Shown here piece by piece: positions 1 through 64,000 of a stretch of DNA of 64,000 nt (position 1 is its first letter; every line of letters starts with the position of its first letter). The notes under the pieces are model-generated. The model ran no database searches, was not told the origin of the DNA, and was given only the letters and a program-made list of their open reading frames with translations. A program made the translations under genes and the position numbers. Source of the stretch: Hydrogenophaga crocea (lineage in GTDB: Bacteria > Pseudomonadota > Gammaproteobacteria > Burkholderiales > Burkholderiaceae_C); NCBI RefSeq assembly GCF_011388215.1, contig NZ_CP049989.1:4196001-4260000 (forward strand). Direction: 5' to 3'.

Positions 1-114
1 GCGCGCCTGCGCCAGAAGGTGCAGCCGGTGGTGGACAAGTTCTCGCGCGAAGTGGGCGAGGGCGTCTACAAGCAGGTCGTCGACGAACTGGCCCGCCTGC
101 GCGGCGGGAAGTGA
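1..114 (+). CDS. dctP: TRAP transporter substrate-binding protein, C-terminal fragment
   Basis: The window opens inside a gene; 37 codons remain before a TGA at 112-114. The tail reads as an amphipathic helix rich in Lys, Glu and Val and ends LARLRGGK, as is usual for the last helix of DctP-type periplasmic binding proteins. TRAP permease genes lie at the far end of the same operon (4194-6004), and no other binding protein gene is present for them. The next gene starts 3 bases after the stop. The assignment rests on a short fragment plus context. Confidence 0.6.
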   Translation, partial: ARLRQKVQPVVDKFSREVGEGVYKQVVDELARLRGGK

Positions 115-117
115 TCC

Positions 118-807
118 ATGGCACTGCTGGGCAAGGCGGCGCTCGCCATGTGGTGGGAGGTCGGGGCCGATGGCTTCGACGGCTTCTGCCACTGGCATGC
201 GCATGAGCATTTTCCGGAGCGCCTGGGCATCGCGGGCTTTCGCCGCGCCACGCGCTGGCGCGAGGCCGGCGGCGGACCCGGTGTGTTCGTGATGTACGAA
301 CTCGAGGACCACGCCGTGCTGGGCTCGCCGGCCTACCTGGCGCGGCTGAACGCGCCCACGCCCTGGTCGGTCAGCATGATGTCGCTGCACTTGCGCATGG
401 TGCGCAGCCAGTGTGAGGTGCTGGCCACGCAGGGCGCGGTCACCGCCGCGCAAGCGCTCACGGTGCGGCTGTCGCCCACGCAGGCCGACGCGGCCGAGGC
501 CCCCGGCGGCCTGCGCGCGCGGCTCACCGGCTGGCTGCGCGAATGGCCCTCGCAGCCCGGGCTCACGGGCGCGCACCTGCTGCGCCACCGCGCGCCGCCG
601 ATCGCGCAGACCGCGGAGCAGAAGATCCGCGGCGGCGACGCCGTGGCCGACTGGGTGCTGGTGGTCACGGGCTACGACGCCCGCGCCCTCGACGCGCTCG
701 CGCAGGGCGCGCTGAGCGCCGGCGCGCTCGCCGCGCTTGGCGCGCGCGACGTGGTGCACGGCCGCTACGCGCTCGCCTATTCGGCCCTCCCCACGGACAT
801 GGCATGA
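118..807 (+). CDS. Hypothetical protein with two ferredoxin-like (dimeric alpha/beta barrel) modules
   Basis: This 229-residue cytoplasmic protein has no signal peptide. The first half carries a WHAHEHFPERL segment followed by GFRRATRW and VMYEL, the pattern of EthD/DUF4286-like alpha/beta-barrel proteins, where His and Arg line a small pocket. A weaker second module starts near residue 150 (GAHLLRHRA) and ends in a beta strand around DWVLVV. It overlaps the epimerase start by 4 bases (ATGA), so it belongs to the operon that begins with the TRAP binding protein. The reaction is unknown; such barrels often bind or rearrange small cyclic metabolites. The fold is inferred from pattern only. Confidence 0.6.
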   Translation: MALLGKAALAMWWEVGADGFDGFCHWHAHEHFPERLGIAGFRRATRWREAGGGPGVFVMYELEDHAVLGSPAYLARLNAPTPWSVSMMSLHLRMVRSQCEVLATQGAVTAAQALTVRLSPTQADAAEAPGGLRARLTGWLREWPSQPGLTGAHLLRHRAPPIAQTAEQKIRGGDAVADWVLVVTGYDARALDALAQGALSAGALAALGARDVVHGRYALAYSALPTDMA

Positions 808-1715
808 AGCTGCTGGTGACTGGCGCCAACGGCTTCGTGGGCGCCTGGACGCTGCGTCGCCTGGCCGAAGCCGGTCACGCCGTGCGGGCGCTCGACCTGG
901 CCGCGCCCTCGGCGCTGCTGCAGCGCATCGGCGTGCCGCTCGAGCGCATCGAGTGGTGCCGCGCCGACGTGTGCGACGCCGAGGCCGTGGTGCGCGCCAC
1001 GACCGCCTGCGACGCGGTGGTGCACCTCGCGGGCGTGCTCACGCCCTTCTGCCGCGAGGCGCCCGTGCAGGGCGCGCGCGTCAACCTGCTGGGCACGCTC
1101 AACGTGTTCGATGCCGCGCACCGGCACGGCATTCACCGCGTGATCTACGCGAGCTCGGCCGGCGTGTTCGGCCCCGAGCACGCGCGCCACCCCGAACCCA
1201 CCACGCACTACGGCGCGTTCAAGCTGGCCTGCGAAGGCAGCGCGCGCGCCTGGTGGCACGACGCCGGCATCGGCAGCCTGGGTCTGCGGCCCTTCGTGGT
1301 TTATGGCCCGGGGCGCGAACTCGGCGCCAGCGCGGGCGTGAGCCTGGCCTGCGAGGCCGCGGTGCAGGGCCGACCCTACCGCGTGCCCTTCAGCGGCCGC
1401 GCGGGCATGGTGCACGTGGACGACGTGGTGCGCGTGATCGAACACGCGCTGCGTCTGCCGCTGGCCGGCGCCCATCTGGCCGACCTGGTGGGCGAGGTGC
1501 ACGCGGTGGACGCGGTGATCGACGAGATCCGGCGCCAGTGCCCGGACGCCAGGCTGGGCAGCGAAGGCCCGCCGCTGGCGCTGTCGCCCGACATCGCGCA
1601 GGGCGCCACCCATCCCGACATCGCGGCCTTGCCGGTCACGCCGCTGGCCGAGGGCATCGCCCGCACCCTGGAGGTCTGCCGCGCATGGCACACCCGCTCT
1701 GCCTCGCTCACCTGA
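804..1715 (+). CDS. NAD-dependent epimerase/dehydratase (extended SDR)
   Basis: This 303-residue extended short-chain dehydrogenase/reductase has the N-terminal dinucleotide motif TGANGFVG (residues 6-13), the strand motif VVHLAGV near 72-78 and the catalytic pair Tyr136/Lys140 in YGAFK. It should oxidise, reduce or epimerise a hydroxylated substrate with NAD(P). I chose the ATG at 804 because it overlaps the preceding stop as ATGA; an in-frame extension upstream would overlap the previous gene heavily. It overlaps the next gene by 31 bases. In this operon it probably acts on an imported hydroxy acid or on a later intermediate. Confidence 0.8.
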   Translation: MKLLVTGANGFVGAWTLRRLAEAGHAVRALDLAAPSALLQRIGVPLERIEWCRADVCDAEAVVRATTACDAVVHLAGVLTPFCREAPVQGARVNLLGTLNVFDAAHRHGIHRVIYASSAGVFGPEHARHPEPTTHYGAFKLACEGSARAWWHDAGIGSLGLRPFVVYGPGRELGASAGVSLACEAAVQGRPYRVPFSGRAGMVHVDDVVRVIEHALRLPLAGAHLADLVGEVHAVDAVIDEIRRQCPDARLGSEGPPLALSPDIAQGATHPDIAALPVTPLAEGIARTLEVCRAWHTRSASLT

Positions 1716-2494
1716 GCGTGCTGCAACTCTCGCCGCCGCAGGTGGTGGAGACCGCGGCCGCCGCCGGCTTTGGTCTGCTCGGCCTGAGGCTCGCAGCGGC
1801 CATGCCCGGCCAGGCCGTGTTCCCCATGCTCGGGCGCTCGCCCCTCATGCGCGAGACGCTGGCCCGCCTGGACGCCCTCGGCGTGGCGGTGCACGACGTC
1901 GAACTCGTGGGCCTGCGCGAAGACAGCGTGGCCGCCGACCACGAGGCCCTGTTCGAAGCCGCCGCCCGCCTGGGTGCGCGCCATGTGCTGGTGGCCGGCG
2001 ACGGCCACGACGAGGCGCGCCTGGCCGAGCGCTTCGCCGAGCTCGCGGTGCTGGGCCGGCGCTATGGTCTGCGCATGGGCCTGGAGTTCATGCCCTGGCG
2101 CGGCGTGCGCAACCTCGCGTCGGCGCAGCGCGTGCTGGCCCTGGCCGCCGAGGCCGGGGGCGGGCTCATCGTCGACGCCATCCACCTCGACCGCTCGGGC
2201 GACGGGGCCGGGGCGCTGGCGGCTATCCCCGCCGCGCAATGGAGCTACTTCCAGATCTGCGACGCGCCCGCGCAGCGGCCAAGCGACGAGGCCGAGCTGC
2301 TGCGCCAGGCGCGCGAGGCGCGGCTCGTGCCCGGCGAAGGCGGGCTCGACCTGCGCGGCATGCTGCGCGCGCTGCCCGAAGGCCTGGTGGTGTCGGTGGA
2401 AGCGCCGCTGGCCGATGCGCGATCGCCGCTCGATAAGGCGCGTGCGCTGCACCGCGGCGCGCGCGCGCTGCTCGAAGCCGTGGGCCGCTCATGA
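1685..2494 (+). CDS. Sugar phosphate isomerase/epimerase family TIM-barrel protein
   Basis: This 269-residue protein belongs to the xylose-isomerase-like TIM-barrel superfamily. The four metal ligands usual in this family can be placed at Glu134 (LEFMPW), Asp164 (VDAIH), Gln190 (FQICD) and Glu239 (SVEAP), so a divalent-metal site looks intact. Members act as isomerases, epimerases or dehydratases; 3-dehydroshikimate dehydratase is one. The ATG at 1685 lies inside the end of the epimerase gene and fits the family length. It is a distant paralogue of the protein at 17428-18333 and may do a parallel step in a related pathway. Confidence 0.75.
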   Translation: MAHPLCLAHLSVLQLSPPQVVETAAAAGFGLLGLRLAAAMPGQAVFPMLGRSPLMRETLARLDALGVAVHDVELVGLREDSVAADHEALFEAAARLGARHVLVAGDGHDEARLAERFAELAVLGRRYGLRMGLEFMPWRGVRNLASAQRVLALAAEAGGGLIVDAIHLDRSGDGAGALAAIPAAQWSYFQICDAPAQRPSDEAELLRQAREARLVPGEGGLDLRGMLRALPEGLVVSVEAPLADARSPLDKARALHRGARALLEAVGRS

Positions 2495-4194
2495 ACACCC
2501 CGCAAGCGCATGAGCACGACGTGATCGTGGTGGGTTCGGGCGCGGCCGGCCTGGCCACCGCGCTGTTCGCGGCGCTCGACGGCCTGGACGTGCTGGTGCT
2601 CGAGCAGAGCCTCTGGATCGGTGGCACCAGCGCCTTGTCGGCGGGGGCAATGTGGATCCCCAACACGCTGCATGGCGCCGCGGCCGGCGACACGCCCGAG
2701 CGCGCCGCCGCCTACCTGGCCGCGGCCACGCAGGGCGAGAGCCCCACCGCGCTGCGCGAGGCCTTCTTGCGCCTGGGCGCGGACGCGGTCCAGCGGCTCG
2801 AATCCGAAGCCGGCGTGCCCCTGCGCGCCTTTGCCCACCACCCCGACTACCTGGGCGACCTGCCCGGTGCGAGCACCGCGGGCCGCGTGCTCGAATGCCC
2901 GCCCTTCGACGGTCGCCGGCTCGGCGCGGACTTCGCGCGCCTGCGGCCGCCCATTCCCGAGTTCACCGTGCTCGGCGGCATGATGGTCGACCGCACCGAC
3001 ATCGGCCACCTGCTGGCCATGGGCCGTTCCTGGGCCTCGCTGCGGCACGCCGCGGGCCTGCTCGCGCGCCACGCCGCCGACCGCCTGCGCCACCCGCGTG
3101 GCACGCGGCTGGTGATGGGCAATGCGCTCGTGGGATGGCTGCTGCACGCACTGCGCGAGCGCGGCGTGCCGGTGTGGACGCGCAGCGCCGCGCTGGGCCT
3201 GTTGCACGACGGCGATCGCGTCTGCGGCGTGCGGCTGCAGCGCGACGGCACCACGCTGATCTGCCGGGCGCGCCGCGCGGTGGTGATGGCCGGCGGCGGC
3301 TTCAACGACCACCCCGACTGGCGCGCGCGCTGGCTGCCCCCGGCCGTGCGCCACAGCCCGCGCGCGGGCACCTCGCAGGGCGCCCTGCTGACCGATGCGC
3401 TGCGCCTGGGCGCGCGCCTGGGTGACGCGCCCAGCAGCAGCGCCTGCTGGGCGCCGGTGTCGGTGCACCCGCGGCGCGACGGCAGCACCGCGGTGTTCCC
3501 GCACTTCGTGCTCGACCGCGCCAAGCCCGGCACCCTGGTGGTGGATCCGCAGGGCCGCCGCTTCCTCGACGAGAGCAGCTCCTACCACCGCTTCGGCGAA
3601 GCCATGCTGGCCCACGCGCCGGCCGGCGGCGAGGCGGCAGCCTGGCTGCTGGCCGACCGCGAGGCCGTGCAGCGCTACGGCCTGGGCCTGGTGCGGCCCG
3701 GGGCGCGCGGCCTGCGCCGGTACGTGCGCGAAGGCCATGTGCTGCGGGCCCGCACGCTGCCCGAACTCGCCCGGGCCATGGGCGTGCCCGCCGATGCGCT
3801 GGTGCGCAGCGTGGCGCGCTTCAACGCACTGGCCGACGCCGGCTTGGACAGCGACCACGGCCGCGGCCGCACCCCCTACCAGCGCCACCTCGGCGACCCC
3901 GCGGTGGTGCCCAACCCCAGCCTGCGCGCGCTGCGCGAAGGCCCTTTCCATGCGCTGCGGCTGCAGGTGGGCGACATCGCGGGCAGCCGCGGCCTGCTCA
4001 CCGACGCGGCCGCGCGCGTGCTCGGGCCCGACGGGCCCATCCCCGGCCTGCACGCCGTGGGCAACGACATGCAGTCGGTGATGGGGTCGCACTACCCCGG
4101 ACCCGGCATCAACCTCGGTCCCGCGATCGTGTTCGCCCATGCGGCGGCACTGGCCCTGCGCCGCGGAACCCCAGACCCCCTGGAGACCCCCTGA
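2491..4194 (+). CDS. FAD-dependent oxidoreductase, 3-ketosteroid dehydrogenase/fumarate reductase flavoprotein family
   Basis: This 567-residue protein starts with the FAD-binding motif VGSGAAG followed by a Glu at the end of strand 2 (LVLE). It has GGTSALSAG for the flavin phosphate and a C-terminal SHYPGPGINLGPA segment. That segment resembles the active-site Tyr/Gly region of 3-ketosteroid delta-1-dehydrogenases, which desaturate a ring beside a ketone. No steroid genes are nearby, so a ring-desaturating role on another alicyclic ketone is an inference. It starts with an ATGA overlap after the TIM-barrel gene, and its stop overlaps the TRAP small permease start by one base. Confidence 0.8.
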   Translation: MNTPQAHEHDVIVVGSGAAGLATALFAALDGLDVLVLEQSLWIGGTSALSAGAMWIPNTLHGAAAGDTPERAAAYLAAATQGESPTALREAFLRLGADAVQRLESEAGVPLRAFAHHPDYLGDLPGASTAGRVLECPPFDGRRLGADFARLRPPIPEFTVLGGMMVDRTDIGHLLAMGRSWASLRHAAGLLARHAADRLRHPRGTRLVMGNALVGWLLHALRERGVPVWTRSAALGLLHDGDRVCGVRLQRDGTTLICRARRAVVMAGGGFNDHPDWRARWLPPAVRHSPRAGTSQGALLTDALRLGARLGDAPSSSACWAPVSVHPRRDGSTAVFPHFVLDRAKPGTLVVDPQGRRFLDESSSYHRFGEAMLAHAPAGGEAAAWLLADREAVQRYGLGLVRPGARGLRRYVREGHVLRARTLPELARAMGVPADALVRSVARFNALADAGLDSDHGRGRTPYQRHLGDPAVVPNPSLRALREGPFHALRLQVGDIAGSRGLLTDAAARVLGPDGPIPGLHAVGNDMQSVMGSHYPGPGINLGPAIVFAHAAALALRRGTPDPLETP

Positions 4195-4727
4195 TGGTGA
4201 ATCGGCTCATAGGACACATCTGCCGCCTGTTCGAGTGGCTGATGGTGATCTGCCTCGCGGCCATGGTGCTCATGGTGTTCGGCAACGTGGTGCTGCGCTA
4301 CGGCTTCAACTCGGGCATCACCGTGTCCGAAGAGCTGTCGCGCTGGCTCTTCGTGTGGATGACCTTCCTCGGCGCCTTCGTGGCCCTGCACACGCGCCAG
4401 CACCTGGGCACCGACATGCTCGTCGGCCGGCTCTCGCGCGGCGGCCGCAAGCTGTGCTTCGTGCTGGCGCGCCTGGGCATGCTGTTCGTGTGTGTGCTGG
4501 TGGTGCTGGGCGGCTGGCAGCAGACGCTGATCAACCGCGACGCGTTGAGCGCGGTGATGCAGGTCTCCAGCGCGATCTTCTACGCCAGCGGTGTGGTGTT
4601 CGGAGTGCTGGGCGGACTCGTGGTGCTGCACGAACTCGTGCAGGTGCTCGGCGGCGGCGGCAGCGACGACATGCTGCTGGGCTTTGCCGGCTCCGAAGAG
4701 CAGCCGCACGCGCAGGCACGGCCATGA
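4194..4727 (+). CDS. dctQ: TRAP transporter small permease (DctQ)
   Basis: This 177-residue inner-membrane protein has four hydrophobic segments. The family signature is clear: FGNVVLRYGFN, then SEELSRWLFVWMTFLG. It partners the large permease and a periplasmic binding protein to import an organic acid with sodium. The start overlaps the preceding stop by one base (TGATG) and the end overlaps dctM by ATGA. The first half is almost identical to the protein at 12696-13229, while the C-terminal tail differs. The substrate is unknown. Confidence 0.93.
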   Translation: MVNRLIGHICRLFEWLMVICLAAMVLMVFGNVVLRYGFNSGITVSEELSRWLFVWMTFLGAFVALHTRQHLGTDMLVGRLSRGGRKLCFVLARLGMLFVCVLVVLGGWQQTLINRDALSAVMQVSSAIFYASGVVFGVLGGLVVLHELVQVLGGGGSDDMLLGFAGSEEQPHAQARP

Positions 4728-6004
4728 TCCTCACGATCTTCCTCGTCACCCTGCTCGGCGGCATGGCCCTGGGCATGCCGATCGCGTTCGCCCTGCTGCT
4801 CAGCGGCGCCGCGCTCATGGCGCACCTGAACATGTTCGATCCGCAGATCCTGGCGCAGAACGTGATCGAGGGCGCCAACAGCTTCCCGCTGCTGGCCGTG
4901 CCCTTCTTCATGCTCGCGGGCGAGATCATGAACGCGGGCGGCCTGTCGCGGCGCATCGTGAACCTGGCCATCACGCTCGTGGGCCACGTGCGCGGCGGCC
5001 TGGGCTACGTGGGCATCATGGCCGCGGTGATGATGGCCGCGCTCTCGGGCTCGGCCGTGGCCGACGCGGCCGCGCTGTCGGCGCTGCTGCTGCCCATGAT
5101 GAAGCGCGCCGGCTACGACCCCGCGCGTTCGGCCGGTCTGCTGTCGTCGGCCGCCATCCTCGCGCCCATCATTCCGCCCAGCATCGGCTTCGTGATCTTC
5201 GGCGTCGCGGCCAACGTGTCGATCTCGCGCCTGTTCATGGCCGGCATCGCGCCCGGCATCATGCTCGGCGCGGCGCTGTGGCTCACCTGGTGGTGGCTGG
5301 TGCGGCACGACAAGATCGAGGCCCAGCCGCGCGCCAGCCTGGCCCAGATGCTGGGCGCGGCGCGCGACGCCACCTTTGCGCTGGGCCTGCCGGTGATCGT
5401 GGTGGTGGGCCTGAAGTTCGGCGTGTTCACGCCCACCGAGGCCGCGGTGGTGGCCGCGGTGTACGCGCTGCTGGTGTCGGTGTTCGTCTACCGCGAGCTG
5501 CGCTGGTCGCAGCTGTTCGGCCTGTTCCGATCGGCCGCACAGACCACGTCGGTGGTGATGTTCCTGGTGGCGGCGGCCATGGTCTCGGCCTGGATGATCA
5601 CCGTCGCCAACCTGCCGGCCGAGCTCATCGCGCTGCTGCAGCCCCTGCTCGACCGCCCCACGCTGCTGCTGCTGGTGATGATGGTGATCACCATGCTGGT
5701 GGGCACCGCCATGGACCTCACGCCCACCATCCTGATCCTCACGCCGGTGTTCATGCCGCTTGTGAAGGCCGCGGGCATTGACCCGGTGTACTTCGGCGTG
5801 CTGTTCATGATCAACAACGCCATCGGCCTGGTCACGCCGCCCGTGGGCACGGTGCTCAGCACCGTGGCCGGCGTGGGCAAGGTGAGCATGGACGCGGTCA
5901 CCAAAGGGGTGTGGCCCTTCATGCTGGTGCAGTTCGGCGTGATGTTCCTGCTGGTGTTCTTCCCCAGCCTGGTGCTGGTGCCGGCGCGCTGGTTCTACGG
6001 CTGA
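4724..6004 (+). CDS. dctM: TRAP transporter large permease (DctM)
   Basis: This 426-residue protein has about 12 to 13 hydrophobic segments and the TRAP large-permease signatures VPFFMLAGEIMN, SGSAVADAAA and PPSIGFVIFG, where the ion and substrate path is built. It is the last gene of operon 1. A 295-base stretch is identical at DNA level to the dctM at 13226-14506, and much of the rest is nearly so. This suggests recent gene conversion and a similar substrate class. A GC-rich inverted repeat follows the stop. Confidence 0.95.
   Translation: MILTIFLVTLLGGMALGMPIAFALLLSGAALMAHLNMFDPQILAQNVIEGANSFPLLAVPFFMLAGEIMNAGGLSRRIVNLAITLVGHVRGGLGYVGIMAAVMMAALSGSAVADAAALSALLLPMMKRAGYDPARSAGLLSSAAILAPIIPPSIGFVIFGVAANVSISRLFMAGIAPGIMLGAALWLTWWWLVRHDKIEAQPRASLAQMLGAARDATFALGLPVIVVVGLKFGVFTPTEAAVVAAVYALLVSVFVYRELRWSQLFGLFRSAAQTTSVVMFLVAAAMVSAWMITVANLPAELIALLQPLLDRPTLLLLVMMVITMLVGTAMDLTPTILILTPVFMPLVKAAGIDPVYFGVLFMINNAIGLVTPPVGTVLSTVAGVGKVSMDAVTKGVWPFMLVQFGVMFLLVFFPSLVLVPARWFYG
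4822..5116 (+). repeat. 295-bp segment identical to 13324-13618 within paralogous dctM genes
   Basis: Read base by base, these 295 positions match 13324-13618 with no difference, synonymous sites included. Differences appear on both sides: the codon before GCACCTG, and GAC versus AAC after GGCTAC. The two genes are otherwise clearly diverged at their ends. Confidence 0.9.
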
Positions 6005-6011
6005 GGCGGGC

Positions 6012-6045
6012 CCCAGGGCCCGGCGGTACCCGAGCGGGCCCTGGG
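6012..6045 (+). terminator. Possible terminator hairpin after operon 1
   Basis: An 11-bp perfect inverted repeat (CCCAGGGCCCG and its complement) surrounds a 12-base loop, 8 bases after the dctM stop. There is no T tract, so intrinsic termination would be weak; it may only protect the 3' end. Confidence 0.4.
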
Positions 6046-6118
6046 CCTTGAGCGGCCCGGGCGCGCCGGCCGGGCGGGGCGCGACCATACTGCGCGCCTG
6101 CCCCGTGCCGCGCCCGCC

Positions 6119-8621
<2,503 letters not shown>

Positions 8622-8629
<8 letters not shown>

Positions 8630-9287
8630 TGCGCTGGACTTCAGCCTGGCGGGCGAAACCCTGCGGCTGCACGCCGACCGCGCGCTGTCGTGGCCGGCGC
8701 GCCGGCGCCTGCTGGTGGCCGACGTGCACCTGGGCAAGGACGACGCCTTCCGCGCCGCCGGCATTGCGTTGCCCGCGGGCGGCACGCGCCACGACCTCGA
8801 CCGCCTGGCCGCGCTGCTCGCGGCCACGGGCGCGCAGGAACTGTGGGTGCTCGGCGACCTGCTGCACGGGGCCCGGCCCGACGCGCGCTGGCGCGACGAC
8901 TGGCTGCGCTTTCGCGCGCAGCACGCGCAGCTGCACATCGCGCTGGTCGAAGGCAACCACGACCGCTCGGCCGCACGCGCCGACCTGGGCATTGCGCTGC
9001 ACCCGGGGCAGGTGATCGACGGCCCCTTCGTGTTCCGCCACGCGCCCGAACCGCCCGAGCCACCGGCGGCCGCCGGCGGCGAACCGCGGCTCGCCGTGTG
9101 CGGCCACGTGCACCCGGTGGTGCGCGTGCCCGGGCTGCGCGGGCGCTTTCCGGCCTTCGTGCGGGTCGATGGCCAGCTCGTGCTGCCCGCGTTTTCGGCC
9201 TTCACGGGCGGCTGGCTGGTCGAGCGCGCGCAGGCGCGCTACGGCTGCCTCGGCGGCCATCTGCTCGACATGGGGCCGGCGGGCTGA
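8622..9287 (+). CDS. pdeM: Ligase-associated DNA damage response endonuclease PdeM (calcineurin-like phosphoesterase)
   Basis: This 221-residue metallophosphoesterase carries the canonical metal-binding blocks DVHLGK, GDLLHG, GNHD and GHVHP in order. In this family they bind two metal ions and cleave phosphodiesters. The start is a GTG at 8622, inside the end of the helicase gene. Coupling to the Lhr-type helicase identifies it as the PdeM subfamily rather than a generic phosphatase. A strong hairpin follows. Confidence 0.88.
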
Positions 9288-9308
9288 GCGAAACCAGCGC
9301 CCAAAACA

Positions 9309-9328
9309 AAAGGCCCCTGAGGGCCTTT
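9309..9328 (-). terminator. Intrinsic terminator shared by convergent genes
   Basis: The stem AAAGGCCC/GGGCCTTT has a 4-base loop. On the minus strand it is followed by a T-rich tract (TTTTGTTTT when the stem is included), making a good rho-independent terminator for the DUF4148 gene. On the plus strand only TTTC follows, so it would be weaker for pdeM. Confidence 0.8.
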
Positions 9329-9371
9329 CGCGGGGGCGACCCGGCGCTGAACCGGGTCTGTCTGGCAACGC

Positions 9372-9767
9372 TCAGTTGGCGCGCACTTGCGAAGCGCTGG
9401 CGGCCGACTGGCTGGTCACGGCGTTCTGGCCGGCGATGCGGATCTGCTCGGCTTGCGCGGCGGTGGGCACCGGCAGGATCTCGCCCTGGGCGACCAGGCC
9501 CAGGCGGTAGGCCTCGGCGGCTTCGGCCTGCACCTGCGCGCGGCTCAGGCCGCTGGCCACCACGGTGGCTTGCGCCTGGGCGGGGCTGGCTTCGCCGCGG
9601 GCGATCACGTCGGCCTTGTAGGCCGGGGCGACTTGCGCTTGCACTTCGGCGCGGGTCAGTTGCGACTGGAAGTTGAAGACTTCATTGCCTTCGATCGGGC
9701 CTTCGGCGAAAGCGGCGCCGGCGGTCAGGGCGATGGCGAGGGGGAGGGCGATGCGGGCGGTTTTCAT
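9372..9767 (-). CDS. Secreted DUF4148 family protein
   Basis: This 131-residue protein has a Sec signal peptide (MKTARIALPLAIALTAG, predicted cleavage after AFA) and a short mature domain of the DUF4148 type. The mature part holds three similar segments of the form LTRAEVQAQ / LSRAQVQAE / AAQAEQIR, each followed by a small-residue stretch and GE or GL. Such proteins are common in Burkholderiales and probably periplasmic; their role is unknown. The start at 9767 is preceded by AAAGGA. It is transcribed alone, divergent from queE, and ends at an intrinsic terminator. Confidence 0.85.
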   Translation of the reverse strand: MKTARIALPLAIALTAGAAFAEGPIEGNEVFNFQSQLTRAEVQAQVAPAYKADVIARGEASPAQAQATVVASGLSRAQVQAEAAEAYRLGLVAQGEILPVPTAAQAEQIRIAGQNAVTSQSAASASQVRAN

Positions 9768-9853
9768 GGTGATTCCTTTGAAGGGGTGACGGCGGAACGG
9801 CTTGAAGTGGAGGTCTGTCAGATGCCGTCGTGTGTCTGGCATGGGCTCAACTT

Positions 9854-9877
9854 TAGGGTTTACCCGGATATCGAAAA
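9854..9877. promoter_or_regulatory. Conserved TAGGGTTTACCCG motif, copy 1
   Basis: A 13-base sequence TAGGGTTTACCCG (9854-9866) contains a GGGTTTACCC near-palindrome and is followed by AT-x-GAAAA at fixed spacing. The same block recurs at 12631-12654 ahead of a TRAP operon. Here it lies in the divergent intergenic region between the DUF4148 gene and queE. It may be a protein-binding site or promoter element. Confidence 0.4.
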
Positions 9878-10038
9878 ACCACCGCACCGGCAACGCACTG
9901 TTGCTGAAACGGAAATGGTTGAGGTGTGCCGACCGCGATCGCTGCGTTCGCCGGAACGCCGGCCTGGGGGAACGGGTGGGGGGTATCGGCCTTGCCCAAT
10001 GCGGAGACTGCCGGTTTTGCTCCGGGAGGGCGGCTCGC

Positions 10039-10671
10039 ATGGCCTACAGCGTCAAGGAAATTTTCTATACCCTGCAAGGCGAGGGCATGAACGCGGGGCG
10101 GCCCGCCGTGTTCTGCCGCTTCGCGGGCTGCAACCTGTGGTCGGGCCGCGAGGCCGACCGGGCCCGGGCCATCTGCCGTTTCTGCGACACCGATTTCGTC
10201 GGGGTCGACGGCACCGGCGGCGGGCGTTTCGGCAGCGCGCGGCTGTTGGCCGAGGCCGTGAAGGCGCAGTGGCCCGCGACATCGGGCCAGCCGCTGGTGG
10301 TGCTCACAGGCGGCGAGCCGCTGCTGCAGGTCGACCGGCCGCTGATCGACGCGCTGCACGCCCAGGGCCTGGAGATCGCCGTGGAAACCAATGGCACGGT
10401 GCGCGCGCCGCGCGGCATCGACTGGCTCTGCGTGAGCCCCAAGCACGGCAGCGAGCTGCTGCAGCGCAGTGGCGACGAACTCAAGGTGGTGGTGCCCCAG
10501 GTGGGCCTGGACCTCGACGCTCTGGTGCAACTGCCCTTCGACCACCACTTGGTGCAGGCCATGGACGGGCCGCTGCAGGCGGTGCACCTGCGGCTGGCGC
10601 GCGCGCTGTGCCTGCGCGATCCGCGCTGGCGCCTGAGCGTGCAACTGCACAAGCTGCTGGGCATCCGGTGA
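10039..10671 (+). CDS. queE: 7-carboxy-7-deazaguanine synthase QueE
   Basis: This 210-residue radical-SAM enzyme turns 6-carboxytetrahydropterin into 7-carboxy-7-deazaguanine in queuosine synthesis. The iron-sulphur cluster cysteines are spaced CX14CX2C, the arrangement known from the Burkholderia-type QueE rather than the usual CX3CX2C. The N-terminal FYTLQGEG and the SAM-binding LTGGEPLLQ are clear. The ATG at 10039 is followed directly by the family N-terminus. queD follows 8 bases downstream. Confidence 0.95.
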   Translation: MAYSVKEIFYTLQGEGMNAGRPAVFCRFAGCNLWSGREADRARAICRFCDTDFVGVDGTGGGRFGSARLLAEAVKAQWPATSGQPLVVLTGGEPLLQVDRPLIDALHAQGLEIAVETNGTVRAPRGIDWLCVSPKHGSELLQRSGDELKVVVPQVGLDLDALVQLPFDHHLVQAMDGPLQAVHLRLARALCLRDPRWRLSVQLHKLLGIR

Positions 10672-10679
10672 GGCCGGCC

Positions 10680-11042
10680 ATGTCCATCGAGCTGAGCCAG
10701 CGCTTCTTCTTCGACGCCGCGCACACGCTGGAGCGCGCCCACGACAGCGCGCCGAGCCGGCGCGTGCACGGCCACACCTACCACGCCACCGTGGCCGTGG
10801 GCCCGGCCGGCCCGCTCGACGCCGGCATGGTGGTCGACCTCGCGCTGCTGCGCGCGGCGATCGCCAGCGTGCGCGAGCGGCTCGACCACCACCTGCTCGA
10901 CGAGGTGCCCGGCCTGGGCCGGCCCACGCTCGAGAACCTGTGCCGCTTTGTGTTCGACCACATGGCCGACCCGCGCTGGACGGTGCAATGGGTGCAGGTG
11001 GAGCGGCCCGCGAGCGGCGACGCCTGCCGGCTGGGCCGCTGA
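10680..11042 (+). CDS. queD: 6-carboxy-5,6,7,8-tetrahydropterin synthase QueD
   Basis: This 120-residue T-fold enzyme converts dihydroneopterin triphosphate to 6-carboxytetrahydropterin, the step before QueE. Zinc ligands fit His15 (FDAAHTL) and the HGHTYH pair, and the catalytic His/Asp region is LDHHLLDE. The ATG at 10680 follows queE by 8 bases, so the two are co-transcribed. queC is not in the window. Confidence 0.93.
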   Translation: MSIELSQRFFFDAAHTLERAHDSAPSRRVHGHTYHATVAVGPAGPLDAGMVVDLALLRAAIASVRERLDHHLLDEVPGLGRPTLENLCRFVFDHMADPRWTVQWVQVERPASGDACRLGR

Positions 11043-11057
11043 GCCCGCGGCCCGCGC

Positions 11058-11345
11058 TCAGCGCGCCTGCGCCAGCGCGTGCCGGAACACGCCCATCACC
11101 AGCTCGTCCATGGTGAGCCGGCCGAGCTCGTCGCGCTCGGCGTCGCCCGGCCGCACCAGCGGCATGGCCTCGTGGATGGTGTTGTCGGGGCAGACCCGGA
11201 AAGCCGCGCCCGCGGCCTGCAGCCTGCGCGCCGAGTCGAGCATGAGATCGGCCACGGCCTGGCGGTCGCCGCGCTCGAGCGCCGCAACGCAGTCGGCCAG
11301 CGAGGCGCCGTGCAGCGCGATCTGATGAACGGCTGTCCATCGCGG
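11058..11345 (-). pseudogene. Remnant of an aspartate/glutamate racemase family gene
   Basis: On the minus strand about 90 codons read LADCVAALERGD...ARRLQAAGA...CPDNTIHEAMP, typical of the middle N-terminal half of the Asp/Glu racemase family around its first catalytic Cys. They run straight into RDELGRLTMDELVMGVF, which resembles the C-terminal end (family form RINxIIxDELVxGxF). The usual central and second-Cys regions are missing, and so is an N-terminus with a start codon. It looks like an internally deleted, 5'-truncated gene. Identification is from remembered family patterns. Confidence 0.45.
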
Positions 11346-11420
11346 CGAGACCGAATCGTCGTCAGGGGCATGGCCACAATGGCCATCGCCCGATCCCTTC
11401 AGACCCCCAGGAGAACCGCC

Positions 11421-11870
11421 ATGCCCACCGGAACCGTCCGCCTCCACCGTGTGCTCACCGCGCCGCCGCAGCGCGTGTTCCGCGCTTTCGTCGAACCTGC
11501 GGCCCTGTGCCGCTGGCTGCCGCCCTATGGCTTCACGGCCGAGGTGCACCACATGGACGCGCGCGCCGGCGGCAGCCACCGCATGTCCTTCACCAACTTC
11601 GGCACCGGCCACACGCACGCCTTCGGCGGCGAGTACCTGGAGTTCGTGCCCGGCGAGCGGCTGCGCTACACCGACCGCTTCGACGACCCCAATCTGCCGG
11701 GCCAGATGCAGGTGACGGTGAGCTTCAAGGCCGTGTCCTGCGGCACCGCGCTCGAGGTGGTGCAGGAAGGCATTCCCGAGGCCATCCCCACCGAGATGTG
11801 CTACCTGGGCTGGCAGGAATCGCTCGAACAGCTCGCGAAGCTGGTGCAGCCCGAGATCTCCAACGGCTGA
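11421..11870 (+). CDS. SRPBCC (AHSA1-like) domain protein
   Basis: This 149-residue single-domain protein is of the START/Bet v1-like type. The pattern RVLTAPPQRVFRAF at the N-terminus, GGEYLEFVPGERLRYTDRF in the middle and GWQESLEQLAKLV at the end is typical of AHSA1-type SRPBCC proteins that bind a small hydrophobic ligand. It starts with ATG at 11421 after an AGGAG-like site. It is followed by the TetR gene after 42 bases, and its ligand is unknown. Confidence 0.85.
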   Translation: MPTGTVRLHRVLTAPPQRVFRAFVEPAALCRWLPPYGFTAEVHHMDARAGGSHRMSFTNFGTGHTHAFGGEYLEFVPGERLRYTDRFDDPNLPGQMQVTVSFKAVSCGTALEVVQEGIPEAIPTEMCYLGWQESLEQLAKLVQPEISNG

Positions 11871-11912
11871 GCGAACGGCCGGTGGGGCGGTGGCGCGTCC
11901 TATACTGGCCAA

Positions 11913-12620
11913 ATGAACGAACCGGTACATCGCAAACGCCCCACGCCCGCCCGCGCGCCCAAGGCGGCGGCGCGCAGCACCGGCGGCACGGGCCGCACGG
12001 GTCGCACCAATGACCCGGAACGCACCCAGGCCAACATCCTCGAGGTCGCCGAGATCGAGTTCGGCGAGAAGGGGCTTGCGGGCGCGCGCATCGACGAGAT
12101 CGCCGAGGCCACGCAGACCTCCAAGCGCATGATCTATTACTACTTCGGCAGCAAGGAGGGCCTGTACCTCGCGGTGCTCGAAGAGGCCTACCGGCGCGTG
12201 CGCGAAGTCGAGGGCGAGCTGCACCTCGAAGACCTCGAGCCCGAAGACGCGCTGCGCCGCCTGGTGGCCTTCACCTTCGACCACCACCTGCACCACGAGA
12301 GCTACATCCGCCTCGTGATGGCCGAGAACATCAACCGCGGCGAGTTCCTCGCGCAGAGCCCGCGCATCCAGGAGCTCAACGTGCCCGCGATCGCGGCGAT
12401 CAAGCGGCTCTACGAACGCGGCGTCAAGAGCGGCGTGTTCCGCAAGGGCCTGGACCCGGTGGACATCCACGCCTCGATCTCGGCGCTGAGCTTCTTCAAC
12501 GTCTCCAACCGCCACACCTTCGGGCTGATCTTCAAGCTCGACCTGCTCTCGCCCGCCTACATCGCCCAGCGGCGCGAGAACGTGGTGGAGATGGTGGTGC
12601 GCTTCGTGCGAAAACCCTAG
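11913..12620 (+). CDS. TetR family transcriptional regulator
   Basis: This 235-residue regulator has a basic, low-complexity N-terminal tail of about 33 residues. The helix-turn-helix domain follows (ILEVAEIEFGEKGLAGARIDEIA, then TSKRMIYYYFGSKEGLY) and then a C-terminal ligand-binding domain. It sits directly ahead of the TRAP-shikimate-type operon and probably represses it until the substrate or an intermediate binds. A candidate operator overlaps its own start codon and a similar one precedes dctQ, which would fit autoregulation and operon control. Confidence 0.9.
   Translation: MNEPVHRKRPTPARAPKAAARSTGGTGRTGRTNDPERTQANILEVAEIEFGEKGLAGARIDEIAEATQTSKRMIYYYFGSKEGLYLAVLEEAYRRVREVEGELHLEDLEPEDALRRLVAFTFDHHLHHESYIRLVMAENINRGEFLAQSPRIQELNVPAIAAIKRLYERGVKSGVFRKGLDPVDIHASISALSFFNVSNRHTFGLIFKLDLLSPAYIAQRRENVVEMVVRFVRKP
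11917..11930. promoter_or_regulatory. Candidate TetR operator overlapping the tetR start
   Basis: ACGAACCGGTACAT is an imperfect palindrome beginning 2 bases after the A of the tetR ATG. It shares ACxAACC and a GTxC half-site with 12654-12667. Confidence 0.35.
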
Positions 12621-12638
12621 TGGAAGGTCCTAGGGTTT
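12612..12638 (+). terminator. Hairpin spanning the tetR stop codon
   Basis: AAACCCTAG and CTAGGGTTT form a 9-bp perfect stem with a 9-base loop; the TAG stop is the end of the 5' arm. No T tract follows. The 3' arm is part of the TAGGGTTTACCCG motif, so the site may be regulatory rather than a terminator. Confidence 0.4.
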
Positions 12639-12654
12639 ACCCGCGCATAGAAAA
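12631..12654. promoter_or_regulatory. Conserved TAGGGTTTACCCG motif, copy 2
   Basis: This is identical over 13 bases to 9854-9866, with the same AT-x-GAAAA block at the same distance. It lies 65 bases ahead of the GTG start of dctQ, upstream of the putative TetR operator. It is likely part of the operon 2 promoter region. Confidence 0.45.
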
Positions 12655-12667
12655 CTAACCAGTTCGT
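12654..12667. promoter_or_regulatory. Candidate TetR operator ahead of operon 2
   Basis: ACTAACCAGTTCGT is palindromic apart from one position (ACTAAC versus ACGAAC on the complement) and lies 29 bases upstream of the dctQ start. Its position and its likeness to 11917-11930 suggest binding by the adjacent TetR protein. Confidence 0.45.
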
Positions 12668-12695
12668 ACAAAATCGATCACAGGAGACGAATCCC

Positions 12696-13229
12696 GTGAT
12701 CGACAAACTCATCGATGCCCTCTGCCGCGCCTTCAGCTGGCTCATGGTGGCCTGCATGGCGCTCATGGTCTGCATGGTGTTCGGCAACGTGGTGCTGCGT
12801 TACGGCTTCAATGCCGGCATCACCGTGTCGGAAGAGCTCTCGCGCTGGCTCTTCGTCTGGATGACCTTCCTGGGTGCGGTGGTGGGCCTGCACCGCCGCG
12901 CGCACCTGGGCACCGACATGCTGCTCGCCGCGCTCAAGCCCGCGGGCCAGAAGGTCTGCTTCATCCTCGCGCACCTGCTCATGCTGTTCATCAGCGTGCT
13001 CATGGTGCAGGGCGCCTGGGCGCAGACCGTGATCAACCTGGGCACCACCAGCGCGGCCATGGAGGTGCCGGTGGCCGGGCTCTACGCCTCGGGCGTGGTG
13101 TTCTCGGTGCTGGCGACCGTGGTGCTGCTCAACAACCTGTGGCGCCTGCTCACCGGCCGCCTGCATCCCTCTGAACTCATCGGCGTGCGCGAGTCGGAAG
13201 ACCAGCCCACGGCGCAGGAGCGGCCATGA
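12696..13229 (+). CDS. dctQ: TRAP transporter small permease (DctQ), operon 2
   Basis: This 177-residue inner-membrane protein has four hydrophobic segments and the same signatures as the operon 1 copy (FGNVVLRYGFN, SEELSRWLFVWMTFLG). The start is a GTG at 12696, with AGGAGA 8 bases upstream. It ends in an ATGA overlap with dctM. The TetR gene just upstream and three catabolic enzymes downstream suggest import of the pathway substrate. Confidence 0.93.
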   Translation: MIDKLIDALCRAFSWLMVACMALMVCMVFGNVVLRYGFNAGITVSEELSRWLFVWMTFLGAVVGLHRRAHLGTDMLLAALKPAGQKVCFILAHLLMLFISVLMVQGAWAQTVINLGTTSAAMEVPVAGLYASGVVFSVLATVVLLNNLWRLLTGRLHPSELIGVRESEDQPTAQERP

Positions 13230-14506
13230 CCATCACCATCTTTCTGGTGGCACTGCTCGGGGCCATGGCCCTGGGCGTGCCCATCGCGTTCTCGCTGCTG
13301 GTCTCGGGCGTGGCCCTGATGTGGCACCTGAACATGTTCGATCCGCAGATCCTGGCGCAGAACGTGATCGAGGGCGCCAACAGCTTCCCGCTGCTGGCCG
13401 TGCCCTTCTTCATGCTCGCGGGCGAGATCATGAACGCGGGCGGCCTGTCGCGGCGCATCGTGAACCTGGCCATCACGCTCGTGGGCCACGTGCGCGGCGG
13501 CCTGGGCTACGTGGGCATCATGGCCGCGGTGATGATGGCCGCGCTCTCGGGCTCGGCCGTGGCCGACGCGGCCGCGCTGTCGGCGCTGCTGCTGCCCATG
13601 ATGAAGCGCGCCGGCTACAACCCCGCGCGCTCGGCCGGCCTGCTGTCGGCGGCGTCCATCCTCGCGCCCATCATTCCGCCCAGCATCGGCTTCGTGATCT
13701 TCGGCGTCGCGGCCAACGTGTCGATCTCGCGCCTGTTCATGGCCGGCATCGCGCCGGGCATCATGCTGGGCGCGGCGCTGTGGCTCACCTGGTGGTGGCT
13801 GGTGCGCCACGACAAGATCGAGGCCACGCCGCGCGCCAGCCTGGCCGAGGTGCGCGCCGCGCTCAAGGACGCGCTGCTGGCGCTGGGCCTGCCGGTGATC
13901 GTGGTGGTGGGGCTGAAGTTCGGCGTGTTCACGCCCACCGAGGCCGCCGTGGTGGCCGCCGTGTACGCGCTGATCATTTCGCTGTTCGTCTACCGCGAGC
14001 TCAAGATTCCGCAACTGGGCGAGGTCTTCCTCAGCGCGGCGCAGACCACCGCGGTCGTGATGTTCCTGGTGGCTGCCGCCATGGTCTCGGCCTGGATGAT
14101 CACCGTGGCCAACCTGCCCGGCGAGCTCATCGCGCTGCTGCAGCCGCTGCTCGACAGCCCCACGCTGCTGCTGATCGCGATCATGGTCATCACCATGCTG
14201 GTGGGCACGGCCATGGACATGACGCCCACCATCCTGATCCTCACGCCGGTGTTCATGCCGCTGGTGAAGGCGGCGGGCATCGATCCGGTGTACTTCGGCG
14301 TGCTGTTCATGATCAACAACGCCATCGGCCTCATCACCCCGCCCGTGGGCACGGTGCTCAGCACCGTGGCCGGCGTGGGCAAGGTGAGCATGGACGCGGT
14401 CACCAAGGGTGTTTGGCCCTTCATGGCGGTGCAGTTCGCGCTCATGTTCCTGTTCGTGCTGTTCCCCTCGCTCATCACCGTGCCCGCCCGCTGGTTCTAC
14501 GGCTGA
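13226..14506 (+). CDS. dctM: TRAP transporter large permease (DctM), operon 2
   Basis: This 426-residue multi-pass protein is the same length as the operon 1 DctM and close to identical over most of it. The differences cluster at the first 30 residues, around residues 210-270 and near the C-terminus. The signatures VPFFMLAGEIMN, SGSAVADAAA and PPSIGFVIFG are present. It is coupled to dctQ by ATGA and followed after 34 bases by its binding-protein gene. Confidence 0.95.
   Translation: MTITIFLVALLGAMALGVPIAFSLLVSGVALMWHLNMFDPQILAQNVIEGANSFPLLAVPFFMLAGEIMNAGGLSRRIVNLAITLVGHVRGGLGYVGIMAAVMMAALSGSAVADAAALSALLLPMMKRAGYNPARSAGLLSAASILAPIIPPSIGFVIFGVAANVSISRLFMAGIAPGIMLGAALWLTWWWLVRHDKIEATPRASLAEVRAALKDALLALGLPVIVVVGLKFGVFTPTEAAVVAAVYALIISLFVYRELKIPQLGEVFLSAAQTTAVVMFLVAAAMVSAWMITVANLPGELIALLQPLLDSPTLLLIAIMVITMLVGTAMDMTPTILILTPVFMPLVKAAGIDPVYFGVLFMINNAIGLITPPVGTVLSTVAGVGKVSMDAVTKGVWPFMAVQFALMFLFVLFPSLITVPARWFYG
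13324..13618 (+). repeat. 295-bp segment identical to 4822-5116
   Basis: This is the second copy of the perfectly matching dctM segment, at a constant offset of 8502 bases from the first. It encodes roughly residues 34 to 131 of the permease. Confidence 0.9.
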
Positions 14507-14540
14507 ACCGGCCATCACCGACCACCCCTGGAGACGACCC

Positions 14541-15548
14541 ATGAAACGCCACTTCCTCAAGACCACGATCGCCGCGCTGGCCCTGGCCGCCATCGGCCTG
14601 GCCGGCAGCGCGCACGCGCAGAGCCGCAACATCAAGTTCGTGAACCAGAACGCCAAGGGCCATCCCATCGTGATGGGCATGGACAAGTTCGCCGAGATCG
14701 TGGACGCGAAATCGGGCGGCAAGATCAAGGTCACGGTGTTCCCGGGCGGCGCCCTGGGCAGCGACCAGGCCAACGTGTCGGCGCTGCAGGGCGGCTCGAT
14801 CGAGATGGCCTCGATGAACTCGGGCATCTTCGCGAGCCTGGTCAAGGAGTTCGCGGTCTACGACTTTCCCTTCCTGTTCGCCAACGCGCGCGAGGCCGAC
14901 GCCGTGGTCGACGGCGCCTTCGGCAAGTCGCTGCACGCCAAGCTCGAAGAGAAAGGCCTGGTGGGCCTGGGCTACTACGAACTGGGCTTTCGCCACATCT
15001 CCAACAGCAAGCGCCCCATCACCAAGGTCGAAGACATCGCGGGCCTGAAGCTGCGCGTGATCCCCAACCCGATCAACATCGACTGGGTGAACGCGCTGGG
15101 CGCCAACCCCACGCCGCTGCCTTTCCCCGAGCTCTACGCCGCGCTGGAGCAAAAGGCGGTGGACGGCCAGGAGAACCCCGTGGCCACCATCAACGGCGCC
15201 AAGCTCTACGAGGTGCAGAAGCACCTGGCGCTCACGAGCCACCAGTACAACCCGCAGTCCATCGTGGTGAGCAAGAAGTTCTGGGACGGCCTGTCGGCCG
15301 ACGAGAAGAAGCTGCTGCAGGACGCGGCCAACGAGTCCATCAAGTACCAGCGCGAGCAGTCGCGCGCGGCGGCCGCGGGCATCCTCGATCAGCTCAAGAA
15401 GGCCGGCATGCAGGTCACCGAGCTGCCGCCGGCCGAGGTGGCCAAGCTGCGCGACAAGATGAAGCCCGTGATCGCCAAGCATTCGGCCGCGGTGGGCGAG
15501 GCCACGGTGCAGTCGCTCATGGCCGAGCTCGACAAACTGCGCAAGTAA
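14541..15548 (+). CDS. dctP: TRAP transporter substrate-binding protein (DctP)
   Basis: This 335-residue periplasmic protein has a signal peptide cleaved after AHA (residue about 26). The family pattern is clear: VFPGGALGSDQA, LKLRVIPNP with the Arg that clamps the substrate carboxylate, and AVDGQENPVATI. It binds an organic acid and delivers it to the DctQM pair just upstream. The ATG at 14541 follows GGAG. The carboxylate-clamp Arg means the imported substrate carries at least one carboxylate. Confidence 0.93.
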   Translation: MKRHFLKTTIAALALAAIGLAGSAHAQSRNIKFVNQNAKGHPIVMGMDKFAEIVDAKSGGKIKVTVFPGGALGSDQANVSALQGGSIEMASMNSGIFASLVKEFAVYDFPFLFANAREADAVVDGAFGKSLHAKLEEKGLVGLGYYELGFRHISNSKRPITKVEDIAGLKLRVIPNPINIDWVNALGANPTPLPFPELYAALEQKAVDGQENPVATINGAKLYEVQKHLALTSHQYNPQSIVVSKKFWDGLSADEKKLLQDAANESIKYQREQSRAAAAGILDQLKKAGMQVTELPPAEVAKLRDKMKPVIAKHSAAVGEATVQSLMAELDKLRK

Positions 15549-15555
15549 GCCCCGC

Positions 15556-16431
15556 ATGAACGCTCGCCTGCCCGCGGCGGGCCGCATCGACGGCCACACC
15601 GAGTTGATCGTGCACCTGGGCTACCCCACGCACAGCTTCAAGGCGCCGCTGATCTACAACCCGTACTTCGCGGCCGCGAACATCAACGCCGTGGTGGTGC
15701 CCATGGCCTGCCGCGGTCCGGCGCTGCCGGGGCTGCTGCCCGCGTTGTTCGGTCTCGACAACGTGCGCGGCGCGCTCATCACCATGCCGCTGAAGGTGAG
15801 CGTGATGGCGCTGCTCGACACGGTGTCGCCCACCGCGCGCGTGGCCGGCGCCTGCAACGCGGTGCGGCGCGACGCCGGGGGCCGCCTGGTGGGCGACATG
15901 TTCGATGGCGAAGGCTTCGTGCGCGGCCTGCTGCGCAAGGGCCTGGTGCTCGCCGGCGCCTCGGCGCTGGTGGTGGGCAGCGGCGGTGTGGGCTCGGCCA
16001 TCGCGGCCTCGCTCGCGGCCGCGGGCGTGCAGCGGCTCGCGCTGTTCGATGTGAACCCCGCCGCGGCGGCGGGCCTGGCCGCGCGCCTGCGCACCGAGTA
16101 CCCGGCGCTGCAGGTGGGCACCGGCGAGCGCGACCCCGCGGGCCACGACCTGGTGGTCAACGCCACGCCGCTGGGCATGGAGCCCGGCGACCCGCTGCCG
16201 GTGGACGTGCAACGCCTCGATCCGCGCACCTTCGTCGGCGAGGTGGTGATGCGCCAGCGCATGACCGCCTTCCTGAGCGCCGCGCAGGCGCGCGGCTGCC
16301 GCGTGCAGGTGGGCTCGGACATGCTGTTCGAGCAGATCCCCGCCTACCTCGACTTCTTCGGCTTTCCCACCACCACGGCCGAACACCTGCGCGAACTCGC
16401 GTGGCTCGAACCGCAGGAGGACAAACCATGA
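15556..16431 (+). CDS. Shikimate dehydrogenase (AroE) family protein, probable catabolic paralogue
   Basis: This 291-residue protein has the AroE substrate domain followed by a Rossmann domain (VVGSGGVGSA near 144-153). The catalytic Lys80 (ITMPLK), Asn101 (GACNAV) and Asp117 (DGEGF) correspond to the Lys, Asn and Asp of shikimate dehydrogenase. The Ser-x-Ser motif that holds the shikimate carboxylate reads Ser27-Phe-Lys29. It should oxidise a hydroxylated cyclohexene or cyclohexane acid, but perhaps not shikimate itself. It follows dctP by 7 bases, inside a TRAP and TetR operon, which argues for catabolism rather than aromatic amino acid synthesis. Confidence 0.8.
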   Translation: MNARLPAAGRIDGHTELIVHLGYPTHSFKAPLIYNPYFAAANINAVVVPMACRGPALPGLLPALFGLDNVRGALITMPLKVSVMALLDTVSPTARVAGACNAVRRDAGGRLVGDMFDGEGFVRGLLRKGLVLAGASALVVGSGGVGSAIAASLAAAGVQRLALFDVNPAAAAGLAARLRTEYPALQVGTGERDPAGHDLVVNATPLGMEPGDPLPVDVQRLDPRTFVGEVVMRQRMTAFLSAAQARGCRVQVGSDMLFEQIPAYLDFFGFPTTTAEHLRELAWLEPQEDKP

Positions 16432-16492
16432 GCGCCGCCGGGCCGTTCCCAAGGCGCTCAGCCCCGCAGTGCGCAGCACGGAGGACCTTCCA
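16432..16492 (+). other. Leader between AroE-like and HPPD-like genes, resembling a dispersed intergenic repeat
   Basis: The 61 bases contain GCGCCGCCGGGCCGTTCCCAAGG-like sequence and GCAGTGCGCAGCACGGAGGACC, ending in GGAGG as ribosome binding site. This looks like a spacer I associate with many intergenic sites in Comamonadaceae. That impression comes from memory and was not tested here. Confidence 0.3.
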
Positions 16493-17431
16493 ATGAGCGC
16501 CTGGCTGCTCGACCCCGCCCCCGCCCCCGCCCGTGAGCCGCTGCAGGCCTCGCACAGCGACGCGCACAACCCGATCGGCCTCGACGGCATCGAGTTCATC
16601 GAATACACCACGCTCAAGCCCCAGGCCCTGGGCCAGGTGCTTGAGATGATGGGCTTCCAGCCTGTGGCGCGGCACCGCTCGCGCGAGGTGCTGCTGTACC
16701 GCCAGGGCGGCCTGAACATCGTGGTGAACGCCAACCCGGTGGACGCGCTGGGCGCGGCCCACGGCGGTCCGCAGCCCGTGATCGGCGCCGTGGGCCTGCG
16801 CGTGCGCGACGCGCGCGCCGCGCGCGAGTACGTGCTCTCGCGCGGCGGCTGGGAGGTGCCCACCCACCCCGAGGCCATGGAGCTCAACATCCCCGCGATC
16901 CACGGCGTGGGCGGCAGCCGCCTGCACCTGATCGACCGCTGGCGCGACTTCTCCATCTACGACGTCGACTTCGTGCCCATCCCCGGCGTGGAGCGCCAGC
17001 CGCCCGCGCTGTTCCCGCTGCGCTTCTTCGGCCTGGTGCAGTACATCGGCCTGGCGCGCAGCCCCGACTGGACCGCCTTCTACGAAACCCTGCTGGGCGC
17101 CACGCCCATTCCCGACGAGCAGCGCTTCGGCATCATGCCCGCCGGCCAGCTCATGCGCGTGCCCGCGCAGCAGCCCGCCAACGGCTTCCTGCTGCAGCTG
17201 GTGGAGCCCGCGGTGGACGCGCTCGACGGCGACGCCGAGCGCGAGAGCTGGCAGCGCATCGGCCTGGGTGTGCCCGACGTGCTCGCCGCGGTGCGCACGC
17301 TGCGCGCGCGCGGCGTGGAATTCGTCGAGTCCGAGGCCGCGCACTCGGGCCAGCGCGGCGCCATCACCAAGGCCTACCTGGGCAGCGTGGTGTTCGAACT
17401 GGTGCAGGACCCGCTCGCCGCACAGCCATGA
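16493..17431 (+). CDS. 4-hydroxyphenylpyruvate dioxygenase-like VOC protein lacking two iron ligands
   Basis: This 312-residue protein aligns along its length with bacterial 4-hydroxyphenylpyruvate dioxygenase: GIEFIEYTT, HRSREVLLYRQGGLNIVVN, MELNIPAIHGVGG and SIYDVDFVPIPGV in the N-terminal half, then a second vicinal-oxygen-chelate domain. Of the three Fe(II) ligands only the Glu remains (Glu302, VVFELVQ). The two His positions read Leu181 (FFGLVQYIG) and Arg255 (WQRIGL). Dioxygenase activity is therefore doubtful. It overlaps the dehydratase-like gene by ATGA; in QuiC-type 3-dehydroshikimate dehydratases an HPPD-like domain is fused to that same TIM barrel. Confidence 0.82.
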   Translation: MSAWLLDPAPAPAREPLQASHSDAHNPIGLDGIEFIEYTTLKPQALGQVLEMMGFQPVARHRSREVLLYRQGGLNIVVNANPVDALGAAHGGPQPVIGAVGLRVRDARAAREYVLSRGGWEVPTHPEAMELNIPAIHGVGGSRLHLIDRWRDFSIYDVDFVPIPGVERQPPALFPLRFFGLVQYIGLARSPDWTAFYETLLGATPIPDEQRFGIMPAGQLMRVPAQQPANGFLLQLVEPAVDALDGDAERESWQRIGLGVPDVLAAVRTLRARGVEFVESEAAHSGQRGAITKAYLGSVVFELVQDPLAAQP

Positions 17432-18333
17432 ACCACAGCCGCAGCATCGAAGAAGCCGTGCGCGGCTTCGGCATGGACACCATCACGCTCGCGGGCCCGC
17501 TCAAGGCCAAGCTGCAGGCCATGCGCGAAGCGGGCTTCAGCCAGGTAATGCTCAAGGCCAACGACCTCGTGGGCCACCCCGAGGGCTGGCAGGCCGCGGT
17601 GCGCGAGGTGCGCGAGAGCGGCCTGCGCGGCACGGGCTTTCAGGTGCTGCGCGATTTCGAGGGCCTCTCGGGCCACCTGCACGAGTACAAGCTCGACATC
17701 GCCAAGACCATGTTGCAGATGTGCGCCGCGCTCGGCAGCAAGGTGCTGCTGGTGTGCTCGTCCACCTCGGCCCACGCCTCGCAAGACCTCGACCACCACG
17801 CGCGCGACCTGCGCAAGCTCGCGATGCTCGCGCTGCCGCTGGGCATTCGCATCGCCTACGAAGGCCTTTCGTGGGGCCGCACGGTGAACGAATACACCAC
17901 CGCCTGGGACGTGGTCTGCCGCGCCGACTGCCCCAACCTGGGCATCGGTCTCGACTCCTTCCACATGCTCGCGGCCAAGACCCCGCTCGACGCGCTGGCC
18001 GACATCGACCCCGACAAGATCTTTCTCGTGCAGCTCTCGGACTTCCTGTGGCAGGAGGCGCGCACCTTCGAGGAGCGCATGACCACGGCGCGCACGTACC
18101 GTGTGTTCCCGGGCGAGGGCGTGCACACGCCGCAGATCATCGAACTGGTGCAGGCCCTGGACCGCATGGGCTATGTGGGCGACCACAGCTTCGAGGTCTT
18201 CAACGACGACTACCAGCAGATGCCGCTGCCCATGGTGTGCGAGCGCGCGCGCCGCTCGGCGCTCTGGCTGGCCGAGGACGTGCTGCGGCGCTCGCTGCCG
18301 CTGCCCGGTCAGCTGCGGCTGCGCACGGCCTGA
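17428..18333 (+). CDS. 3-dehydroshikimate dehydratase-like TIM-barrel protein
   Basis: This 301-residue protein resembles the N-terminal domain of QuiC/AsbF-type 3-dehydroshikimate dehydratases, which form protocatechuate. Segments QVLRDFEG, YEGLSWGR, GLDSFHML, VQLSDF and FEVFNDDY match the family. The metal ligands fit Glu145, Asp176, Gln202 and Glu256, and the active-site His follows Asp-Ser-Phe. It ends operon 2, with 4 bases between its stop and the stop of the convergent TRAP gene. Another sugar-isomerase activity is possible but less likely. Confidence 0.8.
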   Translation: MNHSRSIEEAVRGFGMDTITLAGPLKAKLQAMREAGFSQVMLKANDLVGHPEGWQAAVREVRESGLRGTGFQVLRDFEGLSGHLHEYKLDIAKTMLQMCAALGSKVLLVCSSTSAHASQDLDHHARDLRKLAMLALPLGIRIAYEGLSWGRTVNEYTTAWDVVCRADCPNLGIGLDSFHMLAAKTPLDALADIDPDKIFLVQLSDFLWQEARTFEERMTTARTYRVFPGEGVHTPQIIELVQALDRMGYVGDHSFEVFNDDYQQMPLPMVCERARRSALWLAEDVLRRSLPLPGQLRLRTA

Positions 18334-18337
18334 GGCT

Positions 18338-19639
18338 TCAGCCCGTGTAGCCCGCGAGGCGCGGCAGCCAGAGCACGAAGTCGGGCCAGAAGGTGGTGAT
18401 GCCCAGGGCCACGAGCATCACGCCCAGGAAGGGCAGGCACTCGCGCACCAGCGCGCCCATGGGCACCTCGGCGATCTTGGTCATCATGAACAGCAGCAGG
18501 CCATAAGGCGGCGTGACCAGGCCGATCATGACGTTGAGCACCGCCACCACGCCGAAGTGCACCGGGTCCACGCCCAGCGCCACGGCCGTGGGCAGCAGCA
18601 CCGGCAGGATCACCAGGATGATGGTCGAGCCCTCGAGGAAGGCGCCCAGCACCAGCAGCAAGAGATTGGCCAGCAGCAGGAAGCTCACCGGTGACAGGTC
18701 CAGCCCCCGCATCAGCGTGCTCAGCGAGGCCGGGATGTTCTCGGAGGTGATCACGAAGTTGAACACCGTAGCGCCCGCGATCAGGATGCCGATGGAGATG
18801 CTGGTGCGCGCGCTCTGCTGCAGCGATTCGTACACGTCGCGCAGCGACAGGCTGCGGTAGTAGAAGGCCGCGATCAGCAGCGCGTAGGCGGCGGCCACGC
18901 CCGCGGCCTCGGTGGGCGTGGTGATGCCGCTGTAGAGGCAGCCGAGCAGCAGCACCGGCATCATCAGCGCGGGCAGGGCCGCGCGCGTCACGCGCGGCAG
19001 CTCGCGCAGGGGCGTCGGCTCTTCCACCGGAAAGCGGCGCGTGCGCGCCTGGTGGTGGATCAGGGCCATCTGCACCGCGCCCAGCAGCAGGCCGGGCAGC
19101 ACGCCGGCCAGGAACAGGTAGCCGATGGAGGTGCCCGACACCAGCGCGTACAGCACCAGCGGAATGGACGGCGGCAGGATGGGCCCGATGACCGCCGACA
19201 CCGCGGTGAGCGCCGCCGCGAAGGCCGGCGGGTAGCGGCCGTCGCGCGTCATCATGGCCTGCATGAGCTTGCCCGAGCCCGCCGCGTCGGCCAGCGCCGA
19301 GCCCGACATGCTCGCGAACACCACGCTCTGCAGCACGTTCACCTGCGCCAGCCCGCCGGGGAAGCGCCCCACCAGCGCGTTGCACCAGCGCAGCAGGCGG
19401 TCGAGCACGCTGCCCGAGCTCATGAGGCTGGCGGCCAGGATGAACAGCGGAATGGCCAGCAGCAGGTAGCTCGAATACGTGCTGTTGAGCAACTGCTCGG
19501 CCGCGCTGCCCATGTCCATGCCCTTGAGCCACAGGTACAGGATGGAGCCGCCGATCATGGCCTGGCCGATGGGCACGCCGAGCAGGCTCAGCAGCACGAT
19601 GGCGGCCAGCGCCATCGAAAAGGGACTGGTGGGGTTCAC
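18338..19639 (-). CDS. dctM: TRAP transporter large permease (DctM), operon 3
   Basis: This 433-residue multi-pass protein is of the DctM family but clearly different from the other two copies (LLAIPLFILAASLMSSG, SGSALADAAGSGKLM, PPSIPLVLYAL). I chose the GTG at 19639 because it overlaps the dctQ stop as GTGA. A Met 9 codons further in is an alternative. It is the last gene of the aroQ-dctP-dctQ-dctM unit and converges on the dehydratase-like gene with only 4 bases between stops. Confidence 0.92.
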   Translation of the reverse strand: MNPTSPFSMALAAIVLLSLLGVPIGQAMIGGSILYLWLKGMDMGSAAEQLLNSTYSSYLLLAIPLFILAASLMSSGSVLDRLLRWCNALVGRFPGGLAQVNVLQSVVFASMSGSALADAAGSGKLMQAMMTRDGRYPPAFAAALTAVSAVIGPILPPSIPLVLYALVSGTSIGYLFLAGVLPGLLLGAVQMALIHHQARTRRFPVEEPTPLRELPRVTRAALPALMMPVLLLGCLYSGITTPTEAAGVAAAYALLIAAFYYRSLSLRDVYESLQQSARTSISIGILIAGATVFNFVITSENIPASLSTLMRGLDLSPVSFLLLANLLLLVLGAFLEGSTIILVILPVLLPTAVALGVDPVHFGVVAVLNVMIGLVTPPYGLLLFMMTKIAEVPMGALVRECLPFLGVMLVALGITTFWPDFVLWLPRLAGYTG

Positions 19640-20130
19640 AGCGAACCTATGTGGGTCGAGGCCTCGGCGTCGCGTCCGCGCAGCGCGTTGAACACCAGCC
19701 ACAGGTGGCGCGCGATGACCGCAACCGCGAACAGCAGGTAGACCGAGTACAGCCAGTTGAAGGGGATCTTGAGGTACGAGGTTTTCTCGACCTTCATGAA
19801 GCTCACGTAGTCCCAGGTGGCGGGCAGCGCGAGCGCGAACAGCAGTACCGTGGCGATGGAGCCCAGCGAGGCCAGCACGCGCTGCGTGCGCCGGCCGAAC
19901 AGCGCGCGCAGCAGGTCGATGCGGATCTCTTCGGCGTCGCGCAGCACGAAGGCCGCGCCCCAGAGGATCAGCCACAGCCAGGCCACGAGCGAGATCTCGG
20001 CGGTCCAGCCCACCGGCAGATCGAACAGGTAGCGCAGCGCGATCTGTAGGATGAAGGCGAGGAAGATCACCGCAAGCAGGGCGGCCGCAACCGCCTCCGC
20101 CGCGCGCGCCAGCAGCGCAATGGCCTTCAC
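19636..20130 (-). CDS. dctQ: TRAP transporter small permease (DctQ), operon 3
   Basis: This 164-residue protein has four predicted membrane helices. The family block ALRYLFDLPVGWTAEISLVAWLW is present, although the sequence is remote from the other two DctQ copies here. It is joined by 4-base overlaps to dctP upstream and dctM downstream. With those proteins it makes a complete third TRAP system. Confidence 0.88.
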   Translation of the reverse strand: MKAIALLARAAEAVAAALLAVIFLAFILQIALRYLFDLPVGWTAEISLVAWLWLILWGAAFVLRDAEEIRIDLLRALFGRRTQRVLASLGSIATVLLFALALPATWDYVSFMKVEKTSYLKIPFNWLYSVYLLFAVAVIARHLWLVFNALRGRDAEASTHIGSL

Positions 20131-21119
20131 TTGATCGCCGCGATCTTGTCGAGCACGCCCGGCGCCCAGGCCTTGGCCTCGTCGGAGGCCAGGTAGATTT
20201 TCTGCGCGTGCTCACGGAAAGCCGCGATGTTGGGCGTGTACACGTCCAGCCCCTGGCGGCGCAGGCCCTCGGCCAGCTCGGCCTCGCGCTTGACGTGCTC
20301 GCCCGCGCTCCAGGCCATGGCCTTGTCGGCCGCGGCCTGGAAGGCGCGCTGCTTGTCGGCCGGCATGGCCTGCCAGGTCTTGAGGTTGAGCGTGAGCAGG
20401 TCGAAGCTCACCAGGTGCGAGGTCAGCACCACCTGTCCCATGACCTCGTAGAACTTCATGTTCTGCACGTTGGGCAGCGGGTTGTCCTGGCCGTCCACGG
20501 TGCCGGTCTGCAGGCCGGTGTAGGTCTCGGCATAGGCCAGCGGCGTGGGATTGGCGCCGAGCGAGCGGCCCAGCAGCTGCCAGGCGTCGCCCGCGGGCAT
20601 GCGCAGCTTCACGCCGGCGAGGTCGGCCGGCACATTGACCTTCTTCTTGCCGCGCAGGCCCACGTGGCGCGTGCCGAAGAAGGTCGGCCCGAGGATCTTC
20701 ACGCGCAGCTGGTCTTCCACCTGCTTCTTCATCTGCGCGCCCAGATCGCTCGCGAAGAAGGCCGAGAGGTGGTTGGCGTCGCGGAACAGGTAGGCCGAGG
20801 TCAGCACCGACCACGCCGGCACCTGCTTGGCGATGTCCTGCGGCGCGATGTTGCCCATCTCGAGGTTGTCGCGCTGCAGCGCCACCAGCTCGGTGCCCTG
20901 GCGGAACAGCGTGGCGTTGAGGTGCGGCTCGATGACGTGATCGGGCGCGATGTCGGCGCTCAGGCGCTTGATCATCTCGGCGCGGATGTCGGTGTCGGAA
21001 AACACCGCGGCAAAGCGCAGTTTGGTCTGGGCGCGGGCCAGGCCCGGCACCAGCGCGGCGGCGGCCAGGCCGGCGCCCACGCACAGGGCGGTGCGGCGAT
21101 CGATGACAGCAGGCTTCAT
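20127..21119 (-). CDS. dctP: TRAP transporter substrate-binding protein (DctP), operon 3
   Basis: This 330-residue periplasmic protein has a signal peptide with a twin-Arg-like start (DRRTALCVGAG) and cleavage after ARA near residue 30. The family pattern VKLRMPAGDAWQLLG supplies the carboxylate-binding Arg, and GTVDGQDNPLPNV is the usual hinge block. The ATG at 21119 follows an AGACACCC leader. It lies 59 bases downstream of the AroQ-like gene and is probably transcribed with it under IclR control. Confidence 0.92.
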   Translation of the reverse strand: MKPAVIDRRTALCVGAGLAAAALVPGLARAQTKLRFAAVFSDTDIRAEMIKRLSADIAPDHVIEPHLNATLFRQGTELVALQRDNLEMGNIAPQDIAKQVPAWSVLTSAYLFRDANHLSAFFASDLGAQMKKQVEDQLRVKILGPTFFGTRHVGLRGKKKVNVPADLAGVKLRMPAGDAWQLLGRSLGANPTPLAYAETYTGLQTGTVDGQDNPLPNVQNMKFYEVMGQVVLTSHLVSFDLLTLNLKTWQAMPADKQRAFQAAADKAMAWSAGEHVKREAELAEGLRRQGLDVYTPNIAAFREHAQKIYLASDEAKAWAPGVLDKIAAIK

Positions 21120-21178
21120 GGTGGGTGTCTCCGTGTGGTTGTGGTGGGGGAACAGAAAAACGGGGCGGCCTTGTATCG

Positions 21179-21634
21179 TCAAGCGGCGGGCGCGGCTTCG
21201 CGCAGGCGCTGTGCAATGGCGTGCAGCGCGAGCTCGTAGCCGATCGGGCCCAGGCCGCAGATCACGCCCGTGGCGCCGATGGCCGTCACCGACTGCTGGT
21301 ACATCGGCTCGCGGCGGTGCAGGTTGGTGATGTGCACCTCGACCACGGGCAGGTCCAGCGTCTTGAGCGCGTCCAGCAGCGGGATGGAGCGAAACGACAG
21401 GCCCGCGGGGTTGATCACCACGGCCGCGCCCGCGGCGCGCGCTTCCTGTACCCAGTCGACCAGCACGCCCTCGTGGTTCGATTGCCGGAACACGCAGCCC
21501 AGCCCGAGTTCGGCCGCAAGCGCGGTGCAGCGCTGCTCCACCTGCGCGAGCGTGGTGTGGCCGTAGAGGTGCGGCTCGCGGATGCCCAACAGGTTGAGGT
21601 TGGGGCCATTGAGGATGTGGACGCTTGGCTTCAT
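21179..21634 (-). CDS. aroQ: Type II 3-dehydroquinate dehydratase (AroQ) family protein with altered active site
   Basis: This 151-residue protein starts with the AroQ signature ILNGPNLNLLG. In positions that match the M. tuberculosis numbering, Arg19, Tyr24, Asn75 and His101 are kept. The active-site His81 is Phe (NPAGLSF), and the FRHHS motif late in the protein reads MYQQS. The classical enzyme removes water from 3-dehydroquinate; this copy may accept a related substrate. It heads an operon with a TRAP transporter, divergent from an IclR regulator, so it is catabolic rather than biosynthetic. The start at 21634 gives the normal family length. Confidence 0.82.
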   Translation of the reverse strand: MKPSVHILNGPNLNLLGIREPHLYGHTTLAQVEQRCTALAAELGLGCVFRQSNHEGVLVDWVQEARAAGAAVVINPAGLSFRSIPLLDALKTLDLPVVEVHITNLHRREPMYQQSVTAIGATGVICGLGPIGYELALHAIAQRLREAAPAA

Positions 21635-21661
21635 GATGGGGGCGATTTTTGGGTCGCCGCA

Positions 21662-21684
21662 GGAAACACTTTCCGAACTGGAAA
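21662..21684. promoter_or_regulatory. Alternating GGAAA/TTTCC half-sites, candidate regulator site
   Basis: GGAAA-CAC-TTTCC (21662-21674) runs into TTTCC-GAACT-GGAAA (21670-21684). This gives two overlapping inverted repeats in the 70-base divergent region between aroQ and iclR. Confidence 0.4.
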
Positions 21685-21687
21685 CTC

Positions 21688-21704
21688 TTTTCGATATACG
21701 AAAA
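21688..21704. promoter_or_regulatory. Candidate IclR operator abutting the iclR start codon
   Basis: TTTTCG-ATATA-CGAAAA is a perfect 6-bp inverted repeat with a 5-base centre, ending on the base before the iclR ATG. IclR-type operators are commonly such AT-centred palindromes. Binding here would block iclR and could govern the divergent aroQ-TRAP operon. Confidence 0.55.
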
Positions 21705-22499
21705 ATGAACCTCGCCCTGGACCGCGGCCTCTCGCTGCTCGAACACCTGGCCCGCCACCCCGACGGCCTGCCGCTCGCGCTGATGGCCGAAGAGCTCGAC
21801 ATTCCCCTGAGCGCCTGCCACCGCCTGCTATCGGATCTGCAGCACCGCGGCTACGTGCGGCAGAAGCGCAAGCAGGGCGACTACCAGCTCACCACCAAGG
21901 TGGTGTCGATCGGCCTGGGCTACCTGAGTCACGGCGGGCTGGTCGACATTGCGGGCCCCCTGCTCGAGCGGCTCGCGCAGCAATCGGGCGAACTGGTGCG
22001 GCTCTCGATCGTGGACGACGACCGCCTGACCTTCGTGGCCAAGGCCCAGGGCGAGCGCCAGCAGGGCGTGCGCTACGACCCCGACATGGGCGCGGACGTG
22101 TGGCTGTCGTGCTCGGCCTCGGGCCATGCGTGGCTGGCCACGCTGAGCGACGAGCGCGCGGTGGCGCTGGTGGCGCGCCAGGGCTATGGCAGCACGCGCG
22201 ACTTCGGCCCCAAGGCGCCCACCACCATCAAGGCCCTGCTGGGCTTTCTGCACGCCGCGCGCGTGCGCGGCTACGCCATGATCGACGAGGTGTTTGCGCC
22301 GGGCATGTGCGCCATGGCCGCGCCGGTGCTGCGGCGCCAGCAGTGCATCGGCGTGATCAGCATCGCGGGCCCGCGCTCGCGCCTGGGGCCTGCGGCCATG
22401 CAGGCCCTGGCACCGTCCTTGCTGGCGGCTGCCGCTGAACTCGGGCCCGTGAGCAATGCCTCGGGCCTGTTCGGTCGACCGCCCCTGGGCAAAGGATGA
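21705..22499 (+). CDS. IclR family transcriptional regulator
   Basis: This 264-residue protein has an N-terminal winged helix (LLEHLARHPDGLPLALMAEELDIPLSACHRLLSDLQHRGYV) and a C-terminal effector domain with GVRYDPDMG and CSASGHAWLA. These regulators typically sense aromatic or organic acid intermediates. It is divergent from the aroQ-dctPQM operon, its presumed target. The ATG at 21705 directly follows the candidate operator. It ends in an ATGA overlap with the MgtC-like gene. Confidence 0.92.
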   Translation: MNLALDRGLSLLEHLARHPDGLPLALMAEELDIPLSACHRLLSDLQHRGYVRQKRKQGDYQLTTKVVSIGLGYLSHGGLVDIAGPLLERLAQQSGELVRLSIVDDDRLTFVAKAQGERQQGVRYDPDMGADVWLSCSASGHAWLATLSDERAVALVARQGYGSTRDFGPKAPTTIKALLGFLHAARVRGYAMIDEVFAPGMCAMAAPVLRRQQCIGVISIAGPRSRLGPAAMQALAPSLLAAAAELGPVSNASGLFGRPPLGKG

Positions 22500-23194
22500 A
22501 CATGAACCCCCTGTACCTCGAAGTGGCCGTGCACCTGCTGAGTGCGATGGTGGCGGGCGGCCTGATCGGCCTGGAGCGCAGCTACCACGGCCGCCCCGCG
22601 GGCTTTCGCACGCACACGCTGGTGTGCCTGGCGTCGAGCCTGCTGATGCTGGTGACGGTGTACCAGGGCTACTGGTTCGGCGGCGAAGCCGCCAAGGGCC
22701 AGGTGACCATGGACCCGACGCGCATGGCGCAGGGCATCATGACCGGCATCGGTTTCCTGGGCGCCGGCGTGATCTTCAAAGAGGGCCTGTCGGTGCGCGG
22801 CCTGACCACCGCGGCCTCGATCTGGGTGACGGCGGCCATCGGCGTGCTGATGGGCGTGGGCTTTTACTTCGCGGGCGTGCTCGCCACGGTGCTCACGCTC
22901 GGGGTGCTGGTGGTGTTCCACCGCATCGAGCAGCGCCTGCCCACGCACATCTATGCGCAGCTCAACGTGCGCTTCGGCCGCGAGCAGGCCATGCTCGAAG
23001 CCGAGCTGCGGCAACTGCTCACCGAGCACGGCTTCTCGATCGCCAACCTGAGCTACCGGCTCGAAGACGGCGATGCCTTCGAGTACCGGATGATGGTGCG
23101 CACGCGCAAGCCCGAGCAACTCGCGGTGCTGGCGCGCAGCCTGAGCGGCTTGAAGGCGGTGCAGCAGTTCCGGTTGTCGCCGACGGGGGATTGA
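22496..23194 (+). CDS. MgtC/SapB family membrane protein
   Basis: This 232-residue protein has about five N-terminal hydrophobic helices and a cytoplasmic C-terminal ACT-like domain from about residue 140. The family signatures are GGLIGLERSYHGRPAGFRTHTLV, GFLGAGVIFKEG and LTTAASIWVTAAIG. MgtC-like proteins affect magnesium homeostasis and F-type ATPase activity in pathogens; the role of environmental homologues is less clear. It is translationally coupled to iclR (ATGA), an odd pairing with no obvious functional link. Confidence 0.9.
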   Translation: MNMNPLYLEVAVHLLSAMVAGGLIGLERSYHGRPAGFRTHTLVCLASSLLMLVTVYQGYWFGGEAAKGQVTMDPTRMAQGIMTGIGFLGAGVIFKEGLSVRGLTTAASIWVTAAIGVLMGVGFYFAGVLATVLTLGVLVVFHRIEQRLPTHIYAQLNVRFGREQAMLEAELRQLLTEHGFSIANLSYRLEDGDAFEYRMMVRTRKPEQLAVLARSLSGLKAVQQFRLSPTGD

Positions 23195-23222
23195 GCGGCT
23201 TGTGCGCTGGCCGCTTCGGGCG

Positions 23223-23461
23223 TGTCAGGGCGGTGGCGGTGGCCGGGGTGGCTTCGGTGCGGCGCCCCTCGCTGCGCGAGGGGTTCCCTGCGATGCTCGG
23301 GCGTCCGGCCCGGCGGCAGAACTCGCTGCGCGCCCTTCGGCCGCTCCGCTCAAACAGCTGCCGCCAATCAGATGACCAAGCGCGCTGCGCGCGCGGGCCG
23401 GCCACCCTGCGCTTCTCGGCGCCGCACAGGCGCCACCCCGGCCACCGCCACCGCCCTGACA
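23223..23461 (+). mobile_element. MITE-like element, copy A (239 bp, perfect 30-bp terminal inverted repeats)
   Basis: The first 30 bases (23223-23252, beginning TGTCAGGGCGGTGG) are the exact reverse complement of the last 30 (23432-23461, ending CCACCGCCCTGACA). The inside is non-coding by appearance and contains a GGCGGCAG/CTGCCGCC stem. No target-site duplication was obvious. Bases 23282-23439 match the reverse complement of 24970-25127 at 147 of 158 positions without gaps. It carries no transposase, so it would need one in trans. The rest of the gap 23195-23576 is a 28-base tail after mgtC and a 115-base AT-richer leader in which I see no gene. Confidence 0.75.
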
Positions 23462-23576
23462 AGAGAGGGGTGAGCGTTCGGGTGGCGGGAATGGCGGAAA
23501 CGTTGGATATAACGAACAGCGGTCTTCGACTGGGAGCGGACGTTGATAACCAGCAGCTTTCAAGTAGGCTCACCAC

Positions 23577-24782
23577 ATGCCTGCGATCGGATCACTTACG
23601 TTCTCCTTCGATGAAGGGTTTGACTCTGGCGTCGCGCTACTGCTGGTCAAAGCTCCGACTGAGGCAGTATCTGGCGCGTACGGACGTTGCTACGTGCAGG
23701 CCGCACCTGACTCTCCGCACGTTGTTTGTAGATTCAGCGGGGCGACGAATGAAGAAGAAGCAATCTCTAGAGGAACAGTGATTGCGCAAGAGGCGCTGGA
23801 CATGCTCTCTGTGCTTGGGCGTGGCGATCTTGTCACTCGAGATGCGCAAGACGAACACATTGCTTGGTGGTGCTCTTCGGGCCGCAACTGTGTTTCTTTG
23901 GTGTCGACAGCCACGTTCACTCTCAAGGCAGGACCCATAGAGATCACAGTCAGAGACGCAGACGGGAATGTTGTCCCGCCAGTCCGCGTTGCGCCTACGC
24001 ACCATCTGGCGTTTCGCTTCTATCGACTCGCGCAGGCGTCTGACGATCTGTACGACGCCTACCGCAACATGTATTTGGCGTTTGAGAGTCTGTTGTCGAG
24101 CAGGTATCCGAAGGGCCGGGGGCAGGAGATCAATTGGCTTCGGGCCTCCATGGCATCTGCGGCTACGGATCTCGATTTGGCCTCTCTGGTGCCAGCAACC
24201 GCTACGGACCCAGTACAGCACTTCCTCCATACGGTCTACGAAGGGGCGCGCCTTCCGCTGTTCCACGCGAAAGACGGTCGCGCGTACTTCGCTCCCGCCG
24301 AAGGCCAAAGTGATCGACTTGCGGTTGAAGCCGCGCTAATCATGCTCACCCAGGTGGTGCTGCGTATGGCCGACAAATGGCATGCTGCAAGACGCCTCTC
24401 CAGCTGGGTCAATCTCAAGCTCATAGAAGACCAGAACAGGACGCTATTCGATGGTTCGCAGTTCTACTATGTGGACGATCCGTCAGTCGATTTGAAGAAG
24501 GAGCCTGATCACGCTTCACTTGCCGGAGGGGTCGCCTTTCCGGCGATCTTTATGGACAACTTCGCGGGTCAAACTCGACACAATTTAGTCGGTCAGGTTG
24601 ACACCGCACTGCTCGCGTCTCGAGGTCGATTACAGGCAGTTTTTCTAGGTCGTGATGGATACCCCCTCATTGGGTTCAATCCGGATACATCGATCGACAT
24701 GACTGGCTTTCATCAACTGAATGTCCGCCTGTTCATTCGCGGACGGAACGGCGGGCAGCCTCGCTACCTCTTTCCTAGATGA
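23577..24782 (+). CDS. HEPN-like domain protein of unknown function in a low-GC islet
   Basis: This 401-residue protein has a distinctly lower GC content and different codon use from its neighbours (mid-50s percent by eye). Residues 1-140 look like a beta-rich domain. Residues about 145-270 are helical, with DDLYDAYRNMYLAFESLLS and then a conserved-looking ARLPLFHAKDGR giving Arg225-x4-His230. This matches the R-x4-6-H signature of HEPN domains, often found in RNases of defence and toxin systems. Residues 270-401 are unassigned. It stands alone, flanked by inverted MITE-like copies, with a poor ribosome binding site. Foreign origin is very likely; function is inferred from one motif. Confidence 0.7.
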   Translation: MPAIGSLTFSFDEGFDSGVALLLVKAPTEAVSGAYGRCYVQAAPDSPHVVCRFSGATNEEEAISRGTVIAQEALDMLSVLGRGDLVTRDAQDEHIAWWCSSGRNCVSLVSTATFTLKAGPIEITVRDADGNVVPPVRVAPTHHLAFRFYRLAQASDDLYDAYRNMYLAFESLLSSRYPKGRGQEINWLRASMASAATDLDLASLVPATATDPVQHFLHTVYEGARLPLFHAKDGRAYFAPAEGQSDRLAVEAALIMLTQVVLRMADKWHAARRLSSWVNLKLIEDQNRTLFDGSQFYYVDDPSVDLKKEPDHASLAGGVAFPAIFMDNFAGQTRHNLVGQVDTALLASRGRLQAVFLGRDGYPLIGFNPDTSIDMTGFHQLNVRLFIRGRNGGQPRYLFPR

Positions 24783-24946
24783 CCCCATCAACTGACCGAA
24801 ACCGAGGCATCCAGGCACTTGATCCCCACCCTTACGCCCTAGGTGACCGCTTGCTGAATCGCCAATGGCCAAACTGAATGTCAGCCAAGTGCCCAAAGCA
24901 GACTCGCCATCTCTTCTCTTCGCACCGCACCCCCACCATGCTCGCT

Positions 24947-25179
24947 GTGCCAGGGGTGGGCGCTGTGGCGGGGTGGCGCCTGTGCCGTGCCGAGAAGCGC
25001 AGGACGATCGGCCCGCGCGCGCAGCGCGCTTCGTGATCTGACTGGCGGCAGCTGTTTGAGCGGAGCGGCCGAAGGGCGCGCAGCGAGTTCTGCCGCCGGG
25101 CCGGTCGTCCGAGCATCGCAGGGAACCCCGCAGGGGCACGGCACCGAAGCCGCCCCGCCACAGCGCCTGCCCCTGGCAC
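24947..25179 (-). mobile_element. MITE-like element, copy B (233 bp), inverted relative to copy A
   Basis: Terminal inverted repeats are 24947-24977 and 25149-25179, matching at 28 of 31 positions. The core 24970-25127 is the reverse complement of the copy A core with 11 mismatches in 158. The outer ends differ from copy A but share the GGGGTGGC block. The remainder of the gap 24783-25267 is 164 bases of lower-GC sequence after the HEPN-like gene and 88 bases of C-rich leader before the glycosyltransferase gene; I see no gene in either. Confidence 0.75.
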
Positions 25180-25267
25180 CCGCCGGCGTGAAACCCCCCA
25201 CCGCCCTGAAACCCCACCGACACCCACCCGTCACACAAACGTCGCACGCGCCCCCTAGCCTGCGCCC

Positions 25268-26479
25268 ATGCAGCAGGTCGACCTCGTTTACTTCAACGCC
25301 GGCGGCGGCCACCGCGCTTCCGCGCTCGCCTTGCAGGCCGTGCTCAAGGAGCAGGCCCGCCCGTGGAACGTGCGCCTGGTCAACCTGTTCGAGGTGCTCG
25401 ACCCCCAGGGCCGCTTCCGCCAGCTCACCGGCATGGCCCCCGAAGACTGGTACAACCGCCGCCTCGCGCGCGGCTGGACCCTGGGCATGGCGCAAGAACT
25501 CAAGCTGCTGCAGGCGCTGATCCGCGTTTCGCACCCCACGCTCACGCGCCGCCTCGCCGCCCACTGGCGCAGCACCCGGCCCGACCTCGTCGTCTCGCTC
25601 ATCCCCAACTTCAACCGCGCAATGTGCGCCGCGCTCGCGCAGGCCCGGCCCGGTGTGCCCTACGCCACCGTGCTCACCGACCTCGCCGACCACCCGCCGC
25701 ACTTCTGGATCGAACCCGGCCAGCCCCAGCACGTCGTCTGCGGCACGCCGCGCGCGGTGCAGCAGGCCCTGGCCGCGGGCCACCCGCCCGGGCGGGTGCA
25801 CGCCACCAGCGGCATGATCCTGCGGCCCGATTTCTACCGACCGCCTGTGGCCGACCGCGCCGCCGCGCGACGCGCCCTCGGGCTCGATCCCGATCGCCCC
25901 ACCGGCCTGGTGCTGTTCGGCGGCCACGGCTCGCGCGCCATGCTCACCCTCGCGCGGCAACTGCCCGGCGTGCAGCTCATCCTCATCTGCGGCCACAACG
26001 CGGCGCTGGCGCGGCGGCTGCAGGCCCTGCCCGCGCCCGCCCCGCGCCACGTGGTGGGCTTCACCACCGAGGTGCCGCAGCTCATGGACCTGGCCGATTT
26101 CTTCATTGGCAAGCCCGGCCCCGGCAGCGTGAGCGAAGCGGTGCAGCGCGGCCTGCCGGTGATCGTGGTCGACAACGCCTGGACCATGCCGCAGGAGCGC
26201 TACAACCCGCAGTGGGTGCTCGAACACGGCCTGGGCCTGGTGGCGCGCAGCCACCGCGGCATCGGCGCCGCCGTGGCCGCGCTGATGGCCGATCTGCCGG
26301 CCTTCCGGGCGCGCGTGGGCGCGCGCCGCAACCGGGCGTTGTACGAGGTGCCGCAGCTGCTGGCGGGGCTGCTGGCCGGGGATCCGGCGGGGGCGGAGAT
26401 GGGGGAGCGGGCGCGGCCCGCGTACAGTTCGGGTTTTGCGCCCGAATGCCCCCTGGAGCCCGAATGTCCACCCGCGTGA
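25268..26479 (+). CDS. Monogalactosyldiacylglycerol synthase-like glycosyltransferase
   Basis: This 403-residue GT28-type glycosyltransferase has the N-terminal acceptor motif FNAGGGHRASA, typical of MGDG and processive glucosyl-diacylglycerol synthases. The C-terminal donor-binding domain includes LFGGHGS and the nucleotide-sugar block IGKPGPGSVSEAVQRGLPVIV. It likely adds a hexose to a diacylglycerol at the inner membrane. The ATG at 25268 begins just before the conserved strand. It overlaps the downstream receiver gene by 16 bases; its last 20 residues after PAGAE look like read-through into that leader. Confidence 0.82.
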   Translation: MQQVDLVYFNAGGGHRASALALQAVLKEQARPWNVRLVNLFEVLDPQGRFRQLTGMAPEDWYNRRLARGWTLGMAQELKLLQALIRVSHPTLTRRLAAHWRSTRPDLVVSLIPNFNRAMCAALAQARPGVPYATVLTDLADHPPHFWIEPGQPQHVVCGTPRAVQQALAAGHPPGRVHATSGMILRPDFYRPPVADRAAARRALGLDPDRPTGLVLFGGHGSRAMLTLARQLPGVQLILICGHNAALARRLQALPAPAPRHVVGFTTEVPQLMDLADFFIGKPGPGSVSEAVQRGLPVIVVDNAWTMPQERYNPQWVLEHGLGLVARSHRGIGAAVAALMADLPAFRARVGARRNRALYEVPQLLAGLLAGDPAGAEMGERARPAYSSGFAPECPLEPECPPA

Positions 26480-26853
26480 TGATGGTCGACGACAACGACA
26501 GCGACCTGCTCTACACCCGCGTCACGCTGCAACGCTGCGGCGAACCCTGCGAAGTCCTGGCCTTCGAGCGCGCCCAGGACGCCCTGGACCACCTGGGCCG
26601 GCCCGACCACGGCGTGGCCCTGATCCTGCTCGACATCAACATGCCCGTGATGGACGGCTTTGCCTTCCTCGACGCCTTCGAGGCGCTGCCGCCCGCGCAG
26701 CGCGGCGGGGCCTCGGTGGTCATGCTGTCGTCCTCGTCCGACCCGGCCGACCGCGAGCGCGCCCAGGCCTACCAGAGCGTCACGGGCTACCTCATCAAGC
26801 CGCTCGACCGCGGCGAAGCGGCCGCGCTGCTGCGCCGCACCGCCGGCCATTGA
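26464..26853 (+). CDS. Single-domain response regulator (CheY-like)
   Basis: This 129-residue lone receiver domain has acidic residues Asp9-Asp10, the phospho-acceptor Asp57 (LLLDINMP form LILLDINMP), the signalling Ser in MLSSSS and Lys in YLIKPLD. It has no output domain, so it must act through protein contact. It overlaps the glycosyltransferase gene and lies 196 bases upstream of the giant kinase gene. The kinases at 27050-37345 are its likely phosphodonors. Confidence 0.9.
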   Translation: MSTRVMMVDDNDSDLLYTRVTLQRCGEPCEVLAFERAQDALDHLGRPDHGVALILLDINMPVMDGFAFLDAFEALPPAQRGGASVVMLSSSSDPADRERAQAYQSVTGYLIKPLDRGEAAALLRRTAGH

Positions 26854-27049
26854 GCCCGGGGCGCCGCACGGCGCCTGGCCGGCGTATTTGGGCCGGCTCC
26901 ACCCTTCATTTCTGCGCGGCGCTGCCGAATCAGGCCGGTAGCATCGCGTGTGCTGGCCCCGTCGCGGGCGCTCGCACCGCACCGGTCGCTGCCCGCAGCC
27001 GCCGGACCGTTGAACCCACGCGGGCCCGCGGGCCCGGGAGCCGCAGGAA

Positions 27050-33387
<6,338 letters not shown>

Positions 33388-33391
<4 letters not shown>

Positions 33392-34575
33392 ACGACGCGG
33401 TTCTGCCCGACATCCTCATCGTCGACGACGACCCCGGCATGGTGCAGGCGCTGGCCAAGGTGCTGCGCCCGCTGGGCCGGCTGCGCTTTGCCACCCACGG
33501 CCACGACGCGCTGCGCCGCATCGCCGAAAGCGTGCCCGACCTGGTGCTGCTCGACGCGCAGATGCCCGGACTCTCGGGCTTCGAGGTGCTCGACGCCATC
33601 AAGGCCGATCCGGTGCTCGCGGGCCTGCCCGTGATCATGGTCACCAGCCACGCCGAGGCCGATTTCGAGCAGGCGGGCCTCGACAAGGGCGCGGCCGACT
33701 TCATCGCCAAGCCCATCCACCCCGCGATCGTGCAGGCCCGCGCGCGCACCCAGCTGCGCCTGAAGCAGGCCAACGACCAGCTCAAGCAGATGTCGGCCAT
33801 GGACCGCTTCAAGCTCGCGGTGGCGGTGGAAGACCTGCGCGAAAGCCACGACCGCCTGCAGCGCACCGCCGACCAGCTGCGCCAGGCCAACGAAAGCCTG
33901 GTGCAGTTCGTGCGCATCGCCTCGCACGACCTGCGCGAGCCGCTCAACACCATCGCGCAGTTCGTGGGCCTGATCGACGAAGACCACGGCGCGCTGCTGC
34001 CGCCCGACGCGCACCAGTACATGCGCCTGGTGCTGCGCGCCAGCGAGCGCATGCGCACCCTGCTCGACGACGTGGTGCGCTACGCGCGGCTGCAGGGCGG
34101 GGAGCCCGAGCGCCCGGTCGAGGTGGCGCTGGACCGTGTGCTCGCCGAGCTGCGCGACGCGCTTGCGGCGCGCGTGGCGGCCACCAACGCCGAGCTCACG
34201 ATCGAGCCGCTGCCCGTGGTCATGGGCCACCCCAACCTGCTCGCGCTGCTGTTCCAGAACCTGCTCACCAACGCCATGAAGTTCGTGCCGCGCGAGCGCA
34301 CGCCGCGCGTGCACGTGAGCGCCAGCGCGCGCGAGGGCTGGGCCACGGTGCGCGTGCAGGACAACGGCCTGGGCATCGCGCCCGAGCACCTGGGCCGGCT
34401 GTTCCAGCCCTTCCAGCGCCTGCACCTCAAGAGCGAATACGAGGGCACCGGCCTGGGCCTGGCGCTGGCGCGCCAGATCGCCGAAGCGCATGGCGGCGGC
34501 ATCGTGGCGCAGAGCGAGCCCGGGCAGGGCGCGTGCTTCGTGGTGTCGCTGCCACTGGCCACGCCGGCCACCTGA
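33388..34575 (+). CDS. Receiver-histidine kinase fusion
   Basis: This 395-residue soluble protein has an N-terminal receiver domain with Asp56 (LLDAQMPG), a coiled linker (about 125-170), a HisKA domain with His180 (IASHDLREPLN, the phytochrome/bacteriophytochrome-like subtype) and a C-terminal ATPase domain (NLLTNAMKF, GTGLGLAL). Receiver-first kinases relay signals from another kinase, here probably the 2113-residue hybrid whose gene overlaps its start by 4 bases. Confidence 0.92.
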
Positions 34576-34690
34576 TTGATACCAGAGCAAGGTATGCTGC
34601 CGCGGCGCGAGGCAACGGCATGATCGACACGACGCCATCAGGGGAGCAAGGGCTGCGGCGCCTGACCGCGGCCACGCGGGAGCGCGCGGC

Positions 34691-37345
34691 ATGAGCCCGC
34701 GGGCCGACCGCTGGACGCCGCCGGGCCGCTGGTGGCTTCCCGTGCTGTTCGGCCTGTTCGCCCTGGCGGCGACCGGCGTCAACTACCTCAGCGGTCTGCG
34801 CGACCTCGGCACCCAGGTGGAGCAGGCCGAGTCGCGCCGCCTGTTCGAACGCCTGGTGATGGAGCAGACGCGCATGCGGCTGCAGAACCCCGACACGCCC
34901 CAGCCGCTGGTGCAGCAGGTGATCGACGGCCTGGCGCGTTACCAAGGCCTGGCCGAGGCGATGCTGGTGCGCGCCGACGGCATGGTGATCGCGGCGCTGG
35001 AGCGCAAGGACGCCGGCCGCCCCTTCGAGGCGCTGCTGAACGAGCGGCCCGAGCTGGCCCACCTGCGCGAGTTCGCCCAGGGCCCGGTGAGCGGCCCGAC
35101 CCTGCCGGTGCTGGTGCAGCGGCGCGCCGGCACCGACGAGCTGGTGGGCGTGGTGCCGTACCCCACGGGGTCGCGCCTGTTCACCGTGGTCGACCTCGGC
35201 GTGCCATTGGCCCAGCGCCATGCCCAGCTGCGCCACGAGGTGCTGCGCGAATCGCTGCTCATGCTGGTGGTGGTGGCGGCGCTCGCGGTGCTGCTGCACC
35301 TGCTGTGGTTCCGCCGCGCGCAACGCCTGTCGGCCACGCTCGCGGCGTTCGGCGAAGGCCGGCTCGACCACCGCACCGGCCTGCGCGGACAGGACGAACT
35401 CGGCCAGATCGGCGCCGAGGCCGACCGCATGGCCGAGCGCCTGCAGCAACAGCAGCAGCAACTGCGGCAGCTGCACGCGCTGGTCGACCGCTCGCCCGCG
35501 GTGGTGATCGAATGGGCCAACCGGCCCGGCTGGCCCATGACCTACCTGAGCCGCAACGTGGCCCAGTGGGGCTACGCGCCCGAGGAGCTGCTCAATGGCG
35601 CGATCGACTGGGACGATCTCGTGCATCCCGACGACGTGGCCCAGATGAACGCCGAGATCGCGGCCCACTGGGCCGCCGGGCGCAACGAGTACCGGCAGGA
35701 ATACCGGCTGCGCCGCGCCGACGGCGGCTACGCCTGGATCGACGACCGCACCTCGATCGCGCGCCGCGCCGATGGCGACATCGACAGCATCAGCGGCATC
35801 CTGCTCGACATCACGGCCCAGAAGCAGGCCCAGTTCGCGCTGCGCGAGCAAAGCGAGGTGCAGCGCCTGTTCTACGACCTGCCCTTCATCGGCATGGGCA
35901 TCTCGTCGCCCGGCAGCAAGCAGTGGCTGCAAGTGAACGACCGCCTGTGCGAGATCCTGGGCTACACGCGCGAGCACCTGATCAACACACCGTGGACCGC
36001 CTTCACGCCCCAGCCCGATCTGGACCGCAACCTCGAGCTGCTGCAGGCCATGATGGACGGCAAGACCGACCACTACATGATGCAGAAGCGCTTCGTGCGC
36101 GGCGACGGGCGCCTGGTGCACACGCTGCTGGACGTGCGCGCCGTGCGCGCGGCCGACGGTTCGCTGCAGCGCCTGTTCGCCACCGTGCAGGACATCACCG
36201 AGGCCCTGCAGTCCAGCGAGGCCTTGCGCGAGCAGAAGGCGCTGCTGGAGCAGGCCGAAGGCCTTGCGGGCCTGGGCAGCTGGCAGTACGACGCCGGGCA
36301 GCGCCTGGTGCTGTGGTCGAACCAGATGTTCCGCAACATCGGGCGCGACCCCGCGCTCGGGCCGCCGGCCACGCTCCCGGACTACCTGGACTGCCTGCAC
36401 CCGGGCGACCGCGAGCGCATCGCCGACTTCATGCGCTCGGCCGGCAGCGGTGGCGGCGTGATGCACACCGAATTCCGCCGCCACCCCGACCTCGGTCCCG
36501 AGCGCTGGTTCCGCGCCAGCCTCGAACACCACCGCACGCCCGAGGGCGGCTCGCGCTACTCGGGCACCTTGCTCGACATCACGGCACTCAAGCGCGCGCA
36601 GATCGCGCTGCAGCAGACCAATGCCGAGCTCGAGCGCCGCGTGGCCGAACGCACCGAGCAGCTCAGCGTGGCCAACCGCGAACTCGAGGCCTTCACCTAC
36701 ACCGTGTCGCACGACCTGAAGGCGCCGCTGCGCGGCATCGACGGCTACAGCCAGTTGCTCGAAGAGGAGTACGGCCCCACACTCGACGACGACGCGCGCG
36801 GTTTCATCGTCCGCATCCGGCGGGGGGTGGGCCAGATGAGCGCGCTCATCAACGACCTGCTGGCCTATTCGCGCATGGAACGCCGCACGCTCGATCCGCA
36901 GACCATGAACCTGCACGCCACGGTGGCGCGTGTGCTCGACGAGTTCGGCGCCGACCTCGAACGCAGTGGCGCGCGCGTGGCGGTGAACGTGCCCGAGATC
37001 TCGCTCATGACCGACCGCGAAGGCCTGGCCGTGGTGCTGCGCAACCTCGTGGGCAATGCGCTCAAGTTCGCGCAGCCGGGCCAGCCGCCGCAGGTCGAGG
37101 TGGGTGCGCGGCGCGAAGGCGATCGCCACCTGGTGTGGGTGCGTGACCAGGGCGTGGGCTTCGACATGAAGTACCACGACCGCATCTTCGGCATCTTCCA
37201 GCGCCTGCAGCGCGCCGAGGACTACCCCGGCACCGGCGTGGGCCTGGCGCTGGTGGCCAAGGCCATGCAGCGCATGGGCGGCCGTGTGTGGGCCGAGAGC
37301 GAGCCCGGCCAGGGCGCCACGTTTTTCCTGGAGTTCCCGTCATGA
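34691..37345 (+). CDS. Membrane sensor histidine kinase with HAMP and three PAS domains
   Basis: This 884-residue protein has helix 1 at about 14-31, a periplasmic region of about 150 residues, helix 2 at about 192-212, a HAMP linker (about 213-262) and a Gln-rich coiled coil. PAS/PAC domains follow near 275, 395 and 520. The HisKA domain has His674 (TVSHDLKAPLRG) and the ATPase domain has NLVGNALKF and GTGVGLALV. The kinase core resembles those of phytochrome-type kinases that pair with small receivers. The downstream receiver gene overlaps its stop (ATGA) and is its probable partner. Confidence 0.92.
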   Translation: MSPRADRWTPPGRWWLPVLFGLFALAATGVNYLSGLRDLGTQVEQAESRRLFERLVMEQTRMRLQNPDTPQPLVQQVIDGLARYQGLAEAMLVRADGMVIAALERKDAGRPFEALLNERPELAHLREFAQGPVSGPTLPVLVQRRAGTDELVGVVPYPTGSRLFTVVDLGVPLAQRHAQLRHEVLRESLLMLVVVAALAVLLHLLWFRRAQRLSATLAAFGEGRLDHRTGLRGQDELGQIGAEADRMAERLQQQQQQLRQLHALVDRSPAVVIEWANRPGWPMTYLSRNVAQWGYAPEELLNGAIDWDDLVHPDDVAQMNAEIAAHWAAGRNEYRQEYRLRRADGGYAWIDDRTSIARRADGDIDSISGILLDITAQKQAQFALREQSEVQRLFYDLPFIGMGISSPGSKQWLQVNDRLCEILGYTREHLINTPWTAFTPQPDLDRNLELLQAMMDGKTDHYMMQKRFVRGDGRLVHTLLDVRAVRAADGSLQRLFATVQDITEALQSSEALREQKALLEQAEGLAGLGSWQYDAGQRLVLWSNQMFRNIGRDPALGPPATLPDYLDCLHPGDRERIADFMRSAGSGGGVMHTEFRRHPDLGPERWFRASLEHHRTPEGGSRYSGTLLDITALKRAQIALQQTNAELERRVAERTEQLSVANRELEAFTYTVSHDLKAPLRGIDGYSQLLEEEYGPTLDDDARGFIVRIRRGVGQMSALINDLLAYSRMERRTLDPQTMNLHATVARVLDEFGADLERSGARVAVNVPEISLMTDREGLAVVLRNLVGNALKFAQPGQPPQVEVGARREGDRHLVWVRDQGVGFDMKYHDRIFGIFQRLQRAEDYPGTGVGLALVAKAMQRMGGRVWAESEPGQGATFFLEFPS

Positions 37346-37776
37346 GCTCACGACAGGTGCCGCTGCGGCCCATCCTGCTGGTCGAGGACAACCCGATGGA
37401 CCTCGACCTCACGCTGCGTGCGTTCAGCAAGCGCAACTTCTCCAACGAGATCATCGTCGCGCGCGACGGCGAAGAGGCGCTGGCCTGGCTGCCGCGCTGG
37501 GCCGCGGGCGAGCCCATGCCGGCCGTGGTGCTGCTCGACATCAACCTGCCGCGCGCGAGCGGCCTGGAGGTGCTCAAGGCCTTTCGCGAGCACCCGCAGG
37601 CGCGGCACGTGCCGGTGGTGGTGCTCACGTCCTCGCGCGACGACCGCGACCTCAAGGCCGCGTACGACCTGGGCGTGAACTCTTACATCGAGAAGCCGGT
37701 CAGCTTCAACAAGTTCATCGAGGTCGCCGGGCACATCGAGTTGTACTGGTGCGTCTTCAACGAACGCCCTTACTGA
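37342..37776 (+). CDS. Single-domain response regulator (Rcp1-like)
   Basis: This 144-residue receiver has Glu15-Asp16, phospho-acceptor Asp66 (VLLDINLP), Thr/Ser in VLTSSRDD and Lys in YIEKPV. The long beta2-alpha2 region and the C-terminal extension ending ELYWCVFNERPY are typical of receivers paired with phytochrome-type kinases. It overlaps the kinase stop by 4 bases, so the two are made together. Confidence 0.9.
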   Translation: MSSRQVPLRPILLVEDNPMDLDLTLRAFSKRNFSNEIIVARDGEEALAWLPRWAAGEPMPAVVLLDINLPRASGLEVLKAFREHPQARHVPVVVLTSSRDDRDLKAAYDLGVNSYIEKPVSFNKFIEVAGHIELYWCVFNERPY

Positions 37777-37794
37777 CCGCCACAGGAGTCGCCC

Positions 37795-38229
37795 ATGCAC
37801 AAGGTCCTGATCCCCATCGATGGTTCGCCCGAGGCGCTCGCGGCAGTGCACCACGTGCTGCAGCTGGTGGGCCAGGGCCTGCGGCTGCGTTGCGTGCTGG
37901 CCAATGTGCAGGAAAGCGCTTCACTCTACGAGGTGGTGACCGCGCCCGACCCGGCCGTGCTGCAGCGCGTGGCCGACGGCGCGGGGCGCGACCTGCTCAA
38001 GCCCGCGCAGCAGCTGCTGGCCGCGGCGGGCGTGGCCTTCGAGCAGGAGGTGGTGCAGACCGGTGAGGTCGCGCAGGCCCTGCTCGACGTGGCCGAGCGC
38101 CACGGCGTGCACGCGATCGTGATGGGCGCGGGCGCCAGCGGCCTGGGCGATCGGGTGCTCGGCTCGGTCTCGCTCGACCTGGTGCGCGCGGCGCCGGTGC
38201 CCATCACGGTGGTGCGGGCCCGGGGCTGA
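37795..38229 (+). CDS. Universal stress protein (UspA family)
   Basis: This 144-residue single Usp domain has the N-terminal VLIPIDGSPEA and the ATP-binding motif G-x2-G-x9-G-S in GAGASGLGDRVLGSVS, so it probably binds ATP. It follows the receiver gene by 18 bases and may share its transcript. It is the last plus-strand gene before the convergent five-gene operon. Confidence 0.9.
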   Translation: MHKVLIPIDGSPEALAAVHHVLQLVGQGLRLRCVLANVQESASLYEVVTAPDPAVLQRVADGAGRDLLKPAQQLLAAAGVAFEQEVVQTGEVAQALLDVAERHGVHAIVMGAGASGLGDRVLGSVSLDLVRAAPVPITVVRARG

Positions 38230-38251
38230 GGCGCGGGCCACGGCACGCGCT

Positions 38252-38902
38252 TCAGCGCGCGCTGACCAGCTTGGCCTGCAGGGCCTTGATCTCGTCGCGG
38301 CGGCCCGCGTCGGCCAGCGGGCGGCCGGGGCGCGCCGGGGCGGCCAGCGCGCGGTCCAGGTAGACCTTGGCCTGGTCGGCGCGGCCGGTGTCGGCGAGCA
38401 GTTCGGCGTAGAAGAAGTTGGGGTCGATGCCGTTGGGGTTGATCGCCAGCGCCTGCTTGAACAGCGCCTCGGCCTTGGCCTTGTCGCCGAAGCCGATGGG
38501 CCAGCCCGGCACCTTGTGGTACAGCACACCCAGGCTCGCGTAGGCCGAGCCGTCGAGCGCCTTGCCGTCGATCTCGATCGCCTTCTCGTACAGCGCCTTG
38601 GCCTGCTTCACGAGCGAGAGCGCGCCCATGCCGCCGCGTTCGGCGGCCCAGGAGCTCACGATGATGCCTTCCCACACCAGCGGCTCGCTGCGGTCGGCGA
38701 AGGCCTGGCTGGTTTCGCGGGCCTTGGCGCTCAGGGACTCGAAGCGCTTCTCACGCTCCTTGGGCGGCGCCTGGTAGCGGATGGTTTCCCAGTCGTGCTG
38801 CAGCGTGGACACGGCGTCGTCGACCGGGGCGGCATGGGCGGCGAACAGCGGCAGCGCCAGGGCGCAGGCCAGCAGCGGGGCAAAAAAGGTGTGGCGTTTC
38901 AT
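38252..38902 (-). CDS. Secreted TPR-like protein
   Basis: This 216-residue protein has a signal peptide (cleavage after AHA near residue 27) and helical repeats. Two segments, KALYEKAIEIDGKALDGSAYASLGVLY and EALFKQALAINPNGIDPNFFYAELLADTG, read as tetratricopeptide repeats, so it probably binds a protein in the periplasm. It is the last gene of the five-gene minus-strand operon and overlaps the SDR stop by ATGA. Its role in the operon is unknown. Confidence 0.75.
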   Translation of the reverse strand: MKRHTFFAPLLACALALPLFAAHAAPVDDAVSTLQHDWETIRYQAPPKEREKRFESLSAKARETSQAFADRSEPLVWEGIIVSSWAAERGGMGALSLVKQAKALYEKAIEIDGKALDGSAYASLGVLYHKVPGWPIGFGDKAKAEALFKQALAINPNGIDPNFFYAELLADTGRADQAKVYLDRALAAPARPGRPLADAGRRDEIKALQAKLVSAR

Positions 38903-39690
38903 GAGGAGCTTCCTTCGGAGGGCAGGGACAGGAGCGCGTCGCGGTGCTTGCGGAAACCCGCGTCCATGAGCGGGCCCAGCACGCCGTTCAGGCGCACCGC
39001 GAGGCGTTCGGGAAAACCGATGTGGCGTTCGGCGGCGCCGCTGCGCAGCAGCTCGATCAGCGCCTGGGCCACCACCTCGGGCGGGTCGCTGTGCGTCTGC
39101 GTGGCCCGGTTGAAGGCCTCGCTGCGCGCGCTGTTGAACGCGGTGCGTGTGGCCCGGGGCGCCAGCCACTGCACGCCCACGGCGCTGCCGGCGAGTTCGC
39201 GCCGCAGCGCTTCGGCCAGCCGGTGCAGGCCGGCCTTGCTGGCGCCGTACACCGCCGAACCCGGCACGCCGATGCGCCCGAGCGCCGAGCCCACGAACAC
39301 GATGCGGGCCTGGGGCATCTGGCGCAGGTGCGGCAGCAGGGCCCGGGTGAGCGCGATCGGCGACCACAGGTTGAGCTGCAGCACGCGCGCGACCTCGGCC
39401 GGGTCGAGCTCGTCGAAGGCGCCGAAGGCGGGCACGCCCGCGGCATGCACCAGGGTGTCGGCGCCCCAGGCGGTGGCCGAACGCGCCACGCGGTCGATGT
39501 CTTCGGGCCGCGACAGGTCGCCCTGCACCCAGACCTGCGGCTGGTCGGCCGCGTCGGCCGCGGTGAAGTCGGCGGGCGATCGCGACACACCCATGGTGGC
39601 GGCGCCGCTGCGGCGCAGCGCGCGCAGCATGGCGCGGCCGATGCCGCCGGTGGCGCCGGTGAGCAGCACCCGCGAGCCGGCCGGCATCAT
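38899..39690 (-). CDS. Short-chain dehydrogenase/reductase
   Basis: This 263-residue classical SDR has TGATGGIG for NAD(P) binding, a Ser in FVGSALG, catalytic Tyr and Lys in YGASK and the NLWSP segment in place of the usual Asn motif. The C-terminal extension of about 60 residues (SDPPEVVAQALIELL, HIGFPERLAVRLNG) is like that of SDRs found with lipid or polyketide-type pathways. The start at 39690 overlaps the upstream stop by 4 bases. It probably reduces a keto or acyl intermediate made by this operon. Confidence 0.88.
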   Translation of the reverse strand: MMPAGSRVLLTGATGGIGRAMLRALRRSGAATMGVSRSPADFTAADAADQPQVWVQGDLSRPEDIDRVARSATAWGADTLVHAAGVPAFGAFDELDPAEVARVLQLNLWSPIALTRALLPHLRQMPQARIVFVGSALGRIGVPGSAVYGASKAGLHRLAEALRRELAGSAVGVQWLAPRATRTAFNSARSEAFNRATQTHSDPPEVVAQALIELLRSGAAERHIGFPERLAVRLNGVLGPLMDAGFRKHRDALLSLPSEGSSS

Positions 39691-40373
39691 GCGGCCGCCT
39701 CGGCGGGGGCGCCGGCCTGCGCCTGGGGCAGCGGCAGGCTGGCGAACACGTTGGCGTAGAGCCCGTAGAACATGCGCGCGGCGTGCACGATGGCCTGCTG
39801 GTCCTTGGGGTCGGCGATCTGGTCCATCAGCAGCGCGAAGTGCGCGGTGTGCTCCTGGTCGAGCGTGCCGTGCGAGCGCAGGTAGGAGAAGCCGCTGTCG
39901 GGCAGGTTCAGCGGGCGCTGGATGGCGTCGGCCGCGAGCAGCGCGAGCGAGACGCTGGTGCCTTCGAGCACATGCACCATGCCGAAGAAGCCCAGCGGGT
40001 TGCCGCGCTGCACGGTGTCGTAGGCGTAGGCCACCATGAGTTCGGTGGCGGCCGACGGCCGGCCGTGGCGCACGGCCTCGGCGTCGCCGCCGCAGGCCGC
40101 GATGTCGTTGAGGATCCACTCGTCGTGGCCGGCCTCTTCCTCGATGTACTCGTCGAGCGCCGCGTCGAGCCAGCGGTGGTGCTCGGGCAGTGCGGCCTTC
40201 ATGGCCTTGAGCAGGGGCACCGTGTGCCGCACGTGGTGGTAGGCCTCGCGCAGGAAGGCGAGGTAGCTCGGGACCGACACCTGGCCGCGCAGGGCGCCCT
40301 GGATGATCGGTGTCTGGAGCAGGCGCTGGCGCGCCGATTCGGTGTCGGAGACGAGGGTGGTGTGAAAGCTCAT
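39687..40373 (-). CDS. Haem-oxygenase-fold (TenA/PqqC-like) putative diiron enzyme
   Basis: This 228-residue all-helical protein has possible metal ligands at His47 or His50 (HHVRH), Glu80 and His83 (EEEAGHDEW), Glu137 (HVLEGTS) and His168, Asp172 and His175 (HGTLDQEH). This resembles haem-oxygenase-like diiron oxidases such as the UndA family, which act on fatty acids or amino acids. It lies between an AMP-ligase and an SDR, so an activated acid could be its substrate or product. The start at 40373 lies 26 bases after the ligase stop. Simple TenA activity cannot be excluded. Confidence 0.7.
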   Translation of the reverse strand: MSFHTTLVSDTESARQRLLQTPIIQGALRGQVSVPSYLAFLREAYHHVRHTVPLLKAMKAALPEHHRWLDAALDEYIEEEAGHDEWILNDIAACGGDAEAVRHGRPSAATELMVAYAYDTVQRGNPLGFFGMVHVLEGTSVSLALLAADAIQRPLNLPDSGFSYLRSHGTLDQEHTAHFALLMDQIADPKDQQAIVHAARMFYGLYANVFASLPLPQAQAGAPAEAAA

Positions 40374-40399
40374 GGCGGGTCTCGGGTTCGGGTTCGGAT

Positions 40400-41866
40400 T
40401 CAGGGGGCGGTGGCGGTGGCGGCGCCGCCGTCGGTGACGGGAGGCATCAGGTCCGGGCCGTAGCGCGCCTGCACGCGCTCGCGCACCGGGCGGCCGTTGG
40501 GGGTGAAGAGGCCGCTGGCGAGATCGCTGGCGAGCTCGCCGACGGTCCAGGCGCCGATGCGCGCGTAGTCGGGCAGCCGGGCGTTGGCGCGCTCGACCGC
40601 GCTGGCAATCGCGGCCGCGGGCAGGCTGCCTGCCAGCGGCGTGGGCCAGATCACCGCGCTCAGGTGCACGCGGCCCTCGCCCATCACCACCGCCTGCGCG
40701 ATCGCGGCTTCGCCGGCCAGCGTGGTCTCGACCCATTCGGGCGACACGTTGCGGCCGTAGGCGGTGATGAGCACGTTCTTGCGCCGGCCTTCGATGAACA
40801 GGAAGCCGTCGTCGTCGATGCGGCCCAGGTCGCCGCTGGGCCACCAGTCGGGGACCGGCGCGGTGTCACCCAGGTAGCCCAGGTGCAGGCTGCCGCGCAC
40901 CTCGATCTCGCCCGAGGGCGAGATGCGCAGCTGCGCGTGCGGCAGGGCGCGGCCCGCGCTGCCGGCGCGCTCGGCCCCGGGCAGGTTCAGCGTCTGCACC
41001 GACGCGCCTTCGGACAGCCCATAGCCTTCGAACGCCGGCACGCCCAGCGCCTTCGCCTGGGCCAGCAGCGGCGCGCCCACGGCGGCGCCGCCCACGGCCA
41101 CGAAGCGCAGGCCCGGGTGGGCGCGCTGGCCGGTCTGCGCCAGCCAGCCGCACCAGGCGCGCAGCATCTGCGGCAGCAGGATGACGCTCTGGACATCGAG
41201 CACGCGCAGGGCGCGGTCGAAGGTGGCGGGGTCGAAGCGCGACGAGCCGCTGAGGCCGACCCGGGCCGTGGGCAGGCTCACCAGCGTGGCGCCCTGTCGG
41301 CGCGCCGCCATCGAGCCGGCGACGTTTTCGAGCAGCACCGCGTAGGGCAGCACGCTCAGGTGGCGCTCGATGCCCAGCGGCCCCAGCGCCTGCACCAGGC
41401 CGTTGGCAATGGCGTCGAGCGCCTCGCGGCCCAGGCACACGCCCTTGGGCTGGCCGGTGGTGCCCGAGGTGAAGGTGATCTTGACGGTACCGGCCGGCAT
41501 GGCGCGCGGCGTGGCCGGACGGTGCGCCATGCTCAGGGTCTCGCCCGCGACCTGCAGCGGGGCCCATGGCCACTGGGGCCACTGGGCGGCGAGCAGGGGG
41601 CTGGCGATGAGGGTGTCCACGCCGGCGGCGTCGAGCGCGTGCAAGGCCTGCTGGCTGGTGAAGAAGGGCGGCAGCGGCACATGCACCAGGCCGGCGTCGA
41701 GTGCGGCCTCGTCGAGCACCACGAAGGCCGGGCCGTTGTCGAGCAGGGTGGCGACCACGCGGGCGCCCGTGGTCGCCAGCGCCTGGCGCGCGCCCCAGAC
41801 CTCGGCCTGCCAGCCGGCGGCGTCCCAGGTCTGGTGTTCACCCTGGATCAGGGGGGCGGGCGTCAT
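40400..41866 (-). CDS. AMP-dependent synthetase/ligase (acyl-activating enzyme)
   Basis: This 488-residue ANL-superfamily enzyme has the phosphate loop ITFTSGTTGQPKG, the EGYGLSEG aromatic/adenine motif, SGDLGRIDDDGFLFIEGR and the late Gly-Arg-Asn region. The usual C-terminal catalytic Lys area is shortened to FTPNGRPVRERV, with Arg where a Lys is expected. It should adenylate a carboxylic acid; thioester formation is less sure. It is short for the family, in part because the N-terminal domain is compact. It is coupled by ATGA to the upstream gene. Confidence 0.85.
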   Translation of the reverse strand: MTPAPLIQGEHQTWDAAGWQAEVWGARQALATTGARVVATLLDNGPAFVVLDEAALDAGLVHVPLPPFFTSQQALHALDAAGVDTLIASPLLAAQWPQWPWAPLQVAGETLSMAHRPATPRAMPAGTVKITFTSGTTGQPKGVCLGREALDAIANGLVQALGPLGIERHLSVLPYAVLLENVAGSMAARRQGATLVSLPTARVGLSGSSRFDPATFDRALRVLDVQSVILLPQMLRAWCGWLAQTGQRAHPGLRFVAVGGAAVGAPLLAQAKALGVPAFEGYGLSEGASVQTLNLPGAERAGSAGRALPHAQLRISPSGEIEVRGSLHLGYLGDTAPVPDWWPSGDLGRIDDDGFLFIEGRRKNVLITAYGRNVSPEWVETTLAGEAAIAQAVVMGEGRVHLSAVIWPTPLAGSLPAAAIASAVERANARLPDYARIGAWTVGELASDLASGLFTPNGRPVRERVQARYGPDLMPPVTDGGAATATAP

Positions 41867-42486
41867 GCGCGGCTCCGGCGTTGCATGGCCTGCAGCGCGA
41901 GCTGCAGCTGCCCGGCGTGCACCAGCGGGCGGTGGTCGTAGTAGCTGCCCCAGTCGGCCGCCTGCTCGCCCAGCCGTTCGGGGTCGGCCACGCCCAGGGC
42001 CAGCGGCGCCACGCCCAGTCTTACGAAGAGCTGGCGCAGCTCCTGCGTCAGGGTGCTGACGATCCAGTCGAAGCCTTCGCGCGCCAGCAGCATGGCCATC
42101 AGACCCACCAGTCGCCGGCCTTCGCCGGGCTGGATGGAGGCCAGGTGGCCCACCTCGGCGATGCGTGCGCGCGAGACCGGCGCGCCCGAGGCCATCTGCA
42201 GGTGGTGTTCGATGGGGTGTTCCAGGTAGCGTTCGAGGAACAGCGGCCCGCCGTCGGCGGCGCGGTAGCCGGCGGCGGCCACGAGCCGGTCCTGCGCGTC
42301 GCGCAGGGCAACGAGCACCGGCGCGAAGCCGCGCACCCGCGCGCCGAAGCGCTCCTGGAAGACCCCGTGGATGAAGGCCTCGACCTCGGCGCGGCGGGGG
42401 TCGTCGCGCAGCACCTCGCACAGGCGCGGGCCGTGGGCGGTGGGGCGGGGTGGGGCGGCGCAGGGCAGCGCGGCATGCGGTGGCAT
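41863..42486 (-). CDS. Thermostable hemolysin family protein (GNAT-like fold)
   Basis: This 207-residue protein matches the thermostable hemolysin family: VEAFIHGVFQERFGARV, FAPVLVALRD, AAGYRAADGGPLFLERYLE, ARIAEVGHLAS and WGSYYDHRPLVHAGQL. The fold resembles GNAT acyltransferases, so an acyl-transfer role is more likely than haemolysis despite the name. The ATG at 42486 follows AGGAGA; an upstream in-frame Met lacks a site. It is the first gene of the five-gene operon and overlaps the ligase start by ATGA. Confidence 0.8.
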   Translation of the reverse strand: MPPHAALPCAAPPRPTAHGPRLCEVLRDDPRRAEVEAFIHGVFQERFGARVRGFAPVLVALRDAQDRLVAAAGYRAADGGPLFLERYLEHPIEHHLQMASGAPVSRARIAEVGHLASIQPGEGRRLVGLMAMLLAREGFDWIVSTLTQELRQLFVRLGVAPLALGVADPERLGEQAADWGSYYDHRPLVHAGQLQLALQAMQRRSRA

Positions 42487-42601
42487 CGGATCTCCTGTTC
42501 GCCCGGGGGGCGGCACGTTGGGATGTGATGCTCTTGTGATGCCATTAACCGTTTCTTAAATGACGGTGCAACCGCCGATCGGCCGATTCGCGGAAATGAC
42601 C

Positions 42602-42629
42602 TCAAGTTCGGCCCCAGTTCGACCGATAG
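42602..42629 (+). promoter_or_regulatory. Sigma-28-like promoter
   Basis: TCAAGTTC at 42602-42609 and ACCGATAG at 42622-42629 fit the flagellar sigma-28 (FliA) pattern, with TCAAG as used in beta-proteobacteria and CCGATA as -10 core. The spacing is one base longer than in the clear che promoter at 51323-51349. It lies 54 bases ahead of the gene at 42683. Confidence 0.55.
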
Positions 42630-42682
42630 CCTTGGGGAAGCCCAGGCCTCCCCGCCGGGGCACCCTATTTGGGGGTTTCACC

Positions 42683-43168
42683 ATGATCCCGACCAGTCCA
42701 GCCCATTCCGTGTCGTGGACCGCCCCGGCGTCCCCGGCGGTGGTGCCCGTGCCTGCCGTCGTGGGCGTCGCGCCCGCGGCCGCCGCCGCGCGCGATCAGC
42801 AAGCCGGCCTCGAGCAGCGCCGCGGGCAACCGCGGCCGGTGCAAACGCGCGACGCCGCCGTCCCCACCGACACCGTCGACGCGGGCGCCAGTGCCAAAGA
42901 GGAACTGGCCGAGGAGCGCAGCCGGGCCCTGCGCAGCGAGCAGCAGGCGCAGCGCGCCCGCGAACAGGCGCAGATCCAGCAGGAAGCCATGGAGCACCTG
43001 CGCACGGCGCTGCGCAAGGTGTGGGACGCGAGCGGCGCGGTGGTGGACCAGGCGCTCGCGCGCGACGCCGAGGCCGCGAGTCAGCAGGCCTCGCGCGCTC
43101 GTTCGGTCGATGCCTATGGCGCGTCGACCGGAGCCGGCACGCCCACGAACCTCAGCAAGCGCGTTTGA
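42683..43168 (+). CDS. Hypothetical coiled-coil protein, probably motility-linked
   Basis: This 161-residue protein has a Pro/Ala/Val-rich N-terminus ([19 protein letters not shown]), a charged coiled coil at about 70-125 ([18 protein letters not shown]) and a low-complexity tail. There is no clear signal peptide or membrane segment. The ATG at 42683 follows GGGGG. The sigma-28-like promoter and the neighbouring che/fli genes suggest late flagellar-class expression. I do not recognise the family. Confidence 0.65.
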
Positions 43169-43180
43169 CGCGGGTGATTT

Positions 43181-43236
43181 GAACCAGCGCGCTTGAACCC
43201 GCGCGCTTGAAGCCGCGTGCGCGAACGGCGCGCGCA
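43181..43236 (+). repeat. Four imperfect 14-bp tandem repeats
   Basis: Units starting GAACC/GAAGC/GAACG repeat every 14 bases: GAACCAGCGCGCTT, GAACCCGCGCGCTT, GAAGCCGCGTGCGC, GAACGGCGCGCGCA. They fill the convergent gap between the hypothetical gene and the hybrid kinase, where no T-rich terminator is seen. Confidence 0.5.
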
Positions 43237-43253
43237 ATCAGCGCCCCGCCCCC

Positions 43254-45520
<2,267 letters not shown>

Positions 45521-45524
<4 letters not shown>

Positions 45525-46045
45525 TCGATGCTCATGCGCTTGAGTTGCCAGATCGAACGCTCATAGTACGTGGAGCTGCGCAACTCGGCCTTGCTGTCGA
45601 ACGGATAGATGACAAACAGGGGACCCTTTTCACGCACGGGCATGGGCTGGTCGTTGAGCAGGCGCGCCACGATCACGCCGTGCGCCGCGGCGTCGGCCAC
45701 GGGGATGCTGATGGTGTAGTCGTTGATCGCGCTGGCCTTGATGGTCTGGCCCTTGGCCTTGACGGCCGCGAGCACGTCGGACAGCAGCGGGCCGGTGAAC
45801 TTCATGGGCTTGTCGAACCACGGCGTGCGCGTGGTGAAGCTCTGCTGCGGCAGCGCTTCGAGCATGGCCATGTCGAAGGCGGCGTCCTTGCCGCGGTTGG
45901 TCTGCTCGATCTGGCCGCTCACCGTGAGGATGACGCGCCCTTTGGGTTCGGGCAGGCCCTGGGCGGCGGCGGTCAGCGTCGAGAAGGCCAGCGCCAGGCC
46001 GAGGGCGAGCGCGCCACGGCGCGGCAGACGGGGATGCAGGGACAT
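45521..46045 (-). CDS. Periplasmic molybdopterin-oxidoreductase-fold protein, probable sensor accessory
   Basis: This 174-residue protein has a signal peptide (cleavage after AAA near residue 28). The mature part resembles a shortened sulfite-oxidase/YedY-type molybdopterin-binding domain: [40 protein letters not shown] and LFVIYPFD. No Cys is present to hold molybdenum, so it is probably a binding rather than a redox protein. The gene is coupled by ATGA to the hybrid kinase, whose periplasmic domain it may regulate. Confidence 0.75.
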
Positions 46046-46074
46046 CGGGGTACTCCAGAAAGGGTGCGTTGGCA

Positions 46075-47175
46075 TCAGATGCGGTGACGCACACCGGCCG
46101 GTGCGTTCGCCAGGCGGGCCAACACCGCCGGCGCAATCTGGTTGAGGGGCAGGACTTCGTGCGCCGCACCGTGCTGGATCGCCATGCGGGGCATGCCGAA
46201 CACGACACAGCTCGCTTCGTCCTGGACGTAGTTGTAGCTGCCCGCGTCCTTCATCTCGCGCATGGCGCTGGCGCCGTCGGCGCCCATGCCGGTGAGCATG
46301 ATGCCGATGGCGTTGGGCCCGATCACGCGGGCGGCGGACTTGAACAGCACCTCCACCGAAGGGCGGTGGCGGTTCACGGGTTCGGTGTCTTCGACCACGG
46401 CCACGTAGTTGGAGCCGCTGCGGTCGATGCGCAGGTGGTGCCCGCCGGGGGCGATGTAGGCATGACCGGGCAGGATGCGTTCGCCGTCGCGGGCCTCGGC
46501 CACACGGATCTTGCACAGACCGTTGAGGCGGTTCGCGAAGCTGGTGGTGAAGCCGGGCGGCATGTGCTGGGTGATGACAATGGCGGGCGAGTCGGCCGGC
46601 ATGGGCACGAGCACCTCGCGGATCGCTTCGGTGCCTCCTGTGGAGGCGCCGATGCAGATGATCTTCTCGGTCGACACGCGCGGCAAGGGGGCCGCGGGCC
46701 GGGTGTGAGAAACGGCCGCGGCAGGGTTCACGCCCGGGCCGGGCGACGGCGCAGCGGCGGGCAGGCGGCGCACCTTGGCGGCCGCGGCCACGCGGATCTT
46801 GTCGGTGATGTCGCTGGCGAGCTCGTTGAGCCCCTGGCTCACGCCGATGCGCGGCTTGGCCACGAAATCGATCGCGCCCAATTCGAGCGCGCGCATGGTG
46901 ATTTCGGCGCCTTGTTCGGTGAGGGTGGACACCATCACCACCGGCATGGGCCGCAGGCGCATGAGGCGCGAGAGGAACTCCAGGCCGTCCATGCGCGGCA
47001 TCTCGACGTCGAGCGTGATCACGTCGGGGTCGAGCTCGCGGATCATTTCACGCGCGGCCAGCGGGTCGGCGGCCGCGCCCACGCATTGCATGTCGCTCTG
47101 GCGGTTGATGATCTCGGTGAGCAGGCTGCGCACCAGCGCCGAATCGTCCACCACCACCACTCGGGTCTTGGGCAT
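46075..47175 (-). CDS. cheB: Chemotaxis protein-glutamate methylesterase CheB
   Basis: This 366-residue protein has a receiver domain with Asp56 ([12 protein letters not shown]), a Pro/Ala-rich linker (about 137-165) and the methylesterase domain. The catalytic triad is Ser178 (GASTGG), His204 (TQHMPPGF) and Asp300 (LTGMGADG). It removes methyl groups from chemoreceptors when phosphorylated by CheA. It lies 24 bases after cheD. Confidence 0.97.
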
Positions 47176-47199
47176 GTTGTTCTCCTTGTCGTCGCGCCC

Positions 47200-47880
47200 T
47201 CAGAACAGGTCGATCGAGCCGCCCGCGGTGCTCGTGACCACGGTGGCGGCACTGCCCTTGCGTTCCTGGGTCTCCAGCGTCTCGGGGTGCGAATGCGCCA
47301 GGCGCTTGACCATGGCCTTGCCCGTGGACGGGAAGAAGCAGACCTTGCGCGGATGGATGTCCAGCACGTCCTTGGAGACGACCGCGATGCGTTCGGTCTG
47401 CAGGTAGTCGAGCACGAAGCTCGTGTTGCGCTCGCCCACGTTCATGGTGGTGAAGCTGCTCATGACCTGGCCGCCGCCGAACACCTTGGCCTGCATGGTC
47501 TCGCGCCGCGCGCCCTGCTTCATCAGTTCGTTGATCAGCAGTTCCATCGCGTAGGAGCCGTAGCGCCCGCCCGAGTCGCTGCCGCCTTCGGGCAGCATGA
47601 AGTGGTTCATGCCGCCCACGCGCACGCGCGGGTCCCAGATACAGGCCGCGATGCACGAGCCCAGCACGGTCTGGATCACGAGCGGGTCGGCGCTCACGTA
47701 GTACTCGCCCGGCAGCACCTTCACGGCGTCGCTGCGGAAGTGCGGGTCGTAGAAGAAGAACGAGGCCTCGCCGGGTTTGGGCTTGCGCGCGCGGTACTCG
47801 GCCACGCGCGAGACCGTGCCCGGGTGCGGCGTCACCGGCAGAAGGGGCTTGTGCGGCGCGGGCACCGCGGCGGCGGTCAT
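47200..47880 (-). CDS. cheD: Chemoreceptor glutamine deamidase CheD
   Basis: This 226-residue protein has the CheD catalytic Cys76 (LGSCIAACIWD) and His93 (GGMNHFMLP), plus GGRYGSYAMELLINEL. It deamidates receptor glutamines and may modulate phosphatases. Its last residues, GGSIDLF, closely resemble the SIELF tail of the CheZ-like protein in this operon region. It overlaps the cheR stop by ATGA. Confidence 0.95.
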   Translation of the reverse strand: MTAAAVPAPHKPLLPVTPHPGTVSRVAEYRARKPKPGEASFFFYDPHFRSDAVKVLPGEYYVSADPLVIQTVLGSCIAACIWDPRVRVGGMNHFMLPEGGSDSGGRYGSYAMELLINELMKQGARRETMQAKVFGGGQVMSSFTTMNVGERNTSFVLDYLQTERIAVVSKDVLDIHPRKVCFFPSTGKAMVKRLAHSHPETLETQERKGSAATVVTSTAGGSIDLF

Positions 47881-48800
47881 AGGCGCTCGTACACGGTCTT
47901 GCCGCGCAGCTGGAACAGGCTGCGGGCGTCGCTGAAGTTTTCGGCGTGACCCACGAAGAGGGTGCCGCCCGGGCGCATCACGCGGTGGATGCGTTCGAGC
48001 ACGGCGCGCTGGGTGCCGGCGTCGAAATAGATCATCACGTTGCGGCAGAAGACCACGTCGAAGGTGTCGCGCAACGGCAGCTCCTGCACCAGGTTCACGG
48101 GCAGGAAGCTCATGTGCTTCTGCAGCTCGGGCTTCACACGCATGTAGCCCGCGTTGGCGCCCTTGCCGCGCAGGAAGAAGCGCTGCAGCCGCTCGGCCGA
48201 CAGGCCCTTGTTGCCGTCGACCTTGTAGACGCCGCGCTGCGCCGTGGCGAGCACCTTGGTGTCGATGTCACTGTTGACGATCTCGTACTGCCCGTTGGCG
48301 CCCAGCACCTCGGCGCAGGTCATGGCGATGGAGTAGGGCTCCTCGCCGGTGGACGCGGCCGCGCACCAGATGCGCCAGGCATGGCCGGGCTTGCTGCGCA
48401 GCAGCTGGGCCAGGGCGTCGAAGTGGTGCGACTCGCGGAAGAAGGCCGTGAGGTTGGTGGTGAGCGCGTTGATGAACTCCTGCCACTCGGCGCCGTCGTG
48501 GCGCTCGAGCCAGTCGAGGTAGTCTTTGAAGCTCGCGTGGCCGGTCTCGCGCAGGCGGCGCGAGACGCGGCTGTAGACCATGGCGTGCTTGCCGTCGTGC
48601 AGGCTGATGCCGGCCTTCTGGTAGATCAGCGCCTTGATGCGGGCGAAGTCGGCATCCGACCAGACGAACTCGCGGCCTTCGGCCACCGGCCCGTCATCGA
48701 GCGCCGGCCCGGAACCGGGAAACACCGCGGATCCGGCTTTGCCGGGCCGCTGGTGTTGCCCCCTCGAGGGGGTCGCGCGAAGCGCGGCGGGGGTGTTCAT
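47877..48800 (-). CDS. cheR: Chemotaxis protein methyltransferase CheR
   Basis: This 307-residue protein has an N-terminal CheR helical domain starting near residue 45 (FVWSDADFARIKALIYQKAGISL) and a SAM-binding domain (CAAASTGEEPYSIAM, FCRNVMIYF, GHAENF). It methylates receptor glutamates. The first 40 or so residues are unusual: they are encoded by a string of hairpin-forming sequences (48721-48797) that looks like an inserted dispersed repeat. The ATG at 48800 lies 2 bases after the cheA stop, so translation is probably coupled. Confidence 0.95.
   Translation of the reverse strand: MNTPAALRATPSRGQHQRPGKAGSAVFPGSGPALDDGPVAEGREFVWSDADFARIKALIYQKAGISLHDGKHAMVYSRVSRRLRETGHASFKDYLDWLERHDGAEWQEFINALTTNLTAFFRESHHFDALAQLLRSKPGHAWRIWCAAASTGEEPYSIAMTCAEVLGANGQYEIVNSDIDTKVLATAQRGVYKVDGNKGLSAERLQRFFLRGKGANAGYMRVKPELQKHMSFLPVNLVQELPLRDTFDVVFCRNVMIYFDAGTQRAVLERIHRVMRPGGTLFVGHAENFSDARSLFQLRGKTVYERL
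48721..48797. repeat. Triple-hairpin repeat forming the 5' end of cheR
   Basis: AACACCGCGG...CCGGC-TTT-GCCGG...CCGC...GGTGTT (48721-48757) is a long imperfect hairpin. The perfect palindrome CCCCCTCGAGGGGG follows (48759-48772), then GCGCGAAGCGC. I recognise this type of block as a dispersed intergenic repeat of Comamonadaceae, from memory; here it is translated as the CheR N-terminus. Confidence 0.5.
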
Positions 48801-48802
48801 GT

Positions 48803-50914
48803 TCAGTGCCGCGAGCGGCGCACCAGGGCAGAGGTGTCGAGGATCAGCGCCACCTTGCCATCGCCGAGGATGGTGGCGCCCGACACGTTGGGCACCTTGC
48901 GGTAGTTGCTTTCGAGGTTCTTGATCACCACCTGCTGCTGGCCGAGCAGTTCGTCGACCATCAGCGAAGCGCGCTGGCCGTCGGCTTCGACCACCACCAT
49001 GATGGGGCTGGCGGCGTTGTGCTCGAAACGCGGCACCGAGAAGATCTGCTCGAGCTCGACCACCGGCATGAACTCGTCGCGCACCTTCACCACGCGGGCG
49101 CCGTGCGCCACGGTGTTGATGTCCTTGGGCTTGATCTGGAACGACTCGATCACGCTGGCCAGCGGCAGGATGTAGACCTCGTCGCTCACGCGCACCGACA
49201 TGCCGTCCATGATGGCCAGCGTGAGCGGCAGCCGCACCGACACACGCATGCCGTAGCCCTCGGCCGAGTCGATCTCGACCGTGCCGCCGAGCGCGGTGAT
49301 GTTCTTCTTGACCACGTCCATGCCCACGCCGCGGCCCGACACGTCGGTGACCTGTTCGGCGGTGGAGAAGCCGGGCGCGAAGATCAGGTTCCAGACCTCC
49401 GGGTCGCTCAGGGTGTCGGGGGCGTCGATGCCCTTTTCACGCGCCTTCTGGAGCAGCTTCTCGCGCGACAGGCCCTTGCCGTCGTCGCGCACCTCGATGA
49501 GGATGCTGCCGCCCTGGTGCGTGGCCGACAGCGTGATCGTGCCGGTCTCGCTCTTGCCCTTGGCGCGGCGCTCCTCGGGCATCTCGATGCCGTGGTCGCA
49601 GCTGTTGCGGATCAGGTGGGTCAGCGGGTCGGTGATCTTCTCGACCAGGCCCTTGTCGAGTTCGGTCGATTCGCCCTGCGTCACCAGGTCGACCTTCTTG
49701 CCGAGCTTGGCCGCGAGGTCGCGCAGCATGCGCGGGAAGCGGTTGAACACCACCGACATGGGGATCATGCGGATCGACATCACGGCTTCCTGCAGGTCGC
49801 GCGTGTTGCGGTCCAGATCGGCCAGTCCCGCGAGCAGCGGGTGGCTGGCGGTGTTGTCGAGTTCGCGGCTCTTTTGCGCCAGCATGGCCTGGGTGATCAC
49901 GAGCTCACCCACCAGGTTGATGAGCTGGTCGACCTTGCTGACCGACACGCGCAGCGTGGTCGATTCGAGGCCGGCGCTGCTGTTGGCGGCGGCCGCCGCC
50001 TTGGGCTCGGCGCTGCGCACCTCCTTGCGCGGCGCGGGCGCGGCGTCGGCGGCGGGCAGGCCGGGCGAGCCTTCGAAGAAGCCGTAGTCGCGGCCTTCGG
50101 TGGCCGGGGGCATGGGCACGCGGCCGTGCACCATGTCACCGGCTTCGTGGATCTGGATCTGTTCCTTGCTCACGTGGAAGGTGAACAGGTCCAGCAGTTC
50201 GTTGTCGCTGGCCGCGGTGCGCGCGCGGAACACGCGCTTGCCCGGCTGGTCGCAGGGCAGGGCGCTCACCGTGCCCAGGCCCGGGATGTCGCGGAACAGC
50301 TCGGCGATGCCATCGGCCGTGGCGGGGTTGTCGATCGGGCCGATGTGGATGTCGATCTCGCGCTCGCCCTTGGCCAGGGGTTTGGCGGGCTCGCTCGGCG
50401 TTTCGGGCGCAGCGACGGGTGCGGCCGCGACCGGCGCGGGGGCGGCCACCGGCGCGGGCGCCGGGGCGCTGGCCACGGCGGCGGGGGCTTCCTGGCCCTG
50501 CGCGAGTGCGTAGATGCGGGCCACCAGGTTGCCGGTGTCGGGGCTGCTGCTGGCGCCGCCCTGGTGCACCGCGAGCTGGCCGCGCAGCGCGTCGCTCGAT
50601 TCGAGCAGCACGTCGACCATGGCGGTGGTGGGTTTGAGTTCGTGGCGGCGCAGCTTGTCCAGCAGCGACTCGGCCTGGTGCGTGAGCTCGGCCACGTCGG
50701 CAAAGCCGAAGGTGGCGGCGCCGCCCTTGATCGAGTGGGCGCAGCGGAAGATCGCATTGAGCTCTTCGTCTTCGGCCGCTTCCACGTCCAGCGCGAGCAG
50801 CATCTGCTCCATCTGGTCCAGGTTCTCGCCGGCCTCCTCGAAGAAGATCTGATAGAACTGGCTCAGGTCGATGTCGTTGCCGAGGTGCTGGCCCTCGCTC
50901 ATCATGTCACCCAT
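48803..50914 (-). CDS. cheA: Chemotaxis histidine kinase CheA
   Basis: This 703-residue protein has the P1 domain with His60 (CAHSIKGGAATFG), an Ala/Pro-rich linker (about 145-185), a CheY/CheB-binding region and dimerisation domain P3 (VSKVDQLINLVGELVITQAM). The P4 ATPase has LIRNSCDHGIE and GRGVGMDVV, and the P5 CheW-like domain ends LILDTSALVRRSRH. It autophosphorylates and passes phosphate to CheY and CheB. The start at 50914 has two close in-frame Met codons (1 and 4). No cheW or receptor gene lies in the window. Confidence 0.97.
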   Translation of the reverse strand: MGDMMSEGQHLGNDIDLSQFYQIFFEEAGENLDQMEQMLLALDVEAAEDEELNAIFRCAHSIKGGAATFGFADVAELTHQAESLLDKLRRHELKPTTAMVDVLLESSDALRGQLAVHQGGASSSPDTGNLVARIYALAQGQEAPAAVASAPAPAPVAAPAPVAAAPVAAPETPSEPAKPLAKGEREIDIHIGPIDNPATADGIAELFRDIPGLGTVSALPCDQPGKRVFRARTAASDNELLDLFTFHVSKEQIQIHEAGDMVHGRVPMPPATEGRDYGFFEGSPGLPAADAAPAPRKEVRSAEPKAAAAANSSAGLESTTLRVSVSKVDQLINLVGELVITQAMLAQKSRELDNTASHPLLAGLADLDRNTRDLQEAVMSIRMIPMSVVFNRFPRMLRDLAAKLGKKVDLVTQGESTELDKGLVEKITDPLTHLIRNSCDHGIEMPEERRAKGKSETGTITLSATHQGGSILIEVRDDGKGLSREKLLQKAREKGIDAPDTLSDPEVWNLIFAPGFSTAEQVTDVSGRGVGMDVVKKNITALGGTVEIDSAEGYGMRVSVRLPLTLAIMDGMSVRVSDEVYILPLASVIESFQIKPKDINTVAHGARVVKVRDEFMPVVELEQIFSVPRFEHNAASPIMVVVEADGQRASLMVDELLGQQQVVIKNLESNYRKVPNVSGATILGDGKVALILDTSALVRRSRH

Positions 50915-50937
50915 GTCTTGGCTCCTGGGGTTGCGGC

Positions 50938-51300
50938 TCAGCGGATCACCTTGTTGATCACCTCGATGAGGCGACCCGGGTCGAAGGGCTTCACGAGCCA
51001 GCCCGTGGCGCCCGCGGCGCGGCCGGCCTGCTTCATCGCGTCGCTCGACTCGGTGGTCAGGATGAGGATGGGGGTGGTCTTGAACTTGGGGTGCTCGCGC
51101 AGCTTGCGCGTCAGCCCCAGCCCGTCCAGGCGCGGCATGTTCTGGTCGGTCAGCACCAGGTCGATGCTGTGGTTCTGGGCCTTGTCCCAGGCGTCTTGGC
51201 CGTCCACCGCCTCCACCACGTGGAAGCCCGCTCCGGTGAGCGTGAACGACACCATTTTTCGCATGGATGCCGAATCGTCGACGGCTAGGATGGATCGCAT
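50938..51300 (-). CDS. cheY: Chemotaxis response regulator CheY
   Basis: This 120-residue receiver has Asp8-Asp9, phospho-acceptor Asp52 (LVLTDQNMP), Thr in ILTTESSD and Lys in WLVKPFD. It is the first gene of the cheY-A-R-D-B run, directly behind a sigma-28 promoter. CheY-P should bind the FliM switch encoded further along. The gap to cheA is 23 bases. Confidence 0.95.
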   Translation of the reverse strand: MRSILAVDDSASMRKMVSFTLTGAGFHVVEAVDGQDAWDKAQNHSIDLVLTDQNMPRLDGLGLTRKLREHPKFKTTPILILTTESSDAMKQAGRAAGATGWLVKPFDPGRLIEVINKVIR

Positions 51301-51322
51301 GGGTTTCTCCGTACTTCGGGTG

Positions 51323-51349
51323 TTATCGGCACCGGGCGCGCGTTCTTAA
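51323..51349 (-). promoter_or_regulatory. Sigma-28 (FliA) promoter of the che operon
   Basis: On the minus strand TTAAGAAC (51349-51342) and GCCGATAA (51330-51323) are separated by exactly 11 bases, matching the flagellar sigma-28 consensus TAAAGTTT-N11-GCCGATAA, with a perfect -10. It lies 23 bases upstream of the cheY start. The -35 contains the TAA stop of the CheZ-like gene. Confidence 0.8.
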
Positions 51350-51792
51350 AACAGTTCGATCGACCCGGCGTCCATTTCGCTCTGCGTCACGGGGCTGGGG
51401 CGTTCGGGGATGGGGTCGAGCTGCAGCGGCTCTTCGTCTTCTTCGGGCGCCATGGCCTGGTCGGCCAGGCGCCAGGCGCAGCCCTGCAGCACCTTGCCGG
51501 TGTGGGTCAGCAGCTGGGTCGCCATGTCGTGGAACTGCAACTCCGTGACGGCCTGGTGAAGGCTGTGGTGGATGCGCGTGAGCTCGCCCGCGCCGTGCAC
51601 CGCTTCCAGGGCGGCCAGGTCGCGGTTGGCGTTGCCGAAGCGCTCCAGCAGGTTGCCCGTGGCGTGGTCGAGCAGGCCCTGCAGGCGCTGCAGGTCGGTC
51701 ATGGCCATCAGCAGCGAATCCTGCAGATCGGCGACCAGGGCCACGGAGAGCGTGACCGATGGCTCATTCGGCAGCATTGGGGTGGGCTCCAT
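51346..51792 (-). CDS. Short CheZ-like CheY-P phosphatase
   Basis: This 148-residue mostly helical protein carries the segment QFHDMATQLL. It aligns with the CheZ active site (DFQDLTGQ), keeping Asp89 and Gln93 in the D-x3-Q arrangement used to dephosphorylate CheY-P. The C-terminus SIELF after an acidic/Pro linker resembles the CheY-binding tail of CheZ. It is only about 70 percent of the usual CheZ length. Its position just upstream of cheY supports the assignment. Confidence 0.65.
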   Translation of the reverse strand: MEPTPMLPNEPSVTLSVALVADLQDSLLMAMTDLQRLQGLLDHATGNLLERFGNANRDLAALEAVHGAGELTRIHHSLHQAVTELQFHDMATQLLTHTGKVLQGCAWRLADQAMAPEEDEEPLQLDPIPERPSPVTQSEMDAGSIELF

Positions 51793-51943
51793 GGCAACAG
51801 TTCGGTCAGATATACGGTTAGGGGGTACTAGAATTCTCGACAGCAGTCCCGTGGTGTATCGACCGAAAACCGCCAGAAATCAGGCGCTTTTGGTCGCCTG
51901 CGAAGACCCCTCGTCGGCTTCCTCCCCCTCCTTCCGATCACCC

Positions 51944-53083
51944 ATGACCGGCCCCGGTGCAGCGACCGAACAGCGCGTGGTGCGCATCCTTCACCTCGAG
52001 GACTCCCGGGTCGACCATGCCCTGGTGAAGTTCGCGCTGCAGCGCAGCCAGCTGGCCAACGAGATCACCCTGGTCGACACCCTGGAGGACTTCCGCCGCG
52101 AGCTGCAGCAGGGGCGGCACGACATCGTGCTGGCCGACTACCACCTGCCCGGCTTCACCGGCATCGAGGCCTGGGAGGTCGCGCGCGAGCTCAAGATCCA
52201 GATCCCCTTCGTGGTGCTGTCGGGTGCCATCGGCGAGACCGCGGCCGTGGATGCCATGCACCGCGGCGTAAGTGACTACTTGCTCAAAGACAGCATGCAC
52301 CGGCTGGCCCACGTGGTGCAGCGCGCGCTGGAGGTGAGCGAAACGCGGCGCGCCAAGGCCCGCGCCGACGCCGAACTGGCCGAGTCGCGCCAGCGCCTGG
52401 GCGAGCTCGCCGAGCACCTGCAGACCAGCATCGAGCGCGAACGCGCCGACATCGCGCGCGAGATCCACGACGACATCGGCGGCGCGCTGGCGGCCGTCAA
52501 GCTCGACCTCTCCTGGGTGAGCCGCCGCGCCAGCGACCCCGAGGTGCAGCGCCACCTGAACAGCGCCATGGACATGCTGCAGCACGCCCTGGGCGCGAGC
52601 CAGCGCATCATGATGAACCTGCGCCCGCCCATCCTCGACCAGGGCCTGGTGGCCGCGGTGCAGTGGCTGGCCAGCGGCTTCGAGCGGCGCACCGGCCTGC
52701 GCGTGAACGTGCGCCGCTCGGCCGAGCGCATCGAGGTCTCGCGCGACGTGCAGCTCGTGGCCTACCGCACCGCGCAGGAGGCGCTCACCAACATCGGCAA
52801 ACACGCGCAGGGCGCGTCGCAGGTGGACATCGACCTCAGCGACGGCGAGGGCGTGCTCACGCTGGAGGTGAGCGACAACGGCCCGGGCATGAGCACGGGC
52901 GCCCTGCGCAAGACCCAATCGTTCGGCCTGCTCGGCCTGCGCGAGCGCGCGGCCAAGGTCGGTGGCTGGCTCGACGTGAGCTCGTCGCCCCGCGGCACCT
53001 CCGTGATCCTGTCGGTGCCATTGCCGCGGGCCGCCGAGGTTCCCGCCCCCAAGGAAGCCCATGATCAAGGTGATTTTGTGTGA
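51944..53083 (+). CDS. Receiver-histidine kinase fusion of the NarL/DesK (HisKA_3) type
   Basis: This 379-residue soluble protein has a receiver domain with Asp65 (VLADYHLPG) and Tyr-Leu-Leu-Lys in place of the usual Lys-Pro, followed by a coiled coil. The HisKA_3 domain has His175 (AREIHDDIGGALAAVKLDL) and the ATPase domain has AQEALTNIGKHA. It likely phosphorylates the LuxR-type regulator whose gene overlaps its 3' end by 23 bases. The ATG at 51944 has no strong ribosome site, but the receiver begins soon after. It is divergent from the CheZ-like gene. Confidence 0.9.
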   Translation: MTGPGAATEQRVVRILHLEDSRVDHALVKFALQRSQLANEITLVDTLEDFRRELQQGRHDIVLADYHLPGFTGIEAWEVARELKIQIPFVVLSGAIGETAAVDAMHRGVSDYLLKDSMHRLAHVVQRALEVSETRRAKARADAELAESRQRLGELAEHLQTSIERERADIAREIHDDIGGALAAVKLDLSWVSRRASDPEVQRHLNSAMDMLQHALGASQRIMMNLRPPILDQGLVAAVQWLASGFERRTGLRVNVRRSAERIEVSRDVQLVAYRTAQEALTNIGKHAQGASQVDIDLSDGEGVLTLEVSDNGPGMSTGALRKTQSFGLLGLRERAAKVGGWLDVSSSPRGTSVILSVPLPRAAEVPAPKEAHDQGDFV

Positions 53084-53690
53084 TGACCACGCCGTGGTGC
53101 GCCGCGGCATCCGCGACACGATCAGTGAAGCGGTGGACATCCAGGTGGTCGGCGAAGCCGGCAGCTACCCCGAGTTGCGCGAGCTCATGCGCAAGGCCGT
53201 GTGCGATGTGCTCGTGCTCGATCTGAACATGCCCGGTCGCGGCGGCCTGGAGGTGCTGGCCGCGCTCAAGGAAGAGGGCTCGGTGGTGAAGGTGCTGGTG
53301 GTGTCCATGTACCCCGAGGACCAGTACGCCATCCGCTGCCTGCGCGCGGGCGCACGCGGCTACGTGAACAAGGCCGGCGACCCGGCCGAGCTGGTGAACG
53401 CCATCCGCGTGGTGATGCAGGGCCGCAAGTACGTGACGGCCGAGGTCGCGCAGATGCTGGTGGACACCCTGAGCGCGCCCGAGACCGAGGAACTGCACGC
53501 CAGCCTGTCCGAGCGCGAGCTGCAGACGCTGCAGAAGATCGCCTCGGGCCGCAAGCTGTCCGACATCGCCGAAGAGCTCATGCTCAGCCCCAAGACCGTG
53601 AGCGTGTACCGCGCGCGGGTGCTCGAGAAGCTGCACCTGTCGAACAACGCGGAACTGACGGTCTATGCGATCCGCAACGGGCTGGTCTGA
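53061..53690 (+). CDS. LuxR/NarL family response regulator
   Basis: This 209-residue regulator has a receiver with Asp8-Asp9 (ILCDDHAVVRRG), Asp54 (LVLDLNMPG) and Lys in YVNKAGDP. A C-terminal LuxR helix-turn-helix follows (SERELQTLQKIASGRKLSDIAEELMLSPKTVSVYRARVLEKL). It overlaps the kinase gene by 23 bases and begins after AAGGAAG. Its targets are not evident; its place between che and fli genes suggests motility or surface control. Confidence 0.95.
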   Translation: MIKVILCDDHAVVRRGIRDTISEAVDIQVVGEAGSYPELRELMRKAVCDVLVLDLNMPGRGGLEVLAALKEEGSVVKVLVVSMYPEDQYAIRCLRAGARGYVNKAGDPAELVNAIRVVMQGRKYVTAEVAQMLVDTLSAPETEELHASLSERELQTLQKIASGRKLSDIAEELMLSPKTVSVYRARVLEKLHLSNNAELTVYAIRNGLV

Positions 53691-53919
53691 GGCGGTCAGC
53701 GCTCTTGCTCGAAACATCAGGCTAAATACCCTACAGGGTTCTTTGGATCGCCTTTCACCGGCCCGCCGCGAACGCGGCGCGCAGGCCATTCTTCTGCGCT
53801 GATCGAAACATCATGCGCTGGCGCGCGCTGCACCCCGGATCGCGGGGTTTGCCCGGCCTGGCCAAACCTACACTGCGCCGCTCAGTGCCGGCGCAGCAGC
53901 CGGCCGCAGGAGGAACCCC

Positions 53920-55338
53920 ATGTACTCGTTGCTGCCGGCTCTGGTCGCGGGGCTGTTCCTGGGCTATGGCACCTACGTGCTGCTCACGAAGGGGGTCAAT
54001 CGCGTCAGCCGCAGCTTTTTTCTGCTGTGCGTGACCACGTTCTTCTGGCAGGCAACCTGGGCGGTTCTTTTCCAAGTGGACGATCCGCAGCTGGCCGACA
54101 AACTGGCCCGGTTCGGCTACCTGTTGATCATCTTTCTGCCGACCAGTCTCTATCACCTGCTGATCGAGATCGCGAACCGCCCAGACGATCGTCCATGGGT
54201 CAAGCTGTCGTATGGCTTCGCGCTGATGCTGGGGGTTCTTGACCTCACCACCGATCTGTTCGTCGCTGGCCACTACCAGTACTTCTACGGCTACTACCCC
54301 AAGGCCGGCCCTTTGCATGCTCTGCATCTGGTGCAAACGGGACTGGTCGTGATGCGTGGCCTCTGGGTGACCTACCAGGCTGCTCGTCGCGTCGCTCCCG
54401 ACGATGCCGTGCGCCTGCGCTTGTGTGTGGTCAGCCTTCTGATCTATTTCTTCGCGTCGGTGGACTATCTGTGCAACTACGGGTTCGGCTTTTACCCGCC
54501 CGGTGTCGTGTTCATCGCGGTCAGCCTGGGGCTGATCATGCTGGCCGTGACCCGGCACAAGCTCATGAACCCGGTGGCCGTGGCGGCATCGGTCGCGCAC
54601 GAAATGCGCACACCGCTGGCCACCATTCGCCTGCAGGCCGAGACCTTGCATACGTGGTTGCCCGAGCTCGACCGGGGCTACCGCATCGCGGTGTCGCGTG
54701 GATTGCTCGAGCAGCCGTGTGAGGTACCTGACTTCTCACGCCTGTGCACCTTGGCGGAAGCGATCGCGAAACAGGTCGATCGCTCCAACGCCGTGATCGA
54801 CATGGTGCTCGCCTCGGCCCGTTTCGAGCAGATCAATCCCTCGGAATTCAGGCGCTGCTCCATGGGTGCGTGCGTGCGCGAGGCGATCGACAGCTATCCC
54901 TTCATCGGGCGGGAGCGAGACAAGGTGCACCTGAACCTCGGTGCCGACTTTCGTTTCATGGGTGCCGAAGCTTTGATGATTTATGTGCTGTTCAATCTTT
55001 TCAAGAACGCCCTCTACGCGATGAAGGCGGCCGGCAAGGGTGAGCTGCATATCGAACTGTCGAACGGGAAAGGGCAGCACGCGCTGATCGTTCGCGACAC
55101 CGGATCGGGCATTCCGGCGGCCAGCCTGCCCCGCATCTTCGATACCTTCTACACCACCAAGCCCATGAAAGGTGCGGGCCTGGGCCTGCCGTTCTGCCGC
55201 CGCGCGGTCGAGTCCTTCGGCGGTCGCATCCATTGCGAGTCGGTGGAGGGCGAGTACACGGTGTTTCACCTGCGATTTCCCGCCCTTCAGGGCCACCCTC
55301 AGCCGCGCTCGAAAGGTGTCGTGTCCATCACCTCGTAG
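53920..55338 (+). CDS. 7TM-type sensor histidine kinase, quorum-sensing-kinase-like
   Basis: This 472-residue protein has six to seven hydrophobic helices in the first 210 residues. Next come His227 (VAHEMRTPLATI), a helical stretch with GYRIAVSRG and NAVIDMVLASAR, and an ATPase domain (NLFKNALYAM, GAGLGLPFC). The layout and the helix after the His box resemble LqsS/CqsS/PhcS-type kinases that sense small fatty signals. The start follows AGGAGGA with good spacing. GC is somewhat lower than in neighbours. No cognate regulator gene follows; the 3' end overlaps the opposite thioesterase gene by 40 bases. Confidence 0.82.
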   Translation: MYSLLPALVAGLFLGYGTYVLLTKGVNRVSRSFFLLCVTTFFWQATWAVLFQVDDPQLADKLARFGYLLIIFLPTSLYHLLIEIANRPDDRPWVKLSYGFALMLGVLDLTTDLFVAGHYQYFYGYYPKAGPLHALHLVQTGLVVMRGLWVTYQAARRVAPDDAVRLRLCVVSLLIYFFASVDYLCNYGFGFYPPGVVFIAVSLGLIMLAVTRHKLMNPVAVAASVAHEMRTPLATIRLQAETLHTWLPELDRGYRIAVSRGLLEQPCEVPDFSRLCTLAEAIAKQVDRSNAVIDMVLASARFEQINPSEFRRCSMGACVREAIDSYPFIGRERDKVHLNLGADFRFMGAEALMIYVLFNLFKNALYAMKAAGKGELHIELSNGKGQHALIVRDTGSGIPAASLPRIFDTFYTTKPMKGAGLGLPFCRRAVESFGGRIHCESVEGEYTVFHLRFPALQGHPQPRSKGVVSITS

Positions 55339-55796
55339 TCGCGCATGCGGTTCAGCGCGAAGGCGGGCAACCGCTGCAGACGCTTTCGATGGTCCGCAAA
55401 AGCAATCTGCTGGTAGCCGGTGGCCACGGTTCTTTCTTCGCTGACGAAGCGGAACAGCAGTTGGAAGGAGCAGTGCCGGATCTCGTGGGTATTGACCTCA
55501 CAGGTCAGGTGCTGAAAGGGAAAGGACTCGTGCAGGTATTCGGCATGTGCGCGTTTGGTGATGAACACGCCCAGCGATTGCAGCATGTCGGCAGAAATGC
55601 ACTGGTGGAACCAGCGCTCGCGGCAAACGCCTTGCCACTCGAAGTACCTGGAGAAATAGGTGTTCCCGTACGCATTCGAATCCTTCAGGTAGATGTCGAT
55701 GCTGTGCCGGAAGGTTTTGATGGCGCGGCGCGCCGGGGTGGGTGCAGGCACGCCGTGACGAAAGGACTCGGGCAGGTCGATGAGGTGGGACAACAT
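55299..55796 (-). CDS. Hotdog-fold acyl-CoA thioesterase (CalE7/DynE7-like)
   Basis: This 165-residue single hotdog domain has HSIDIYLKDSNAYGNTYFSRYFEWQGVCRE, the pattern of the thioesterases found with enediyne polyketide synthases and of related acyl-CoA thioesterases. It should release an acyl or keto-acyl chain from a thioester. The ATG at 55796 follows AGGAG with a 7-base spacer. It converges on the 7TM kinase and overlaps it by 40 bases. A product signal for that kinase is a possible link. GC is lower than average here. Confidence 0.8.
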   Translation of the reverse strand: MLSHLIDLPESFRHGVPAPTPARRAIKTFRHSIDIYLKDSNAYGNTYFSRYFEWQGVCRERWFHQCISADMLQSLGVFITKRAHAEYLHESFPFQHLTCEVNTHEIRHCSFQLLFRFVSEERTVATGYQQIAFADHRKRLQRLPAFALNRMRDYEVMDTTPFERG

Positions 55797-55822
55797 GGAA
55801 GGCTCCTGTTTCATGGCGTTGA

Positions 55823-55838
55823 GGCTTTGGGCAAAGCC
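55823..55838. promoter_or_regulatory. Palindrome in the thioesterase leader
   Basis: GGCTTTG-GG-CAAAGCC is a 7-bp perfect inverted repeat 27 bases upstream of the thioesterase start. It could be an operator or a leader hairpin. Confidence 0.3.
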
Positions 55839-55915
55839 GCAGGCCCGGAATGGACCTGCACAGGCCAATCTAGTGAAGCGCAGCGCGTGTACCCACCCCC
55901 CGGCGTCGTTGGTGA

Positions 55916-56680
55916 TCAGCCGGTGAACATCGCCGTGGCCACGCGCAGCAGCGCGGCGATCGGCGTGTCCAGCATGGGCAGCGTGAAGGCGATGCCCAGC
56001 AGCCCGGCCGACAGGGTGACCGGAAAGCCGATGGCGAAGGCGTTCATCTGCGGCGCGATGCGCGAGACGATGCCCAGCACGGTGTTGATGAAGATGAGCA
56101 TGCCGATCAGCGGCAGCGCGATCCACAGCCCGTAGCGGAACACCACCGCGCCGAGTTCGTGCAGGCGCATGGTGTTGACGGCATCGAGCGCGCCGCCGCC
56201 CAGGGGGAAGGTGTTGAAGCTGGCCACCACGGCCTGCAGCAGCATGAGGTGGCCGCCCATGACCACGAACAGCAGCATGGTGGTGTTGCCGAAGAAGCGG
56301 CCCACGGTGCTGGTCTGGGCGCCCGTGGTGGGGTCGAAAAAGCCTGCGAAGTTCAGGCCCATCTGCAGGCCCACGAGTTCGCCCGCCAGTTCCACCGCGG
56401 CGAACACGATGCGCACCGCCAGGCCGATGGACACGCCGATCAGCAGCTGCTGCATCAGCACCTCGAGTGCGCGCGGGTCGGTGAGCGCGACCACGGGCTG
56501 ATCGCCCAGCGTGGCCTGCGCGCAGACCGCGATCAGGAAGGCCAGCGCCACGCGCGTGCGCAGCGGCACCGAGCGCGCCGAGAAGATGGGCGCACTGGAG
56601 AACACCGCGAGCACGCGGATGAAGGGCCAGAACACCGGCGACACCCAGGCCATGAGCTGGGCTTCGGTGAACGTGACCAT
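55916..56680 (-). CDS. fliR: Flagellar export gate protein FliR
   Basis: This 254-residue membrane protein starts MVTFTEAQLMAWVSPVFWPFIRVLAVF and has the family blocks MGLNFAGFFDPTTGAQTS and PLIGMLIFINTVLGIVSRIAPQMN. It forms the core of the type III export gate with FliP and FliQ. It is the last gene of the fli run, 25 bases after fliQ. Confidence 0.97.
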   Translation of the reverse strand: MVTFTEAQLMAWVSPVFWPFIRVLAVFSSAPIFSARSVPLRTRVALAFLIAVCAQATLGDQPVVALTDPRALEVLMQQLLIGVSIGLAVRIVFAAVELAGELVGLQMGLNFAGFFDPTTGAQTSTVGRFFGNTTMLLFVVMGGHLMLLQAVVASFNTFPLGGGALDAVNTMRLHELGAVVFRYGLWIALPLIGMLIFINTVLGIVSRIAPQMNAFAIGFPVTLSAGLLGIAFTLPMLDTPIAALLRVATAMFTG

Positions 56681-56705
56681 GCTCGAACCGTCCGCGGGCC
56701 TGCGC

Positions 56706-56975
56706 TCAGACGGCGTACTGCGGGATCGACAGCAGCGTGCTGCGGATGAACTCGACCAGGGTGGTGAGCATCCACGGCCCGGCGATGGCGAACACCGCGA
56801 TGGCGGCCACCAGCTTGGGCACGAAGGCCAGCGTCTGTTCGTGGATCTGCGTGATGGCCTGGAACAGGCTGATCACCAGGCCCACGCCAAGCACGGTGAG
56901 CAGCACCGGCGCGGCCACGCTGAGCAGCAGGAACAGCGCGTTCTGGCCGAAGGTGAGGGCGGCTTGGGGTTCCAT
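56706..56975 (-). CDS. fliQ: Flagellar export gate protein FliQ
   Basis: This 89-residue protein has two membrane helices and the signature GLVISLFQAITQIHEQTLAFVPK. Four copies wrap the FliP-FliR core. Size and sequence are standard. It lies 8 bases after fliP. Confidence 0.96.
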   Translation of the reverse strand: MEPQAALTFGQNALFLLLSVAAPVLLTVLGVGLVISLFQAITQIHEQTLAFVPKLVAAIAVFAIAGPWMLTTLVEFIRSTLLSIPQYAV

Positions 56976-56983
56976 GGTCTTGC

Positions 56984-57766
56984 CTATTGCGCGAAGGATG
57001 CGGCCAACGAGCCGATGAGGATGTTCCAGCCGTCCGCGAGCACGAACAGCATGAGCTTGAAGGGCAGGGCGACCAGCACCGGCGACAGCATCATCATGCC
57101 GAGCGACATCAGCACGCTGGCCACCACCATGTCGATGACCAGGAAGGGGATGAAGATCATGAAGCCGATCTGGAACGCGGTCTTGAGCTCGCTGGTGACG
57201 AAGGCCGGCACGATCACGCGCAGCGGCGCGTTCTCGGCCTTCACGTCGGCAGGCAGCTTGGCCAGGCGGGCGAAGAGTTCGAAGTCGGACTGGCGCGTCT
57301 GCTTGAGCATGAAGGCGCGCATGGGCGCTTCGCCGCGCTGCAGCGCCTGCTCGAAGGTGATCTGGTTGCGCGAGTAGGGCGCGTAGGCGTTGTCGTAGAC
57401 CTGGTCGAGCGTGGGGCCCATGACGAACAGCGTGAGGAACAGCGACAGGCCCACGATGACCTGGTTGGGCGGGGCCGATTGCGTGCCCAGGGCCTGGCGC
57501 ATGAGCGAGAGCACGATGACGATGCGCGTGAAGCCCGTCATCAGCAGCAGCACCGCGGGCAGGAAGGACAGCGCGGTGAAGAACAGCAGGGTCTGGATCG
57601 GCACCGAATAGCTGTTGCCCCCGGCGCCCTGGCCCACCACCAGCGGCAGCGAGGGGCCTTGCGGCGTGGGCACGGGCGCGCCTTGCGCCCACACGCCCAG
57701 CGAGAGCAGGGCCAGCGCGAGAAAGAGCGCGAGCGTGCGCAGGATCAGCACGTCAACGCGGCGCAT
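56984..57766 (-). CDS. fliP: Flagellar export gate protein FliP
   Basis: This 260-residue protein has an N-terminal signal-like helix and the classical motifs [38 protein letters not shown] and [21 protein letters not shown] chose the Met at 57766, which overlaps the fliO end by 14 bases; a longer frame would add 15 residues unlike the family. It forms the export pore with FliQ and FliR. Confidence 0.96.
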
Positions 57767-58124
57767 CGCCAGGGCCCTTGTTGACCAGTTGTTGCGCCAG
57801 CCGCGCGGCAAAGCCCGCGGGGGCTGCGGGCGCAGCGGCGGCGCCCTCGGGCAGCGGCATGTGATGCAGCGCGGTGATGCTGCCCGGCGCCACGCCGAGC
57901 ACCAGGCACACGGCGTCCTCGCCCTGGCCGACCTGCAGGGTCACCACGCGCTGCTGCGGGCCGAGCGCCTGGCTCGCGAGCAGCTTGAGCGCGGGGCCTT
58001 GCTGGCCCGGCACGCCGGGCAGGCCGGCGAAGCCGGGCATGCGGCCGCGCGCCCATTTGAGCGCCCAGGCGATGCCCACCATCAGCGCCAGCAGCACCAG
58101 CGCCGGCCAAGCGTTCTGCCACAT
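57753..58124 (-). CDS. fliO: Flagellar assembly protein FliO
   Basis: This 123-residue protein has one N-terminal membrane helix (about 6-23) and a small cytoplasmic domain ([36 protein letters not shown]), the usual FliO layout. It helps FliP assemble. It overlaps fliP by 14 bases and follows fliN by 4 bases. Confidence 0.93.
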
Positions 58125-58128
58125 GGGT

Positions 58129-58551
58129 TTACTTCCGGCTCAGGCGTTTCATGCGCTCGGACGGCGTCACGATGTCCGTGAGGCGGATGCCGAACTTGTC
58201 GTTCACCACCACCACCTCGCCTTGGGCGATCAGGTAGCCGTTGACGAGCACGTCCATGGGCTCGCCCGCGAGCGCGTCGAGCTCCACGATCGAGCCCTGC
58301 GCGAGCTGCAGGATGTACTTGATCGGCACGCGCGTGCGGCCCAGCTCCACCGACAGCTGCACCGGGATGTCCAGCACCATCTGGATGTCCTGCATCGCGG
58401 CATTGCCCGCGGCCGCGGCGGCGGCGGCCTTCACGGGCGTGTGCTCGGCATCGAAGGCGGGGGCGCCATCGGCGGTGGCGGTGGCGGCCTGTTCCTCGAG
58501 GGCCTGGGCCCACTCGTCGGCGATGGCGTCCTGGTTCGGGGTGTCGGACAT
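58129..58551 (-). CDS. fliN: Flagellar motor switch protein FliN
   Basis: This 140-residue protein has an acidic and Ala-rich N-terminus (1-52) and a C-terminal SpoA domain (VLDIPVQLSVELGRTRVPIKYILQLAQGSIVELD, VNGYLIAQGEVVVVNDKFGIRLTDI). It is part of the C-ring with FliM. It is preceded by fliM with a 22-base gap. Confidence 0.97.
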   Translation of the reverse strand: MSDTPNQDAIADEWAQALEEQAATATADGAPAFDAEHTPVKAAAAAAAGNAAMQDIQMVLDIPVQLSVELGRTRVPIKYILQLAQGSIVELDALAGEPMDVLVNGYLIAQGEVVVVNDKFGIRLTDIVTPSERMKRLSRK

Positions 58552-58573
58552 GGATGTCTCTCCTGAAAACGGG

Positions 58574-59578
58574 TCACAGGTCGGCGTTGGAGCCGAGCCA
58601 GTTCAGGTCGGCGCCGCGCAGGCTGCGCTCCACGCGCAAGGCGTACTTGCCTTTGTGCGTGCCGTACTGGCACTCGAAGATGGGCACACCGTCGACGTGC
58701 GCGGTGATGGTGGGCAGGCGGTCGAGCTCGATGAAGTCGCCGACCTGCATGGCCAGCAGCTGCTCCACCGTGGCCTCGGTCTTGGCGAGCTCGGCCACCA
58801 CGTTGACCTCGGCGGCCTGGATCTCGTGGCTGAGCAGCTTGACCCAGCGGCGGTCGACCTCGATGGCGTCGCCCTGCACGCTGGAATACAGCACGTCGCG
58901 GATGGGTTCGAGCGTGGCGTAGGGAATGCAGATGTGCAGCGAGCCCGTGAGGTCGCCGATCTCCAGCGTGAAGCTGGTGGAGACCACGATCTCGCTGGGC
59001 GTGGCGATGGTGGCGAACTGCGGCTGCATCTCCGAGCGCTGGTACGACAGCTCGATCGGGTACACGCCGCGCCAGGCCTTCTTGTATTCCTCGCTCACCA
59101 CCTCGACCAGGCGGTTGATCACGCGCTGCTCGGTGGGCGAGAAGTCGCGGCCTTCGATGCGGGTGTGGAACTTGCCGTTGCCGCCGAACAGGCTGTCGAT
59201 CACGCCGAACAGCAGCGTGGGCTCGCACACCACCAGGCCGTTGCCGCGCAGCGGGCGGATGGCCATGATGTTGAAGTTCGTGGGCACCACGAGCTCGCGC
59301 AGGAAGGCGCTGTACTTCTGCACCTGCACGCCGCCCACCGAGATCTCGGGGCTGCGGCGGATGAAGTTGAACAGGCCCTGGCGCAGGTTGCGCGAGAAGC
59401 GCTCGTTGACGATCTCCATGGTGGGCATGCGCCCACGCACGATGCGCTCCTGGCTCGAGAGGTTGTAGCTGCGCACGCCATCGGTGGGCGCTTCTTCCTT
59501 GGCGAGCTTCTGGCTCTCGCCGGTCACGCCCTCGAGCAGGGCGTCGACCTCTTCCTGGGACAGAAACGAGTCGGACAT
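58574..59578 (-). CDS. fliM: Flagellar motor switch protein FliM
   Basis: This 334-residue protein starts with the CheY-P-binding peptide (SDSFLSQEEVDALLEGV), followed by the middle domain (ERIVRGRMPTMEIVNERF, GGNGKFHTRIEGRDFSPTE) and a C-terminal SpoA domain. It receives CheY-P and switches rotation. It follows fliL by 16 bases. Confidence 0.97.
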   Translation of the reverse strand: MSDSFLSQEEVDALLEGVTGESQKLAKEEAPTDGVRSYNLSSQERIVRGRMPTMEIVNERFSRNLRQGLFNFIRRSPEISVGGVQVQKYSAFLRELVVPTNFNIMAIRPLRGNGLVVCEPTLLFGVIDSLFGGNGKFHTRIEGRDFSPTEQRVINRLVEVVSEEYKKAWRGVYPIELSYQRSEMQPQFATIATPSEIVVSTSFTLEIGDLTGSLHICIPYATLEPIRDVLYSSVQGDAIEVDRRWVKLLSHEIQAAEVNVVAELAKTEATVEQLLAMQVGDFIELDRLPTITAHVDGVPIFECQYGTHKGKYALRVERSLRGADLNWLGSNADL

Positions 59579-59594
59579 GGCTGGGCTCGCGCGC

Positions 59595-60164
59595 TTACTG
59601 CACGATGAAGCTGGAGAACAGCACGGCCTGCACCGGGTTGGGCGGCGCGCGGCGCTTCTTCTTCTTGCTGCCTTCCTCCTCGTGGTCGTCGACCTCGTAG
59701 CCCATGACCTCGGAGACGGCGGCGATGATGTCCTGGTTGAGCTTTTCCTTGCCCTCGGCGCTCAGCACCTGCTCGCTGGTGCGTTTGGCCAGCAGCATGA
59801 GCACGGCGCTGCGGATGCTGGGCATGTAGGCCTTCACGGCCTCGCCGGTGGCGGCGTCCTGCAGCTGCAGCGTGAGGCCGATCTGGATGTAGCGGTTGCC
59901 GCCGGTGTCGGCCAGGTTCACCACCATGTTCTCCAGTGGCAGGAAGGTGGGCGCGTGCTTGGGGTCGACCTTCTTCACGTGGGCGACGGGCGCGTCTTCC
60001 TCGTGGTCGTCCTCGGCGGTGTTCTTCTTGAGGATGAACAGTGCGCCGGCCGCGCCCGCGATGGCGAGCACCAGCACGCCGACGATGATGAACAGCAGCT
60101 TCTTGCCCTTTTTCTTGGGCGCTTCAGGGGCGTCGGCGGTGGCGGCAGCAGCAGCGGCGGACAT
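59595..60164 (-). CDS. fliL: Flagellar basal body-associated protein FliL
   Basis: This 189-residue protein has a membrane helix at about 25-45 (LLFIIVGVLVLAIAGAAGALFIL) and a periplasmic domain typical of FliL. There is an insertion of about 17 mostly Lys/Glu/Asp residues (EVDDHEEEGSKKKKRRA) before the last strand (VQAVLFSSFIVQ). It supports stator function. It starts a new gene block, 116 bases after the fliK stop. Confidence 0.94.
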   Translation of the reverse strand: MSAAAAAATADAPEAPKKKGKKLLFIIVGVLVLAIAGAAGALFILKKNTAEDDHEEDAPVAHVKKVDPKHAPTFLPLENMVVNLADTGGNRYIQIGLTLQLQDAATGEAVKAYMPSIRSAVLMLLAKRTSEQVLSAEGKEKLNQDIIAAVSEVMGYEVDDHEEEGSKKKKRRAPPNPVQAVLFSSFIVQ

Positions 60165-60248
60165 GGGCTTCCTTCATCGGTGGCACCCGCACAGGGCGGG
60201 GGGGGATGAGAAGGATTGTGGGATTCCACCCCCACGCCCGTTCGCCGG

Positions 60249-60272
60249 ATAAGCGCTGAAAAAGGCGCTTAT
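60249..60272. promoter_or_regulatory. Hairpin between fliK and fliL
   Basis: ATAAGCGC and GCGCTTAT form an 8-bp perfect stem with an 8-base loop (TGAAAAAG on the plus strand), 8 bases after the fliK stop. It may separate or attenuate the fliHIJK and fliLMNOPQR parts. Confidence 0.45.
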
Positions 60273-60280
60273 TCCCGGGC

Positions 60281-61651
60281 TCAGATGAACAGGTCGAGCC
60301 CGCCGTTGGCCGGGCGCTGGGCGGCCTGGGCGCGCGCCGGTGGGGTGGCCGGTGCGGCGGGCTCGGCGCTGTCGCGCTGCACGCGCGGCTGGTGCAGCGT
60401 GGGCGTGTGGCCCTCGCGCGGGCGGTCCTGCTGCTGGCTGCCGACCGACACGTCGGCCAGCTGCAGGCCGCCCTGCTGCAGGCGTTCGCCGAGCGCGGCG
60501 CGGGCCTGCTCGCGCAGGGCGTCGCGCGTGGCGCTGTCGTCGGTGCGGATGTCCAGCCGCACCTCGTCGCCGCGCACGGCGAGCTGGATGTCGATCGCGC
60601 GGCCGGCTTCTTCGCCCACGCGCAGGCTGGCGTGGCGCAGGCCGTGCGCGCCGCCCCAGTGCTGCACCTCGACGGCCTCGGCGTCCGCGCGGGCCTCGGC
60701 ATAGGGGTCGTTGGGCTGGGCGGTGCTGTCGTCGGTGGCGAGGCGGGTGTGGCCGTCGTGGCTGTCGGGGCCGGCGCCGGCCTGGCCGCCCGAGCCGTCG
60801 GCCTGGGCGGCGTTGCCGGCGGCGCCCACGGCGGCCGGGCCGGTCCAGGTGCCGCTGGGCGCGGCGCCCGGGGCCGCGTCGTCGGCGGCGCCGGCGCCCG
60901 CGGAGCCGCCCAGCGCGGCGTGCGCGGCCGGGAAGCGGGCGTCGAGCGTGACGGTGCTGCGCACCGCGTCGAGGTGGGCGTTGGCCGCGTTGGCCGCGTC
61001 GGGCGCGGCGGCGCTCCAGCGCAGGGCGGGCACGTCGGCGCCGTTGCCGCCCGTGGCCCGGGCGGCGGCCTGCAATGCGGCCGGTGTGCCGGCGGCGGGC
61101 TGGGCCTGGGCGGCGCGCGTGGCCGCCACCTGCCAGCTCAGGCCGGGCGCGCGGGCGGTGCCGTTGGCGGCCGCGTCGGCGGCGCGCAGGGCGGGGTCGG
61201 GGTCGAGCGCCTGGGCGCCCTGGGTCTCGGTGAGCGCGGCGCCGCTGGCGGCCACGGCGGTGTCGCCGCGGGCGGCGCGCGCCAGGTCGGGGTGGGTCTT
61301 GTCCAGGGCCGGCGGCTGCCACAGCATGAGGCCGGCCAGCGGGTGTTCGTCGAGCGGGTCTTGGGCGTCGATGCCGGGCTTGCCCTTGCCGGCCTTGCCC
61401 GGCTTGCCGCCGGCGGGCGCGCCGCTGTCGAGGCCGTCGATCGCGTCGGCCGCGGCCAGGGCGTCGGTGGCGCTGCCGTCCACGGGCGCGGCGTCGGCCG
61501 CGAGCGCGAGCAGGGTGGCGAACAGATCGGCCGGCGCCTGGCGCTGGCCGTGCGCCTGCGTGCCGTTGGCGCCCTGGCTGCCCTGCGCGCTCTGGGTGCG
61601 CGCGTGGCCGGGGGTCTGCGGGGCGTGGGTGCTGGTGGCGGCGGTGGTCAT
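60281..61651 (-). CDS. fliK: Flagellar hook-length control protein FliK
   Basis: This 456-residue protein has a long, Ala/Gly-rich variable region. The C-terminal FliK domain lies at about 335-425 (GLRHASLRVGEEAGRAIDIQLAVRGDEVRLDIRTDD, LQQGGLQLADVSV). It acts as a secreted ruler and switches export specificity. The C-terminus GGLDLFI resembles the tails of CheD and the CheZ-like protein. It is coupled to fliJ by ATGA. Confidence 0.92.
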   Translation of the reverse strand: MTTAATSTHAPQTPGHARTQSAQGSQGANGTQAHGQRQAPADLFATLLALAADAAPVDGSATDALAAADAIDGLDSGAPAGGKPGKAGKGKPGIDAQDPLDEHPLAGLMLWQPPALDKTHPDLARAARGDTAVAASGAALTETQGAQALDPDPALRAADAAANGTARAPGLSWQVAATRAAQAQPAAGTPAALQAAARATGGNGADVPALRWSAAAPDAANAANAHLDAVRSTVTLDARFPAAHAALGGSAGAGAADDAAPGAAPSGTWTGPAAVGAAGNAAQADGSGGQAGAGPDSHDGHTRLATDDSTAQPNDPYAEARADAEAVEVQHWGGAHGLRHASLRVGEEAGRAIDIQLAVRGDEVRLDIRTDDSATRDALREQARAALGERLQQGGLQLADVSVGSQQQDRPREGHTPTLHQPRVQRDSAEPAAPATPPARAQAAQRPANGGLDLFI

Positions 61652-62127
61652 GAGGAGGACATGGGCTGGAAACTGCTGTCGTTCTCGAGGCGGCGGCGGT
61701 GGATGTTCTGCGCCATCTCGTCGGTGTGCTTCTGTTCGCGGCGCTGCAGCTTCTGCTGCCAGGCTTCCATCTGGCGCGCGGCGTACTTGCGCAGGCTGGC
61801 GAGCTCGCGCTCGGCGTCGACCACGGCGGCCTGGGCCTGGTCCACGCGCCGGGCGTGGTCGGCCAGCACACCCTGCTGGAAATCCATGGCGTGTTCGAGC
61901 TTGGCCATGAACTGGCGGTGGTTCATGAGCAGCGCCACGTTCACGCCCACCGCGCCGCGCTCGGCGAAGCGGCGGCTGGCTTCGTCGGCGTAGCTGCTGA
62001 GCTGGTCCATCTGTTCCTGGGCCTGGCGCTGCGCCTGCTGCTGGCGCGCGCATTCGGCCAGGGCTTCATCGCGCCGGCGTTCGGCGAGTTCGATCACGGG
62101 GTCCAGTTGCTGGGCCGGACGGGTCAT
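61648..62127 (-). CDS. fliJ: Flagellar export chaperone-like protein FliJ
   Basis: This 159-residue all-helical coiled-coil protein (AERRRDEALAECARQQQAQ, LASLRKYAARQMEAWQQKLQRREQKHTDEMAQN) is typical of FliJ. It forms the stalk of the FliI ATPase. I chose the ATG at 62127, which has GGAGG 7 bases upstream, over a TTG two codons earlier. Confidence 0.93.
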   Translation of the reverse strand: MTRPAQQLDPVIELAERRRDEALAECARQQQAQRQAQEQMDQLSSYADEASRRFAERGAVGVNVALLMNHRQFMAKLEHAMDFQQGVLADHARRVDQAQAAVVDAERELASLRKYAARQMEAWQQKLQRREQKHTDEMAQNIHRRRLENDSSFQPMSSS

Positions 62128-62185
62128 TCGCAAACCTCCGCGCAGTGCGCTGCGGTGCGATCAGCTTCGGGCGGCCGTGCGCTGA

Positions 62186-63676
62186 TCATTGATTGCCCTC
62201 ATAGGGGTTGTGGTGCGGGCGCGCGCCGCGCTGGGCCTGCGGCTGGGCCGGCGCGGCGGCCTTGTCTTCCTGCAGCGCGGTGCGCATCTGGCGCAGGCTG
62301 TCGCTCATGGGCGCGGCCTCGCGCATGTCCTGCATCAGGAAGCGCTGCAGGCCGGGGTAGAGCACGATGGCGCGGTCGGTGTCCGGGTCGCTGCCGGCCA
62401 CGTAGGCGCCGAGCTGGATCAGGTCGCGGCTCTTCTGGTAGCGCGAGTAGTTCGAGCGGAACTTGCGCGCGAGCTCCAGGTGCGCCGGGCCGGCCACGTT
62501 GTGCATCACGCGCGAGGCCGAGGCCTCGACGTCGATGGCGGGGTAGTGGCCCGACTCGGCGAGCGCGCGCGAGAGCACGATGTGGCCGTCGAGGATGGCG
62601 CGCGCCGCGTCGGCGATCGGGTCCTGCTGGTCGTCGCCCTCGGACAGCACGGTGTAGAAGGCGGTGATGGAGCCGCGGCCGTTGAGGCCGTTGCCGCTGC
62701 GCTCCACGAGCTGCGGCAGCTTGGCGAAGCACGAGGGCGGATAGCCCTTGGTGGCGGGCGGCTCGCCGATGGCGAGCGCGATCTCGCGCTGGGCCATGGC
62801 GTAGCGCGTGAGCGAGTCCATCAGCAGCAGCACGTGCAGGCCCTCGTCGCGGAAGTGTTCGGCGATGGCGGTGGCGTAGCTCGCGCCCTGCATGCGCACC
62901 AGCGGCGGCGCGTCGGCCGGCGCGGCCACCACCACCGAGCGCGCGCGGCCGTCCTCGCCCAGGATGTCCTCGATGAACTCTTTCACCTCGCGGCCGCGCT
63001 CGCCGATCAGGCCGACCACGATCACGTCGGCCTTGGTGTAGCGGGCCATCATGCCCAGCAACACGCTCTTGCCCACGCCCGAGCCGGCAAACAGGCCCAG
63101 GCGCTGGCCGCGGCCCACGGTGAGCAGGGCGTTGATGGCGCGCACGCCGGTGTCCAGCGGTTCGCGCACCGGGTCGCGGTCCATGGCGTTGAGCGGCGCG
63201 CGCTCCAGCGGTGACACGCCGACGTCGCGCAGCGGGCCCTGGTGGTCCAGCGGCTGGCCGTGCGAGTCGACCACGCGGCCGAGCAGGCCCATGCCCATGG
63301 GCAGGCTGAGCACGCTGCGGTCGTTCGGCGAGGGCGGCGGGTTGGCCTGGCCCAGGCGGGGCACGCTGCGGTAGGGCGGCAGCGGCGTCACGCTGGCGCC
63401 GCTGGCCAGGCCGTGCACGTCGCCCGCCGGCATGAGGAAGGCGCGGTCCTTGGAAAAGCCCACCACCTCGGCCAGCACCGGCTGCTTTCCGCCGTTGTCG
63501 ATCACGCACTGCGAGCCGACCGGGGCGCGCAGGCCCACGGCCTCGAGCACCAGGCCCGCGAGCTTGGTCAGGGTGCCGCGCGACTCCAGCGGCGTGGGGG
63601 CCTTGGCGCTGCTGCGCAGGTCTTCCATGAAGTGGCCCCAGCGGCTGGGGGTTTCGTCGAACGTGCTGTCGGTCAT
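62186..63676 (-). CDS. fliI: Flagellum-specific ATP synthase FliI
   Basis: This 496-residue export ATPase has Walker A in [17 protein letters not shown], Walker B in [21 protein letters not shown] and the conserved [18 protein letters not shown]. The N-terminus carries an extra 30 or so residues before the usual start region. The C-terminus has a basic, Gln/Ala-rich tail. It energises substrate release for the export gate. Confidence 0.97.
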
Positions 63677-63692
63677 GGTCGCGGCCCGGGGC

Positions 63693-64000
63693 TCAGATGT
63701 CGGCGTCGGCGGGGTTGTAGGGTTCGCTCAGGCCCAGGTTGCCGATGGCGCGCAGCCAGCGCTTCTCCACCGTGGCGTCGACCGAGTTGGTGCGCGACTC
63801 GACCACGCAGCCGCCCGGGGTGATGGCGGGGTCGCCCACGAACTCGGGCGCGGGCTCGCCCAGCGTCTCGATCAGCGCGCCCTTCATGAGCGCGAGGTCG
63901 CTCGGGTGCATGCGCACCGTGGCGGGCAGGCCGTCGTCGATGAGCTGGTTCAGCGCCTCGGCCACCACGCCCTGCAGGTGCTGCGGGTTCTGCACCAGTT
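63693..64000 (-). CDS. fliH: Flagellar assembly protein FliH, C-terminal fragment
   Basis: The gene enters from the right edge; about 101 codons are visible. The segment [19 protein letters not shown], then [14 protein letters not shown] and [23 protein letters not shown], is the conserved FliH C-terminal domain, which dimerises and holds FliI. The stop lies 16 bases before the fliI start. Confidence 0.92.

Follow-up and report, generated by a model that had tools for sequence, protein, structure and literature searches.

The minimal mobile elements of Neisseria exchange differing gene content at a fixed place which is bounded by conserved genes. Integron cassettes also occur outside integrons, where they are lone low-GC genes without a transposase of their own. 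As far as the sections of the reports at hand describe them, REPINs are doublets of REP sequences which form hairpins, and the short REPs are tied to RAYTs (PMC3116915, PMC3733652). TIME-COMPs are characterized, in the portions available, as composites of independent Tn3-derived MITEs with 38-bp Tn3 ends and duplications of 5-6 bp, which transpose as one (PMC4133298, PMC13367494). The excerpts on the BRE describe a GC-rich repeat of Betaproteobacteria, about 90 bp in length, sometimes tandem and usually intergenic, which is found in Polaromonas and Acidovorax among others (PMC3110155).

In this study, two inverted repeats (hereafter arms) that enclose a low-GC gene were analyzed in a 64,000-nucleotide stretch of Hydrogenophaga crocea (positions 4,196,001 to 4,260,000 of NZ_CP049989.1), which is referred to as the window. 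Units of this kind resemble the minimal mobile elements of Neisseria in holding differing content at a fixed place, while the boundary is formed here by paired structured repeats instead of conserved genes. They share single low-GC genes without a transposase with the cassettes outside integrons, whereas here paired arms are present on both sides and a crude detector found no attC. Like REPINs, they are dispersed, non-autonomous inverted structured repeats with a variable spacer and compensatory changes; however, the arms are about 180-240 nt long with a branched predicted fold, compared with 20-40 bp for a REP. In further contrast to REPINs, no link to a Y1 transposase was found, the spacers may hold genes, and whole units are inverted in place. 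The likeness to TIME-COMPs, as judged from the portions consulted, is that short non-autonomous elements surround low-GC or foreign cargo and may be in opposite orientation, but the arms here are already paired without cargo and bound to sites, and the cargo varies (PMC4133298, PMC13367494). With BRE the arms have in common the high GC content, the betaproteobacterial and overlapping hosts (Polaromonas and Acidovorax) and the mostly intergenic position; they are set apart from it by description only, since BRE measures about 90 bp and no inverted pairing is described in the excerpts (PMC3110155). The original prediction knew of no description of this family, and we came to the same result within the open-access literature, subscription journals being mostly outside this scope; the available part of PMC5217627 contained nothing on the arm family.

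The inverted repeats of the window and the enclosed gene

The window contains an inverted pair of repeats of 161 nt each (23280-23440 and 24969-25129), which are identical at 150 of 161 positions (93%). Two elements in opposite orientation had been predicted, and both were recovered with exactly the predicted ends (Table 1); the ungapped core match of 147 in 158 positions was also reproduced by the best 158-nt stretch. Each element has a terminal inverted repeat of its own, of 44 nt in the left element and of 45 nt (24947-24991/25135-25179, 87%) in the right one. The single-strand folding of the left arm gave a z of -7.9 with DNA parameters and that of the right arm a z of -8.8 with RNA parameters, and in both cases none of 200 shuffles was as low.

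Table 1. Features of the paired-arm unit in the window
Feature	Position	Strand	Basis
Left arm of the unit, predicted branched hairpin, inward-reading	23223..23461	+	Terminal repeats and arm alignment/folding
Left arm outer stem, 5' side, pairs with 23418-23461 (93%)	23223..23266	+	Repeat and folding
Left arm outer stem, 3' side	23418..23461	+	Repeat and folding
Conserved box CTGCGATGCTCG	23288..23299	+	58-arm alignment
Conserved box AACTCGCTGCG	23320..23330	+	58-arm alignment
Conserved box CTCCGCTCAAACA	23344..23356	+	58-arm alignment
Conserved box CTGCGCTTCTCGGC	23407..23420	+	58-arm alignment
Cargo stretch in the spacer, 56.6% GC	23462..24946	.	GC scan
Cargo gene, 401 aa, MauJ family PF17419	23577..24782	+	ORF and profile match
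Right arm, an inverted copy of the left one, with its core at 24969-25129	24947..25179	-	Repeat and folding

The GC content of the 1485 enclosed bases was compared with that of equally long stretches across the window, whose mean was 70.5% (sd 3.7). With 50-bp stepping, a value as low as that of the enclosed stretch (at most 0.5 percentage points above it) was reached only at the starts 23451 and 23501. The prediction of a single gene of foreign base composition between the repeats was thus borne out, with one ORF in a region of about 70% GC. The encoded protein matched the MauJ profile at 58.1 bits (cut-off 28). The distribution of this gene was patchy: among 100 genomes (own included), the sole other match at E ≤ 0.001 was a weak one in G026 (36% over 62 residues), and at E ≤ 1e-15 it was present in 3 of 399 family genomes, again with its own, where the other two proteins were 33-34% identical. 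Among the matches listed, the nearest other protein was 84% identical and came from another Hydrogenophaga sp. The PADLOC profile search with the window gene gave no match, a solved-structure search with the MauJ alignment gave 0 matches at E 0.1, and a test for an attC-like fold at the gene's 3' end returned z values of 0.10 and 0.38 for the two strands.

Synteny of the gene and its flanks in all relatives had been named as a finding that would speak against the cargo idea, and the gene was found not to be syntenic in relatives. Among 66 genomes of the genus, the flanking genes (22496-23194 and 25268-26479) were near each other only in G079 and G070 (about 3.7 kb apart). The counterpart in G079 has both flanking genes, separated by what look like a VOC gene and a TetR gene, and lacks an arm; it was the nearest case to an empty site, as neither a clean empty site nor a second genome with a unit at this position was found.

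Pairing, distribution and predicted fold of the arms

The genome that contains the window (4.56 Mb, single contig) has three arm pairs, all inward-facing, and two of them hold a foreign-looking gene. Besides the window pair with the MauJ gene, a second pair, whose arms lie about 1.1 kb from each other, encloses a putative abortive-infection gene (putAbiC PF16872, 65.6 bits). The remaining pair (L010) has a short spacer, and one of its arms apparently carries an internal deletion. The repeats are therefore not scattered singly without foreign genes in their own genome, which the original prediction had given as another opposing case. In the genus, an arm match at E ≤ 1e-9 was present in 20 of 67 genomes (own included), and units were located at no fewer than eight separate places in the single genome G027. 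A scan with a degenerate pattern yielded at least 120 stretches, and the hosts among the matches listed were Acidovorax, Pseudacidovorax, Rubrivivax, Xenophilus, Pelomonas, Polaromonas, Methylibium, Roseateles, Variovorax and others. A search of plasmid and phage records with the left arm gave no match. In the pattern scan, one complete arm pair with a distance of 194 bp was seen in a viral-contig record (IMGVR_UViG_2816332133_000001).

Adjacent arms less than 4 kb apart were counted with a profile built from the hits, on 172 loci, with ten duplicate loci removed. At a profile score of at least 40, 101 of the 102 pairs were '+-' and one was '--'; at any score there were 114 '+-', one '++' (L163), one '--' (L189) and no '-+'. 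The distance between the profile hits of a pair had a median of 155 bp. TIME-COMPs are made from independent elements which also occur singly, whereas here 101 of 102 adjacent arms form inward pairs, 94 of them within 420 bp. Arms without a partner within 4 kb numbered 58 of 259 (at least 60 bits), some of them at contig or locus ends and some facing a degenerate partner. Since the arms come already paired in one orientation, the reading that independent MITEs flank a gene by chance was rejected. The two repeats of the window are the arms of one paired unit, which was found from Hydrogenophaga to Acidovorax, Rubrivivax and Polaromonas.

The cargo-free units are short and non-coding, and those of one Hydrogenophaga subfamily have as terminal inverted repeats the 10-bp outer repeats GCACCTCGCG/CGCGAGGTGC with a few substitutions. 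The genes on the two sides of a unit were tandem in 43 cases, convergent in 21 and divergent in 2 (66 of 89 resolved, with duplicate loci still included).

For the covariation analysis, an alignment of 58 rows was made from 67 non-redundant arms (out of 214), from which ten were removed by hand, several of them among the most divergent, and to which the window arm was added. In these 58 diverged arms, 25 base pairs in six helices had 91.6% of cells paired, the pairs being chosen on the same alignment on which they were scored. Changes on both sides were present at 24 of the 25 pairs, in 473 cells compared with a shuffled mean of 154.5, and the covariation was 0.828 compared with 0.241 in shuffled and 0.072-0.106 in slid controls. 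When all 68 arms were used, 86.3% of cells were paired, and the covariation was 0.763, whereas shuffled controls gave 0.217 (at the most 0.242 in 100) and slid ones 0.075-0.170. The ten left-out arms alone fitted more poorly (75.7% paired, covariation 0.581). The decrease upon restoring these arms means that the margin is partly due to selection, while the excess still stands. Moreover, several boxes were nearly constant while the stems varied: CTGCGRTGCTCG, AACTCRCTGCG, CTCCGYTCARACA and CTGCGCTYCTCGGC. The mismatch types, which were counted for the folding strand, were 71 G-T and 37 A-C cells, and 31 and 37 when one column was removed. Rfam gave no match up to E 1 for window positions 23000-25400; in seven other loci the sole hit was to a miRNA, far under its gathering score, and it lay outside the arm on the minus strand. 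From these data, each arm is predicted to fold into a branched hairpin with strong covariation, for which no Rfam family was found.

Content and orientation of units at fixed sites

Spacers which hold genes are a minority, and their genes are mostly low-GC and mostly single. The seven inward pairs with a spacer above 420 bp were six cargo-bearing units (the window, L009, L040, L042, L062 and L143) and L198, whose spacer of 511 bp has 67% GC and no low-GC cargo; at lower score, L190 and L200 were added. Furthermore, L067 and L072 are cargo units with a degenerate second arm, and low-GC genes lie inside of one arm in L155, L160, L208 and L213, where only one end was read. The GC content of the cargo was mostly 50-59%, with 46% in L200 and 61-66% in L067, which is not low-GC. 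Apart from MauJ and putAbiC, the contents comprised DUF6678 and DUF1963, a membrane protein of 150 aa as judged by eye, a pair of ORFs (253 and 310 aa), a YdeI/OmdA-like protein with an HTH protein, a YoeB/ParE-like protein accompanied by a PEP-CTERM protein, as well as unknowns and a GNAT acetyltransferase. PADLOC gave only weak matches on 14 proteins (AbiP/AbiC for the L009 cargo and LmuB in L160). From these contents and matches, the cargo is not simply defence. At the promoter-side arm of L040, L042 and L067, about 110 bp from arm to cargo are shared, and by eye a -35/-10-like stretch lies before different genes.

Other cargo genes between inverted copies, for which the original prediction had suggested a search, were thus found elsewhere (e.g., putAbiC, DUF6678, DUF1963, YoeB-like and GNAT). 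Together with the foreign-looking and patchy gene of the window they support its cargo idea in part, the reading of two independent elements that form a composite transposon being unsupported. Among the cargo read there was no autonomous transposon with the same ends, and no recombinase or transposase was found inside a unit. In L163 of Acidovorax, about 3.9 kb between two arms were read by eye for a recombinase and showed host-like ORFs. For three cargo genes, the plasmid records gave 2, 0 and 4 matches, the best being 50% identical and from Halomonas.

Comparison of the flanks identified sites with differing content, and the units compared within each of four sites come from different genomes. 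Site A had three contents, namely the DUF6678 gene of L040 (H. intermedia S1), the membrane protein gene of L062 (isolate ECS22B1) and the YdeI-like and HTH genes of L067 (isolate CS4-C022). Site B contained two ORFs in L042 and a 216-aa ORF in L072. At site C, where only the right flank is comparable at length, a DUF1963 gene in L143 (2PF) stood against another ORF in L200 (Aquabacterium parvum B6), and at site D the YoeB-like and PEP-CTERM genes of L190 (also in 2PF) stood against no cargo in L198 (isolate AER3_2). The L198-type spacer was mostly retained in L143 and L200, in which the cargo lies near the right arm at a similar point and replaces about 70-85 bp; in L190 it was partly absent. 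We infer that these sites are fixed sockets with exchangeable content.

The empty sites which the original prediction had proposed to look for were found for the L040, L010 and S3 units. The site of L040 was empty in the window's own genome, where its flanks are about 40 bp apart, and likewise in G021, G026, G069 and G070. That of L010, which appears to lie between the ends of two genes, was empty in G072, G104, G082, G062 and G070. Site S3 was empty in two genomes (L363 and L364), where about 22 bp of the right end of the unit remained, with one mismatch in one of them; this remnant would be a scar left by deletion or else a motif of the target. No clean target-site duplication was seen at the empty sites, at which little intergenic sequence is left and S3 retains part of the end.

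The orientation was compared among the 84 units whose flanks extended over 700 bp or more on each side. Relative to the flanks, 25 of the 42 orthologous pairs had the same orientation, 15 were inverted and 2 were undecided. The 40 resolved pairs came from 12 sites, nine of which had no inversion. All inverted pairs fell at three sites, of Hydrogenophaga, cargo-free and of one subfamily, and are therefore not 15 independent events. At two sites read base by base, the flanks were collinear and the orientation switched at or near GCACCTCGCG/CGCGAGGTGC at both ends. Moreover, 12 of the 14 units at the three inverted sites were more similar to a unit from a different site than to any of their orthologs, in a test which sets few orthologs against many other units; such better matches are only suggestive of swapping between sites. 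In 12 non-inverted orthologous short pairs, the arms were 88.7-100% alike (one arm 77.0%) and the flanks 88.6-97.8%, as would be expected of plain vertical descent. In L046 and L064, an orthologous cargo-free unit, the arms were 98.6-100% identical and the flanks 90-95%.

Possible mechanisms and sources of the cargo

The explanation we favor, to which we give an even chance, is one non-autonomous paired-arm unit at a fixed site, in which the content or the whole unit is exchanged or turned in place. Each single-stranded arm would adopt a branched hairpin in which the boxes are fixed, and the arms face one another across a spacer that mostly measures about 150 bp. A minority of copies, including that of the window, hold in the spacer one or two mostly low-GC genes, which would be drawn from a mobile gene pool. 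The unit sits at a fixed chromosomal site, seldom between divergent genes, and would act as a socket. The exchange may be driven by the quasi-palindromic arms together with the short outer terminal repeats. Since each arm is the inverted homologue of the other, the resident unit could pair in either orientation with one that arrives or lies nearby. A giant hairpin may then form on one strand with both ends of the unit at its base, where recombination or template switching would flip the unit or change its content. Alternatively, a putative recombinase could act on the outer repeats, with the same outcome and a better account of the sharp ends. Some of the cargo may be derived from integron-like cassette arrays.

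We consider it unlikely, on the present comparisons, that the Burkholderiales have a dedicated undescribed exchange system, in which the outer arm ends would be crossover sites for a putative recombinase, and the sockets would exchange and invert cassettes of one gene each, putative abortive-infection and toxin-antitoxin genes among them, with no integron or transposon involved.

The exchange of content at fixed sites would offer one explanation for lone low-GC genes which sit and are replaced at fixed chromosomal places, and the arms would name a widespread structured repeat family of the Burkholderiales without a Rfam match. With the in-place inversions and the differences in cargo, the exchange lends itself to direct tests in harmless laboratory strains.

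A composite transposon or MITE pair, in which a trans-acting transposase moves arm, cargo and arm via the outer repeats like TIME-COMPs, is in our estimate also unlikely. The conserved sites would then be old insertions and the differing cargo the outcome of repeated insertion at preferred sites, in keeping with the short outer terminal inverted repeats, the many places occupied in G027 and the empty counterparts in relatives. However, most copies are cargo-free and have their arms paired in one orientation nonetheless, no autonomous element shares the ends among the cargo read, no target duplication is readable, and the empty S3 sites retain part of the right end; a composite transposon that moves as one is not supported. 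It is more doubtful that the arms are structured 3' ends or two-way terminators under RNA-level selection, in which cargo is tolerated as harmless. Whole-unit inversion, the better matches at other sites and the arms on both sides of the cargo would be left unexplained by such selection, and the count for the folding strand has no clear direction, against which stand the strong covariation, the rarity of divergent placement and the conservation of the arms in most non-inverted orthologous pairs, about like that of the flanks or more. The least probable of the rivals, and a very unlikely one, is a giant relative of REPINs, which a Y1 tyrosine transposase would move in single-stranded form, the cargo being accidental. 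Of 66 genomes, 46 had a Y1_Tnp match, whether they carried arms or not, and none was found (E 1e-8) in the near-complete arm-bearing genomes G024, G073 and G083; no arm lay in 12 Y1_Tnp loci (about 2-3 kb) or in the 5.5 kb around the Y1_Tnp of the window's own genome. The arm length given above also exceeds that of REPs. In favor of this rival, the inverted doublets, the compensatory changes and the avoidance of divergent promoters resemble REPINs. Mobilisation by the resident Y1 transposase was rejected, as no link to the arms was found in these genomes and loci.

Another rival, which we regard as quite improbable, is that an integron integrase put cassettes into secondary sites in the spacers, the arms being merely a safe or accessible place. 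The cargo is mostly low-GC and mostly one gene, and its repertoire presumably resembles that of integron cassettes. The integron integrase (TIGR02249, E ≤ 1e-50) was present in the arm-bearing genomes G027 and G100, but absent from the window's genome (G000), G103, G104, G072, G079 and G062. No attC-like site was detected in the 14 cargo stretches by the crude detector, which was also blank in two of three integron loci, and the rejection of a typical integron cassette on these two grounds is weak for this reason. The DUF6678 gene of L040 has a relative (87% at the DNA level over 329 bp) in a low-GC small-gene array of G062, in which no arm was detected and whose genes include SMI1/KNR4 and isochorismatase. 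The junction motif GTCCGCTYCTGGCCGA, which was drawn from this array, occurs there six times, all on one strand, and elsewhere three times in L040, once in L062 and once in the window cargo (three mismatches). In G100, it occurs with 1-3 mismatches at about 4900-5700 of L328 (G100:C26:195001-214000), in or beside a low-GC stretch adjoining the integron integrase. The 14 cargo stretches gave 5 hits compared with 0.5 in shuffles, the motif being absent from 11 of them, which speaks against this rival; the rest of the window gave 6 hits compared with 3.1 in shuffles, all at three mismatches. The shared motif and the DUF6678 relative point to integron-like arrays as one possible cargo source, and the array of G062 is possibly a cassette array without an integrase. 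In L386 (G062:C5:14000-23000), this low-GC small-gene array spans 2043-4770, with the junction motif every few hundred bases.
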